Part shown: positions 1-64,000 of the stretch, piece by piece | Layout of the letters: each line of letters begins with the position of its first letter | Position numbering within the stretch: position 1 is the first letter of the stretch | Source of the DNA: Parietichytrium sp. I65-24A | Lineage: Eukaryota > Sar > Bigyra > Thraustochytrida > Thraustochytriidae | Direction of reading: 5' to 3' | NCBI GenBank assembly: GCA_012862575.1 | Contig: BLSF01000001.1 | Coordinates: forward strand, 930,001-994,000 | DNA: 64,000 nt | The notes under the pieces: generated by a model | What the model was told of the DNA's origin: nothing | Seen by the model: the letters and a program-made list of their open reading frames with translations, nothing else | Database searches by the model: none | Translations under genes and position numbers: made by a program

Positions 1-1414
1 TTTCAAGGTTAGAGCCGACAAACTCGGGGTCGAGCTGTTGACTAATTCTAACTTGGCATCTAATAGTGTGGTCATCGGGGACGTGGGCAGAATCAGGCAG
101 GTCTTACTTAACCTTGTGGGCAATGCGTTGCGTTTCGTCCCGCAAACAGGCGGGAAAATATCTGTGGATTTCCAGTCGTTTAAGGATTTTAGCGATGCTA
201 TGGCTGCTGTTCGCAAGTCTGCAAACTCATATACCCATGGGACACATTCAGTGCAAGAAATCGCAAACGATGTCGAACTTTCCCAAATCATGCTTCGTAG
301 GGTTGCAAAGTCCGAGTGGGTGACAAATGGTATGAGAGCGGCGACATCACATATACTCCAATCGCAATCCTCGAGTTCCTCGACTCCTCGGCGTGCGACG
401 GATGAAATTGCTTTGCGAAAGCGCGAGAGGGGCGCCTCTCCAAACATAATGGACGAACAAACATTTGCATTGTTTAGCGTGCGAGACAATGGCCACGGAG
501 TAGAAAAAGGTGGCGCAGCCAACTTATTCCGAAAGTTTTCCCAGATCGATTCTAGTGAAAAGAAACTGTACCAGGGCACCGGTCTCGGTCTGTCTATTTG
601 CCACCAGCTCTGCAAGCTGATGGGAGGTGCAATTTGGTGCTTTTCTTCGACAGAAGAAAGCTTGGCTATGAGAGAGAACGGCACCAATGGCGACTGCGAT
701 GGGGTATCTGACAATTCTAGCATAGAGAGCCCTCCCGCGAAGCGCACCAAAGTGGCTTCGCCAAGAGACTCGCCGAACGGCCCGCTGCACACTTCCGGTG
801 CCGTCTTTCAGTTTCTAGTTCCTCTGGAAGTGTGTGTCTCGGAGGTGGAGCGGTCCAAAGTCCTAAAGCCGGATGATATACGCACTTCCACCTTTGAAGG
901 GCTCGGTGGCGACCGCACCATGACACTGGAAGCGGGCGGCAAACAAGTTGAAACGGACGAAACTGTTCTCCAAGCAGCCCTCGCTGTGGACAAGCCAGTC
1001 ATAATTGCTGCAGACGACAATGCTGTAAATCGGAAGGTACTCGCAACGATTTTCTCTCGGTGGGTCCCTGAAGTACACCTTGTGGTCTTTGAGTGCGGTG
1101 AGTCCACGATCAAATCACTACCCCTTCTGAAAGACCGCATTCAGGCGTTTCTTTTGGATCATCACATGCCAAACATGAGCGGAATGGATGCCAGCAAAGT
1201 CATCCGCCAGCAGATGGGCGACGACATCCCGGTGTTCATCCTGACTGCTGATTGCTCTGTCACCAATGACACAGTGGTCAAGGAGGGTCTAACTGGAGTA
1301 ATCCACAAGCCGGTTACTGTGAAAAAAATTCGCGAGGTCCTTCAGGACACTTTTGAGCGGTGCGCAACTGGCAACGGTCACGCCATCAGCGACGGGTCTG
1401 ATTCCACCAAGTAA
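1..1414 (+). CDS. Hybrid histidine kinase, C-terminal part (ATPase plus receiver), truncated by window edge
   Basis: The frame is open from base 2 to the TAA at 1412-1414, so the gene starts before the window. The visible part holds the ATP-binding half of a sensor histidine kinase: N box (VLLNLVGNALRF), G1 box (DNGHGV) and G2 box (GTGLGLSICHQL). A response-regulator receiver domain follows, with the acidic pair in AADDN, the phospho-acceptor Asp in LLDHHMPNMSG, the Thr in LTAD and the Lys in HKP. By family knowledge the protein autophosphorylates on His and passes phosphate to its own receiver Asp; the His-containing and sensor parts are not visible. About 110 residues of low-conservation Ser-rich sequence separate the N box from the G1 box, longer than usual. 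A tiny repeat element lies about 45 bp after the stop, probably in the 3' UTR. Confidence 0.93.
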   Translation, partial: FKVRADKLGVELLTNSNLASNSVVIGDVGRIRQVLLNLVGNALRFVPQTGGKISVDFQSFKDFSDAMAAVRKSANSYTHGTHSVQEIANDVELSQIMLRRVAKSEWVTNGMRAATSHILQSQSSSSSTPRRATDEIALRKRERGASPNIMDEQTFALFSVRDNGHGVEKGGAANLFRKFSQIDSSEKKLYQGTGLGLSICHQLCKLMGGAIWCFSSTEESLAMRENGTNGDCDGVSDNSSIESPPAKRTKVASPRDSPNGPLHTSGAVFQFLVPLEVCVSEVERSKVLKPDDIRTSTFEGLGGDRTMTLEAGGKQVETDETVLQAALAVDKPVIIAADDNAVNRKVLATIFSRWVPEVHLVVFECGESTIKSLPLLKDRIQAFLLDHHMPNMSGMDASKVIRQQMGDDIPVFILTADCSVTNDTVVKEGLTGVIHKPVTVKKIREVLQDTFERCATGNGHAISDGSDSTK

Positions 1415-2896
1415 TCACATGTATGAGCACCGGAAGAAGCGTTGCGTCTCTACATCGTGCAGCGCAAACAAACCCTAGCTAGTGGAAGGTAGGGTGCATC
1501 GTCAATTTTGTTTTCTCGCATCTCGTTTTGCTTTGGAGCTGCCAGCTCCGCCAGAGCTTTTGGGCATCGTCGCCAGGCCACCTCCGGTTCTTGATCAGTA
1601 CCGACCATTTTTTTTAATTTTGAAGGTTTTGGAGTTTCCTTCCATGAAGCGAAAAAGAAAAGAGAAACGTTTTGTTTCGATCAAGCAAATTTTTTAGTTG
1701 TCCTTGTGCTCTGATTGCGAGTATTCCTTCTCTTCGTATGCTGGCTGATCAAAAATAACTTATTCGATCCACGTGGTTCGATCTTGTCATATCTCATTCT
1801 CCGATACTTACACTCACTATGGCAGGGGTTACAGCTGCTCACTGCCGTTTGCCATTCACACAGAAATTCACGAATAAAAAGAGAAGGGGAAAAGTAGGCA
1901 CACGAACAGCCATGTTCGTCTAAACAAAAAGAAAAAATAGGTTTGGTTAGGGTTGGCTCGATTTGAAAGAGGAGTCGCTCGTGCAAGTCTTGCCAACTGC
2001 CCCTTTCGCGCCTTCAGAAACTCGCCTCGCGCCCCCCAGCATATCTTTCCCCTATTCTTCACCCAATGTATTCCAGAAGATATTCTCTCAGGGGCACCTT
2101 CTCATTCAAATTGGGGGGGGTATGGGGCGCACTAAAGTGGATGGCCATAGCGCTTCCTTCCCCAACTCCCCACCCAGCACCACCTTCACACCCAAGCTTA
2201 CCACCAGCGTTCGCAGATCCCATAGGGATGCGGCGGACTCCTACCCACCCCTCTGGGAGTGCTCCACCCCTCAGTCCCGCTTACACTTTCCGCTACCCAA
2301 CCCCCAACTGCCGCCTACCGGTCTGTCCCATAACCTCCCTACGCGCGTCCGCTCCCCGTGGTCCTAGCGCCTCGCATAGCAGCCGCTACCGGCGGAGGGC
2401 ATGCAGAACGGCGAGGAAGAAAGGAAGGGAGGAGGACAGCAAACCAAAGCGACGAAGGAGAAAAGAAGGAGTGGGAGGACACGGAGCGGAAAGGACGGAA
2501 CGAGGAACGAGGAACAAGGAAGCAGGAGCGAGAAGGACGAGGACGCAGGGTAAGTGCGCGATGCGAGCGGTGAGAGCGGTGAGAGCGGTGCGGAGAGTGG
2601 GGGGTGCAAGCAAGGCCGTTGTCGTTGATTTATTTTTAAAATATATGAAATATCGAGAATGAGTGTATGAGGATATGAGGATGTGAGGATGAGTAGGGAC
2701 CGTCTGCGTGGAGGAGTCTTGGAAGTGTGTGTGGAGCTGATGACGAAGAGGAAGGATTGGTGAAGGGGAAAGAAATAAAAGCTGACGTGCGGATGTTGGA
2801 ACTTTGTTGCGCGAATGTTTGTTTGGTGGATTCTGTGTGTTTGAGAAGGAAAGGAAAGGAAATTTGGAGGTTGAGAAAGTTGTGGAGCTGCCAAGG
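1415..2896. other. Intergenic: 3' flank of kinase gene and 5' flank of helicase gene
   Basis: No convincing gene. It holds the 38-bp interspersed element at 1459-1496, a purine-rich stretch around 2400-2560 and short GAGGAT-type tandem repeats around 2660-2695. Open frames over 2066-2662 are low-complexity Arg/Glu/Pro strings and look like chance. A consensus donor (GTAAGT) at about 2548 could belong to a 5' UTR intron of the helicase gene, but no acceptor could be placed with confidence. Confidence 0.6.
1459..1496 (+). mobile_element. Mini interspersed element, 5'-truncated copy C
   Basis: A 38-bp insert between direct repeats CATCGT at 1453-1458 and 1497-1502. It shares the core AAACAAACCCTA, the GGAAGG loop block and the GGTG 3' end with the copies at 8742-8794 and 42346-42397, but begins 18 nt further in than the latter. 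ACCCTA and TAGGGT form a 6-bp inverted repeat around a 12-nt loop. Confidence 0.65.
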
Positions 2897-4947
2897 ATGA
2901 GCAAATATGTGCCACGTAAGTTTTGCCCTCGTTTGAACCGTGCCAATCACGAGCATCAGTCTAACGCAAGGATGGGTCGACGTGTTCCAATGCTCTTTCA
3001 TGTTTGACAGCTCATTTGAGAAACAAGGGACCTTCGGGACCTTCTTCAGATTTGCCCCCAGACGCTGCTAGGGGCGGAAACCGTGGGCCGCCAGCGGCTG
3101 GCCCAGGCTACGGTCCTCCACGCGGAGGCCCGGGTTTTGGTGGCCCACAAGGCGGCTACGGTGGCCCTCAAGGTGGCTACGGTGGCGGTCCTCAAGGTGG
3201 CTATGGTGGCCAGAGAGGCGGCGGCTACGGCTATGATCGCCGCGGTGCAGGCGCGTTTGGTGGCGGCGGTGGCTATGGATATGGTGGCGGCCCAGGTTAT
3301 GGCGGTGGTGGTCCACGCGGCGGGTTCGGTGGAGGTGGCCGAGGAGGATACTCGCGAAAGAATGAGATGGGATTCCATGGAAACATGACAGAGGACAAGC
3401 TGTTGGAACAGCAGATCTTTGGCGACGTCAAGAGCACTGGAATCAACTTTGACAAATACGATGACATCCCCGTCGAGACGAGCGGTGTGGACGTGCCAGA
3501 GTGCATTACCTCTTTTGATGAGGCAGCCATTCATCAGAACTTGCGCGAGAATCTCAGACGCAGCAAGTTTGACAAACCCACCCCGGTACAAAAGTTCTCC
3601 ATCCCCATCGGAGTTGCTGGTCGCGACATGATGGCTTGCGCGCAGACTGGCTCGGGTAAAACCGGAGGGTTCTTGTTCCCAACTATTACTGCAATGCTCA
3701 ATTCGGGCCCAATTGAGGCACAGGATCCACATCCACGCAAGGCTTACCCAAATGCTTTGGTCTTGGCTCCTACCCGCGAGCTTGCTTCTCAGATTTACGA
3801 CGAGGCACAAAAGTTCTGCTATTGCTCTGGTATTCAGCCAGTTGTCATCTACGGAGGTGCTGAAGTACGCCAACAGCTTCGTGAGCTGGAGCGCGGTTGC
3901 GACCTTTTGGTGGCGACTCCTGGTCGCCTCTTGGACTTGATGGAGCGCGGACGCATCGGCTTGAGCTGCATCCGCTTTCTTATTCTTGATGAGGCTGATA
4001 GGATGCTTGATATGGGCTTCGAGCCGCAGATCCGCAGAATTGTGGAGCAAGAAGATCTCCCACGCGAGAGACAGACTTTCATGTTTAGTGCCACTTTTCC
4101 AAAGGTCATTCAGCAGCTTGCTTCTGACTTTCTGTCCAACTACATCTTTTTGACTGTTGGCCGCGTCGGCTCTGCTGCCAAGGACATCAAGCAGACGATC
4201 GAATATGTCGAGGGACCTGACAAGACCGCGTTTCTCACGCGGTTTCTCAACACCGTGGAGGCTGGCCTGGTTCTTATCTTTGTAGAGACTAAGCGTGCTG
4301 CGGACGATCTGGAGTACACTCTCAGCCTGGAGGGTTACCCCACAACCTCTATTCACGGAGACCGCTCTCAGCAAGAGCGCGAGGCTGCACTACAGTCTTT
4401 TCGTACTGGCATGACCCCGATCATGGTCGCTACTGATGTTGCTGCCCGCGGTTTGGATATCAGTAACGTTATGTACGTCATCAACTATGATATGCCATCC
4501 AACATCGATGATTACGTGCATCGCATCGGACGTACAGGTCGCGCTGGAAACAAGGGTACTGCCATCTCGATGATCAACGAGAAGAATGGTAACATTGCTC
4601 GCGAGCTTTACGAGCTGCTGTCTGAGAATGGCCAGGAGATCCCTGACTTTTTGTACCATTTGAGCAATTACCGTGGAGGCGGCGGTGGTGGCCGTCGCGG
4701 AGGCGGTGGTGGCCGATTCGGCGGACGTGACTACCGTTATGACAACGGTGGTGGCCGTGGCGGTGGTCGCAGCGGCGGCGGCGGTGGTGGTCATCGCGGC
4801 GGTGGCGGCTACGGAGGCGGTGGCGGCGGCTATGGAGGAGGTGGCGGCGGCTATGGAGGAGGTGGCGGCGGCTATGGAGGAGGCGGCGGCGGCTATGGAG
4901 GAGGTGGCGGCGGCGGCGGCCGCAGACAGCCGGCAGACGCGTGGTAA
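2897..4947 (+). CDS. DEAD-box RNA helicase, DDX3/Ded1 family
   Basis: ATP-dependent RNA helicase of the DDX3/Ded1 family, which remodels mRNA 5' ends in translation initiation. Exon 1 is 2897-2915 and exon 2 is 3011-4947 (651 aa); the 95-bp intron 2916-3010 has GTAAGT..TTGACAG borders. Splicing gives [16 protein letters not shown], restoring the family's N-terminal YVPPHLR element, known in relatives as an eIF4E-binding motif; this is why I reject the TTG at 3004 as start. Helicase motifs are intact: [23 protein letters not shown] and [11 protein letters not shown] Gly-rich N-terminal region (GGPQGGYGG repeats) and a C-terminal RGG and YGGGGGG tail flank the core, as in nuage and stress-granule helicases. 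The long open frame on the opposite strand is a shadow of the Gly codons. Confidence 0.96.
4811..4915 (+). repeat. Coding 21-bp tandem repeat (YGGGGGG units)
   Basis: About five units of 21 bp in the helicase 3' end, each coding Tyr and six Gly. Units differ mostly at third positions. Likely to vary in copy number between strains. Confidence 0.85.
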
Positions 4948-6236
4948 TCCACTTCTGCGGAAAAGACCCGTTCTTTAATTGGTGCGGTATAGCGGGGTGT
5001 ATTGTTGAAATGTTCGTGTCATGTAGTGCACTCTTGTTTGCACAAGTTGCCCTGTCTTGACTCGTTCTTTCCATAATTTCCTTGCTTTGACTTTTCCCTG
5101 CTTGCATTTTGGCGTGGTGTTTTCTCTCTTTCTATTGTCGGATTTGTTTTGGGGCTGGGCTTTCATTTACTCTCTTCCTCGAGGGTGGCAAAATTCCTTT
5201 TTTAGTGTTTTGCTAAGAGGGGATATGGTTGTCATGCACATTGTTTTGGAGGAGAAGTTTGGGATTCCTGGTGTTTTTCCAGTGGGAGAGTTGAGTGGTT
5301 CACCTTTTCCCCCTTTTCAGAAATTTTGGTGTTTACTTTTTTGGTAAATGACCTACAGCGGCAGGAGCTGAATCGGCATATCTGCTTTCGTGACGAGCAG
5401 TCTTGGCGATGAAATATAGTTCTTTAGACTTTTGGCTCAGAGCATCTCTTGCCCTGTGCGCCAACCTTTCGTTGCGCCGGAATCTTTATGGATTTGGTGC
5501 AATCTTGCGTTAGTTTAGAACTCGTCCTCTTGCACAATTTTATGCGATTGGGGAGAAAAGGGTAGTTATGGAGTGGCATCAAACATTGGGGATAGTGAGG
5601 AGCCTGCTCCCTCGCGATTTGGAGGGAGCTTTCGAAGGGAAGAAAGACACTTCAAGGCGGGTCGTTAGAATGGAGAGAATGAGTTGATTGGTGAATGAGC
5701 GGATGAAGGGCAGTGAGAAGTTTTGTTAGAGAACGGTACTTGCAATCGAGGAAAAAAGTACCTGCAGGTACATACAGATATAAAATAATAAATAATCAAG
5801 AAGATTTTTTTTCTTCCATCGTTTTTTCATTGAACAAAGGCAGTTGAAAATTGTTAAAAAAAACATTCTTTAGCCGACCTTGTAAACCGGGATCTTTCGA
5901 AGGCCTGTTTCTTTGAGCGTGCCCATCCTTGCACATCACGAGTTGATGCGCCTGCTGCAGCATTTCTTCGGTCCAGAGTTAAAAAAAAGGGCTACAGCAA
6001 CAGAAACTAGAGCTGCAAGACGCCACACAACACGACTGGGTGACAACACGACTGGGTGACAACACGACTGGGTGACAACTCTTCGAGAAGCAAAGACTCG
6101 ACAGTTCGCTATGTTTAAATAAATTTACAAGTTAATGAACTGAAGACGCGTCAGGGCAATTCCCCGCTGCCCAGTGATTTTTCCCGTCAGATACGGGAGC
6201 AGAAACAAGGTACTCGCCGGTCGATTCACGCAGATA
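4948..6236. other. Intergenic: two convergent 3' flanks
   Basis: No gene seen. Pyrimidine-rich just after the helicase stop, A/T-rich near 5760-5870, and a three-copy 16-bp tandem repeat at 6029-6076. Confidence 0.6.
6029..6076. repeat. 16-bp tandem repeat, three perfect copies
   Basis: The unit AACACGACTGGGTGAC is repeated three times without a mismatch at 6029, 6045 and 6061. It lies 160 bp beyond the stop of the GH5-like gene, probably in its 3' flank. No function is evident. Confidence 0.95.
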
Positions 6237-7757
6237 TTAGAAGAAACTCTTTACAGAAGAACGCAAGGAGCTCCAAGATAAATATTTGCCGAATACAAAC
6301 ACGGGGTCACCAGTAGCCGTGCTCGTGGTGGACACGTGAGTATCTCTGCCTCGGGACGGCCTGAAAAAACTTCCGTGTGAAGATGGTTTGGAGAGTGACC
6401 CGAGCTGCGATGGTTGAACACTAATGGAGGTCTCCGCAATGCTCTCATTCCTACTACTACATGCCGTGCTCGCGTTTGAGCCCACGAACGTCGACTCCTT
6501 CCGAGGGTTTATGCTTATAGCGTGCGAGTCGTCATCAGGATATGTGACAGCCCGGAGGTTCTCTTGCGTTGCGCGCTTTAGTCTCTCGTGGGATGTGTAG
6601 GCAAGAATCGATATGATTGCAACGGAGCTGCCAACTGCCACCCCAGCAAGCGCAGAGAATATCTTTCCATTCGTTTCCGCTTCTTCGTCTTGGGAGGAAG
6701 ATTCGGTGGGCGCCACCGTTCCGTATACGTCGTTCTGGCTCAGCGTCATGAGGTATGACACGAGCTGCGCACTACATGTAGTATCTTGTAAGTTTCCTGC
6801 TGCGCAAGCATTGGGATTGAAGAATGATGAGCTCTTCGGAAGGTCAGACCACTGCCAATTTGTCCAACTAATTTTGTTTTGGGCCAAAAGATCTGCAAGT
6901 TTTTTAGACTCTTCCTGAAACGGCCCACTGCTATCGTTAATATCTGTCGTTGCGAACTCGGTGACAAACAGAGGAATGGAGGACAAGACCTCTTGGATGC
7001 TGTCGTACAAGTACGAGTATGTTCCCAGGTACACATTGACGCTGTACATTACATTGTGCGGGCTATCGACCTGCCCTTGTTGCACAGGCTCGAGAATATT
7101 GCGCGATCGGTCAGAGGTTGATGCTATTATGATTGTCTCTTGATCGATCTTTCTTATGGCAGATATCACGGCGTTGTGGTAAGCCTGTAATTGCGGCCAG
7201 CCCACGGTTTCTGGCGCCCCGGCAATCTCGTAAAGAACGTGTGACTTGTTGGCGTATTTTTTTGCAATCTCCGTCCAAAAGTCAATGGCGGCTCCGGTTG
7301 ATGCGCCTTGGGAGTCCAGAAACCGATTTGGGTTGCCAAATACATGCCAGTCAATCACAACGTAGATCCCAAGTTCCTCGCACCAGTCCACAATGTTGAA
7401 GAGTACAGCCTTGGCAGTTGAGAGGGTGGAAAGACTCTCGTCCGATACGAGATGAACCGCAGCACGAACAACGTCAACGCCGTGCACTGTGACGAGTCTC
7501 TCCAGAAACGATTTCGTGTAGCAGCTGGTCGAGCCATTCAAATCCTCCGTGCTCACCCCAACTAGCTGGACTGGGTGCCCGTTCTCGTTGACCAGATTCA
7601 CTCCACTTAATGTGAGCTTCCCATGCTGATTGACAAAACCTGTCCGGTCCACTGGGTCAAAGTTGTGGTATGATTCGTCGCAAGTGCTCTGTGCTGTTGT
7701 TCGCTTTGTCAGGCAGACAAGAAGCGCCACCGCGAGCGCCGCTGTCCACCTTGGCAT
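6237..7757 (-). CDS. GH5 (endoglucanase-like) protein with C-terminal membrane anchor; catalytic acid/base missing
   Basis: 506 aa; ATG at 7757. A signal peptide (about 1-23) is followed by a glycoside hydrolase family 5 barrel (about 45-330), close to the bacterial-type cellulase subfamily: GVDVVRAAVH, VVIDWH and WTNWQWSDLP match the family pattern. The nucleophile Glu is present in LFVTEFATT (E267). The acid/base Glu is not: the usual YEIxNEP reads YEIAGAPE (G180, A181). The usual HxY substrate-binding pair reads NVY (N241) and the SxHGL motif reads STEDL. A transmembrane helix (about 368-388) and a Ser-rich cytoplasmic tail follow. By family knowledge a GH5 enzyme without its acid/base should not hydrolyse cellulose normally, so a carbohydrate-binding or sensing role is inferred. 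Divergent from the LPMO-like gene 3.3 kb away. Confidence 0.88.
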   Translation of the reverse strand: MPRWTAALAVALLVCLTKRTTAQSTCDESYHNFDPVDRTGFVNQHGKLTLSGVNLVNENGHPVQLVGVSTEDLNGSTSCYTKSFLERLVTVHGVDVVRAAVHLVSDESLSTLSTAKAVLFNIVDWCEELGIYVVIDWHVFGNPNRFLDSQGASTGAAIDFWTEIAKKYANKSHVLYEIAGAPETVGWPQLQAYHNAVISAIRKIDQETIIIASTSDRSRNILEPVQQGQVDSPHNVMYSVNVYLGTYSYLYDSIQEVLSSIPLFVTEFATTDINDSSGPFQEESKKLADLLAQNKISWTNWQWSDLPKSSSFFNPNACAAGNLQDTTCSAQLVSYLMTLSQNDVYGTVAPTESSSQDEEAETNGKIFSALAGVAVGSSVAIISILAYTSHERLKRATQENLRAVTYPDDDSHAISINPRKESTFVGSNASTACSSRNESIAETSISVQPSQLGSLSKPSSHGSFFRPSRGRDTHVSTTSTATGDPVFVFGKYLSWSSLRSSVKSFF

Positions 7758-8741
7758 CCTCACGCAAATGCTTCAGCGGCTCGCAATCATCAATCGATTT
7801 CAGGCTTTTGGCGACTACCCGTCTAGGATCGCTTCCGCTCGTTGCAAGACCGTCGATCAGAGCGTTGCAAAGTATTCCCGGGATCTGGGCGTTCTATTTG
7901 TTGTACAGTGATCAGCGCAGGAGTTAATTGGAGGCGGGTGCAGGCGGCATAGGGATCCAATTTCCCTCTTTCAAGACAAACACAAAAACGCTTTGATCCA
8001 AAGTCTCTTCGATCAAGATTGCTCTGTATGCATAGATATGTTTTCTCCATCTCTTGGAGAGCAAGTCACACGTTCTTTTCTCGCGACCTGGCCCGCCTTA
8101 GTTTATTCGTAGAATTCATTGTATCGCACACCGGTACCGTGCAGCTCTTTGTTGTTGCATTCAGGTAAACGATCAAAGAACAGAAATGAGACGATAACTT
8201 ATCAAAACTCAGGAGCCAACACTGGACTTTCGCAAGATCATGAGAATACATGTGTTGTTTTCGAGCCTGAAAATCACTTGACGATTCCAGTGCGTTCGAA
8301 CTCAATTGCTCTCAAGTGCACAAAGACCGCCACACATCTTGTAGGCAGCGCAACGCCAGGTGTGCTTCGAACTCTCGCACTCACACGCTTACAATGAATG
8401 TCACAGACATCTCCAGACCTTGCGATTCCCAAAGCGCCAAAGCAAACCATTTTTTATTAAAAATAGGAAACCCATTCTTGAGCCATGCCTGGTCGCAATG
8501 AGCGAAGCGGTCAAGTGGGCGGAGGGTGGGCACGCTACCATTACTCGTACTCGCTGCCAGTTCCAATACCACATTTTGCGTTGGCGGCGAGTTCAACTAG
8601 TGTTGATGACTTGATGTCTGTGTGTAAGTCGCGCACTGGAACCCAACCCAAAGTGTTCACCATCAGGAGCCCGCGTATTCAAGGTCGGTAGGCATTCACC
8701 AGAAAAGAAAATGGGCTTGTGCCAGAGCACCCATTGTCAGT

Positions 8742-8794
8742 CAAGTGAAGCCACGAAGTGAGAGCGTAAACAAACCCTATCGGAAGGTGGGGTG
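8742..8794 (+). mobile_element. Mini interspersed element, copy A (longest)
   Basis: A 53-bp insert flanked by a perfect 9-bp direct repeat ATTGTCAGT at 8733-8741 and 8795-8803. It matches the copy at 42346-42397 except for one small difference near position 20 of the element. ACCCTA and TGGGGT can pair as a 6-bp hairpin with one T-G wobble. The 3' end (GGTG) abuts the right repeat with no poly(A). Confidence 0.75.
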
Positions 8795-9499
8795 ATTGTC
8801 AGTGGTGCATAAAAGTGAGCGCAAGCCATTATAGCCAGCGACTCACGATTACAGAGTTTCCACATTCTGTTGAAGTGAGACTAAGCCTTGGGTCTGTCTG
8901 CATTGACTCCAGAAAAGACCTCAAAACTGTTTCTATCGCCGCACTCCGTTCTGACGGTGGATGAATTGTAACCTACAGTCAGATGAATTCCGAACAACTC
9001 AATCAATTTTTGTTTTAAACATTTCAGCACATCACAGAGGAGCGTTCGACTCGACGCAACGTCTACAGACACTCGCTTCATTGTTTTGTAGTTCACATGG
9101 CTGCCTTTCAAAGCTCGCATTCGCACAAACTTGTGCACAGTCAGCACAACACCGAAACACCAAACGTCAAGTCGCACGTTTCCCATTTCCTATTTCCTAT
9201 TTTCTGTTTCCTTTTCTCTTGATTTCACAGTCAACAAGATCTTCTCAATGAATCACTTGAACTTGATTCATGAAACTCAAATTTCAAAGAGCAAAATTGA
9301 GCAAAATTGAGCGCAAGCCAAGTCCCCCTCTTAACACTTTCTACCGAACATCTCGGTCTTAACTAGTTCTATATTATATTAACAATAGCACCCTCATCAT
9401 GTGTGTACTGTTAACACTACCTCAAAATATAAGTTAGTGTTACTCTGGCAAATCCACTTTTGAGTCCACAACTTTTTGAAATTCTGAACTTCCAAATTT

Positions 9500-9541
9500 T
9501 CTAAATTCTAAAATTCTAAATTCTAAATTCTAAATTCTAAA
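9500..9541. repeat. TAAATTC heptamer cluster
   Basis: About five to six imperfect copies of TAAATTC/AAATTCT, a one-base variant of the AATTCTG heptamer that forms the array at 14804. Confidence 0.8.
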
Positions 9542-10307
9542 TCTGATTATGAAAAACACAATGTGCGTTTGGCAATTTTGTGTTGGTGTTGCGTGTCGCC
9601 CTGCTCTTGCTTCTCCTTGAAGAAAGAAACGTGTTCGACTTTGACTTACACCCCACGCAGCTCAAAACATGGGAGTCCTCAAAACGCAAAACGTGGCAGG
9701 CACCGGGTCTAGCTGCCTCCCAGAGCAGCCAAAGGCTCCTTGCGGAGTCCCAAGTTTGGTGCTTGTGACATCTTGTGACAATGCGACAGAAGGCGCCACC
9801 CCGCAACTGCCCCGGCTACTTGAATAGCATCCTACGTGCTACTGTGCTACGGGGGAGAGCGGCGGACAGACGATGCAAAGGTCTCTCTGACAGACGCTCG
9901 AAATGGTGAAAGCCGTTCTGCGACATCGGCACTGCTAGAAGGCGCTGGACACGGTTTGCATCCTGAATGCGAGAATGGAAAGAATGGAAGAACGATGATT
10001 CGAAGATAGCCGCTCTCAGCACGTTGATGCCTTCGCCTTGGCCTACTCTCTGCCTTGCCAATGGGCTCTCTCCGCAACCGTCTGCTCTGCTCTGCTCTAT
10101 AGCCAGTTCTCATTACAACCTCTACCCATCTTCAGAGCGTGGTGTAGTAGTAGCAGTGCAGAATGTGTGAGTGTGTGTAATACAGTACGCACGCTCCCTC
10201 CCTCTCTCCCCTCCCTCTCTCTCCCTCGCTGCCTCGACCGGCCAGCCAGAGGCGTTAGCCATCGAGATTTTTATTTGCAGTTTAGTGTTTTGGAAAGGCC
10301 GAAGACG

Positions 10308-10340
10308 TCCATCCGTCCATCCATCCATCCATCCATCCAC
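10308..10340. repeat. ATCC tetranucleotide microsatellite
   Basis: About eight ATCC units, the second with a G interruption. Confidence 0.9.
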
Positions 10341-11038
10341 TCAACTCCTCTGCTACGAAAGGGGGCCCTGCCAGCTGGAGGTACTGGATCGCAAAGCAGC
10401 GGGCGTATCTTGACCGCTTAATGGTGCAAGGACGTCATGAGAAAGGAGACGGGGCGACTGAAGCACATAGAACATAGACGCGACCAGAGGCAACTGACTG
10501 GTACCAAGTAGTCAGAGTCAGAGTCAGTGTCAGCGCAACACCCAGAGCCGAGTAACTTTTAGTCCAAATGGCGAGATGGCACATGCCAGAAATAAATGCC
10601 AAATTGGAGCCCGTGAAGAGCGGGTAACTGTGAGTAAGCCGGCGCTAAACCAGCAAGCTGCTTGTGGCGAGCTCGCGCGGCATTCGATCCCCCCCACGCT
10701 GCAGCTCCAGAAGCTTAGCCGTAGATACGCATGGATACGGCGCCCTGAATGCGAAAGTGTACACAAGCCCTTGTTCCTGCCACAATGCAATCAATGGTAA
10801 ACCCCGGTTTGACGCGTCGTGGCGCCTGGCAGTAGGGCTGGGGTGAGACTAGCCATTCTTCACGGACTCACTTTCTCTTCTCACGGGCCGGGCCCATAGC
10901 AACGGTCCGAAAAAGAGCAAGAGCCAAAGCAAAAGCAACCCTCGATAATTTATTATTTCAAACCAAACCCCAAATTCAATCGCAAACCAAGATCGAAAAA
11001 GCGCATTCAAGTGCAGCACAGTCGAGAGAAAAAGAACC

Positions 11039-12166
11039 ATGAAGCTCACTGCTGGAGTTGTGGCCGTTGCCCTCGTGGCGAGCACCCAGGTCGAGGCGCA
11101 CAGCTGGGTGGACTGCGTCGATTGGCGCAACGGGCAGTGCTACGGATACGCCAGAAATTTCCACGTTCAGCCAGCTGTTCCGCTGGGCCAAGATGTTGGA
11201 CGCGATCAGCGCCCAGGAGCGGACGTTCCTGCAGGATTGGTGTGCGGAACCCGCGAGCAGCCCAACGCAAACGTGGCTGATGGATACAGCACGACCTACC
11301 CAATGGCAACTGTGTCACCTGGCCAGACTCTGACCATGCGCTGGCCAGCCAAGAACCACGCCACCGTAGGAACTCAGCGCGGAGTCCAGCTCTTCATCAG
11401 CCGCGCACCAGGTGCTGGCGACGATTTCAGCCACATCTCGAGCAAGGCCAGCTGGCTTGCGGCAAACCCAGGCCTCGAGCAGACCTTCTCGAACTGCTCG
11501 CCTAACCAGCCAAACTTGGACAAGATTCCATGCACAGGAGACTTCAAGCTTCCTTCTGATCTCCAGCCTGGTGTCTACACCTTCATGTGGTGGTGGGAGT
11601 TCAACCAGGGAGAGTTCTACAACTCGTGCGCAGACGTCGTGGTGTCCGGAAACGCAGCTCCAACATCTCCGCCGACCGCTGGTGCACCAACCACTTCTCC
11701 GCCAACTATTGCAGGAGCGGCCCCTACGACAAGTACGACAATCCCACCAGTCGCTGCTCCAACTGCGCCACCTACCGCCACAACAGCCTGCGCTAACAAC
11801 GTGTGGGGCCAGTGCGGTGGCAAAGATTTCTCTGGAAGCACTTGCTGCCCATCCGGAACCGCCTGCCAATACTTCCACGAATGGTACTCGCAGTGCTTGC
11901 CAGGTGACAGCACGTTGAGCATTGATGGAAGCGACCTGGACACCACCACCTCAAGTTCCACCATGTCCACAGGCAGTTATGTTGGTGTTGGTGTGGGAGT
12001 CGCTGCTGGCTGCGTTCTTGCTATTGGAGGATTCTCTCTGTACAAGAAACGCAGACAGCTGTCTGCGCAGGCCGCCACTGCTCCGTACGCGTCCAGTGTG
12101 CAGACCATCCAGCCTGGTTACTACGGCGACAACGCGTATTCTGGCAACCCGAAATACCAGGTGTAA
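11039..12166 (+). CDS. LPMO-like secreted protein with CBM1 and C-terminal membrane anchor
   Basis: 375 aa. The signal peptide (1-20, ending VEA) should release a mature protein starting with His (H21-S-W-V-D-C). An N-terminal His is the first half of the copper histidine brace of lytic polysaccharide monooxygenases; a second His is at H107 (WPAKNHATVG), and a possible axial Tyr lies in GEFYNSCADV (Y194). Cys pairs and a compact beta-rich region of about 185 residues fit the fold. A Thr/Pro linker (about 205-250) leads to a fungal-type cellulose-binding module CBM1 (about 251-287: WGQCGGKDF..GSTCC..YSQCLP). A transmembrane helix (about 314-335) and a short basic and Tyr-rich tail follow. By family knowledge it would oxidatively cleave crystalline polysaccharide; membrane tethering is seen in sequence, activity is inferred. 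Confidence 0.82.
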   Translation: MKLTAGVVAVALVASTQVEAHSWVDCVDWRNGQCYGYARNFHVQPAVPLGQDVGRDQRPGADVPAGLVCGTREQPNANVADGYSTTYPMATVSPGQTLTMRWPAKNHATVGTQRGVQLFISRAPGAGDDFSHISSKASWLAANPGLEQTFSNCSPNQPNLDKIPCTGDFKLPSDLQPGVYTFMWWWEFNQGEFYNSCADVVVSGNAAPTSPPTAGAPTTSPPTIAGAAPTTSTTIPPVAAPTAPPTATTACANNVWGQCGGKDFSGSTCCPSGTACQYFHEWYSQCLPGDSTLSIDGSDLDTTTSSSTMSTGSYVGVGVGVAAGCVLAIGGFSLYKKRRQLSAQAATAPYASSVQTIQPGYYGDNAYSGNPKYQV

Positions 12167-13104
12167 GATTTGGCTTCTTTCAACACCATTTCAGTTGGTC
12201 GGAACCGCATTGAATTGTACTTTTCCCTTCAGCCTCCCATGATCAGTTATATATTCTCTCAGATCCACTTTATTCTTACTTTATTCACAATTTCGTTCCA
12301 GCTTCACAGCCCACTTTCTTCTCGCGCCCCTTCCCTTGCGCTCTGCATTTCCTCTAAACGATGTCGCGTTGCGCTTTCCTTCGACCGACTGTCCCGGTTC
12401 CACCTCGCTTCGCTTCCAATGCGCTGCTTCTTTTAAAGAACTATTTTCATCATCCATCACGGTCGTCTTTTGCAGTCACAGGTGCTGTGCATATGAGCAA
12501 ACGCCGTCTCAGCGGCTTGCGCTCCAATTAAGATGCTCCCTCCATCTTCGCGTTCGATGTATGTCGATCGACATGTTCACTCATTCACTACTAATGCAAG
12601 TTGGAACCGGTTCGAATGGTACAGAATCGTGTACTCAGTACCAGTAGTATTCACTGTATTCACAGTCAACGCAAAGAAAAAGACGTTGTAATTGTTGAGT
12701 ACTAGCATTCGAGTTACGGTTGCTCATAGTAGATTGGGGAGATGTGAGAGTGCTGAGTAAGCAAGATGAAAGATGAGATAACTTGGACGGAGAGAGATGA
12801 TGATAGATGGTAGATGATAGATGGAAAGAGAGAGAGAGAGAGAGGGCGAGCAGATAGCAGATCGCGAAAGGAGACGAGGCGTGTCATTCTCGCGCATTTC
12901 CAAAAGGTGCAGAGGCGCAGAGGCGAACGTTCGAGAGACCACGCGCCAGAGGTTGGGGCGTCCTTCACTAGCCTCTCGACGACGCGAAAATCCCTCTCGT
13001 TGCCTGTGCTGGGGACTCGGGACTGACTGGTTGGACTGGTTGGCGGCTTGCTTGATTTCGGTGCGTTTCAGGTTGAGAGGTTGAGAGGTTGACGCGGAGA
13101 AAAA
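12167..13104. other. Intergenic
   Basis: No gene seen. Contains a GA-rich run at about 12826-12844 and the short motif ACTCAGTACCAGTA near 12624, which also occurs near 20970. Confidence 0.6.
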
Positions 13105-13650
13105 ATGGCGGCGGCCCGCAAGCTGGAGAATGTGGATGAGCTGTGCGAAGTTCTGGAGCAGGAGAAGCGGAAGGGCGATCTTCTGGTGGTGGTCGATCTT
13201 CACAAAGAATGGGCAGGACCGTGTGTCGTGATGCAGCCGACATACGCGGCGCTGATGGAGGAGATGGAGACGCCTGGGGCACCAAGCACTATGAGTCTGC
13301 TCGCGATTAGCTCGGAGAAGATGTTGCAGTGGCTCGAAGAAGGTCAAGACGGTAGACATACAAATCAGCCCAACGTACTGGGCTTTGACGGCGCGGATCA
13401 ACAGAAACGCGACAAGAAGTTTTTTCGTGGTCTTCGGAGCATACTCGCCCCGAATGACTTGGTCAAACTCCAAGATTCGCTACAAAACTGCAGCAACTCA
13501 TGTAAGCCTCAGACACTCTACTTTCGCGCTCAGCCTGTCGATAAGATGGAGTTTCCAGTGAGCTTCCTCGCTCAAGTCCAGGGTGCAGACGCCCCGCAAG
13601 TGATACAGACTTTTCAAACTGTCAAATCACAGTGTATATTCTCTCAGTAA
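13105..13650 (+). CDS. Thioredoxin-like protein of the axonemal (NME8/NME9) type, first active-site Cys replaced
   Basis: 181 aa in one exon. The segment VVVDLHKEWAGPCVVMQPTY aligns with the active-site strand and helix of thioredoxins fused to or associated with axonemal dyneins (usual form WCGPC). Here the first Cys is Ala, so the CxxC dithiol is absent and normal disulfide reductase activity is not expected. Near the C-terminus VQGADAPQVI matches the GANAP element of the same family. About 40 extra residues (near 85-130) separate the halves. A flagellar role is inference from family resemblance; zoospores are flagellated in the suspected group. No targeting signal is visible. The ATG at 13105 follows an A-rich stretch and the stop is followed at once by AATAAAAG-like sequence. 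Confidence 0.7.
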   Translation: MAAARKLENVDELCEVLEQEKRKGDLLVVVDLHKEWAGPCVVMQPTYAALMEEMETPGAPSTMSLLAISSEKMLQWLEEGQDGRHTNQPNVLGFDGADQQKRDKKFFRGLRSILAPNDLVKLQDSLQNCSNSCKPQTLYFRAQPVDKMEFPVSFLAQVQGADAPQVIQTFQTVKSQCIFSQ

Positions 13651-13961
13651 TAAAAGAAGGAAGAAGAAGAAATGAGCACATGCTCTTTGCTTACAACTTT
13701 TCTCTCTACGGAGGCAGGTAGGCCGTGCAAAGCGTGGTGTTTCGACGACGCTCCCGAGCAGTCTAACGAGAAGAAGAAATCATCATAAAATGTTGAGGTT
13801 ACAGGTTACAGGTTAAACAAATGTCTAGTTGTAGTATTCAGTGCAACTCAGTTGGCACTGTCCAAATTAAGCAAAAGGTGCACGGCAGTTCAGGACAGAC
13901 GATGTATGAGTGGGGAAACAGCAAACAGGCCGAGTAAGCCTTGAAACACACGAGAACCGCA
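13651..13961. other. Intergenic, convergent 3' flanks
   Basis: 310 bp between two convergent genes; A/G-rich at the start, nothing else recognised. Confidence 0.6.
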
Positions 13962-14558
13962 TCACCCGTAGATGCGTCGAGTTTTAGGCTGGTTGTCTAG
14001 GCCAGGAGGTGGAGGAGGGTAGTTGGGGTGGCCTGGGTATTGATTGCCATACCCGCTCTCGCGAAAGTACGTTCCAGGCTGGCTAGGGCGGGGCGGAGGC
14101 GGAGGCGCACTGCGTTGCCCGAAGGGCGAGCTTGCAGAATGGCCCGAATAGGGTGACGGTGAAGGGGGTTGCTGCATGTAGGGGCCGGCGCTGTATTGCG
14201 AACCGGCATATGCAGAAGGCGAAGATCCAGCATATGGCGAAGGTGTCGCAAAGCTGCTGTACGAAGAGACATACGAGCCCCTAGATCCATCGTCCTGCGA
14301 CCTGTACGTAGAAAACGATGACCGCTGCTTGGACCCTTTGGACCTCGCCGACACCGAGCTTCCACCAAACGCCGTATTTTTCATCTCCGGAGCAGGGAGC
14401 CGCCGCTCCCGGTGGTACGTGAAGCAAAACGCTACAAACCCAATCAGCAACGTCGCCCCAACCACCGCGCCGATGACAATCCCAGTCGTGGACCCACTCC
14501 CGCTCTCTTCCAGTGCCCTCAGAAGCGGGAGACCGTCTCTGTCCAGTGCAAACGCCAT
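13962..14558 (-). CDS. Small single-pass membrane protein with Pro/Ser/Tyr-rich tail
   Basis: 198 aa, not recognised as a named family. A short N-terminus without a clear signal peptide is followed by one transmembrane helix (about 25-46: TGIVIGAVVGATLLIGFVAF), a basic stop-transfer stretch (HRERRLP) and a long cytoplasmic tail rich in Ser, Tyr, Gly and Pro, with repeated PSPY and SAYAGS-like units and poly-Pro runs (APPPPPRP, YPPPPPG). Such tails often bind SH3, WW or profilin domains; that is inference. The small-residue GxxxG-like pattern in the helix resembles the anchors of the LPMO-like and GH5-like proteins nearby. The frame is clean and ends with TAG after RRIYG. Confidence 0.65.
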   Translation of the reverse strand: MAFALDRDGLPLLRALEESGSGSTTGIVIGAVVGATLLIGFVAFCFTYHRERRLPAPEMKNTAFGGSSVSARSKGSKQRSSFSTYRSQDDGSRGSYVSSYSSFATPSPYAGSSPSAYAGSQYSAGPYMQQPPSPSPYSGHSASSPFGQRSAPPPPPRPSQPGTYFRESGYGNQYPGHPNYPPPPPGLDNQPKTRRIYG

Positions 14559-14803
14559 CCCGCTATCCCGCTATCCCGCTAGCGCCCAATCTCGCTTCTG
14601 AATCCCTCTACTATCTTCGCGTCCTTGATCGCCGTGAGGAAGCGCGTTCTTGCCAAGCCCTCGCCCGAGCGCTCGCAATCCTTACCAGACGCCTTGCCCG
14701 TGCCGACTGTATCTCACTCTTGTTCTAGGTCTGAAGGATCACCTCCTCCTCCTCTGGCCTCCAGCAGCTAGCACTCGAGTACGCCGTGTGGTAAAAACCT
14801 GAC

Positions 14804-14893
14804 AATTCTGAATTCTGAATTCTGAATTCTGAATTCTGAATTCTGAATTCTGAATTCTGAATTCTGAATTCTGAATTCTGAATTCTGAATTCT
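14804..14893. repeat. AATTCTG heptamer array (about 12.8 copies)
   Basis: Ninety bases of almost perfect 7-bp tandem repeat AATTCTG; each unit pair recreates GAATTC. The same heptamer occurs in short clusters elsewhere in the window (22974-23008, 21790, 60963 and, as complement, near 29572). Confidence 0.97.
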
Positions 14894-16092
14894 ACGCGCA
14901 CGCGCTACGAGAAGCTACGAGTGTGTAGTGTGTTGGGGGTGATTTGGGACCTCCCTCATCCTCCCTCATCGACAGGGCAGTAAAGTTGATAGGACGCGGG
15001 GTGAGAGAGGCTTCTTGCCCTGACTCTGACTGGCAAAAAGCCCTCTCACAACTCTCACAACTCTCACCCTGACATACCCTGCCCTCCTCACACCTTTCCT
15101 TTACTGTTAGTCCGAAGCAATTGGAACAAGAAAGGTTTCTGCTTTTGTTTAGTTTACTCTTTGTCGTTGCATGAATGCATTCATTCGTTTATTATTCATA
15201 ATCGAATGAGACCTTGCAGTTGCTCTTGAAAGTCAACGTTATTCTGGATACATGTTTCAGATTTCGATGATCAAATGAAGAATTAATTCTTCTACTTTCT
15301 ACTTTCTAAAAAATCCCAAGCACAAACTCTTTGTCAGCCAGCAACGAGTGAGCGAGTATTAGTACGTCTAACACTTCACTAAGTAGTTTTTCTATATCTG
15401 GGTTAATGTATAGGAGCAGTGTTAATGGCTCTTGTAATGTTTACAATAATGGAACCTTTTGTGTTACGTTTCACGCGAACGAGGCGTAGAAGGATACTTT
15501 GTGGTACACAACCCAGTGCTAGCAGATACTATAGACCCAGAGTAAGGAGCTGTCTATTGTCCTCGAGGCGCATGAGTTTCTATCCGGAGCGCTAGAGTGT
15601 GGACGAAAATTGACTCGCCTGTTCAATGCTGTTCAGTCAGTTCAGCTCAGTCGCTCTGACAGTGACATGTTGATTGAATAACTGTACAAAAAGAAATGAA
15701 ACGAAATGTTCATTGGATGCATTGACTGCGACAATGAAACAAACCATCGCCGTCGACTTCTAAAATGCCTGGCCACAAAGCCTTCACGCGAAAGTCACCT
15801 ACTGTGGCAGGGATTATTAAAGCTGCTCACGATCGTTCGCCTCCGCTGGAACATATTCTTGAGAGCGTGTGGATCGTGCTGGCAATCAAACAACGAGCTT
15901 GGCGAATAGACCGCGAAAGCACGCGATGTCTCTTTTCTATTCTCGCCTTTGGAATCAATGCAATTGATTTGAATCGAGTCCGTGATTGTACCAAGACGAG
16001 AACAGGAACGAGAACAAGAACGTGAACGAGAACGGCCCTCGAGAGAGGGAGAAGTGGGCACTGAGTAATGAGGAGGAGGAAGTGGGGGAAGG

Positions 16093-16155
16093 GAGCGAGT
16101 AAGACTCGAGAACATCTTGCCATTCGCGGTGCTCTACCAATTAGCTCTTTCGCTC
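16093..16155 (-). other. tRNA-like sequence lacking the anticodon arm (candidate fossil)
   Basis: On the minus strand the 63-nt segment is closed by GAGCGA/TCGCTC (6 bp). Inside is an A-box-like D arm, GCTAATTGGTAGAGC, and a T-arm-like hairpin AAGAT..GTCTT around GTTCTCGA, a disturbed form of the B box GTTCGA. Only 12 nt lie where a 17-nt anticodon arm should be. It is not a functional tRNA as read; a tRNA pseudogene or chance is possible. Confidence 0.25.
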
Positions 16156-17051
16156 GGCAGTCGGTAAGGCGTGCCCACGAGAGCACAGATGTTTGCTTGT
16201 TTGTTTATTGGCCTATTTGATTGTTTCTATTCGACTCTGCGTCTTTTTCTCTGCATCGCGACAATGCGGCGCTAGTACGTACGCAGCCAAAAGACAATGC
16301 GAAGGCTTCTCTCGTGTGGGTGTCTGTCTCACAAAGGCTTTTTTAACAAACAATGATTGATTGGGCACGTACTAGTACCAGTGAGATACGCCTCGTGCCG
16401 GTCGACGATCATAGTGCACGTAGGAAGTGCTACCGAGACACAAGGAAGGACACGTGCCCGCGCTTTACCCAAGCCCGACATAGCCCGACATAGCTCGACT
16501 CGAAAATAAGTCTAAATTCTACAGACTTTGAGCGCAGAATTACCGCCATGGAGAGCACTGTTGCTGATGCTGATGCTGATTGGGCGAATTACAGCAAACA
16601 CTTGAGATCTGGCTGGTTTAATCGCGATGCTTTGCATGCAATGCGATTCCTTGGATGTCTTGGATTCTCTCTGGTGCAAGGAGGGATTGAGTTCCAGAAG
16701 TTGCCACGTGCCAATGGCACACTGGCATAGTCCTCGACATGAACCGGTGCACAACATGTGCTCCAAAAGTGTTCATGAAGAACGAAGCGTTCCAAGAGGC
16801 GTTGATGCATCCGTTTCGTTACTCCGTACCGCGGGACGGTGGAAACGGCGGGGTTGTTCAAATCTGGTCAAGGCTTTTTCAGGTGACCGCAGAGCTGACT
16901 CAGGCTTTTCATTCTCAAGAAGCAGGCTGAAGGGAGCGCAATTTGAGCGTGACAACAGAGCAAAACAAAGAAAAGAAAATGAGGAATTCAGTTTTATTTC
17001 GATTTATCATGTCATTTTGGAAGAGTTGATGATGCAGTTACAGTCACAGGT

Positions 17052-20000
17052 TCATGGGGACTCTGGAAGTGGAGGCATCACCACCTCCCGCGGAACCTGG
17101 TAGGCCACATCTTCTGCGTCGTGGCGGTACAGTGGTGCCTTCAGGCGCTTCTGGTCAAAAACATGTCCACAGAATCCAATAGAACGGCCAAGAACGAAGA
17201 GGCCGTTGAGAACTCCATTCTCAAGTGCTTCGTCAACCTCTTCGTTGGTGAACGCACCGCAGCCACGGAGAAGGTCCACAAAGCAAGCTGCAATGCAGCC
17301 GTCCACGTTGAGAATAAGGGACGCCTTCTTCTGTGTGGTGACCTTCTCTACCTCGAGTGCAAAGTTGAGGATCTCGGTGGATGGAAAATGCTTCATTGCA
17401 TACTCCTTGATGATGGTCACGCGCATATCTGGGTTGGTGAGACTCTTGATCTTGTGCCCGATCCCCATGATGAGTTTGTTCTGGGAACGCATGTTGTTGA
17501 CAAAGGTCTTCGCATCCTCGCCGCGATCCACCGCATCCCTAAAGCAAGTGGCGGCGCCGTCGAGAGCTCCGCCAAAGCGTGGTCCGATGGTGAGCAGTCC
17601 TGATACAAGCGAAGAGATGAGGTCCTTGCCAGCGCGGGCGCAGACAATGGTGTTATGCGCACCAGACACCGCTGGGCCGTGGTCTGCAGTGACACAGAGG
17701 ACCATTTCAATAAACTTGGTGGCATAAATAGGCAAAAGACGCTTGAACCACAGAAGAGAAATCACTCCCCCGACACCAATGTCCTCCTTAAAGACCTTGG
17801 AGATCGGCATGCCTGCGTACAAGAGCTCTTCACCACGGTCGTCGCAGATCGACGAAACAAAGGAAGCAGGCTTGCGGATGAGCCCAAGGGACTTGGCCCA
17901 TGCAAAGTCCATAGGGACCTTTGGAACTGGCGGCTCTTCTTTGGCCTTGATGAGTCCCTTGCTCTGCATCTTTTCATAAACTGCACCGAGCATATCCCCA
18001 AACTTGTCAAAAGAGCCAGGCACGAATGCGCCAGCCTTGCGGAGAGCGGCATTCTTTGCAGAGGCGGTCTCGCTTTGCGCATTCGCGAGGGCACCAGCAT
18101 GGCCAAACTGCACCTCGGTGTTGAATGCGGTGGAGCAGGTACCAATGCACCACGCGACAAGCGGCTTGGTGATACGCCCAGACTCGAGGGCCTTGACTAC
18201 CTTGTACTCCTCGGAACCTCCAATCTCTCCCAAAAGAACAAGAATGCGGACCTCTGGGTCGTCGTTGAAGCGGAGCAAATGATCAATAAAGTTGCTACCA
18301 GGCCACTTGTCACCACCAATAGCAAGTCCCTCGTACACTCCATCCGTTGTCTGAGAAATGATGTTATTGAGCTCGTTGGACATACCTCCAGAGCGAGACA
18401 CATACGCAACGGATCCAGGGCGGTACAGCTTGCTGGTAATGATGTTATCGATCATACCTCCAGTGTTTCCGATACGGAAGCAGCCAGGCTTAATGCCTCC
18501 CACGGTTGCAGGTCCGATGATGGTGATGCCCACATGCTTTGCTTCGCGGATCAGCAAACGGGTCTGCTGTTCTGGAATACCCTCGGCAATGATGGCGATG
18601 GTGCGGAGCTGAGGTGCATGCTGCAGAGCGTCCATGGTGGACGAGTATGCTGAGCGGAAAGATGAAAAGTTGACCATGACATCAACATTTGGGTGCTTCT
18701 TGAGAGCCTCGTCAAGGTGGGTGTACACTGGAAGCAGGATCTCTTCCTTGCCAAAGTAAAACTTTTGCACATGGTTCCCGCTGAATGGGAAGACCATGCA
18801 CTCCACAGAAGGGACCGCGCGCTTGCACAAAAAGTCAAAATCAAGCATCTCCTGGACAGCGCGCGGCTGGAGGCCGAACACAACCGCAGTGGTCTTTGCA
18901 GAGAAGAGAGGAGCAATCGGAGCAGGCTTGCTATCTGAGGACTCAGAGTTGTTGCTTACCTCCGGGGTGTACTCCGAGTACTTGACATCGCCGATCTCAA
19001 TCTTGTTACGCGAGCCAGGCTTGTCTTCGTATCCAAGAGCACGAGGAACGACACCAACGATGTTGTCCTCTGGGCCGTATACGTGAACTGGTACGCCAAT
19101 CTTGGTTCCGACATCGCGCATCATGTTAAGCCCCTCCTGGTAGTTTGGACCACCACGGCGCACCCAAATGGCCACCTTGCCTTTGATGAGCTTTGGAGCA
19201 TACTGCGCAAGAGCACGGATAATACCCTTGAAAGTCTTTGCGACATCGGTAAAGTTGGCGATACCTCCTCCGATGATGAGAACTTTGCCGCGCTCGTCGA
19301 CGGTCTTGGTCATGAGGTCGAGCACCGAGCGTGCATATTCAAAGGTGAGCTCCTCGCTTGGGGCTCCAGAGTACTCTCCGTAATTTGCCAACTCGTGAGC
19401 GGAGCCTAGATCACAGATGGTATCTGCGTACACGACAGAAGCGCCACCTCCTGCGACCATGGTCCAGACGCGGCCATTTGGGTTGAGAACGGTGAGCTTG
19501 AGGGAGGCGCCAGTCTTGCCGTCCAGGTCATGCACGTACTGTTCCGCCGGCAACAGCGGGCGGCCAAATGGAGGAGGGAATTCGAAGCCTCCCCACTTGG
19601 AGCCGCACAAGAAGGCAGCAGTCTCGTCAATCTTTGCCGCCAAATCAAGCGGAACAACGCCCTCTTTGCAGACGACGAGAGGGTTGATCTCAAGGTAGGT
19701 AAAGTTGAGTTCACGGTAGGTTTTCAAAAGGGCGTGGATGAAGCCTGCAACCTGGTCTCGGACGGCAGGGTCCTGCACCTTTGAAAGAAGCTTTGAAGAA
19801 ATCTCTTCGTCGTGTGGGTAGTTTGGCACGGAAACCGCAAGGCGCATTGCCTTGGCATCCACGTCGCCGACATCTACACCACCTTCGTGATGGAAGAGAA
19901 TCTCCTCGCCTTCGCGAGTGTTGAAAATGCAGACGTAGAATTCCTCGTCAGCAGAGTGAGGGGTGAATGGTTCCACGATAAAGGTATCGAGAACTCCAGT

Positions 20001-20306
20001 CACGCGCTCGACCTGGACCTCGCGCTTCATGCGAGCCTTGATCCAATCAACCACTCCATCCCAGGTCAAATTGAGACCAACGAGGCCGGCCTTTCCACGG
20101 CGCTTGATGAGCTGGTCAGGCTTGACGACAAGCTTGAGCTCCTGGAGCCATGGGTTCTCGGCAACCACCGTGCTGAGGTCTGCAAGCTCCTTCTCGCCAA
20201 TGCGGACAAACTTATCCGCAATATGGTGAACGCCATCGCTAAACTCTGGGATCCACCTTGCAAGCATGTGCTTGCCATCGTATTCTGACACTGCGCGAGA
20301 TGCCAT
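17052..20306 (-). CDS. ACLY: ATP-citrate lyase, single-chain (A+B fused)
   Basis: 1084 aa, close to the 1100 residues of the animal enzyme. It cleaves cytosolic citrate with CoA and ATP to acetyl-CoA and oxaloacetate, feeding fatty-acid and sterol synthesis. Order of parts: ATP-grasp citryl-CoA synthetase-beta-like region (about 1-420), CoA-binding and alpha-like region (about 470-800) with the phosphorylated His in [10 protein letters not shown] (about residue 735), and a citrate-synthase-like C-terminal domain (about 830-1084) with [12 protein letters not shown] and [13 protein letters not shown]. One uninterrupted exon. Plants, and many fungi, use two separate subunits, so the fused form argues for an animal-like or stramenopile-type gene. 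Ends ALPESP-like (MPPLPESP) with TGA/TAA context clean. Long plus-strand frames inside are shadows. Confidence 0.97.
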
Positions 20307-23300
20307 TGTTGCTGGTTATATGTGTTTTACTTTTTTTCGAGTTTTCTTTCCACCTCAATGGCAAAGACACAAAAAGCTTTCGCTCTTTTTCCCCCTTGGC
20401 TTCGCCAAAAATCACAATCAGGGACTGGACTCTTTCACGGTTCGTTCCTTCAGCAAAGGTGCAGAGATTGGCGGTTGCGCGCCGTCCAGGTTTTTGTACT
20501 GCACACCGTTTCAAGGAGTTGAGGAACTGCTGATTGCTGCTTGCAACAGTTCGCAAGGTTCACAGAGCGAGTCGAGCGCAACGTTGTCCCAACCAAGAGC
20601 TGCTCTGCGCAAGCGTATCTTTAGCCCAGACCTGCAGAGCCAACCTGCACTCTCGAGGGAGCCACCTGCAAAACCTGGACTGCGTGCGACGCTGTGGATC
20701 TGGTCCCGTTGCGTCACAGCGCTTCTGGATATTGTGAATGTCGTATGATGCACGAGGTGTCAGCCAACGACGCCTCTTCCACAACGAGTGCAGGTATGCA
20801 TAGACTCGAGTTTAGCTGACTTAGCTCGCGCTAATGCAAAGCTATGCTCCTCCGCTTAGACTTGGGTGTAGTCCAGCGAAGACCGGGTGATTTGTCGTAC
20901 ACCGCACTCTCACTTACTCTCGCTCTCGCTCTCTCTCTCACACACCGCACACACCGCACTCACTCACCATTACTCAGTACCAGTACGACCAGTTGGAAAA
21001 CAACAAAATTTCTTAGAGACCTTCCTTTCCATTTTCCATTTCTTTGCTTTGCTTTCTTCTTCATTAAGTGAACGCGGAGGTCACAAGCTCAAGCTCGCAA
21101 CCAAAACGCTCTCTCGCGCCCTCTCTCCCGCTCTCTATCTCTCTTTCTGTCTCTCTACCTCTCTCTCTCTCTCTCCCCCTCTCCCCCCCTCACACACGTC
21201 CCATTGTGTTCCAAGCCATTTTGCCTTTGTGCTACTTTGTCAACTCTGTATTGACTGTAAATTCACGGGTGGCCAATACTGCCAATACACTACACTCCGT
21301 TGTCGACTCCTTTGGGGTCAAAAGTCTTTGCGCATTGTTGATCTCGATAGACTTTGATTGATTTCAATGATGAAGAGAGGGAGAGAATGGATAAAAGAAG
21401 AACTTCTGAGCACGAGAATGTTGTCTTGCCAACTAGAATGAGAAAGTCCAGGTTGCCAAATCATTGAAAGGCTTCTGGAATTTTACAGCGATTTTGCTCT
21501 TTGTTTTTTTGGTTTCATCTCAGCTCTTTCAAATTTCGATCTATTGTGCATTGAGTGAGGCCCTCTCGTGCGAAGCTGAATGTACGACCAAGTAAACTTG
21601 CTTGATCGATTGTTTGTTTGTTTTCGCTGAGGTGTCAGAGTCAGGCATTCTCAGCCAATGTCAGTCATTCAGAAGAAGCGATTACACCTCACTCGAAAGG
21701 TTCGATAACAACAGGCTATGGTCGCTTCGGTTGCGGGCGTAGAGTCCGCCAAAGCTCCAAGTCACAAAAGTTCCACCTGTGCATTCTTCTGAATTCTGAA
21801 ATTCTGTATTTTTCATAAATGAAATTTCTTTCACGTGACGGTCACAGCTCTTCTTTAATCTTTGATCTTTGCTCTGCTCTCCTCCGTGCGAGATCTAGAG
21901 ATGACTCAAGTGGGTTGTGAGTCCTCGCGGAGACTGATGCGATGCTTCCTTGAGAAGGAAGGGAAAACCTTGAGCAATTTGGATCAAGCGTGGAGACCAG
22001 GGGTTGGAAATGACACATCAGCACAATGGCACAGACTGCACAGACACAGACACAGATCGATAGCCGCTGAGCTCACTGCTCTTCGCCTTTTTCTTTGGTT
22101 CGAATGCGGCACTGTGAGACATATCCAAATTCTAAACTCTTCCAACTCCTCCACAAGTCGAGCCGTGACCATGTCGCATGGGGTCCTCTCCACTTTCTCG
22201 CGTCGTTGGTTTGGTTGGTCTATAGCTCGCTCTGAGATAGCTTCTGAATCGCATCGATTCACCAGGGCGGGGTCCGACCAAAGATCGTTTCCAACTCGGT
22301 CGCACTGACAATGAGCGTCTCTGTACTCACAGTCAGTACTGTTGCTCTGTTTGGCTTTGGGACAGCAGACACTGCAGCAGACAAGAAAAAAGAAACTTGT
22401 AAGACCATGGAGTGAAATGAAATGATTTGGAAAGATAGTGACTGTGAATGTGTCCTGTTCTATGAATCTTAAATACCTATCGTGGAGTGACAGCTCAGTT
22501 CTCGCTGCCAGCCAAATCCGCGAGCTGGTGTGCGCAGCTTCCAACATTCCAACACTCGACGACAACAATACCGGTACAGTTTGAGCAGAATATTTACAGT
22601 TAAAATCCAGTTCAGAACAAACAAAAGGTGTTGACAGCGAGCTGCTCTCACACTCACTGTCAAAGCCCAGTACAGCTCCTGACTCCTGACTCCATCATCC
22701 ACATTACGCACAATGCACAACGCACAATGCAATTGGATAGCTAGTTCTGTCTGGTCGCTTCTCTCGCGCTCATTCGAAACCTCGAGACTCGTCGTGTCGT
22801 TGTGGTACTTACACCAAGTACTCTTTGCGAGTAGTATGCCAGACGCAAGCGTCGCACGTTGACGTGCATGATGTCATCCAGCGCTAGTCTGTTCTGACGG
22901 TAACCCAGCAGGCCCTCCACGTGGACCTCTCTTTTACATCCTTTTACCTCTTTTACCTCTTTTACCTTTTATCCTGAATTCTGTTCTGAATTCTGAATTC
23001 TGAATTTGATGTTGTTTGGCCTTGCCCCTCCGCATCATCGCACGAACGCCACCCACGTCCAACGCCATACGTAAGCCCCGCCCAGCTCTGCTGTCACTCC
23101 CTCCCTGCCTCCTCTCAAACACTTTGATGCTGGCGCTGGGAATCTCAGCGGTCCCTCCCTCTTGCCTCTTGTGCAATGGAATGAATGTTCAACTGGAAAG
23201 AGCTGGGAGACGCAGGACTATCTCCATTCTGGATCCAGTTGATTGACTGACACATACTGACACTGAGATAAAATACTTCTGGAAACGCAAGTCACGGTGT

Positions 23301-23915
23301 TGCGCAAGGGAGTGAGCTCTGAGCGGCGCTTGGAACGCGATGTGCTGCGTTGCAATCAATGCGCGTTGCCAACTTGAACTTGTTGCGATTCGAAGATTTC
23401 ATTGTCAATCATTCATTCGATTTCTTTCTTCATTCACTGTCAATACTGTCGATTTCCCCAACGCTTCAAGTTTTGCCCTCACTTTGACGCTCTCAGTCGC
23501 AATTGTGCAGATGATAACTGACAACGCCGCTTTTCGCAGATTGAAAAAGCATTCACGCGCTTAGTCGTCTAAAAGTTGAAAGCTGACGTCGCAGGATGAC
23601 TTGTATGATCTTGTATGAAAGCGAAGTTCAAAGATCACCACTAACAGCGAATGAAATCGCGACATGATAAAGAGCTAATTTCATCCGTCACATAGACCAT
23701 CTCGTGACGGACAAGATCAAAAAAGAACAACGTCGCCCGGGAAGAGGAGCAAGAGAACTGCACGATTCTACAACACCTGCGAAAAGATGGTGATTGGTAG
23801 TCCTAATAAAATGTACCATACCCCTATCTATATTGGGGGTACTGACAGTACTGACTGTGAGTACCGGTATGCTCAGCAAAAGGGCACAACAAACAAATTC
23901 AAAACTGTTCAATTT
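20307..23915. other. Intergenic, 3.6 kb
   Basis: No supported gene. Holds the ACLY promoter side, CT-rich tracts (about 20920-20950 and 21120-21190), a CTTTTACCT tandem stretch at 22931-22970 and an AATTCTG cluster at 22974-23008. Minus-strand frame 21984-22568 is open for 194 codons but Cys/Ser-rich, without domain resemblance, and is treated as chance. Confidence 0.6.
22974..23008. repeat. AATTCTG heptamer cluster
   Basis: Four to five interrupted copies of the heptamer found in the 14804 array, directly after a short CTTTTACCT repeat. Confidence 0.85.
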
Positions 23916-26079
23916 TTAGACCTCTTCTTCCGCCATCCAGAAAGGCAATAGATACCCGCAGTCTCCACGGCTCCCAGCCTGTTTGTTGCCGTTGCTCGAA
24001 CCATAGCCGTCAAAGCACTTGCATTTGCCCGTGGTGTGGTCGCAAATACCTCGCCCCGAGCACTCCAGGTTCTCGCGTGAACCGTTTTGGCTCGAGTAGC
24101 TTCCAAGGGTGGAGCCATCTGTAGCAATGTTCACCAGTGCAGACCCTGAGGACAGATACAGCAGAGTGTCGTAGGCGTAGATGGAAGGCAACTCTCCGAA
24201 ATCTTGGTCAAATGTAATGGAGACAATATTACTTCCGTCTGCTGTGCACAATCCGGCCAGGCTTGAGAACGAGATTGTCACACTTGTCACGCTTGGAAGG
24301 GCGTTCAGAGCGCTTTCGAGGTCAGCTACGGAAGCGTCAAATGGGATCAGGTCGCTCATGTAGTTGCGAAAGCCTATTTGCACGTAGCCGTCATCCGCAA
24401 TGCATTGGAGAAGCTGAATTTCTACGTCGCCTTCAGATCCAGTCCTCCAGTGTGTGTCAGGATCCGAGCCGTATGGGCACTCAATCTGGCTGCAGTCGTG
24501 TCCGAAATAGCCCTCGTCACATAAGCAGCCGTGCACCTGGTCGTGGTCCCAACGTGGGCCGTCGATGGCCAGATTCCCGTAGAGAAATGGTGACGGATTT
24601 CCATTTGTTGTGGCTTCATTTGCAAGCGCCTTCATACTCAAGCAAGCACCGTGCCCGCTGCAAACTGAAGTTCCGGATGTTGGACAAATCATACGCTCGC
24701 AAGCTGCACCAGAGTACCCCACTGCACATGCACACTGCCCAGTCGTGTCGTCGCAAATGCCCATATTGGAGCACTCCGCAGTCTGATGTGCTCGGTTGTC
24801 GTCCACGGGAAGGTCAAACCAAGACTTGCCAGTCGGGCAACTTCGCAAAGAGCAGTCTCCCCCTGTCCAACCTGCACTGCAGTGGCACCGTAACGTATCG
24901 TCGGCACAATACCCGTGCCCGCTGCACGTCACTAAGCCTGGGCATGTGGTCACTTCGTATGTAGCGAATCCGCAGTCGCCACGGATCCCTTCACTCCCGC
25001 GCCCATTGCTAGCAACGTAGCCCGTGAAGCAGGAGCATTCTCCCGTTTGGAAGTCGCAGCGCCCTCGATTGGAGCACAACTCCCTCTCGCGGTCACCTGA
25101 TCGAGAAAAGACGACACCGCCCGTGGTACCACCAATCGCGTTACCATCCGTCGCAATAATGACTTGCGACCCGCCGCAAAGATTGGCATTATCTTCACAA
25201 AGCTGATGGTGCGTCGTGGTGACCACAAGGGAAGGAAGATCTCCAAAATGCTCCAGGAACTCGATGCGAACGACCTGGTCGACATCGGTGGTGCAGATTG
25301 CTCTTCCAGCCTCACTGAACGTCACATCAACATTTCCAAGCCCGTGAATACCTGCCAAAATTTCCTCAAACTCTTCCAGCGTTGTATCTGTATAAATTTT
25401 CGCAGACGATTGTTTTCTGAATGCCAATTGGAAAAATCCTGAGGTGGCGTCACATCTCAGAAGCTGCACCTCGTCTACTTGACCTGTTGTAAGTGGGTCG
25501 TCTCCGAAAGGGCACTCGCGCAAGGAGCAGTCATACCCCGTGTAACCATCATCGCAAGAGCAGCTGTAGAGTTTGTCGGCCTCCCAAGATTCATCATAAG
25601 CGTACACTCTACCTTCGCCGGGGTCTTTCAGCTTTGCAAGGGTGTGCATACTTATGCACCTTCCATTTCCCCAGCAGTCATTGGGGCATTTCGTGTACTC
25701 GCAAGCCCTTCCTGTATACAGGTCGTCACACACGCACTGTCCAAGTTCTCTGTCACCTGAGAAACAGATCAAGTCAAGTGTTAGACCTGCAAGCCCCTTG
25801 CAAAAAGCCAAGCATCTGTGGAGCCAACTTACATGTGCCTCTGTTTGAACACTCGGCCTGGCCATGAGCCACGTTGTCTGCCGTCGCTATATCGCTCCAG
25901 GCCGCTCCGGATGGACAGGTTCTCAGCGAGCAGTCGCCTCCAAACCATCCAGGATAGCACTCGCATTTACCTTTGCGACAAGCTCCTCGGTTGGAGCACT
26001 GATTCGGGCATGGCCCTTGCGCTGCGCAGCTCTGTAGCAGCGCTCCGGTCAGCCCAATGGCCAGCAATACTTTGCGCAT
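23916..26079 (-). CDS. Secreted EGF-repeat (tenascin/teneurin-like) protein with duplicated unknown domain
   Basis: Two exons: 25833-26079 and 23916-25756; the 76-bp intron 25757-25832 (GTAAGT..TTTCTCAG) lies within a Cys codon of an EGF unit. 695 aa from the ATG at 26079; an in-frame ATG at 26103 would add eight residues before the signal peptide (MRKVLLAIGLTGALLQSCAA). The mature protein has many EGF-like units of the form CSNRGxCxxxxGxCxCxxGYxGxxC. Two copies of a region of about 150 residues, with no EGF pattern, sit between them: both start ECP(F/Y)G.DP..TG, contain QLL.C....G(F/Y).Q(L/I).FR and end IATDG.(A/T)(I/L)G. No membrane helix or GPI signal is seen; it ends in MAEEEV. A surface or matrix adhesion role is inference. 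Confidence 0.85.
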
Positions 26080-26503
26080 CTTGCCGATCTCGAGCAGCTC
26101 CACTCGGTGCTCGCACGCAACGGCGTCCTTGTGGCTTTCAAGCTGGTGCCAATGCTCTCCAGCCTAGCAGCCAACGATAAACCCTTTCCCCTTTCCAATC
26201 TCGTGTCTCCTGTCTCGTACTCTAGTTTCATGACCGTAGAAATGCTGACTGTGTGACACTTCTACGCGCACCTACGCAAATTCGCAGTGGTGCTAGCGAG
26301 TGACGATAGTCTAAGCGGTAGTAGATTTAGTCGTCACCGGACAAATTAGTCGCCATGCCCCACGAATGTGAAAAAGAAAAAGTTTGGGTTGCGGAGAAAA
26401 GTGTTGCTTGCGGCCTGCCAATGATATGATGATTGACAGCAAAAGCTGAAGATCGGAGAGATGGGAATGACAACAATACGTGTTTCAGTGTGTATTAAAC
26501 TAT
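26080..26503. other. Intergenic
   Basis: 424 bp between two tandem minus-strand genes; should hold the promoter of the EGF-repeat gene and the 3' end of the acyl-CoA synthetase gene. Nothing specific recognised. Confidence 0.6.
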
Positions 26504-28828
26504 TTATTCAGCTTCCTCCGCCTTGCGGAGCTCGTCGACATCCTCATCATCCACGAGATCAAGCGCCTTGTCGGTTTTGAAGGAACCGGTTGGCACTGAT
26601 TCCGATTTGGTTGAGTTGGAATAGGAACCCACCACAGTGTATGGCACAAAAACGTCCTTATGGTCGTACATGGCGTCGATTATGTCCTGATATTTGTCGG
26701 CCACAACTGATCGTTTAAGTTTGAGTGTGGCGGTGAGGTCCTCGGTCTGGACGGAGAAGTCGATTGGCAAAATCGTAAACTTTTGAATCTTTGCGGCATT
26801 GCTTGGTGTAACGTCTCCGTTGTTGCCAGTATCCTTGATTGCCTTGGTGATGTCGTCGATGAGCTTCTTGTTCTTGCATGCTTCTTCAATCGTTTTACCG
26901 TACTCTTTGGCAGCACCATCGAGCTCACTGGAGCCCGGCAGTTCACCAGTTGCACCAACGCACTTGAGGGTCAAGAGGGCTATATTGAATTTTTTCTTGT
27001 CGCCAAACATCATGATATTCGACACGTACGGACAAAGTCTCTTCATCTCATCCTCGATTGGGACAGGTGCAATGTTCTCGCCTCCAGCACCAATGATGAG
27101 CTCCTTGTAACGGCCAGTGATACGAACCATGCCCAGGCGGCTAATCGCTCCCTTGTCTCCAGAATGAAGCCAGCCTTCTTCATCGATGGCCTCAGCGTTC
27201 TTCTTTTTGATTTCCTCGACATGCTCGTCTCCCAGGTCTGGGTTGGCCAAGTAGCCAATCATGATGTTGCGGCCACGGAAGCACAGCTCTCCTTGCTCCT
27301 CCTCAGTAGGGTGGCTGATATCCTTTGCTTTTGGGCACTCTACCTTGCTTCCGTCAGCGTTGATCTTGAAGCACTTGACTTCGCAAGAGGGCAGCTCAAA
27401 GCCCACAGTTGTCCACTGATGGCAAAGGTCAGTGTTGAAAGTGCATGCACCGCAGCATTCTGACATGCCGTATACCTCGTTGATGTTGATTCCGAGCGAA
27501 CCAAAGTAAGTCAAAGTTTCTCTGGTCATGGGAGCAGCTCCGGCAACGCAGAATTTACACTTGGAAAGTCCCAATTTGGCCTTGATGGCTCCCAAGAGCT
27601 TGCCGTAGACACCATACATGAAAGGGGTTTTGCCAGAGCCCCCAATCTGCTGATTCATCATCGCTTGGAGGCCCTTCTTCTTTGCGGTAGCAGCCAGCTT
27701 CTTCTTGATACCGGTGGTAGTTGCACCGACTGCTTGAAGCTTCTCAGCAATCTTCTCCCACACGCGAGGAACACCGAGAAACACGGTAGGCTGCACAGCA
27801 ACAAGGCGCTGGCCAATAGTACCGATCTTGAGATCATAAGTACGAGCAAAGTTGGTGCTCACCCATCCAGTTTTGTAAGCAGTGATGACGATGGGGGTGA
27901 TAATGTCAAAGAGCATACCAGCAACATGAGAGAGAGGAAGGTACGACACGACGCGGTCCTCCTCAGCAGTCTCACCAACGCCGGAGAGTGGGACTGCAGT
28001 CATTGCCTCAAACACGATGTTGTCGTGAGAGATCATGACAGCCTTTGGCCAACCAGTGGTTCCCGAAGTGTAGATGAGCGCGCAGCAGTGCTCTGGAGAA
28101 ACGAGCTTGATCCGCTCCTTGAGCTTTTCCTCTGGAAAGGACTCGCCGAGCTTGAGAAAGTCCTTGAAAGTGTAGCACTTCACAACGCTTCCGTCAGTTC
28201 TCTCGAGATCCTTGACCTCGTTGAGTCCCCAGGCGACGATTGCCTTCAGGTAAGGTAGGTCGTCGATTACTTGAGCAAACTTGTCAAAGGTGTTTTGACT
28301 CTCCACAACTGCAGTGCAAGCCTTGGAGTGGAAGGACTTGAACTGCACCTGATCAGCAGTATCAGTTGGGTAAATACCCGCAACTTTGCCTCCAGCAAAG
28401 ATCGCTCCCATCTGGCCGATGAGCCACTCTGGCGAGTTGAATCCAAACACATTGACCGAATCGTGCTGCTCCATTCCGACAGAGAGCAGTGCGCGCGCGA
28501 GGAGTCGAACATCGCGGAGGTACTCTGACCAAGTCCAAGTAGTCCACTTGTCCAGGGGCAGAGCTGGGGCTGGCTTTTCGCCTTTCTTCAGCGCGTTCAT
28601 GTTTTCAGTCCTCAAAGCGATCTTTTTCGGGTGCTTTTTGGCGGCTAGCTCCAAGACCTTGATCATGGTGTTCCCTGGGGTCACCTTCTCGCTGCCCGGG
28701 CCAGCCTCCGAGAAGAGGATTGGCTTCTTTGCATCGCTTTCGCAAAACCAGTATGGGCCTTTCTCCACCGAGTATTTTGCCAACTTGTTTGGCGGGTTGA
28801 CCGGTGCCTTCTTTGCAGGGCGTGGCAT
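26504..28828 (-). CDS. Long-chain acyl-CoA synthetase, bubblegum (ACSBG) type
   Basis: 774 aa, one exon. ATP-dependent activation of long and very long fatty acids to acyl-CoA. The adenylate-forming signature is at 253-267 (YTSGTTGWPKAVMIS); NEVYGMSECCG and the LHSGDKGAISRLGMVRITGR segment give the later ATP and hinge motifs, and GGENIAPVPIEDEMK matches the C-terminal domain with its Lys-containing stretch (DLTATLKLKR). The N-terminal part with WTWSEYLRDVRLLA and FGFNSPEWLIGQMG is typical of the ACSBG rather than FadD or ACSL group. No signal peptide or transmembrane helix; family members act at ER or peroxisome. Lies 6 kb from ATP-citrate lyase, in keeping with a lipid theme but not co-transcribed. 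The last 40 residues are acidic and poorly conserved. Confidence 0.94.
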   Translation of the reverse strand: MPRPAKKAPVNPPNKLAKYSVEKGPYWFCESDAKKPILFSEAGPGSEKVTPGNTMIKVLELAAKKHPKKIALRTENMNALKKGEKPAPALPLDKWTTWTWSEYLRDVRLLARALLSVGMEQHDSVNVFGFNSPEWLIGQMGAIFAGGKVAGIYPTDTADQVQFKSFHSKACTAVVESQNTFDKFAQVIDDLPYLKAIVAWGLNEVKDLERTDGSVVKCYTFKDFLKLGESFPEEKLKERIKLVSPEHCCALIYTSGTTGWPKAVMISHDNIVFEAMTAVPLSGVGETAEEDRVVSYLPLSHVAGMLFDIITPIVITAYKTGWVSTNFARTYDLKIGTIGQRLVAVQPTVFLGVPRVWEKIAEKLQAVGATTTGIKKKLAATAKKKGLQAMMNQQIGGSGKTPFMYGVYGKLLGAIKAKLGLSKCKFCVAGAAPMTRETLTYFGSLGININEVYGMSECCGACTFNTDLCHQWTTVGFELPSCEVKCFKINADGSKVECPKAKDISHPTEEEQGELCFRGRNIMIGYLANPDLGDEHVEEIKKKNAEAIDEEGWLHSGDKGAISRLGMVRITGRYKELIIGAGGENIAPVPIEDEMKRLCPYVSNIMMFGDKKKFNIALLTLKCVGATGELPGSSELDGAAKEYGKTIEEACKNKKLIDDITKAIKDTGNNGDVTPSNAAKIQKFTILPIDFSVQTEDLTATLKLKRSVVADKYQDIIDAMYDHKDVFVPYTVVGSYSNSTKSESVPTGSFKTDKALDLVDDEDVDELRKAEEAE

Positions 28829-31800
28829 TTTCGCAACAGCTGTCCGCTTCCAATCAGTCAGTCGCGACTCTGTCTCTGTTCTGTCTATCTGTCTCCTTGC
28901 GCGGGACGGTTGGGGAACTGCCGCCTCGACTTGACTTGCTCACTCATTAACACACCGTCCTGTTGCTGAGCAAGCTCCTAACTTAGTGACACTTTTTCCC
29001 TTTGACTGATTCAATCATTCATTGATTTCGATAAGAATTACAAATGAGAATCGAAAGAGTGAAAAATTAAAAAGAGACGGAGACAGAGGGAGATTGTGAG
29101 AGAGTGAGTGAGTGCATGAGTAGCGTGAGTGAGTGAACCCATTGCTTCCTCTCCTCCTTTCCTCACATCCTCCCTCCCTCACACCCGCAGGCACTTTGCC
29201 CTGAGTCCTAAAGCCTCGCTACCATCACCGTTACCAGTCCGGCCCGGAAAGGAATGCGGGAGTTGCGTGGGTTGTTGAAGAAATGGATACGCAGGTCTTA
29301 ATAAATACAGTATCATGATGGGCAGGTTTTCCGGTGTGCACTGTGCACAGTGTAAGCTACTAAGAACAGCACGTAGTAGTTCTCGCGTGAAAACTGTGAA
29401 AACCAAAATCCAATTCCATGCTCCATTCTTTGAGAATTTCAGGTTCACGGACCGTTCTATTTCGCCGTGTCAGACTGGTAAACTTGGAGGTCGCGGGACT
29501 GGACAATTACCATTTTGGAAGAGTCCATTCCAATGTAAACTGCGCATGCACAGTCACCCAAACGCTGCAATCAGAATTCAGAATTCAAATTCCGCAAAGT
29601 ACACTTCGCTACCACTGCCCCTCTTTACAGGTCTACTTAGCCGCAGCTTGTGCACATCCCTATGGTCCTACCAAGTTCGGTATGTGCACACCCCTGTAGT
29701 CCCAGAAGCAGAGCTCCTATCCATCATTTATCAGGACTGGTAGGGTCAAGTGCCCAACTGTATTTCCAACTCGTCGCGTTGCACACATCCGAACGAGATT
29801 TAGAGTTTACATTGGATACTGTTTAAGGTGAACCTTCTAGTGAAAAGTGAAAGGCAGACCAGGTTCACGTGCTTGTGAGTTTGCAAACTCCAGGAAGTTA
29901 GGTTAGTTACTTTTATGAAATTGTAGGGCTATCGTCTGGGATGGCTCAGGTCATGACTGTCACGTCAAGAAGTTAGTTACTGGCCGCGAATGTCCCGGTT
30001 CCCTTTTGCTATTTCCGCTTCACAGACTTGACGTCACAGGCGCTATAGCCAAAATTCATTCATTCATTCACAGCCAATCTACTTGCTCTGCTATCGTTGA
30101 AGCATGCGTTGTCATGAAGCATGCGTGGTCATGAGTCATGTAATTCGACGAAAACTGGCAGTCATCGCCGTTTATTAATATTGTGAAGCTGTAGTAGAGT
30201 ACACAGAGTACTCGAACAAGAGCGTTTCTTGCACGCCGCATGCGTGGAGGCACGGTTTATGAATTGGAGTATTGGGCGATGCGGGAGAAAGCTGGTTGGT
30301 GGATGTTGCGCATATGATAGACCTTCAGCGCGGATCGCGCGGTGGAAGATTGGATCAAAATTGCTGAGCGAGCATGGGTGCCGCCTGCTTGCCCCGCACT
30401 TGCTTCCCTTCGAGTACTGGGATGGCTTCTTTTGCACAAGGCCAGGGCGTCAGCACTCAGGGGGTTGGTCGTTGGGCAATGTTGATCTTTCTCTTTCCTT
30501 GCAACTTTTCAGTTGCTTGGTGCCCTGTAAGACACCAATCGGGTTTACAATTTCACTTTTTCACAGCGAGAACTTGAGTGGTTGGGCGTAAAACAAACTT
30601 GAACGAAAGAAAGTTTGACGTTCCGTTCGGCGCTGGTACGGTGGCGCCGTTCTCAACAATGCGTCGCGTGTTCGTTTCTCATTCTTGTGCGGGCGATTTC
30701 ACGGAAACCTTAGAGGAAAGCCAGCACGCCCAGCACGCCCAGCATGCATTTCTAATTGCCATTTACCGTGCTCAGACTAGCTGGGGGCGAGGTTGATTCG
30801 AGAAGATCGGGCAATCTGGCGAGGTGCCAGCATGCCAGTTGCGCACGATCCATTCTTTAGGAAAGCTTTCTGGCATCTTCCAGGATAGACATTCTTGGCA
30901 CGAGGACTGAAATGGACCTGTGCCACTTGCATCTCTCTTTATTGCGTTCCGCACTGCTCGGCGCGAGGAACCCATTCTCGGGTTCTGTAATACGTGAGCT
31001 CCGTGCCTAGCTCCAGGCACTTCAGACACCGGACCTGGCGCTCTTGAGACATGAGTGCCACGCGCTCACTTCAAGCCATCTCTCTCCACGGGTGAACAAG
31101 ACGCGTGTGCCCACAAACCAAATCACGGCTACGCGATGCGCAAGCTGTCCGTTCTGGGAATCGCGGCGCCGTCAGCCGTCCCATCCGTCACAGCTCAGCT
31201 ACAGTCACGGCAGTCACGGCGATGGCCGTGACTTTGACGATGGCCATGGCCGCGTTGCTGGCCTTTCTGCAAAAGCGTCACGCCTTTCTTTCTTTCGTTC
31301 TCAATCAAGACGAGAGCGCAACAACCACGAATGTTTACATTTCTTTTTCACATTTAAGCCTTATATTTCAATAGAATAAAATTTCACACGCACAGGACTC
31401 GAAAGCAAAAACTTTCGCGATGCTCGCGTTCTAGACTGCGCTGTCTCTGCCAGTATAGGTCACGAGCTCAGCTGCGAGCGTGTGTTCCCACTTTCAGAAT
31501 TCAGAAAATCAAATCCAACTCATTCTCCACACGCTACGCCCACCTCTACTCAAAACCTAACACCAATTGCGTTCCGAAGCTGCTCACCTCAAAATCCTAT
31601 CCTCGACCTTATATTACCTCCGGATCCTATACGCAAAAAGCATCTGACATAGGGATTCGATAAGGTCTGCGTAAGAAGGGGTGCTATGGAGAGTAAGTCG
31701 TTTAGCTAGTAGATTGTGTAGATTAATGTGACTGAAAAATGAATGTGAACGAGCACGTTGTGCACATTTTTGCACATGCAAAATAGGAAATCGGAAATAG

Positions 31801-31935
31801 GAAACACCAAATAGGAAGAGCAAGGAGAAGGAAGCAGTCACTCAAGACGAGAGCTACAAGAGCTACGAGAGCGGCGAAACGTGAGCAGGCACAGCGCGTT
31901 GTCGAGAGAGTCCAAGAGCAGCAAAAGCAAGGAAG
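28829..31935. other. Intergenic, 3.1 kb
   Basis: No supported gene. Includes the promoter side of the acyl-CoA synthetase, a 17-bp duplication at 30099-30132, a three-fold CAGCACGC-like repeat near 30722, and a CAGAATT pair (complement of the heptamer) near 29572. The 142-codon frame at 29315-29743 has no domain resemblance. Confidence 0.6.
30099..30132. repeat. 17-bp direct duplication
   Basis: GAAGCATGCGTTGTCAT is followed at once by a copy with one change (T to G). Function unknown. Confidence 0.9.
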
Positions 31936-33435
31936 ATGGCCGCGGGAAAGCAAAAGGCCGCAGGGACAAAGGCTGTCAAGAAAACGGAGAGCAAGGATGC
32001 AGGAACGAGCTGGAAGACGATGCTGCTCCTCGCCGCCGCAACGGCTGGAGTGCCGATGGCGGCCATCACGTATGAGAAAATGAATGCCGGCGCGAGCGCA
32101 GCCGTGGCGCCTCGAGTGTTTGAGACAGTGGAACCGGCTGACCCCAAGTGGGCAGTGCCAGCATGGATGCATGTCGACGGCAAAGCCAAGACTATTGACT
32201 TCGCGGACCTGACTGAGCTGGACGAGCGCGTACCATTGGTGATCAAGAACTCGCCAGTAAAAACCTGGGAGGCGATCGGCAAATGGACGCCAGAGTACAT
32301 CACCAAGCAGGTTCCCATCCTGAAGAGAGTTCGTCTAACAAAGGACAACAACACCCTATTCGTTTACGAGGATAACGAGAGGCTGTTCCGAAAATGGGAT
32401 GAGTCTGGCGAGTACGTGCCGCTCACCAATTACGAGCGCGCAAACATGACCTCGGAAGAGTTTTTCAGCTCGGACAAGTCCAAGTATTACTCTCACGAGT
32501 TTCAAACGTTTTTGGAAGACAAACTGGATCAGGATGTGAATCCTAGACGTTTTATGACCATCATCGAGGATGAGAAGAACGTCGGTACTGCTGCAGACTA
32601 CTCTACCAACTTTTGGATGGGAAAGGTCGGTATCGTTGCTGGGTTGCACTACGACATGACCCACAACATGTTTGCCCAAGTGAGTGGGTGCAAGAGATTT
32701 ATGTTGGTGGAACCTTCGGAGATGACTCGCGCCAAAGTATATCCTCGCGATCATCCTCATGACAGGCAATCCCAGCTTGAGCTGGAGCAAGTCGGAAACA
32801 AGCTTGATCGCCCACTGCAGGCCGTCGTCGCGGACCTTGGCCCGGGAGACTTGCTCTATCTGCCGCCAATGTTTGGGCACCGGGTTGCCGCGTTCGAGTG
32901 CAATGGCCAAGAGTTTTCGATGAGCCTCAATAGCTGGAGCAAAAGCATCGCAAAGGATGTCGCCGCCGCAAGCACAGCAATCGAAAACATGCCTTTGCGA
33001 TTTCGGGACTTGACGAAGGGGGAGCACGGCAAGGTGGCTCAGTCACTTGGTATGTACTTGAATCACATCATTAAAGCTCTCCTCCCTGACGAAACCCCGC
33101 AGAACGTGGTCGCAGAACTCATCAGGGAGCGCTATGCGGCTCAGGAGTTACTCGGAACTGGGCTTGGGTGCGCTGGTTTCAATAGCTCCTTTTGCCCTGC
33201 CGCCGTCTTCGATCTTGAGGCTTTCGAGATGCGAAACACCAAATTAGCTATGGAGGTCATTGACGAAGCGGAAGAGATGGTAGCACACTTCAACGTCGGT
33301 GCATATCCTCTAGAAAAGAGCGTTGTGAAGCTCCTGCTCGGGGATGTTATTGAGCGCGTGACAACTCTTGTCGTTTCGGTTCCCAAAGTGTGCCCCTATT
33401 TGTCTTGTTTTGCAGGCTCCGCCCTGGAAAACTAA
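31936..33435 (+). CDS. Membrane-anchored JmjC/cupin-8 Fe(II)/2-oxoglutarate oxygenase
   Basis: 499 aa. A Lys-rich N-terminus is followed by one hydrophobic helix (about 28-45), so the protein is probably a type II membrane protein with the catalytic domain in the ER or Golgi lumen. The cupin-8/JmjC core spans about 80-350. The metal triad is intact: H238-x-D240 in GLHYDMTHN and H315 in GDLLYLPPMFGHRV; K253 in GCKRFMLVEP is placed to bind 2-oxoglutarate. By family knowledge these enzymes hydroxylate or demethylate proteins, small molecules or RNA (FIH, KDM8, TYW5-like); the substrate here is unknown. The C-terminal 150 residues are helical and not recognised. Start chosen at the first ATG after the purine-rich leader. 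Divergent 3' end faces the ADF-H/villin gene. Confidence 0.85.
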   Translation: MAAGKQKAAGTKAVKKTESKDAGTSWKTMLLLAAATAGVPMAAITYEKMNAGASAAVAPRVFETVEPADPKWAVPAWMHVDGKAKTIDFADLTELDERVPLVIKNSPVKTWEAIGKWTPEYITKQVPILKRVRLTKDNNTLFVYEDNERLFRKWDESGEYVPLTNYERANMTSEEFFSSDKSKYYSHEFQTFLEDKLDQDVNPRRFMTIIEDEKNVGTAADYSTNFWMGKVGIVAGLHYDMTHNMFAQVSGCKRFMLVEPSEMTRAKVYPRDHPHDRQSQLELEQVGNKLDRPLQAVVADLGPGDLLYLPPMFGHRVAAFECNGQEFSMSLNSWSKSIAKDVAAASTAIENMPLRFRDLTKGEHGKVAQSLGMYLNHIIKALLPDETPQNVVAELIRERYAAQELLGTGLGCAGFNSSFCPAAVFDLEAFEMRNTKLAMEVIDEAEEMVAHFNVGAYPLEKSVVKLLLGDVIERVTTLVVSVPKVCPYLSCFAGSALEN

Positions 33436-33934
33436 GCTGGGTGGCTTGCCAATTATGTGTATCATTTTTATCTTATCGTCACAAGTCTTTCATTTTCATC
33501 TTATCGTCACAAGTCTTTCTTTAACGGCAATTACATAACACTTTGATCGTTCGCAATCTTCTTTACTGTTTGCTGTTTTTCCATGAACAAATGGAGCAAA
33601 CCTCGTTTTTCAGAATTCGCAAGGAGAAGCTGCTGGTGAGTGCGAAGGTTTCGCTCGCGTACAGTCGACAACTTTTGGTCGACAAGACCGTCGTACTTAT
33701 GTGATGTGGTGTCAGAGCGTTGCTTCACTAGAATTTTTTTCGCCCTATTTCATGTAGATAAAATTGCCAGTGAGAACGACGGAGAAGCGAATATAAAGTC
33801 ACAGTCTGATTTTTCATATTTAGAAAAATATGCGTAAGGAAATTACTATTGTGCAAATCCGCCCTACAACAAATATACGAGCGGTGTCTCAGAAACTGGA
33901 GAATAACTTTTAGTCAAAGCAAACAGCGGGGTGG
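33436..33934. other. Intergenic, convergent 3' flanks
   Basis: 499 bp, A/T-rich. A 20-bp segment TTCATCTTATCGTCACAAGT-like unit is present twice around 33470-33520. No gene seen. Confidence 0.6.
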
Positions 33935-35311
33935 TTAGAAGAGCTTCACATTCTTCTTGAGCATAGTCTTTCGCCACTGTGGAAGAGCCGAGAAAGCATC
34001 TTTATTCATTTTGAAGGTTCTTTCGAACTCGGGAGCAGTCATGTACATTTCCAGGTTCGAGACGTCCATGTTGTCATCATACTCGCCAAGCTGCTTCATC
34101 TTGAGCAGCTGCACGTAGGTGTACGGAAACTCGTCTGCGGACACAGCCTCAGCCGCAGCCTTCTTAGAAACGCTCTTGGCTGGGGAGCGGCGTGATGGAG
34201 ATTTAGACTTGTTCTCCGCTTCCTTTTCCTTCTCGGCGCGGCGAGCAGAACGGCGCTCGAGCTTTTGAGCCTCGTCATCTTCAGAGCGCTTGGAAGAGCT
34301 GCGCGAAGTCTTGACACTGCGGCGAGAAGAGTGTCTAGAGAGCGATTTTCTCTGCTCGACAGGTTCCTCCGTCTTTTCGGGGCGCGAGGAGCTGCGGCGA
34401 GACGACTTGCGCTTCATGATCTTTTCCTCTTCGACATCCGGCTCCTCCACTTCCTCTTCTTCCTCGGCCTGATTGGATTCTGGTACATCCTCTTCATCGG
34501 CGACATCAGAGCCTGATTCTGCAGGAGTTTCCTCGCCGCCGCCGATCTCTTCCATGGACTTGGTCAAGGCCCTAGGCATTGGGCCCTTGGACAATCCAGG
34601 AAGAGCAACGGCCGCGCCGCCGTTCAAAAAGCGCGCCAAAAAGGAGTATCCCCCAGCGCTCTCAGCGTTGTCTTGCTCGCGGCGTTCAATCTCAGCCTGG
34701 CTCAGCGGGGCAGCGACAGATTTCTGCCTAAAGTACTCTTCTTCACTGAGCTCGGAGGACTCTGTGGTATTGTATTCTTCAATGCGAACACCGGTGCAGG
34801 TGTTCACGATGGAAAGCTTGAGGCTCGCCATCGAGCTGGCGACCAACATCTTGGTTTTGGCCGGGCAACTCTCAGGGATGTACTTGATGAGGAGGACATC
34901 GCGCTTGGTGCGAAAGAGAACAAAGACGGACCTGGCAATCACAAGAGAGGCAGAGGAAAAATTAGCCATCGACGACACCTTTCAGCAACAGCACAAAACA
35001 GTCCTTCTTCCTTTCCATCACAATCAAGTAGCAACTTACGGGTTCTCATCGTCCACCTTGCGAGCGAGCCTGTCCAGCATCTCCTTCCACGACTTTTCTG
35101 CAGGCGCGGCCTTAAAGATTCTGGACCCGCTCAGCTTATCTTCGCGCACGTCCACTCTGACGCACCCGGTTTCCTCCTGGGCCTCCTTGAGCGCGGCAAG
35201 CAGCTTTTCCGAGGCCTTGATGTTGGACGAAACGTTCTTCGACAAGTCCATCATCCCTGGCAGCGCCCTGCCCAGGCTCATGATGCTCTTGCGTCTCCTG
35301 TCGAACTCCAT
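33935..35311 (-). CDS. ADF-homology (twinfilin/cofilin-like) domain fused to a villin headpiece
   Basis: Two exons, 35040-35311 and 33935-34931; the 108-bp intron 34932-35039 (GTAAGT..TTGCCAG) splits a Pro codon and joins the two halves of the ADF-H domain. 422 aa from the ATG at 35311 (an in-frame ATG at 35341 is possible). Residues about 30-165 match an ADF-H domain, nearest twinfilin: FVLFRTKRDVLLIKYIPE, CPAKTKMLVASSMASLK and the following APLSQAE. Residues about 185-355 are acidic then Arg/Ser-rich (SRRSSSRPEK, SRRSPAK) low complexity. The last 64 residues are a villin headpiece: FPYTYVQLL and then EFERTFKMNKDAFSALPQW and KTMLKKNVKLF, with the Trp and terminal KLF typical of F-actin-binding headpieces. 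It should bind actin through both ends. I know of no standard family with this order. Confidence 0.87.
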
Positions 35312-35558
35312 TTCGCCGAAAGACCAAAGACCCAAGTTCAATCAACCACAACCGAGACCACACTTGGCTTCCCGCTTCCCGCTGCCGAGTGACCTCCCGA
35401 AAAGAGAGCAGCAGAGTCTGCTTCGCTCGCCGAAAGGTGGGCGTCCACCTGTGAGCCTTGTGCGGGACGTGACAGGCGACTGCAACTTGCTCTGTGCTTG
35501 CTTTCCACTTTGTCTCTTTGTCTCTGTCTGCTCTCCTTTGCCCCTCTGCTACTCTCTC

Positions 35559-35595
<37 letters not shown>

Positions 35596-38500
35596 TCTTC
35601 CTCTTTCTTCCTCTGTCCTCTCGTCTGACAAAGTAATTTGTTTTCGGCTGTCCTTAACGCTGCTCGTGAGTAGCACAGCGTAGACGCCAGTGTACGGCTT
35701 CTTAGTTGCTTGTGGCACTTGTGGCTCGCTTTCTGTTCTGTCTTCTTCTGAAACTTCTGAATCCTGTTCCGGTCACGGTCATGGTGTGATCATGATGGTG
35801 ACGTTAGTGTAGAAAGGCTCCTCTTCTGAACTCTGACTCTCTCACTTGCCGACTTTGTCTCAGTGAATTCGTTCTCTTGTCCACACTGACACGCTGACAT
35901 GCATAGCACTTGGCTGTGAGTAGAGAGATAGAAGACGGTCGCTGCGCTCGCATTTCTGAATTTCTGAATTTCTGCTTGCTTGCTTGCTTGCTTGTGTCGC
36001 CTGGGCACATCATCTGACTCGACTGAAGGAAGCACCGCGAGAGAGAGACGGAGAGTAGTAGTGAGAAATATTGAGAAATTGGCCAAGCTCCGCTAGTGCA
36101 GTACTCAGTACCTGCGTGAAAACCCGTCGTGAGTCCCGTCTCTCTCTCCTCTTCCTCTCTCAGAGGCTCACTGCTGTCTCTGCTTGTAGGAGGTCCAGCT
36201 AGCTCTCCCCGACAAAGAGGACAAGGAGGCGGACGACCCGGACGACCTACCCGTTGCTACGCTGTCTCCGTGGTGTCTGTCTGGTGGTGGGCGAAATGCG
36301 ATACGCAGCAGTACTCGGATACTAGTCACTAAGTCTTGTGCAAATAATTTGGCGCTTGGCTTATCTTGGCTTGGCTTTAGGTGGCTGACCATGGGACTAT
36401 TTCTTTCTCCACTCCGTGAACAAGCAAACACTACAAACACTCCGTGAACTCCGTCAAATCCAAACGCTGCTGCTGCTGCGATCTCTGAGAAAAGTATTCC
36501 AAAAAAAAGTTTGCATGGCCGCCGTTTGCTGCGTCAAGTTGTGAGAATCTGAGTCATATAACTATAGCTGGGTCTGGAAGGTTGGTATGGCTGGCTGGTT
36601 GGTCTTTTTGGTGTGGAGGCGTGTGGAGGAGACCCAGGCAAGAGTGTAGTTTTCCTTTTATTTCTTCATTCTTAATCCTTCATTCTCGGCGTCGCCCATC
36701 GTTGCCCGCTGCCAAGGTGCCAAGGTGCCATGGTCCTAGATCGTGATGCTTTCTCAGGGCGTTTAAGCTATAGCACTAGGCAATCAGTACCGTCCGCGGG
36801 GTTTGGGAACGAGGTGTGAGGTGTCGGAGCATTTGTAAATTGTTCACAGTCAATGTAGATTCAACTTTTCAATCAGACGACAAAAAAACGCACTTACTTA
36901 CGCACACTCTTTCTGCTTTGCTTGCCTCCAATGGGATCACGTTCATCTTGGCACACTTCAAGCAAAAACTATCTGACTGTATTTATAACCGCTACCACAC
37001 GGAGCATACTAGCTAGCTCTCTTCTAGCTCCCCCACTAACCCGAAGCTCCTCATAAAACTCTATGATCACTCAACTGATAGAGAGGCAGGCACACACCAT
37101 CGCCAGGAACTACGATTACATTAGCTATAACACTAATAGTCTCACTGAACGATTGACTGACTGACGGACTTCTACTGCCGCTATTGATGGCCACCGTAAA
37201 CCCACCTCAGCTTTCGCTGTGAGAATGTGAATGATGCAGAATGATGCAGACGTAGATTACCTTCTGTGATGGGCTACTAGTACTTTCCATCAACAGCGGC
37301 AGAGAGCAACAGCGACAGCGAGAGAGAGAGAGAGAGATGTGTATGCAGTCAGAAAAGTCACAGTTTTACGAAAGTTGAAAATTCAAGCTCGAATTGCCAC
37401 GAATTACTTGAGTGATCTTTGGGAAACATTTAGAAAATTTGCTTTTTTCCTTTAGCTGTGAGTACTGTGAGTTCAGAATTTAGAAGATTAATCAAAGTTC
37501 AAAGGTGCAGAGACGTGCTTGGGTGCAGCTGCGGCGCTCTCACTCATCTCACTGCCATCAGCGCCAGCGCCAAACCCCACCCCAAACGTTAAACTTTTTG
37601 TCGGAAACGCACACTTCGCGCAGAGTGAAGACCATGCATGACCGTGTAGCAGTCAACCCAGTTTTGGCCACGTGCGCCTGGTTCAGTGTTCACCTTCGCC
37701 GTACTAATGCTCTCACCTCTCACGGTTCTACTGTCCATGGCCGTCGAGTAGTTGAGTAGGCGCAAGCATGGTCAACCGGGAGTCACAAATCTCTCCTGGC
37801 GAGCCAGGCAAATCGCGTTGCTGCAACTTTGCCCCAATGGGCGGACGCCACAATGCAAGCGCCCGTCTGAGGATGTTGTCAAATTGGTCTTGTTCAACTC
37901 TTGACTGACAGAAGAAAGGCATAGTAAGCTTACTTGAACTTAGTTTGTTTCGACAGTGAATGTGACACTCGAGCCCAATGGAGGTGTGTGCTGCCCTCAA
38001 TGCTCGTCTTATGTACCATATAGTGTAAACAGTGGGACTGGGGGAGTCGAGATTTTCTCTCGATTGGCACGTGACCAAGAACAAACCCTCGTTCCATCGC
38101 GCCGCCAGCGACTCATATTTGCAGATATGCAATTACCACAATACAAAAGTTTTGCATGCGGAATTATTTCCTGGAAAGCTTTCCGAAAGATTTATTTGCA
38201 GTTTCCGATGGATTCTGTCTGCACGCGTAATTTCCAACTCCGCTTCAACACTGCCGGGGAACACGTAATTTGAACGCGAACAAAGCCATTCACGTGTACG
38301 GGCAGTGAGTAGCAACCATACGAGCCAACTTCTTCTCGGCGTTTCTTGACTCAAAAAAATGTCCAGAAGGGGAACGCGCTTGAAATGCTCTTGCTCTTCG
38401 CTTCATCACCACCACTCACTCGCATCTTTCACCAGTTGCTGGCTCTCCCCACCATTGAGAAGTGAATAACTTACTCGGCCCCATTCTAGTGGCGATTATC

Positions 38501-39107
38501 CGCCCGTTAGGGAACACAAGGTGTGCACTAGCTAGGAGCTCGACTAGCTCGAGTTGCTGTGCCTTTCCAGTTCGAGTTGCCTTTCTGTTTCCCTTCTGTT
38601 GCCCACCGAAAACGCAGCCAATGGCCACAGAGGGGTGGAGACCAGAACTTTGCAATCCGGGTGACTAAAATAGGATCCAGCTCCGTCCAGGGTTGCCGGC
38701 CTGCAACGATTTCATTGGACTTGCAGGCAGAAAAATGCATGCTGTACTTTCCCCATCAACTGCAAGTCGTTCGCGTTCACTGATGCTCTGCCACTCAGCT
38801 CCAATGTACTATGGCAATGGCTGGCGCACGAGCATGCGCTGAAGAGGATGTATACATTGTTCTATACATGCCGAGTTTTGCTCCTTCCCCTCCGTTTCTC
38901 CTAAACTCACAGTCAGCGCTGGTAAAATCAGTGGAAGCTCACACAAGCCAGCATGGGTGCGGGGCATGAGGGCCATTACTGAGTAGCAAATTGCCAACGG
39001 AGAAATAGGCGATCACCTTTTGCAATCCGGGTGCCTTTGATGGCAGTCCCCAAACGTGACGTCCAGCCTTGGAGACAGTTTTCACAGTCAAGCCCAAACG
39101 ACAAAAT
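35312..39107. other. Intergenic, 3.8 kb
   Basis: No supported gene. Contains a CT dinucleotide run at 35562-35592, a TTTCTGAA triplet and GCTT run near 35952-36000, and a GA run near 37321-37338. Minus-strand frame 37728-38132 (134 codons) lacks any domain resemblance. Confidence 0.6.
35562..35592. repeat. CT dinucleotide microsatellite
   Basis: About 15 uninterrupted CT units, 250 bp upstream of the ADF-H/villin start. Similar CT/GA runs lie near other starts in the window. Confidence 0.95.
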
Positions 39108-40100
39108 ATGCATGTGCAAGGCTTCAGCGCGGTTGCGCTTCTTGGTCTGCTCAACCATGCGAGAGCTTTGAAGGGCATTGTTGAGTCGGACTACATGACT
39201 AGCAATTGCGAGGCTGGGACCGCAATCGTGAACAAAGCTGTTTTCCCAGAGCTTCTCGAGGTTTGCATCAAATTTCAGGTGTTCTCTTCCGTTTTCGTTG
39301 AGGATTATTCGTATGCCTTGCTGCCCGTCGATGGAGGAAAAATCGAAAGGGTCGACTTCAGAGACGCCTGGTGCGGAGATCTGCTGCAGCGAGAGCAATA
39401 CGACGCGCGACTCGGCTGTGAGAACGGCAGGGGCCGCGAGGTCGTGGAGCTGGATGTTCCCAACCTCCTTGTCGGAGTGTCAGACTCTCCTGCAGGCCAG
39501 TATGATTGCTCGAGCCTCCAAGACCACAACGATCTTCTTAAACATTCTGACTGGAATGAGTTTACCCCGTTTTACCTCGTTGGGGCCCAATGCCACTCTT
39601 TGGGCAACGATCACTCCGTGCGAGTGGATGGCGATGGGGGCTTTAAACTCTTTGGTGGCACCTACTGCGAAGGTGAAGCACGCAACGAAACATGCGTGAT
39701 GGACGCCTCCTTAGACTCCTTGGTCCAAGTGCTCGACTACAGCAAATTCCAGCTAGTGTACCAACCTGTAAATGTTGCAACTTCCGCGCCGACAGGAAGT
39801 GCTGATCCTCCAAGTGTTGGTCCTCCAAGTGCTGATCCTCCAAGTGCTGATCCTCCAAGTGCTGATCCTCCAAGCGTGACCAACCGACCTACAATGGCGC
39901 CAATTGCAACTGGCAGTAACCACCCATCAACGTCACCAACAGCGGTGTCGACACTAGATCCTGATGCTCCAAACACCACCAACGCACCCTCGTTGCCGCC
40001 GACTCGCAACGTGAACTTGACTCGCGTACCTTCAGGCGCAATGGATTCTAAGGCCTCTGCTCTTTTACTTTTGAGCTTTATCGTGCTGCTCGTGGCTTAA
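39108..40100 (+). CDS. Secreted, probably GPI-anchored surface protein with SADPP repeats
   Basis: 330 aa from the ATG at 39108; upstream in-frame ATG 39069 would put 13 polar residues before the signal peptide (MHVQGFSAVALLGLLNHARA), so the later start is preferred. Residues about 22-220 form a Cys-containing globular ectodomain that I do not recognise, with spaced Cys (TSNCEAG, DAWCGD, LGCENG, QYDCSS, GAQCHS, GTYCEG, ETCVMD) suggesting disulfides. A Pro/Ser/Thr stalk follows, including five units of SADPP or SVGPP. The C-terminus is a hydrophobic tail (SALLLLSFIVLLVA) directly before the stop, preceded by small residues, as in GPI-attachment signals. A role at the cell surface is inference; no catalytic motif is visible. 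Confidence 0.75.
   Translation: MHVQGFSAVALLGLLNHARALKGIVESDYMTSNCEAGTAIVNKAVFPELLEVCIKFQVFSSVFVEDYSYALLPVDGGKIERVDFRDAWCGDLLQREQYDARLGCENGRGREVVELDVPNLLVGVSDSPAGQYDCSSLQDHNDLLKHSDWNEFTPFYLVGAQCHSLGNDHSVRVDGDGGFKLFGGTYCEGEARNETCVMDASLDSLVQVLDYSKFQLVYQPVNVATSAPTGSADPPSVGPPSADPPSADPPSADPPSVTNRPTMAPIATGSNHPSTSPTAVSTLDPDAPNTTNAPSLPPTRNVNLTRVPSGAMDSKASALLLLSFIVLLVA
39798..39872 (+). repeat. Coding 15-bp tandem repeat (SADPP units)
   Basis: Five units of AGTGCTGATCCTCCA; the second unit reads SVGPP. Located in the stalk of the surface protein, so copy number would change stalk length. Confidence 0.95.
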
Positions 40101-40258
40101 GCTTATTCTCACCGTTCCTGGTCGAATTCGATTCAACGCCGAAGCGATTCGGCCATTTCTGTCGAGCAGGGAATTGTCGCCAGATTCTTCAAAACAGGTT
40201 TTTCCTTAAAAAGAGAATAATGAATAAACATGTTGATTGTGCTTATGATCAATGAAAA

Positions 40259-41419
40259 TTAGGAGCTCTTACGCTTACCATGCTTTGCAGCGGCAAGGAC
40301 CCTTTTAGTGTTTCCCCAGTACATAAGAATTTGCGCAAGCAAAATGCCTTGGACAACAACTGACGAGATGAAGCTGCCGAGGACGATTGGGTCGTTCATC
40401 TCGCTAATTGTGGTGAAAACCCGGGCGAGTGAGCCCAAGGTCAACATCAGCTGAGTAATAAAACTTTGAGGTCCAGTGTGCTTGTTTTTCTCGTTCTCAA
40501 TGATCTGAGGAACGGTTCCACTATGAGCGATGATTGTGGAGAGAAGCGGCAGCGGCCAGAGCTGCTCAGGGCGAGTCTTGAGAGCCAACACTATCAGCCC
40601 GGCGCAAAGAGCTCCAAATCCCGCCGTCAAGCCCGCTTGAACTGGGGCTGGGGTTTTGGAGTACTTCCAGATAAGTCCAACCAAAGTCATGTCCTGCAAA
40701 AGAACCGCCAAACTGTCGCCCCAGCCGGAAAATGGGTTTTTGTTTGCTACGTGATAGACAACCACCAAGGTAAGCGAGACTACCCCAGAGTAAAACTTGG
40801 GGGCGCTTAACCCTTCTACGGTTTTACTCTCCATCACAGACACGATTTGCGGCACCTTGACTCCAAACGACGCAACGATGAGAACAATTCCAAGGACCTT
40901 GCTCACGACCGCCGGGTTGGCGTGTGCGGACAGGTATTTGACGGATCTGTCAAATGCTACGATGCTGAACAGTAGGTACACCCAAAACGTCAATGAGATA
41001 GGCTCCGTATCCGGCATCTGGCTCTTTCCGCGCTTGCTCCGCCTTTTCATCGTGGTCTTGTCAAGCCGATTCAACAGGGAAGGCTCATCCTCCCCGTCCT
41101 CCATCGCCTGCTTCAGCTCGGCAGCCTTTCGCGCCCTTGACTGCCTTCTCCGCTCGGCCTCTTCCTCGCTCATTGTTCTCCCGCTCCTGTGCGAAAACTC
41201 GTCCATATCATAATCGTCAGACATGACGATGGGCTCTTCCTCTGGCTCCGAGTGCTTTTTCTTGCTCTTCTTCTTCTTGCCCTTCCTATTGCTCAGCAAA
41301 TCCGGCCCTTTCCCGTACATGCCAAGCTCCGACCGCAGCGCCTGGCTGCGCTCATGCGAGTAAACGTCCTGTTCTCCGTGATCCATTCCTGCTAGTCCCT
41401 CCTCAAACTCGTCGTCCAT
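40259..41419 (-). CDS. MPDU1: MPDU1 (Lec35) family PQ-loop protein with long charged N-terminus
   Basis: 386 aa. The C-terminal 240 residues match mannose-P-dolichol utilization defect 1, an ER multi-span protein needed to use dolichol-P-mannose and dolichol-P-glucose in N-glycan and GPI synthesis. Both PQ-loops are present: KVPQIVSVMESKTVEGLS and TVPQIIENEKNKHTGPQS, plus SLARVFTTI and the NPFSGWGDS segment. About seven hydrophobic segments follow residue 140. The first 140 residues are an extra, highly charged region (KGKKKKSKKK, EEEAERRRQSRARK) not found in the roughly 247-residue animal protein; it should be cytosolic. Single exon; ATG at 41419 is followed by an acidic start. GPI supply fits the GPI-type surface protein next door, but this is probably coincidence. 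Confidence 0.92.
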   Translation of the reverse strand: MDDEFEEGLAGMDHGEQDVYSHERSQALRSELGMYGKGPDLLSNRKGKKKKSKKKHSEPEEEPIVMSDDYDMDEFSHRSGRTMSEEEAERRRQSRARKAAELKQAMEDGEDEPSLLNRLDKTTMKRRSKRGKSQMPDTEPISLTFWVYLLFSIVAFDRSVKYLSAHANPAVVSKVLGIVLIVASFGVKVPQIVSVMESKTVEGLSAPKFYSGVVSLTLVVVYHVANKNPFSGWGDSLAVLLQDMTLVGLIWKYSKTPAPVQAGLTAGFGALCAGLIVLALKTRPEQLWPLPLLSTIIAHSGTVPQIIENEKNKHTGPQSFITQLMLTLGSLARVFTTISEMNDPIVLGSFISSVVVQGILLAQILMYWGNTKRVLAAAKHGKRKSS

Positions 41420-42345
41420 TCCCTGCTATCCCCCAGCCTCTCCCGCCCGTCACGCCTCCCCCGAGGACACTTCGCTTGCCCACACTTGCCCACTCAGACT
41501 CGCACGCAACCCTCTCCAGGTGTGCACCCGCCAGTCTCGACCCACCAAACAAACAAACAAACAAACACACAATCAAACAAACAATCAAGCAAGCAAACAC
41601 ACACACACACACGGCCCGCGGACTCTTGCGAACTTCCGGTGCGGTGAACACGGGACACGGCCAGCTGTGGGGTCCTTCTCGCGAGGACACTGCACTGTGG
41701 TGAAAGAGTGAAAGAGTGAAAGAAACTTTTCTTCCCTTACTTTATAACTTGGCTCTCTCTCTCTCTCTATCTCTCTCTCACAGTCCTCACAGCAGGGCCT
41801 TCGTGCTCCTACTGTTCCTACTGGCTGGCAGCCTTCATTAGGACGTTTCATTAGACAACTCAATAGTCTTTTACTCTTGATAGGTTGATCTACGTGAGGC
41901 GTGCTACTCGGCAGGGTAGAAGCAATGGGGAGCACTAGGAGGGAGTGTGGAAGGACGACATAGGAGGGCTAGGACACACAGACGCACACATGGTATGCAC
42001 ACATTCATTTCACATGCACTTGCGCCAAGGAGGACTTGTTCTTCGAGGTCCCTCGAGGTTCCTCGAGGTCAAAGAAGCATTCAATTTGACAGTCAATTTT
42101 CAGATTCAGAAAAAGGATACAATGAAAGAACTGCCGGCGCCAGCAGGTTGTCTGTCTTTACGATTGCAAAATTATTATGAGTTTTACGACACAGCAACGA
42201 TGGTAATAGTGTTACGCAACTACGAAACCCACCCCGTGCGAGTACTAGCACTGTTACGGACAGAGAGTAATGTACAATAATGTACACGTGAAAATTAGCG
42301 ATCTCGCAAATTCTGTTCCTGAGGTAACCGGGATATCAGCATCCA

Positions 42346-42397
42346 CAAGTGAAGCCACGAAGTGCAGCGTAAACAAACCCTATCGGAAGGTGGGGTG
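42346..42397 (+). mobile_element. Mini interspersed element, copy B
   Basis: A 52-bp insert between perfect 8-bp direct repeats AGCATCCA at 42338-42345 and 42398-42405. Nearly identical to the copy at 8742-8794, with the same 5' start (CAAGTGAAGCC) and 3' end (GGTG). Confidence 0.75.
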
Positions 42398-43306
42398 AGC
42401 ATCCATGAGTTCGAGACAGAGTTTTGCCGCGGAGGTCGTTCGCAAAGTAACAATAAGTGCGCGGAATGCTGAACAAATTCCTAACGGTAGCTTGGAGGTC
42501 TTGGAAGAAAGTCCTGAGATACAATCCAAACACATGAGTGGAAAGCCTTCTAGACTTCAACGCTGCAGCGACAAACTTATGCAAGCCACACGCTTCTCCG
42601 TTGGGGGTAAAGTCTGAGACGAAAACTTCATCCAAGTCACACACTTTGCTGCATGGATTACTTGAAAAAGCAAGAACCCAAAATTGGTTTCGTGAAATAA
42701 ATATCGGTTGCACAAGCAAATTCGAACCCGGTTCCACCATGCACGGAATGCACGGTCGCACTGTCACACTGCCGCGCTCAACAGCTTCAAGACTGCTGCA
42801 CGCAATGGCTTCGGGATACAGCCACCGAGATATCAAGATACCTCCAAATCAAGCGTGTCCGGCGCGGCAACGAAGGCTAAATCGATGCAGTTCCGAGTCA
42901 GAATGGTTCGCCGAATGTTTGACCTGCAAGGTCATAGAGTGAGGCGGGCATCGGGTAATCGACCCACGAGAGAGTACCAGGGACACCCAGAGAAACCAGG
43001 TCGGCAATCTGAGCGATTACCCGCTTGACTTCGTCTGGCCCAAATTAGAGTACTTGAAGCATTTTGCACCTAGCGTGTTTCAAAGGAGCGGAAACCGAAT
43101 GAGGCTCAGTATGCTCGTGTGTGAAACCACAAAAGGCGGGTTTGATTTTGTGTTGAGAGGCTGTCCTGCGCGCGTTCGCGTTCGCGTTCGCTTCTTTACC
43201 TTCCAAGTCACCAGATGAGGAATTCATCTCTCTTTGTTCCAACCAAAAATGAAAAAATAAATCTAAAATCTATCTCAAGCCGTGATACTAAATTAATCAA
43301 AGAAGG

Positions 43307-43340
43307 GGTAGGTAGGTAGGTAGGTAGGTCGGTAGGCAGG
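43307..43340. repeat. GGTA tetranucleotide microsatellite
   Basis: About eight GGTA units with late interruptions, 300 bp before the PWP2 start. Confidence 0.9.
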
Positions 43341-43635
43341 AAGAGAGCAGCTCTTTGTTCCTCAGCGAAGAGCTCGTTCGTTCCTTGCAGCGACTGGCTG
43401 GGAAAAGAAACCAAAACAACAAGAGTAGCTCTGCAAGACAAGTTTCTCGCCGCGAGGACACTTGCAAGGCAGAGCAAGAGCTGAAGTTCAGTCCGCGAGG
43501 ACCCTTTTGAACTCGCTCCCAAGATCGAAAAACCGCTGCAAGGAACAGAGGAAGAAAGCGAGCAAGAAGCCGTGGAGTGTGGTGGAGCAGGCGTTGGGAA
43601 GTGAGTGCCCAAAGTGCCCAAACGACAGAGAGAGC

Positions 43636-46458
43636 ATGAAGTTCAACTATCGTTTTGCGAATCTGTGCGGAGTGGCACACAAAGGCGGGAATGTTCTGTT
43701 CACGCCAGATGGAAATACGCTTCTCAGCGCAGTGGGTAACCGCGTGACTGCGTTCGACTTGGTGAATCACAAGTCCAGGACGCTACCATTCGAGTGCAGA
43801 AAAGACATTAGACGCATGGCGGTGACTGGGAATGGAAGATTGCTGCTTGCAGTGGACATGGACGGACGTGCACTAGTGGTGAATCTGGCTGGCGGAACGG
43901 TGATTCACAGGTTCAACTTTAAGGAGAGAGTTCGCGCCGTAGAGTTCAGCCCGGACGACAAGCATCTCGCGATCGCTGTTGACCGCCATGTTCAGGTGTG
44001 GCGCACACCGCCTCTACATAAAGAGTTTGCGCCAATGGTATTGCACAGAACGTACACCGGACACAACGATAAAGTGACCTCCATCTCTTGGTCCCCTGAC
44101 TCCAGATACTTTGTGACTGGCTCCCGCGACACCACCGGACGCATCTATTCCCTCAACACGGAGAACGACTTTGTCGTGGTGACTCTAACTGGACATAGAG
44201 AAGCCATGATTGGCTGCTTCTTTTTGCAAAACCAGCTCTTGCCAGTCCAGGGCGAGACCGACGTACGCGTTGTGGACGGCCAGCTCAAGGAGATAAACAC
44301 GGAGGCTGTGATCGCCGGCATGGACCAGATTCAAGCAGACTATGTCATATACACTATATCAGCTGATGGTTCCTTGATTGTGTGGAGGTGGGAGTGGGAG
44401 GACAGCGAGTCTGACGACGCAAAGTCTTTGAGTGAAAGCGAAGATGAAGAAGAGCTCGACACGAAGAATAAGCCTCTGAGCATTCATCTGGGCGAGTGGA
44501 AACGCCACGCGCGCTTTTTCATTCAGAAGGATCACTCTAAAGTGCGCAGTGCTGCTTTGAATCCTGAGCGCCCAGACTTGTTGGTCGCTGGTTTTGACAA
44601 CGGAGTCTTCTCCCTCTTTGAAATGCCAAGCGCTACCCACATTCAATCTTTAAGTGTTTCACAACATGAACTGAAAACAGCGGCGATCAACTGCACCGGG
44701 GAGTGGCTCGCCCTTGCTTCCGCCAAACTCGGACAGGTCCTTGTGTGGGAGTGGAAGTCGGAGACGTACGTTCTCAAGCAGCAAGGGCACTTTTTTGATC
44801 TCAACGTTGCCGCTTATTCCCCAGACGGGCAGCTCATTGCGACAGGGGGTGACGACTCTAAAGTGAAGCTATGGAGCACGAGCACTGGATTTTGCTTTGT
44901 CACTTTCTCTGAACACCAAGCCCCAGTGACGGCCCTCACTTTTGTGGGAGAAGGGAACGCCGTCATCAGTGCCAGTTTGGACGGAACCGTGCGCGCATTT
45001 GACTTGGTGCGCTACAGAAACTTCCGTACCATGGTAACACCTTCACCAGTGCAATTCAACTGTCTCGCGGTCGACGGCCAAGGCGAGGTGGTATGCGCAG
45101 GTGCAATCGACCCGCCAGAGATTTTTGTATGGTCGCTCCAGACTGGTCGCTTGCTCGACGTTCTTGCCGGCCACGAAGGCCCAGTCTCCGCAATGGCTTT
45201 TAGCCCCTGCAAGCCTATCCTAGTCTCGGTTTCTTGGGACAAGACACTCCGGGTTTGGGAACCCTACGAGGGAACTTCCCCGAAGGAAACTATGAACCTT
45301 GAGAGCGATGGCCTCTGCGTTGCATTTCGCCCAGATGGAAAGCAAGTGTGTGTAGGCACGTTGAATGGCCACTTGCAGTTCTGGGATGTCGACGCCGGCG
45401 CTGAAACTGGGACAATCGAGGGCGCACGCGACGTGTCTGGTGGCCGTCGTGCAAACGATCGTCTCACTGCCAAAAACACTACCCACAGCAAGCACTTTAC
45501 CAGCGTGTGCTACAGTGCAGACGGAAAGTGCGTCCTCGCCGGGGGGCGGAGCAAATTTGTATGCATCTTCCAAGCAGAGCAACGGATTTTGCTGAAGAAA
45601 TTTCAATTGAGTCACAACCGTTCGTTGGATGGAGTTTTGGACAAGTTGAACTCTAAAAACATGGTTGAGGGTGGACCTCTGGACATGATGGATGTGAGCG
45701 ATGATGACGACGACAGAGAGGACTTTGCAGAGCGAGCAGGAGCTCTACCAGGTGCAGCTCGTGCCGATTTTAGTAAGCGCACTACGCGCGCCGAGATTCG
45801 TTGCAAGTGCGTCCGTTTTTCGCCAACGGGTCAGGAGTGGGCCGCCGCCACGACCGAGGGCTTGATGATTTACGCGCTGGACACTGCAATGCTTTTCGAT
45901 CCCTTCCAGCTAGACCAAGATGTGACTCCTGAGAGTATTCGTACCAAAGCTCGTGCAGGCGAGTACGGAAAGGCTCTCACCTATTCCTTGCATCTAGGCG
46001 AGGAGCCTCTGATTCGCGAAATTTACCGCGCTATTCCGCAGGAGTCTGTTCGTCTCGTTGCGCAATCGATCCCTGTTGTGTACGTGTTTCGCGTCTTAGA
46101 GATCATTGCAAAGGAGATTGAAGAGACCGCTCAAATCGAGCGACATCTCTCATGGGCTCTTGCAATCTTGACTGCGCACAACGACAGGCTCCGCGACGAG
46201 GCACAGCGATTTGTGGCCGCATTTCGTTCACTGCAAAGAGCTGTTAGCAAGCACAATAAGGACCTTTCGCAGCTTTGCAACTCCAATATGTACACCTTGT
46301 CGTTCATGAATAAGGTCGCCACAAACCGCGCGCTTGAAGACGAAAAACCTGCTTCAAAGAAGCGCAAGGCCGAGACCGACCCGCAGATGCAACCATCCTT
46401 TTTCCGTCTTGTAAATCCTTTAAAAGAAGCCGCGTCTGCCGAGAAGACTTCTCAGTAA
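43636..46458 (+). CDS. PWP2: PWP2, U3 snoRNP / UTP-B WD40 protein
   Basis: 940 aa from the ATG at 43636 (MKFNYRFANLCG), which matches the family start; the frame is open upstream to 43462 but those 58 residues are not family-like. Periodic tryptophan protein 2 is a scaffold of the UTP-B complex in the small-subunit processome, acting in the nucleolus on 18S rRNA maturation. Two seven-bladed WD40 propellers cover about 1-690 (for example GHNDKVTSISWSPDSRYFVTG, shown only in part; SVSWDKTLRVWEP). An acidic insert (SESEDEEEL) lies near 265-280 and another (DVSDDDDDRED) near 690. The C-terminal helical domain typical of the family (about 770-900) is present, ending in a Lys-rich tail (KKRKAE). 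Single exon. With GAR1 8 kb away it is one of two nucleolar genes here. Confidence 0.95.
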   Translation: MKFNYRFANLCGVAHKGGNVLFTPDGNTLLSAVGNRVTAFDLVNHKSRTLPFECRKDIRRMAVTGNGRLLLAVDMDGRALVVNLAGGTVIHRFNFKERVRAVEFSPDDKHLAIAVDRHVQVWRTPPLHKEFAPMVLHRTYTGHNDKVTSISWSPDSRYFVTGSRDTTGRIYSLNTENDFVVVTLTGHREAMIGCFFLQNQLLPVQGETDVRVVDGQLKEINTEAVIAGMDQIQADYVIYTISADGSLIVWRWEWEDSESDDAKSLSESEDEEELDTKNKPLSIHLGEWKRHARFFIQKDHSKVRSAALNPERPDLLVAGFDNGVFSLFEMPSATHIQSLSVSQHELKTAAINCTGEWLALASAKLGQVLVWEWKSETYVLKQQGHFFDLNVAAYSPDGQLIATGGDDSKVKLWSTSTGFCFVTFSEHQAPVTALTFVGEGNAVISASLDGTVRAFDLVRYRNFRTMVTPSPVQFNCLAVDGQGEVVCAGAIDPPEIFVWSLQTGRLLDVLAGHEGPVSAMAFSPCKPILVSVSWDKTLRVWEPYEGTSPKETMNLESDGLCVAFRPDGKQVCVGTLNGHLQFWDVDAGAETGTIEGARDVSGGRRANDRLTAKNTTHSKHFTSVCYSADGKCVLAGGRSKFVCIFQAEQRILLKKFQLSHNRSLDGVLDKLNSKNMVEGGPLDMMDVSDDDDDREDFAERAGALPGAARADFSKRTTRAEIRCKCVRFSPTGQEWAAATTEGLMIYALDTAMLFDPFQLDQDVTPESIRTKARAGEYGKALTYSLHLGEEPLIREIYRAIPQESVRLVAQSIPVVYVFRVLEIIAKEIEETAQIERHLSWALAILTAHNDRLRDEAQRFVAAFRSLQRAVSKHNKDLSQLCNSNMYTLSFMNKVATNRALEDEKPASKKRKAETDPQMQPSFFRLVNPLKEAASAEKTSQ

Positions 46459-47217
46459 AACGCTCCGCCCTTTTTATTTCGTGCCCCCACGTTCACGTCG
46501 CTGAACATTGCAAAGCAAAGCACCACGTTAGTTGTTAGAGATTTGAACTTGCAAAATGACAAAGAATGTGTGTATCTTTTCCGAGACAGTTTTGCGTAGT
46601 ATGAAAATTTAAAAAGCATGAAACAAGTGTGAGTGCGACTGACCTTGGAACCTGGGATTCAAAATAGACTGGACATAATCGACTCGCACATTCATTACGA
46701 AAAGAAATATTTTCTGTTTCTTTTCAAATGCAACGAGGCAAGTGTCAACGTGGAAATTGCCGCGTCAGCAAATTCTGCAAGGCTGAAATGCTCACAATTT
46801 TGCGGGAATTGCGAGGCTATCCGACGTCTATCTTTGTTTTCTGAGCCTGCAGCAGAGACGATAGTGAGCTTTTGTTGTGGGCAACTTGTTCCCAAAAAGC
46901 GAAAGAGGACATCTTGTGAAACTCGTGCCAAACAAATTTGAAGAGGCTTCCGAGTCGCCAACCAAATGGAAAGTGTGTGTGATCGTATACAACCATTCCC
47001 TTGGCAACCAAGTCTGTCGAATTCTGAAAAAATTGCACATATGGCCGATGTAGAAAACACACACCGGTATTGCGAGCGGTCAATTAAAGTGGGAACTGCC
47101 TTCAAAGCAAAGCACACGGTACTGTACTTGGAGAACAACGAACCCAGGAATGAAAACTCCGTCAAAGGAACTAACAGTACGTATGTTTCAGTTTATATAA
47201 AGGCCAACCTGAATAAC
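46459..47217. other. Intergenic, convergent 3' flanks
   Basis: 759 bp between PWP2 and the DOT1-like gene. Minus-strand frame 46695-47165 is open for 156 codons; this length is expected a few times by chance in a window of this size and no domain was recognised. Confidence 0.55.
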
Positions 47218-48039
47218 TCAGCCCTCCTTGCGTTGATGAATAAACACTGTCGCGTCACCCCAACTCATGATGTGACGCTCATATTCTAACAGGACCCAAT
47301 TATCGCTGGGCAATCGGCGCGTGAAAGAGATAAAAAATGTGCCTGGTTGCATCTCGTCGGCTTTCACGGCGAGAGAAGCCATCATTTCTTGATCAAAGCA
47401 GGTAGAGTTCACAAAGGCGACCGTGGCATCACTCCAATCCACCACCAGCGCATCATCTCGAATCAAATTGATCTGAGTTTGTCTTGTCTTGGACGAGACG
47501 TCGGCTGCAATCTTAATCTCGTTCCAAATAGCGTTTAATTCTAAAGAGATGTCATGCAAACCGTGCAAGATCTCTACGCCAACAACTTTGTCAAACTCAT
47601 GCAGCAGCATTGCCGCAAACACTGCTTTCCCGGTTCCTGACCCAATATCCACAAAGGTCCCGCCGGGATTCTGCAGACCGCCATACTTGTGTCGAATCTT
47701 TTCCAACGTGAGCGCAAATGTGGCAAACTGAATCTCGCCGTACACAAGACATGTTGAAGTGGTCAAGTCGTCATCTTCGCGTTCCTTCTTTGAGACTGCT
47801 TTGCCGATTGTGGGAGGGTAATCGCCGGCAATTTTGTTGTATACCTTTTGCGCCCTTCGCATCGCGTCGCTTTTAATGCCCAACTCTTTCAACTTAGAAA
47901 GAACCATGTTCTCTACCTTGACCGCGAGCAGGTCCTCGGATCTGGCAATTGCTCTCTCTCGCATGTGCAAGTTTGCATTTTTCACTTCTTCGCTCGTCTT
48001 GGTCTCTGACAGCGTTGAGTCCTTGCTCTCTTCGGTCAT
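47218..48039 (-). CDS. DOT1-fold SAM-dependent methyltransferase (compact)
   Basis: 273 aa from the ATG at 48039; the frame is open to 48126 but the extra 29 residues look non-coding. The fold matches the DOT1 histone H3K79 methyltransferase domain: the YGE loop (LVYGEIQFATF, about 99), motif I FVDIGSGTGKAV (D131), the acidic ribose-binding Glu in VVGVEILHGLHD (E156) and a NxxxF segment VNSTCFDQEM where DOT1 has NNFAF. A helical N-terminus (about 20-70) precedes it. DOT1 enzymes methylate a Lys in the nucleosome core without a SET domain. This protein is little more than the catalytic core and lacks the long basic nucleosome-binding tail, so histone activity is likely but not certain; another protein Lys may be the target. 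Confidence 0.8.
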   Translation of the reverse strand: MTEESKDSTLSETKTSEEVKNANLHMRERAIARSEDLLAVKVENMVLSKLKELGIKSDAMRRAQKVYNKIAGDYPPTIGKAVSKKEREDDDLTTSTCLVYGEIQFATFALTLEKIRHKYGGLQNPGGTFVDIGSGTGKAVFAAMLLHEFDKVVGVEILHGLHDISLELNAIWNEIKIAADVSSKTRQTQINLIRDDALVVDWSDATVAFVNSTCFDQEMMASLAVKADEMQPGTFFISFTRRLPSDNWVLLEYERHIMSWGDATVFIHQRKEG

Positions 48040-49186
48040 TTTTCCCAATACCCAATGCCTCGATCCGCCTGAAGGGCGCGTGAGACCCGCCGCACTTGGC
48101 GCTATGCAAAATCCTTCGAGAGACACACACCGTGGCGTTCAACACCAGCACCAGCGCGATTGAGACCGAGCCTGAGCCACCACGAACAGAATGTCAACCA
48201 CGAAAGCAAGTGAGAGCAAGGATAAGAAGGTCAAGTAAACTCCTCGTCTACCGAAGACATTAGGCTAACGCTGCTCTCACACACGCAACTTGGGAATGTG
48301 CTTCGCAGCACGAATCATCACGATGACCTTCTTCCCGCAATGCTTCCAACTCTACTATTTTCCATTGACCGTGGATAGGTTTTTGCCTCGAAGGCGGTGC
48401 ATTCTAGTTCAAGTCCATCTCATCTTCTCGCAAACATTCAACATTCGCAAACGGTCATATTTCCGACAATCTCAACCGCGTCCACCTGTCACTTGAACGT
48501 GACAGAGGTACTACCGTTACGCCTCAGGCTCCACTACTCCGCGGGTCCTCCGTCACTGTCCCACCACCGTTACCGATCACTTCCTTGTTCACGAGCGCGG
48601 CGTGTTCTGGACCACTCAGCGCCTCGAAAAAGGTCAGATTCGGTTAGGGTTGCGCCGGAGGGGTTAGGTCAGTGCTACGGCCGCGGTAGCATCCAGGGGG
48701 CAGCTGCAGGCTAGAGCGTCAGTCGAGGGCGGCGGCCGCGGACTCTGACGCGGGAGGCGGGCCGGTCGTAGCCGCGTAGGATCTGCGCAAGAAGAAGACT
48801 GCGACACAAGACACGAGACGGACGCTGCGGACAAGGAGAAGCAGAAGGAGCAGGAAGAGCGCGCGACACGGACAAGAGGGTTAACCGAGACTGAGGTGAG
48901 TGAGCACGTGGAGTTGGCTGCTGCTGCTTTCAATTGCGAGGAGCAGGTGCCGCATGGAGTTGTGTGTGTGTGTGAGTGAGGGGCTGTGCGAGCGATTGTG
49001 TGTGTGGGGATGGAGGAATGGGGGATGGGGGGATGGGGGGAATGTATGTTCGTAGGTGGGGTTTGGGCGTGTGAGTGGATGCGTGAGAGTGGGATTTTGT
49101 GCATTGGAGAAAGGTGCTGACTTGCGGGAATTTTGTTTTGGTTTTGGGGATTGGCGGTATTAGTTGGGATTGGCGTTGCAAGCAAC
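48040..49186. other. Intergenic between divergent DOT1-like and MPP-alpha genes
   Basis: 1.1 kb. A possible 5' UTR intron of the MPP-alpha gene runs from the GTGAGT at 48896 to the AG at 49182, just before the ATG; the G/T-rich character of 48960-49180 fits intron sequence, but an alternative AG exists at 49162-49163. A telomere-like TTAGGGTT is at about 48645. No protein gene seen. Confidence 0.55.
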
Positions 49187-50714
49187 ATGATGCAGTCGAG
49201 CAAGAATGTGGTGCGCGGCGCCGCGCAGGTGGCCAGAATGCAGAAAAGGACCCTGGCCGCGCAGCCTTCCTTGGACAAGGAGATGCCAGGCATGCCAAAG
49301 CTCACCCCTGCAGGAGCGCTGGGCAAGCCATCCACCAAGGTGACTACCCTGGACAATGGACTTCGCGTGGCTTCTGAGGACAACTACGGACAGGTGACTG
49401 CCTTTGGCATGTTCATCGATGCTGGATCCCGCTACGAGACTAGTGCTACCAGTGGTGTTTCCCACTTGCTCGAACACATGGCGTTCAAGGCTACCGAGAC
49501 CCGCTCCACTCTGCGTCTTGTTCGTGACATTGAGGATATTGGAGGACAGATGGGAGCTGCTTCCGCCCGCGAATTCATGATATACCAGGGTGAGTGCCTC
49601 CGTGAGCACGCAGAGTCTGCACTTGACATTCTCTCCGACACTTTGATCCGCCCTAAGCTGGATCCATGGTAAGTCTTTTTCTAAATTGCCAGAATTTACT
49701 CATTGTTGTGGGAGTGGACGAGCTCTAACATTACACGTTTCTCTTACCGCAAATAGGGACATTGACGAGCAAAAGAAGACCATCGGCTACGAGTTGGAGG
49801 ACATGGAGTCCAACGCACAGGCCGTGTTGACTGAGATGCTCCACGCTGCTGCATACACCGAGCAGGGTCCTCTGGGCCGCCCTCTCTGGTGCCCAAAAGT
49901 CAACCTGAACAAGTTGGGCGCTGGTGAGCTGAAGAACTACATGAGCTCGCACTTTACTGCTCCACGTATGATTCTTAGCGCTGCTGGAATCGAGCACGAG
50001 AAGCTTGTGGACCTTGCAAAGAAATACTTTGCTGACCTTCCTAAGCAGGCTGCAGGACCAGCTCCAACCACCTCCCCTTCAAAGTACTACGGAGGTGACC
50101 GCCGCATCCAGGCTGACTCTCCTTTGACACATGTGACCATCTGCTTTGATGCAGGCGGCTGGAAGGCAGACGACCTCTTGGAGGTGTGCACTTTGCACAT
50201 GCTCCTTGGAGGTGGTGGCTCCTTCTCTGCTGGTGGCCCAGGAAAGGGCATGTACTCTCGCCTTTACAGAAATGTTCTTAACACCCACCACTGGGTCGAC
50301 TCGGCGACCGCCTTCAACACAATGTACAACGACGGAGGCCTCTTTGGAATCTACGGAACCTGCCTTCCAGGCGACGCTGGCAAACTCGTCGATGTAATGT
50401 CCGCTGAGCTTCAGGCAGCTGCTTCCAAGGCTCCATCCCAGGAGGAGACCGCCCGTGCCAAGAACCAGCTCAAGTCCTCTGTGCTCATGAAGCTCGAGTC
50501 CAGACAGGTGCTCTTCGAGGACATTGGTCGCCAGCTTTTGTCTTATGGCAAGCACGAGTCTGCTGCTGACCTCTGCAAACGCATTGACGCTATCACTCCA
50601 GAAGGCATTCAGAAGGCTGCTGCCAAGGCCCTCAAGTCTAAGGTCACCATGGCAAGCTTTGGTGACGTTTCTGCTGTGCCTCAGTACGACAGCGTTGCTT
50701 CCCGCTTCAACTGA
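49187..50714 (+). CDS. PMPCA: Mitochondrial processing peptidase alpha subunit, with complete zinc site
   Basis: Two exons, 49187-49668 and 49757-50714; the 88-bp intron 49669-49756 (GTAAGT..AAATAG) splits a Trp codon. 479 aa from the ATG at 49187 (MMQSSKNVVRGAAQVAR), which gives a basic amphipathic presequence. MPP removes import presequences in the mitochondrial matrix as an alpha/beta dimer. The glycine-rich loop GGGGSFSAGGPGKGMYSRLY is the mark of the alpha subunit, which binds precursors, and ESRQVLFEDIGRQLL also fits alpha. Unusually, the inverted zinc motif is complete: HLLEH (H..EH) with Glu at +76 in TIGYELED, whereas animal, yeast and plant alpha subunits have lost the second His (for example HxxEK). 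It may be catalytically competent; that is inference. No beta subunit is in the window. Confidence 0.93.
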
Positions 50715-51520
50715 GTTATGGACTAGTCAGGATCATCAAAACAGAGTCAAAAATGAAAAAATTAAAAAGTTGAAAGAAGTTTTTTTCACGTGTCCACGAC
50801 ACCTGCTTTGCCAGTCACATAATTCGTCAGCAAATCACGCTGCCGATGCCCTGGAGCGATTCAGAACGGCCAAGATAACTTGCGAGACCTTGACCATTTT
50901 TTGCCCTCCTAGACAGGTAATCTAACCATTCTCTCTCCAAGTGAAAGAAGCGCTTCGTATCACAGTCAACTTAAAAAGAAAATCATTTTGATGTAATTTG
51001 TTTATTTCTTTCGGGAGGGGGAGGCTGAGATCTTCCCACCTGACTGACTTTATCAATACCACCCAAATCCTCGAGCGATAGATACAAGAGTAACAAAAAT
51101 TTTCAGAGTGTGAAAGAGTGAAAGATGTTAAGAAGTGGATTTTGTGCTATACGTTAGAAAAAGAAACAAGCACATGGTCAAGGTCCGTTTATTAAGGGAA
51201 AGTAAACCGACTGGATCAACCACGCCAAACAGAACGCAAGTACGAAACGGAGAAAAGAGAGTCAAAACAACGCTTTTAAAACAAACCCTTTCTCTTGTAT
51301 TCGTACCCCATGCAAAATCAAATGCAGTCAATCCAGCCGTGCTCTCCCTTTGAAAGGCAAGAAAGAGAATGAATGAATGCGTAGGGGTGAGAGTGAGAAA
51401 GAAAGAAAGAGAGAGAGTGAGTGAGTGAGAGAGAAAGAACGGAGGCGAGAAACCGATTTTCGCCCCCATGTCCATCGGCGCAGCTTCAGCACGTTACTAC
51501 AGTCAATCTCCAGCTCCGAT
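50715..51520. other. Intergenic, convergent 3' flanks
   Basis: 806 bp; A-rich after the MPP stop, GA-rich near 51395-51440. No gene seen. Confidence 0.6.
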
Positions 51521-52114
51521 TTACCAGCTGCCTCGGCCACGCCCCCTGCCGCCGCCGCCACGGCCCCCACGAGGGGTGAATCCGCCTCTGCCACCTCCGC
51601 GGCCGCCGCCCCTGCCGCCGAATCCTCCGCGACCGCCTCCACGGCCGCCAAACCCTCCGCGACCGCCACCGCGGCCGCCTCCACGACCGCCTCCTCGGCC
51701 TCCGCCACGGCCGCCGCCGCCGCCGCCCTTCTGGGTCTCGGTGAACCTGGACATGGGCAGCGTCTTCTCCGGACTAATATAAATACAATCGTTCTCCTTG
51801 AACGACCCTGCCACGAAACCGTCGTCGGGCTTGACCGTGAACATGAGGTGCCCCACCGGGCCGAACACCTCGTCGATCTTGCCCACGCGCGTCTTGTTCT
51901 CCAGGTACGCGCCCGCGTTGAAGTGCGGCACCTGGCCGCCCAGGGTGCACGTGCACACCAGGTCCGACTCGGCCGTGTGCGTGAACACACCCGCCTTCAC
52001 CACGCTCTCTGGCGGGCCTTCCTCCATGCGTCGACCGCCGAATCCGCCCCTGCCGCCGCCGCGACCTCCGCGACCTCCGCGGCCTCCGCGACCTCCCCTC
52101 GGTGGAGCTCCCAT
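51521..52114 (-). CDS. GAR1: GAR1, H/ACA small nucleolar RNP subunit 1
   Basis: 197 aa from the ATG at 52114 (MGAPPRGGRGGRGG); the frame is open 32 codons upstream but that part is not family-like. GAR1 is a core protein of H/ACA snoRNPs, which pseudouridylate rRNA in the nucleolus. The central beta-barrel (about 45-125) shows the family sequence: FTHTAESDLVCTCT, VPHFNAGAYLENKTRVGKID, EVFGPVGHLMFTVKPDDG and SFKENDCIYISPEKTLP. It is flanked on both sides by Arg/Gly-rich RGG domains, the C-terminal one of about 65 residues, as in animal and yeast GAR1. The GC-rich repeat coding produces long meaningless frames on the opposite strand. Single exon. Confidence 0.96.
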   Translation of the reverse strand: MGAPPRGGRGGRGGRGGRGGGRGGFGGRRMEEGPPESVVKAGVFTHTAESDLVCTCTLGGQVPHFNAGAYLENKTRVGKIDEVFGPVGHLMFTVKPDDGFVAGSFKENDCIYISPEKTLPMSRFTETQKGGGGGGRGGGRGGGRGGGRGGGRGGFGGRGGGRGGFGGRGGGRGGGRGGFTPRGGRGGGGRGRGRGSW

Positions 52115-52368
52115 TCTTGTCCTCGTCCTTATACTTTTCTCTCTCTCGCTCTCTCTACTTGCTCCACTTGCTCCACTTGCTGCGGCTGGACGACCCGCAC
52201 AACCAACCAAACAAACGAAGGAACGAACGAACGAACGATCAGATTGACGGAAGGACGCTGACTTCCTTCTTTCCTTCTTTCCTTGTTGTTTTCACTCTTT
52301 GTTTGTTTCTTTCCTTGCGTCAAAGACGACCACCACTCGTTGAGTGGGTGGCACTTGCTCTTGCTCTT

Positions 52369-52405
<37 letters not shown>

Positions 52406-53813
52406 TCACTCAGTTCAACTGAGTGGAACAATTGAACAATTGAACAAAGCTGGCAGTACGATTGATTACAAGATGCGATAAGGCTCGCTCCTTCTTCCTC
52501 TCTTCTCGCTACACGATTGCTTTGCAACTTTTGCTTTTTGGGTGGGTGGCTGGGTGGGTGGCTGGGTGGACCTGGCGCTTTCCCTCCCGTGCTAGCGTGT
52601 TCTACGCGCGGTATAGGACCGCGGGCCTCTTTCTGCGAGGGCTAGGCGGCTGTGTAGCATGGGGGATAGGAGGAGGGGTGCTAGAGGGTGTTAGGAGGAT
52701 GGGTGGGATGGGTAGGGTGGGAGTAAGGTTGGCGGTAGCGGGGGCGAACGGGGGGATGGATGGATGTGTGGTGACTAGGGGAAATGGGTGATGGGTGGAA
52801 CCGGGATGGGGTCAATCCGGGGGGCGAGACCCGAGGGAGCGGGGCGGGGGGGTGGCGCGGCGCGCAAGGCGGCAAGGGATTGGAAGGCGAGGGAGAGAGG
52901 AACGGCGGGAGGAGTGCAGTGCAGCGCGCAGAGAAGGCGAACGCCGCGAGCGCGAAGGCGATGGGGGCTGCCGGGATGATGCAGAAATGCAAATCTTTGG
53001 GTTCTTCGGTTCCAAATATCAAAATTAAAGACTATCGACCACTACTCAAACAGTTAGAAGCCGGCCAGGTTTAACCCTTCTACTAACCATCTTGTATAAT
53101 ATAACAATGCCCTATGGCATCTAATGCCCCAGGATAGGAGCCAGTCGTTTGGATGACGCGCTGATAGCAGTAGCATACCGAAATGACGACATATTTTGCG
53201 GAACGCCTTCGGTGCGTCGTCTACCGGACGCAGTGCGCCGAATGTGCCAGCCGCGCGCGTCTATACGTGGACCCGGCGTACTCGCGGATGAATCTTGTCT
53301 CTCTCTCTCTGTCAGTATCCGTCAGTATCCGTCAGACATATACATACGGCAACGGTCGTCCGCGCACGTGCGCGCTACGCTTCAATTACCATTTCAAGTA
53401 AAAGCAAAGTAAAAGTAGGTTGCGGAGAGGCGGAGAGGCGGAGAGGGAGTGGGCGCTGAGCTGGGACGCGAGGGTCTTCACGAAAAGTTGCGTTTCTGTG
53501 TGCGTTTGGTGAGTGAGATTTTAAATTTACTGCGTTTTGGAGAAAGGAGCGTTTGGAACGTTGGGAACTTGAACGTTAAGGGAACGCAAGGAACGTTCTC
53601 TGAGTGGCCTCGCTGGAGCGCAATTGCGAGGATACGCGTGTATGTCGCTTGACACCTTGGCTAGCCACTAGCGAGAGAGAAAGAGAGAGAGAGAGAGAGT
53701 GTGTGTGTGTATAGAAGGGACGAGGACGGGAAATTTCTTAACAGTAAAAATGTTGTGTTGTGTTGTGTCGTATCGTATCGTATTGCCGTGCAAATAGACA
53801 GTAGCGGGGAAGA
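52115..53813. other. Intergenic between divergent GAR1 and PRPP synthetase-like genes
   Basis: 1.7 kb. Has a CT run at 52370-52401, G-rich sequence at 52620-52960, a 10-bp GTCAGTATCC duplication at 53311-53330, three CGGAGAGG units near 53422 and a GA/GT run at 53680-53711. Many open frames in the G-rich part are low complexity and rejected. Confidence 0.6.
52370..52401. repeat. CT dinucleotide microsatellite
   Basis: About 16 CT units, 260 bp upstream of the GAR1 start. Confidence 0.95.
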
Positions 53814-55052
53814 ATGCGAGGGGCGAGATGGATGTGGCGCATGGCAGGGGCAGGAGCCGCGTCGGGACTAGGACTGTCGCTCATGGCTGGGGCGAGCAGA
53901 TCGCGCTTGGAGGAGGCTGGGTCGGGGGAGACTGAAGGAGAGAGCCTGATGCAGAGGTATTCGAAGACAAAGGTGGTGTCCAAGAACAAGCGGCCCCACG
54001 CGTGCTCGATGCAAAATGGGTTCGTTCCAGGGTGCGGCGAGCTGCAGATTTTCGCAGGCAATGCGAATCCGCAGCTGGCTGAAGAAGTAGCCGCAAAGTT
54101 GGGTTGCAGCGTGGGAATGGCCTCCGTTAGCAGGTTCGCCGATGGGGAGGTGAGCGTGAAGATCAATGAGAGTGTGCGTGGCAAAGATGTGTACATCGTG
54201 CAGCCCACGTCGCCTCCAGTCAACGAAAACCTGATGGAATTGCTTCTCATGATCAGCGCTCTCCGGCACGCAAGCGCCAAGAGGGTCACCCTTATTGTTC
54301 CATACTTTGGCTATATGCGGTCTCTGTCGGCCTCGGTGATGACCAAGGACTCAAAGGACTGGAACTATTCCAGAGCCAACCTCGCTGCAAAGGACATTGC
54401 GCACATGATGGAAGTGTCCGGTGCTCAGCGCGTGGTGTCCGTGGACATGTACCCTGCAGGACAAGGCATGGCCGAAGGGTTCTTTGATACCGCCCCGATC
54501 GAACAAATTCTCTCCTCGGATGCAGTCATTAGTGACCTCATTCAAACATTGGACCTCAAGAGCTCCGGGCTTGGCGATGACGACCTGGTGGTGGTTGCCC
54601 CGCACGCTGCCTGCCTTACAAAGGCCAAGCTGTTTCGTAACGAGCTCGTCAGATCACTGGGCCATAAGATTGGACTTGCCACAATCATCCGGACACCTCC
54701 TCCTCCGAACGCTCCCAAAGACGAAGCAAGAAAGGTCGACCTGGTCGGAAACGTACAGGGAAAATCAGTGCTTATCGTGGAAGATCTCATCGATTCTGGC
54801 CGCACAACTTTGTCCGCTGTAGAGGCCGTCAAGAACGCTGGCGCGAAAAGTGTCAGCGTATTTGCAAGCCATGCTTTGCTCAGCTCTGGAGCAGTCGAGC
54901 GACTCCAGCAATGCAACTTGGAAAACGTGGTCGTCCTCAATACCTTACCTATTGCGAAGGAGACTCTGGAAGCGTTGCCCAATCTTCGCGTCATTTCCGT
55001 CGCCCCTGTTCTAGCCGATTTAGTTCGTCATATGCACTATGAGGAAAAGTAA
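53814..55052 (+). CDS. PRPP synthetase-like protein with degenerate active site
   Basis: 412 aa. The protein aligns end to end with ribose-phosphate pyrophosphokinase (about 315 aa) after an N-terminal extension of about 75 residues that is basic and Ala/Gly-rich and may be a targeting sequence. Conserved parts: RFADGEVSVKINESVRGKDV, NENLMELLLMISALRHASA and the PRPP-binding loop IVEDLIDSGRTTL (about 322-333). Expected active-site residues are changed: YFGYARxDRK reads YFGYMRSLSA; the DLH metal/ATP His region reads DMYPAGQG; VSPDxGG reads VAPHAAC; and the flexible catalytic Lys/Arg loop reads IIRTPPPPNA. About ten extra residues (near 170-185) interrupt the ATP site. By analogy with PRPS-associated proteins it may be a regulatory partner of a true PRPP synthetase; a divergent active enzyme cannot be excluded. 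Confidence 0.85.
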   Translation: MRGARWMWRMAGAGAASGLGLSLMAGASRSRLEEAGSGETEGESLMQRYSKTKVVSKNKRPHACSMQNGFVPGCGELQIFAGNANPQLAEEVAAKLGCSVGMASVSRFADGEVSVKINESVRGKDVYIVQPTSPPVNENLMELLLMISALRHASAKRVTLIVPYFGYMRSLSASVMTKDSKDWNYSRANLAAKDIAHMMEVSGAQRVVSVDMYPAGQGMAEGFFDTAPIEQILSSDAVISDLIQTLDLKSSGLGDDDLVVVAPHAACLTKAKLFRNELVRSLGHKIGLATIIRTPPPPNAPKDEARKVDLVGNVQGKSVLIVEDLIDSGRTTLSAVEAVKNAGAKSVSVFASHALLSSGAVERLQQCNLENVVVLNTLPIAKETLEALPNLRVISVAPVLADLVRHMHYEEK

Positions 55053-55465
55053 GCCCTCCTTTCATTTGCTTGGCTGCAAGAGGCGGCGAACTGCGCAACC
55101 GCAACCCCATTCTCGTTCGATAGAATCAAGGGATTTTTTTTAAAGAGACATTGTATACACAAACGGGGTTTTCCTGGAATTCAGTTCAATCCGACGCCAC
55201 CAACGGCGGGGAAGACCCGACAGAGAGAAGAACCCAAAGACATACGAAAAGGAAATCAAAATAAATTACTCACTCTTTTCCATTCTATCAAATACAGATG
55301 AGGCAAGTTGGCAAATCGGCTTGACTCTGTCGTCCTCAAACGTGTCTTTAGAAGGAGCGCAGCGCGCCTCTCATGTCTAAATCACGCTCAAGGGCTTCAA
55401 CCCGCAGGGCAAGCCGATCTATGTTATAGTAATTCTATCATCAGGAACAGAGACCACACATGGCT
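55053..55465. other. Intergenic, convergent 3' flanks
   Basis: 413 bp; nothing recognised. Confidence 0.6.
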
Positions 55466-56815
55466 CTATATTGTCGAATTTGTGCTCGCAACAGACTCAT
55501 CCAACGAGTCGGCGCTTACCAATGTATCCATGTTGCATCCCGCCACGGTCTTAAGGCGTACAAACTGAGGGGTTTGGTCAGCAATTTGAAGCATGGCCTC
55601 CAAGACAAACTCCACGTAGCCATCTTCTTGCCCTGAGGAGTCCTTTTGGCGACAGTCGTTGGAGAGCGTTGTGGCAAAGCTCTTCGCAGCGGTCTCAGTG
55701 TCGAATTTAGTTGTGATGGAAACCTCCACTATGTTAGACGAAAGCGCCTGCACATATGTTGGTTGTGTGGCAAGCTTAATACTGCCGACGTCCGTGTTGA
55801 CGTATTTCATCACTCCGTCAAATGACGAGATGACCACGGTTGAGTCTTCTAAATTCTCAAAGTAAAACGAAGCTGATCCGGCAAACACGTCGTTTGTAAA
55901 CACCACGCTTTGACCCGCTTCGCTGCTTTCAAGGCCGCGAATCTTTACGTTTGCCGTGGGACTGCGCAGGGCGACCACGATGATTACGATGAGGATGATG
56001 AGCACTACAACGAGCCCCACCTTTCTCAAGACCGGATTAGCCAACATCCCCTCGCCACTCTTGGTCTGGTTCTGATACAGCGGTTCTTTCCTCGGGCCTC
56101 CGGAGCCTTCGCTGGAGTCGTTCCTTGGCGTTCTGCCGAATATAGGTGTCTGGGCCTGGTTTTCAATATCAGCCTGCTGTCTCCGAGGGGAGGCTTCAAC
56201 TACCTCGAAATATCTGCGGTCCTTGCTCCCTTCATTTGGACTATCCTGGCGGCTTGGTGGACCAGTAAAGTTTGGCTGTGCGTATAACATGCGAGAATCA
56301 GCCTGTTTGGCTTCGGCCGTATGTTTCGTTCCTGCTTCATCAGCCTTGTTGGGCGATTGTACTGCGTTCGCGATCATTGTTGAAAGTCGATTCGCGCGTT
56401 TGAAGATGTTGCTCAACCTTTCCGACACGAATGCTGGTTTAGGGGCAAATGTGGCTGTCCCGTTTGCGTCCATGCCCCCTCCGTTCCGATTGTACCGTGG
56501 CCCCGCTCTCGCAGCTTGCATTGCAGGATAATACCCTACTTTCCCGTTGTTCGCTGGGTCCGTGAAATCAAACTCATCTGTGCCCAAGCGAGTCTCCTTA
56601 CGAGGTGGCAAAGTCGGCGCCCGCTGGATCCCGCCCTCCCCAATGGGCGGCCTCTCTTCTGTGATGTACCCGCCAGAATTTCTGTAATTTGAAAAGAACG
56701 ACAAGCTCGAAAGGCGCGTCGAAATGGAGCGCATCCCAAGCCTGGACCACACTCCATTTCTCCCGCCCAGATTGAGCGGCCCCACCGACGTCAGTGGGAG
56801 CGGCTCGTTCGCCAT
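55466..56815 (-). CDS. Type II membrane protein of unknown function
   Basis: 449 aa from the ATG at 56815 (MANEPLPLTSVG); the frame is open to 57049 but the upstream part is Trp/Arg-rich and unlikely. Not recognised as a named family. Residues 1-270 are polar, Pro/Ser/Asn-rich and presumably cytosolic. One strong transmembrane helix follows (about 274-293: VGLVVVLIILIVIIVVAL). The final 155 residues should face the lumen or outside and look like a beta-rich domain: VKIRGLESSEAG, FYFENLEDSTVVISSFDGVMKY shown only in part, VEVSITTKF, with two Cys (SNDCRQK, VAGCNMD) able to pair. The organisation resembles plant-type LEA-2/NDR1-like membrane proteins, but that is weak inference. The stop is close to the end of the PRPP synthetase-like gene in convergent arrangement. 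Confidence 0.7.
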   Translation of the reverse strand: MANEPLPLTSVGPLNLGGRNGVWSRLGMRSISTRLSSLSFFSNYRNSGGYITEERPPIGEGGIQRAPTLPPRKETRLGTDEFDFTDPANNGKVGYYPAMQAARAGPRYNRNGGGMDANGTATFAPKPAFVSERLSNIFKRANRLSTMIANAVQSPNKADEAGTKHTAEAKQADSRMLYAQPNFTGPPSRQDSPNEGSKDRRYFEVVEASPRRQQADIENQAQTPIFGRTPRNDSSEGSGGPRKEPLYQNQTKSGEGMLANPVLRKVGLVVVLIILIVIIVVALRSPTANVKIRGLESSEAGQSVVFTNDVFAGSASFYFENLEDSTVVISSFDGVMKYVNTDVGSIKLATQPTYVQALSSNIVEVSITTKFDTETAAKSFATTLSNDCRQKDSSGQEDGYVEFVLEAMLQIADQTPQFVRLKTVAGCNMDTLVSADSLDESVASTNSTI

Positions 56816-56926
56816 TCTGTCTTGAGCCGTGCGAGACGCACGTCCCGTACCCGCGTTCTCTGGCTCGAAACGTAAACGCGGGTTTCCAAGCACCCCTGCC
56901 TCAACCCGCGAGCAGTCACTGCCTAT

Positions 56927-56950
56927 CAACCAACCAACCAACCAACCAAC
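56927..56950. repeat. AACC tetranucleotide microsatellite
   Basis: About six AACC/CCAA units just upstream of the type II membrane protein start. Confidence 0.9.
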
Positions 56951-57763
56951 TCGTCCGCGCAAAGAGCAACAAGGCCGCAGCTTACCCCCAGACCAACTGC
57001 GACTCTGTCTCTCAGTCACTGACCAACTCAACAACTGACCAAGTGCCACACGCTATCCGGGTTGCGCTTACCTTCTGACGTGCTCCACTTCTTGCACAAA
57101 CAACACTGCCACACTTGCCTACTTTCACTTCTACTAATTGGGCACTTTTCCTACTTTTCCATACCGAAAACAAGCTGTTTTCAGCCCTTGTATTACCCAA
57201 CAATAACAACAAAAGTTAGGCGAATAAGACTTACTGAGTGTACCTGGTACTCTCCTCTTCCTCTCTATCTCTCTCGGCTTTAATTCATTGAACGAGTTGG
57301 TAGTGAGCTGATCCGAAAGATGACTTTTGCTCTTAGAGTCTCGTGCTCGCCCTCACGCACACGAACACGAGAGGCCTACGCCAATGCGTTGGCAGGCGGA
57401 TAAGAGCCCTCCGCTTTTCCTCATTCCGTGTAGCTTCTAATGGTCAGACTGGGAGGGGAATAAGGAGTGAGGAATGAAGAATGAGAATTGTTGAATTCAC
57501 AGATGAACGTGTGCTGCTGTGCTGCGGGGGTGCGTGCAGTGCCTAGAGCTGCATAGGAGGAGATTCCCAGAGGCAAGGGAAGGGAAGGCGCTATGCGGCG
57601 CTATGCCGCGCTTGGTTTCCTTCGGTTTCGATCTGACTCACAGGATTACGATGTTAACTGTGAATTGCTACATCGCAAGCTGAGCGAAAGCATCGGAAGC
57701 ATCTCTCAAGAACTGATTCTCGGCGTACTGGGACCAGTACGGCGTCTTCAAGTGTTGACGTGA

Positions 57764-57785
57764 TGTTTGTTTGTTTGTTTGTTTG
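57764..57785. repeat. TGTT tetranucleotide microsatellite
   Basis: About five TGTT units. Confidence 0.9.
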
Positions 57786-59779
57786 ATTTGTATCGGAGCA
57801 CTCTGATCAAGCCGTGGAATGCAGTAGATGAGTGAGCAGATCGTTGCAAATGAGTGAGCGAGTTGTCGTTCACAGCGGTGGAACTAATTTTATCAGTCAT
57901 GGCTCAGAACTCAGGATTCGGGAACGGAACATCATACCACTTTCGATCAGAGGAGCGAAATGGCAAAATCACAAACACAAAACCACCCGCGAGGGATCGT
58001 CAAACAGTGGGAAAATGTGAATGTGGCGCACGAATGCGCGGGTGGGGGTGGGTGCCGGTACCAGTACTGCATCATAACTCAGTCTGACCAAGGTGGAATG
58101 CTCGCTCAGGCCGTGAACTAATTCACCCACCGGGACTAGAGCCCGCCCACAGGACCTCTCAAGACCGTGACCCGTCGTCAAATTTCCCTGATAGCGTAAT
58201 CCAACCCTCTCTCCCGCTGCAGGTGTTTTCACCTTTCGTTTTTATTTGGTTTGTTTCGACTCAATTGAATTTTTAGTAACTTGGTCAATCCACAATCCAC
58301 ATTCACAACCCATCTAACACTTACCGGTACTCCTACCCCCGTCTACTGGTATGGATCCTGATCGTGCAAGATACCAGCTACTGTGTGCACATAGGGCTCT
58401 TTTAACCTCGCACGGAAAAGTGTTTGGAGGGTAGGTAGCTAGTAGCTACTGTGAGCACCTCTTGCTCTTTCCCTGTGCACGCTTAGCTGGGCTGTGATGA
58501 ACCCTAATGGAGAATTAGACTTTTTGGGCGGCTTGACCAAACGCTGTTTTTGGCGTGCGCACTCTTGTGACTTTCCTGACCTTCCTTGACTTTGCTAATA
58601 CTCTGTTGGGCCATGCACTCCATGCACCAACTAAGCCTTCTCAAGACTTTTCAAGATTACCCAAGAGTTTATTAAGAGTTTGGGCTAATTGAACAGATAG
58701 GCATTGACATTGTGAGTTGAGTGGAGAAACCTGTTCTGAAGAAATGTGGCTTGAACGAGCTTTTCATTAAACAAGTGACGGTGAGGAAATTCATTTCAGC
58801 ACCGCGATGGTCTTAAGGCGATGGCGATAGGCCGCACGTGTGGTCATTAGTTTGCCTACGAATCTCCGGAACCACATGAAATATCCATCATCCGGCATGT
58901 ACCGACGACATACGCAAGGTTCTTGGTCGACTTGGGTTCCAGCCGCACTGACAGCGACTCAACTCTTTACTGCAGAGCGTGAGCAGCTCGAATGAACTCA
59001 TCCATCAGGACCTCTTTGTCGCTGCCCCAGCACTCATAGTCTAGGTTCTTTCTTGAAGCCTCTGTCCAAATATAGAATGGCGAAAATGCGTGCATGGGAG
59101 ACACCTACCCGAGCTCACCAGCAAAGCGAGCGTTGTGTCGCATCGCAAGGCGCTTCAAAGGAAACTTTCGCAAGATCTATGCCTTCGTCTGACCGACAAA
59201 TTTGGATCAGTCCAAGAAGGTTCTTTCACAACCCCCGTTATGATATAGCATTGTAATTCGCTTTTTGAAAGCTAAACTCTCTGTTCCCCGCACAACAAGG
59301 GACGGTTCTCTCTGTATATGCTGATACATTACAACGGTCAAAAGGCTGGATGGCGGTGTGGATTTAGAAATGTTATGATTGTGCTGCACTCGACCATGAA
59401 GAGAATACTTGCGTAAACGTTTTCGTTTACAGGAAACACGTGGAGCTGCCAGAATAAGACATTGCTTTGTGCTCGAAGCACGTCACGCAAATTATTGATG
59501 GTGACGGCAACGTTTAGCGTACATTCGTATTCCAGCCTTGTTACCAAATCCGTGCTTGAGGATAAATAAATATATTTTAGTGTCGGTTTTCGAGACTTAC
59601 TTGTTAATTTAGCATATCCAGATCAGTTCCAAACTCGGAACTAAAAATAGCAATAATAAACCAGCGGCGAATCCGAAACCTGCAAATTGCTGCTATAAGC
59701 GAAGCATGGAAGAGTTGGAGGGTTTTGATTTTTTTTTTTAATTTGGTGCTGTTGATCACATGTAGTAAAGAAAATTTGT

Positions 59780-60409
59780 TTAGTTGAGGGATTTCTCAAT
59801 TCCGTTGATCTGGGACTGCACGGAAAGGTCAAGAAACCTGTCTCCGATCTGGATCTGGAGTCCACCAATGATGGATGGGTCAACCTTGACGGACATGGAC
59901 AAGTTCTGGCCTTTGCTGAGGTATCCAGAGGTGATAGCCTTCTGGATGGACTTGAGCTGCTTGCTGCTAAGTTCCTCTGCAGCGGTGACAGTTGCCTCAA
60001 CATCTCCGCGCTGTGCAGACATGAGGGTGTTGAAGGTGCTCAACACTCCGCTAAGCTCAGGAAGGCGGCCGTTCTCTGCGAGCACAGCCAAAAATCCGCG
60101 AGTGGTCTCAGCCATTCCGTTGGACACCTGGATCATATCCTTTGCCTTGTCCATGCGGGACACAACAGGGTTGTTCAAGTAGTCCTTGAACACGGAGGTC
60201 TCCTTCATCCATCCCTCCAGGGTCTTCACGTCCCTCTCCACCAAGTTGAGCTCATTCGCGCGCGATCCAGCCACGAACAGAGCATTTGCGTACCTAGCCG
60301 ACAGACCGTACAACTGCACTGGCAGCTTGACCTCCTGCTGTGCTGCTGCTGCTGCGAACCCGCGGGTCTGCTGCAGCGCCACGCCACGTGCCACAATGCG
60401 TCCGAACAT
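59780..60409 (-). CDS. ATP5PO: Mitochondrial ATP synthase OSCP (delta-type) subunit
   Basis: 209 aa. OSCP links the F1 head of ATP synthase to the peripheral stalk in the mitochondrial inner membrane. The N-terminus (MFGRIVARGVALQQTRGFAA) is a typical matrix presequence with a cleavage-like RGFA. The N-terminal six-helix part includes LYGLSARYANALF and VERDVKTLEGWM; NNPVVSRMDKAKDM and FLAVLAENGRLPEL fit the family; the C-terminal part ends with VDPSIIGGLQIQIGDRFLDLSVQSQI, shown here only in outline, the ATP-synthase delta/OSCP signature (GGxxxxxGDxxxDxS). Length is normal. Single exon; ATG at 60409. Confidence 0.96.
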   Translation of the reverse strand: MFGRIVARGVALQQTRGFAAAAAQQEVKLPVQLYGLSARYANALFVAGSRANELNLVERDVKTLEGWMKETSVFKDYLNNPVVSRMDKAKDMIQVSNGMAETTRGFLAVLAENGRLPELSGVLSTFNTLMSAQRGDVEATVTAAEELSSKQLKSIQKAITSGYLSKGQNLSMSVKVDPSIIGGLQIQIGDRFLDLSVQSQINGIEKSLN

Positions 60410-61804
60410 CTTCGCTATTTCTATCTATTATTGTACCTTTCGCGACCTCCACGTCCGTCTCGCTGCCTTCTCGCCCGCTCAGGCACAATTCGCCCAAGTT
60501 CTCTTCGATGTCGCCTCGGTAAATCCTCTGCTCCACGATCAGCCGATTCAGAGTCATCAGACGAAATCCCTCTGAAAACGCTCTGAGCGTCTGCCTCGGA
60601 TAGGACTCTTCCTAAGGCAGCCGCAGCTGGACACCCTAACTGAACCCTAAGAACAGAGAACAGTTCTGCCCTAACCCTGAGTGGGAAAGGGAAAGGGCTC
60701 CTCTGTAGGGGAAAGAGTCACTGGAAAAGCTAACATCTCACCGTCTATGTAGATGGATACCACGAACGCTAACTTGAGGAGCGTATGCTAGTAAAGTACT
60801 GAGTATCACTGGACCCGAAAAGTCAAGCGCTCTCCTTTGCCCTTTCGCACCTTTCGCGCTCATACCGTTTCGCGCGCCGCACTTGAAGTTCAAGTTCCCG
60901 ATGATCTGAACGCATTAATGTAATTCACTGTTAAAAAGCAATCTGCGCTTTAAAATCTGAACTGAATTCTGAGTTCTGCTTGCAGCAATTTGCTGAGTTC
61001 TGCACTCCCTCGGTCTATTCCTTACAAAAAAGTCTCATAGCTTCAGCGACGGCTCTGAGCGGTGATGACGACGCCATAGTCAGTCACTTCAAGTCGAATG
61101 AAATCTAATGGAATCAAGTTCAGCTCTCAAAGAATCAGACAAACGAACGTTCATGTTGGTTTGGTTTGGTTTATCATGGGCCAGAAACGCCAAGAAAGGC
61201 GACATTCTGTGAAAGAACAAAAAGAACCAGTCCACTTTTAGAAATGAAAAATACCAAAATTAATGAAAATGTTCATGATTTGAACAGGGATGATGAGGAG
61301 ATGCAAAAGTTATCTGTCCTCGCGAGTCGCAGATCAGATCATCTGCCAAGGAGATGCGTTAGCGGCGACTTGGCTCGAATGAGAACAGCCAGGAAATCCC
61401 TTGTGTTGATCCTGTTCGCGCTTGATCTCGCGAGCAGACACTGCAAGTGTACGCAATCAAGATAGGATGGCGAGAGCAATCTTTGTTCCTTCACACCTTC
61501 ACTCACGAACAGCTATAGGTATGTGAAGCTCAACATTCTGAACAGCTCTTTCACATTCGGGCAAGAGATGTGCATGTTACTGGGTACCACTCACTCGAGT
61601 ACACTCACACGCCAGTACCAGCTTGTGGCACACTGTGACTGCGAGTTGAGAATGCTTTGGGCGGTGATGAATGGGATCGGAGCTGCCATCGCTGTGATCA
61701 GAACCTGAACTAACCGTTTGGCAACAGAATTGGCAAGAACTTGTTTTGCAGGAATTCCTGAACGACTGGCACGAAGAGCAAGTCGAATCGGAAAGTGCAC
61801 AAGA
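60410..61804. other. Intergenic between divergent OSCP and reductase genes
   Basis: 1.4 kb. Has CCCTAA-like short repeats near 60630-60685 and a heptamer remnant (GAATTCTGAGTTCTG) at about 60964. No gene seen. Confidence 0.6.
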
Positions 61805-62683
61805 ATGAGGAATCGCAAGCAAACGGCCTCCCTGGGAAAGGCGGACGTGAGCAGTGTCGTGCAAGGCGGCGCGGAGACGGTGTCGTGGAAACGATCTTTT
61901 GCAATCTTTCGAGTATCCGAGAGCGACCATTACAATCTTGTGGTAACGTGGGCATTTTTCCTGGTATTTGTTTGCTATTTTTACGAGACAATCTTCACTA
62001 CAGGGTATGGACGTTTTGGGGAGTCCGCTGCCGTCGCTCTCAACCCACGGCTTGGATGGTTTCTGCTGGAGTTGCCCACAACTTTAGCGTTTGTGTACTT
62101 TTTCTTTGTCAAAGGCGGAACTCAATCGCATGAACTGGTGCCCCGCATCATGGCCGGCATCATGTGCTGGCATTACGCGTATCGCGGGTGGTTGTTTCCA
62201 TACTTGATCCGAGTACACCAGGACTCGAAAAACTTTTCTATTCTGCCTGCCTTTATGGGTTCGTTTGTAACAATTACGCACGGGTATCTGAACGCCAAGT
62301 GGTTCGCTGAACACGGTAAACATCTCAATCGAAAGTGGCTCAAGGACCCGAGATTTCTACTGGGTCTGATTGTTTACTTTTCAGGCTTTTGCATGCTCGT
62401 CTGGCATGACAAAATCGTGCGAGATCTACGCACAGACGACGGACCACGGTACAAGATTCCTCGTGGAGGGCTTTTCGAATACGTGACGGCTGCGCAGTAC
62501 TTTTGCGAAATATGGACCTTTTTTGGCTTCTTTCTCTTGTCTTGGGGCCCCAATGGTCTGTTCATTGTGGCTGTCAGCGTCGCCAATCTCGTCCCTCGAG
62601 CAGTAACGTCTCACAACTGGTACCTGGAAAAGTTTGGAGAGGACTACCCAGACCGCAACTACATCATTCCGTACATATATTGA
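61805..62683 (+). CDS. Steroid 5-alpha-reductase (SRD5A/DET2) family protein
   Basis: 292 aa from the ATG at 61805; the frame is open to 61718 but only with a TTG. Multi-span ER membrane reductase that uses NADPH to reduce the delta-4 or similar double bond of steroids; in protists the substrate may be a sterol intermediate. The C-terminal third is the family core: YKIPRGGLFEYVTAAQYFCE, with the Glu expected near the substrate, and the closing HNWYLEKFGEDYP..NYIIPYIY, which corresponds to the usual FYLxKFxDYPxxRKxxIPF. GYLNAKWF and the DPRFLLG segment are also family-like. About six hydrophobic segments. The usual length is about 260; the extra residues are a basic N-terminus (MRNRKQTASLGK). 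Single exon. Fits the lipid/sterol theme of the window. Confidence 0.9.
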   Translation: MRNRKQTASLGKADVSSVVQGGAETVSWKRSFAIFRVSESDHYNLVVTWAFFLVFVCYFYETIFTTGYGRFGESAAVALNPRLGWFLLELPTTLAFVYFFFVKGGTQSHELVPRIMAGIMCWHYAYRGWLFPYLIRVHQDSKNFSILPAFMGSFVTITHGYLNAKWFAEHGKHLNRKWLKDPRFLLGLIVYFSGFCMLVWHDKIVRDLRTDDGPRYKIPRGGLFEYVTAAQYFCEIWTFFGFFLLSWGPNGLFIVAVSVANLVPRAVTSHNWYLEKFGEDYPDRNYIIPYIY

Positions 62684-63533
62684 TTGACATATCTGGCGCC
62701 TTCATGAATGCATGCGTGCCTACGAATCTGCCGCGAGAGAGGGTTTGGAACCGGCCATCCGTGCAAAGTATGCCGCGCTACGTGCACTAATCGCCTCAAT
62801 TCTGCCTCTGCTGCCGCATCGAGTTCATTCTCTGCTTTAAATCTCCATGGTCTTCGATCGACCGCAGCGTCTTTATAAAAATTCGAAAAATAGAAGCCTT
62901 TCCAGACTTCACTCGTCATCACCATGCTCTTTTGTTCCACGACAGCTATTTCCTCCGACAATCACGCCGTCCTCCTTGCCACGGACGACGACTCGAGTAT
63001 CTCGAGTATCCACAGTCAAATGCACCAAAACCATCACAGAGGTTGCTACGCGACCCAACTAGCTTAGGACTTTATCGACCGGACTCTGTAGCATCAGCTA
63101 CCATAAACCTTAGCGGTGCGGCAGAAAAAGACCGTTGAAGACGGACTATGCCAGTGTTCTCACATGTCAGGTAAGTACGCGAGCCCTCCTCTCTTTGCGC
63201 AAAGGAAAGGAACACAGAGAGAGAAAAGAGAAGAGAGAAGAGAGAAGACAAGTCGCAAGGAAAGGTGCGTGCCATGCGCCCTTGGCCGCGCCAAAGTGAA
63301 GCTTCGAGGGCACGGTGTAAATACGGAGAGTGGGCAAGAGCAGCAGGGGGGAAACTAAAGGCGGCGCGGAAGGACGCGGGCAAGTGAAAGGGAGAGCTCA
63401 TCTGCCTGCTGGCTGTGGATGTTGAGCGATTGAAGAGCGCGACCGGCAACAAAAAAGACTGCGCAATTGTAAGAGGAGGGTAGAGGCTTCGACTGGCGAA
63501 GGAAGAATTGCGAGTGCTGCCCAGGACGGCGCA
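62684..63533. other. Intergenic, possible upstream exon of the last gene
   Basis: 850 bp. A strong donor (CAG/GTAAGTA) at 63171 follows a short open stretch starting at the ATG at 63149; it could be a small first exon of the next gene, spliced to an AG near 63515 that would keep frame. Purine-rich repeats at 63215-63255. Not proven. Confidence 0.4.
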
Positions 63534-64000
63534 ATGGAAGAAGATGAGTGGGCAAATAAGGTTCGCGCGGATGCGCTCGTGCATCAACCCACCGGCCTGG
63601 TTGTGGAGGATATTGAACTTATGGATGAAGATGGAGTTTTGCTGATCGAGAGCGCTGTGCATCTGCTTGGGGAAATTGCGCAGCATGGCGGATTTGTATT
63701 TGAAAATCTCTACAGGGTGGCCGTTCTGTTACCGAGTGCATTCGGCCCTGTCGAAAACACAAAGCAGAAATTTGACACGAAGCGAGAATTCAGAGTGGTC
63801 AAGAACGACGGCGAGCTTGTAAGCTTAATCAGGGCGTGGCTTTTGCCAAAGCAGGTCAAAACCAGAGTGAAACAGCAACGTCTCGCTGCGTTGGGCAAAA
63901 TCTACTCGGTCATCACGCAGAGGGTAAATGAACTTGGCCGAGGCGGGGATACTGGGGCTGATGCTGGAGATGTAAGAGATGACGGCTTTGGGATGGATTT
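63534..64000 (+). CDS. Unidentified protein, N-terminal part, runs off the window
   Basis: The frame is open from the ATG at 63534 to the window end (155 codons) and has no stop, so the gene continues. It begins MEEDEWANKVRADALVHQPT (in-frame upstream codons to 63426 contain no other ATG). The visible part is acidic at first, then contains a compact hydrophobic/charged stretch (VLLIESAVHLLGEI, FENLYRVAVLLPSAFGP) and a basic region (KQVKTRVKQQRLAALGKIY) that looks helical, followed by a Gly/Asp-rich segment (RGGDTGADAGDVRDDG). I do not recognise the family. Regular codon use and lack of low complexity support a real gene. An upstream exon ending at 63170 is possible. Confidence 0.6.
   Translation, partial: MEEDEWANKVRADALVHQPTGLVVEDIELMDEDGVLLIESAVHLLGEIAQHGGFVFENLYRVAVLLPSAFGPVENTKQKFDTKREFRVVKNDGELVSLIRAWLLPKQVKTRVKQQRLAALGKIYSVITQRVNELGRGGDTGADAGDVRDDGFGMD

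Follow-up and report, generated by a model that had tools for sequence, protein, structure and literature searches.

We report a family of discrete non-coding elements of about 51 nt that are scattered through the genome and that we consider, on balance, to be retroposons copied from the 3' end of an RNA by an enzyme whose two target cuts lie a fixed 9 nt apart. That an RNA is the intermediate, which enzyme acts and in which direction it copies are what we infer from the arrangement of the copies rather than read directly in their sequence. Support for the RNA route comes from the exact 3' end and the RNA hairpin predicted there, from 5' ends that are remade with every insertion and from copies standing in tandem with one duplication between them; the fixed 9-bp length of the duplication alone would favour a transposase and not reverse transcription. 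A first-pass annotation of the window (the whole stretch of DNA that was analysed, 64 kb) had proposed target-primed reverse transcription on the grounds that the duplications vary in length. That mechanism is still the leading reading, while the reason given for it was wrong, as the length is fixed at 9 bp.

Copies within the 64-kb window

Re-reading of the sequence found three copies and their flanking direct repeats at all of the positions claimed in the first-pass annotation. The window contains exactly three occurrences of the core AAACAAACCCTA, and a profile derived from the family recovered these three copies there and no others. Their features are the following.

1453..1458, + strand: left target-site duplication of copy 1, CATCGT, 6 bp exact, with a 9-bp version at 2 mismatches
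1459..1496, + strand: copy 1, a diverged and 5'-shortened variant (...CCCTAGCTAGTGGAAGGTAGGGTG), from sequence and family profile
1472..1495, + strand: 3'-terminal hairpin of copy 1 with outer stem ACCCTA/TAGGGT, predicted fold
1497..1502, + strand: right target-site duplication of copy 1, CATCGT, from sequence
8733..8741, + strand: left 9-bp target-site duplication of copy 2, ATTGTCAGT, from sequence
8742..8794, + strand: copy 2, full length, an extra C followed by the 52-nt body common to 32 sampled copies
8774..8793, + strand: 3'-terminal 8-bp stem of copy 2, ACCCTATC/GGTGGGGT, with GGAA loop, then one G, predicted fold
8795..8803, + strand: right 9-bp target-site duplication of copy 2, ATTGTCAGT, from sequence
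42338..42345, + strand: left target-site duplication of copy 3, AGCATCCA, from sequence
42346..42397, + strand: copy 3, full length, a variant with GTGCAGCG in place of GTGAGAGCG
42377..42396, + strand: 3'-terminal 8-bp stem of copy 3 with GGAA loop, predicted fold
42398..42405, + strand: right target-site duplication of copy 3, AGCATCCA, from sequence

All three copies lie outside open reading frames of at least 250 aa, and one sits 44 bp past a stop codon, close to a gene. Elsewhere in the window, arrays of a 7-bp tandem repeat (AATTCTG/AATTCTA) were observed at 14790-14901, 9505-9546 and 22982-23023, and positions 11039-12166 correspond to a protein that has DUF7492 and CBM_1, a cellulose-binding domain of fungal type.

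The family across the genome

The assembly (42.5 Mb in 172 contigs) was searched on both strands with a strict pattern of the 3' part of the element. This returned at least 210 copies, against 0 for the reversed pattern, and an exact 16-base motif from the 5' part gave 219 matches, again against 0 when reversed. BLAST with one copy reported 42 matches in the best 40 of 377 candidates, many of them 100% identical across 50–53 bases and with common end points. In a profile search of all regions then fetched, 133 of 182 matches (some of them counted twice from overlapping loci) scored 55 bits or more and few were weak. The element is thereby seen to be discrete and short, and the sampled copies are mostly near-identical. 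This near-identity, together with the many perfect duplications, makes recent activity of the family probable, with the proviso that young copies are over-represented by a sampling scheme in which most copies came either from the best BLAST matches or from the strict 3' pattern, whose 210 places were taken in contig order up to the 100th. The sample also holds duplicated loci that are not independent (L096/L151, L130/L131 and the L040 pair).

Longer relatives did not appear in 20 fetched regions that carry the 5' motif without the strict core, picked among the first 100 of the 219 places; all 22 motif matches there belonged to the short body, either intact or in a decayed or shortened state. 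Rfam gave no match on the element at six loci, its seven weak matches all falling in L001 away from the element. An exact 23-mer had no match in viral_contigs or genome_contigs, collections of viral and prokaryotic sequence that are therefore little informative here, and a search for a foreign source of the odd 5' part of L098 returned its own locus alone (the reversed control also gave 1). The first-pass annotation knew of no described family that matches, and none was found in searches of open-licence literature.

A target-site duplication of fixed length

The flanks of sampled copies were examined for direct repeats, as the first-pass annotation had proposed. This gave 9-bp repeats with at most one mismatch at 115 of 157 copies when 3'-end shifts and diverged copies were admitted, a looser rule that shuffled flanks satisfied in 7.7 of 157 cases on average and 13 at most. 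Insertion with target-site duplication is on this count solidly supported, with 42 of the 157 copies having no acceptable duplication, a point that is counted against retroposition. At the exact 3' end a duplication was found for 100 copies (shuffled mean 2.1) and a perfect one for 77 (shuffled mean 0.55). Considering only repeats immediately at both ends, 71 of 134 copies had a perfect 9-bp repeat, 22 had one mismatch and 41 had none. A good repeat was also present at 52 of 89 copies when its length was not preset, against a mean of 0.78 and a maximum of 2 when downstream flanks were shuffled among copies.

The longest exact repeat was determined for 115 copies with both ends readable and measured 9 bp in 41, 10 bp in 14, 8 bp in 3, 3–7 bp in 14 and 12 bp in 1, with none in 42. 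Repeats of at least 9 bp arose about 0.5 times per set in shuffled flank pairs, and one chance base past 9 bp is expected in about a quarter of copies; extra matching bases at the two junctions were near chance (15/77 and 23/77). The varying lengths of 6, 8 and 9 bp described from the window consequently do not hold for the family, whose duplication is fixed at 9 bp. The 6- and 8-bp repeats of the window are outliers, and probably represent decayed or edge-shifted 9-bp repeats.

Two further accounts of the element were weighed. Its shortness and the window copy near a gene could suggest an artefact of assembly or a regulatory site that is conserved. That non-mobile explanation is already contradicted by site-specific 9-bp duplications far in excess of shuffled controls, by nested and tandem insertions and by the unrelated flanks, which had been claimed for the window and were borne out in the genome copies compared; we give it next to no credence. 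It is slightly less implausible, while still very improbable, that the elements are introners, small introns spread by transposition, some of which have duplications of 3–9 bp (as reported in PMC9860276), a range that includes the 9 bp observed. No GT...AG framing fits the copies compared by eye, given that ends and duplications differ by site, and no intron signature was seen here, the three window copies lying outside the long open reading frames.

The main competitor is a MITE-like miniature DNA transposon. The DDE transposase that mobilises it would cut with a stagger of 9 bp and would most likely belong to the Mutator/MULE superfamily. Such a transposase would recognise the GGTGGGGTG end well and take almost any other end that starts with a pyrimidine, in the manner of one-ended transposition. 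The fixed 9-bp duplication fits the 8–10 bp, mostly 9 bp, of MULEs, and the active MULE Muta1 is described in PMC5225508 as making 8- or 9-bp duplications with no apparent sequence preference. We nevertheless judge the transposon unlikely in view of the termini, the predicted hairpin and the MULE genes of the genome, which are taken up below.

An exact 3' end and a ragged 5' end

The 3' end ...GGGGTG fell on the same base in 100 of the 115 duplicated copies, and the duplication starts directly after it with no tail, in agreement with the earlier claim that poly(A) is lacking. The lack of terminal inverted repeats was likewise confirmed (6 of 12 positions at best). Their absence speaks against the transposon; non-TIR MULEs are known, so it makes MULE membership less likely rather than impossible.

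The usual start of the body is AAGTGAAGC, and this or AGTGAAGCC was recognisable in 92 of 115 copies. In these 92 the bases that precede AAG were C (26), T (19), TT (7), CA (5) or various other strings. The start is altered or cut in the remaining 23, as with CACGAAGTG in L077 and TAGCCACG in L027. Among the 71 copies with perfect duplications the first two bases were CA in 44, TA in 16, TT in 5, CT in 3 and others in 3, the base adjoining the duplication being C or T in 68. Termini are thus mostly CA...TG, and either CA...TG or TA...TG in 60 of the 71, which favours the transposon: a C or T beside the duplication and mostly CA...TG termini could reflect what a transposase requires and are counted against retroposition.

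The 5' end nonetheless varies on a constant body. An identical 52-nt body was found in 32 copies, yet with 12 different 5' additions of 1–15 nt, and a second body type, represented by 13 identical copies, occurs in six 5' states. No difference in the use of C, T or TT additions was detectable between the two main body types (p = 0.27). Since identical bodies carry many different additions, the 5' addition is, judging from these copies, made at each insertion and not inherited. The 12 additions on one body run counter to the precise cleavage at both ends that is expected of the transposon.

Products of one-ended transposition in bacteria also have one exact end, one variable end and a fixed duplication, as here, and their variable ends derive from donor DNA. 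The element differs in that five of its long additions, those of L032, L129, L137, L144 and L106, occur just once each in the genome when taken together with the body start, and the assembly therefore lacks a donor copy carrying them. An origin from donor flanks was on this basis rejected for all five long strings examined. Further long additions, in L020, L041, L057 and L016, had no match in other sampled copies. Short additions did match the flank of another sampled copy (CTTT 22 times, CTCT 4, TGGC 3, and those of L127 and L143 once each), which chance can explain at that length.

Several copies are truncated at the 5' end with the duplication directly at the truncation (L010, L027, L069, L077 and L081). 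Slippage-like repeats were observed near the 5' end of L042 and of L016. Some 5' ends have, by eye, a locally templated look, namely inverted CACTG/CAGTG in L106 and L041, a repeat of the target in L020 and repeated CACGAAGTAT in L042. Separately, an extra 5' half with no recognisable 3' end adjoins L041.

A hairpin predicted at the RNA 3' end

In the RNA, the 21 bases at the 3' end of the body are predicted to form an 8-bp stem with a GGAA loop that ends 1 nt before the 3' end and includes two G-U pairs. A terminal stem of at least 8 bp was obtained in 0 of 5000 dinucleotide-preserving shuffles, and the complementary strand showed no notable fold. The variant L019 (TATT...GGTAGGG) differs at two stem positions and keeps all 8 pairs, and the window copy at 1459 keeps the six outer ones. 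Stringent LINE enzymes use 3' stem-loops, to which that of the element is similar, while the transposon leaves an RNA-type hairpin unexplained. Counted against retroposition are the modest fold energy, which was equalled by 188 of 5000 shuffles and by 7 of 200 in a separate run, the weaker 3'-end fold of L031 and L154, two diverged copies with insertions in the 3' part, and the near-chance level of extra matches at the junctions.

Target preference and serial insertion

Weak base preferences were observed in the flanks and in one copy of the duplication, partly mirrored around the duplication centre. G is avoided 4 bp before the duplication and C 4 bp after it, and within it T at position 3 is mirrored by A leading at position 7; the symmetry is partial in that T is also preferred at position 9, without a counterpart at position 1. 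Among 38 centres tested the symmetry score peaked exactly at the duplication centre, and none of 2000 shuffles reached it, either in the set of 69 exact sites or in that of 90 where one mismatch was allowed, these being the sites kept once any whose 9-mer was repeated, or that had simple repeats or element sequence beside them, had been dropped. In earlier, smaller samples the score was reached by 0 and 1 of 2000 shuffles. Because the preference is symmetrical around the duplication centre, both target cuts probably come from the same kind of activity. Symmetry of this kind favours the transposon, and a fixed 9-bp duplication on a symmetric target, being typical of transposases, is counted against retroposition.

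Both sets of features would be covered if a small RNA were reverse transcribed end to end and the double-stranded cDNA then inserted by symmetric strand transfer by an integrase- or transposase-like enzyme, which accounts for the ragged 5' end as well as for the symmetric 9-bp target with clean junctions. No candidate enzyme for such a hybrid was found, the integrases of long-terminal-repeat elements normally make duplications of 4–6 bp, and we know of no eukaryotic system with these parts; it is accordingly held to be improbable.

Of the 115 copies, 7 are followed by another element of the same orientation, which starts no more than 4 bases past the duplication. Near position 307 of L165 (C18:327900-329800) three occurrences of the 9-mer GGGGCCAAT bracket two copies that have identical bodies and different 5' additions and are followed by a diverged copy. 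To judge by these repeats, the C18 site is one of serial insertion at a single site. Pairs of similar arrangement were found on C1 and C13, and on C140 two different body types share a nearly equal duplication. By eye, elements are nested in each other in inverted orientation at L087 (C12:289405-290306), where the insertions lie near the CAAACCCTA part of the target copy.

Proposed mechanism and comparison with known elements

Under retroposition, which remains our preferred reading, a discrete RNA of about 51–52 nt, ending in the 8-bp stem, GGAA loop and one 3' G, would be the template of a non-autonomous retroposon. An endonuclease/reverse transcriptase encoded elsewhere would cut the target twice with a fixed 9-nt stagger, both strands being cut with similar weak base preference. 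Copying of the tailless RNA would begin precisely at its 3' terminus and would mostly reach its 5' end (AAGUG...), sometimes stopping early or slipping. Before second-strand synthesis the enzyme would usually append one untemplated base or a few, which on the top strand are mostly C or T, and gap repair would then yield the 9-bp duplication.

The element resembles SINEs in being non-coding, interspersed and flanked by duplications, with a fixed 3' end and a variable 5' end, and it has the fixed 3' end, 5' truncation and untemplated 5' bases of short retroposons. SINEs derived from tRNA, 5S or 7SL RNA have sizes far above that of the element. It further differs from them in having a duplication of fixed length, no tail, no Rfam match at the six loci searched and no pol III A or B box within 1 mismatch, the last of these being counted against retroposition.

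In trypanosomes, ingi/RIME and L1Tc/NARTc are hundreds of bases long or more and the short members have sequence in common with the partner LINE, and members of the ingi clade share the 5' signature Pr77. Retroposons of this clade have a conserved 12-bp duplication and form tandems with a single duplication between copies (PMC3820030). The present element is like these short non-coding elements in its conserved duplication length and single-duplication tandems, and unlike them in its size of about 51 nt, its 9-bp rather than 12-bp duplication and in that no partner was found.

The likeness to MULE-derived MITEs consists of the 9-bp duplication, short length, non-coding sequence and presence of MULE genes in the genome. 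The element departs from them in having no inverted repeats, no fixed 5' end and no ends in common with the MULE genes seen. For DNA of about 50 bp, moreover, the transposon would presumably require sharp bending for the ends to meet, and no longer element with these ends was present among the 22 motif matches of the 20 fetched regions.

We also entertain, as a doubtful proposal, that the family belongs to a new class of mobile element whose entire replicon would be an RNA of about 51 nt. This RNA would be copied into DNA over its full length and inserted through a symmetric cut of both strands, 9 nt apart, with no poly(A), pol III boxes, inverted repeats or long relative. The family would then be the smallest retroposon family known to us. 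If the RNA route is true, the size limit set by what a retrotransposition enzyme needs would be far lower, perhaps one short 3' stem-loop, and the element would offer a naturally simple substrate for the choice of template 3' end and for second-strand cutting at a fixed distance. If a transposase acts instead, the pairing of ends in an element of about 50 bp, one of whose ends is undefined, would be unusual. The probable recent activity makes the system open to direct study.

Candidate enzymes in the genome

A search with the PF10551 profile, which like that with PF00078 below may miss weak or repeated matches, identified three MULE genes with long open frames (L091, L092 and L093), which is a point in favour of the transposon. 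Two of them are related, with 57% and 46% identity over two stretches, and the third is different; no copies of the L092 type were found beyond L091, and the genes are possibly domesticated. Around the three genes only weak matches to the element ends, with 4–5 errors, and no clear terminal repeats were found. These surroundings thus hold no convincing element-like ends, which weighs against the transposon, and an autonomous MULE with matching ends was not seen at any of the three.

For reverse transcriptases, a search of the contigs with the PF00078 (RVT_1) profile, which may miss weak or repeated matches, gave two matches, a telomerase and a LINE-like protein. The LINE-like gene lies at a contig end in L086 (C1:1285500-1290001) and has relatives on C45, C40 and C138. 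Its family has few copies, most matches being fragments or containing stops. The 3' end of the small element was absent from the LINE-like reverse-transcriptase stretches read, and a LINE with a matching 3' end was not seen near the copies read. Counted against retroposition is accordingly that no active LINE, and none with the 3' end of the element, was found, the reverse-transcriptase matches being a telomerase and a mostly broken family.

The C-terminal region of the LINE-like protein has by eye the appearance of a zinc finger and an endonuclease, and from its motif we take it to resemble that of a LINE with a restriction-like endonuclease. Since the C45 copy in L164 (around C45:209896-210417) adjoins two sequences that we presume to be 5S rRNA, this LINE-like element may be site-specific and targeted to 5S. 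The telomerase reverse transcriptase gene (PF12009 and RVT_1) occupies positions 364-3135 of L085 (C11:63000-68500). As a separate observation, the small element contains AAACCCTA, which resembles the plant-type telomere repeat.
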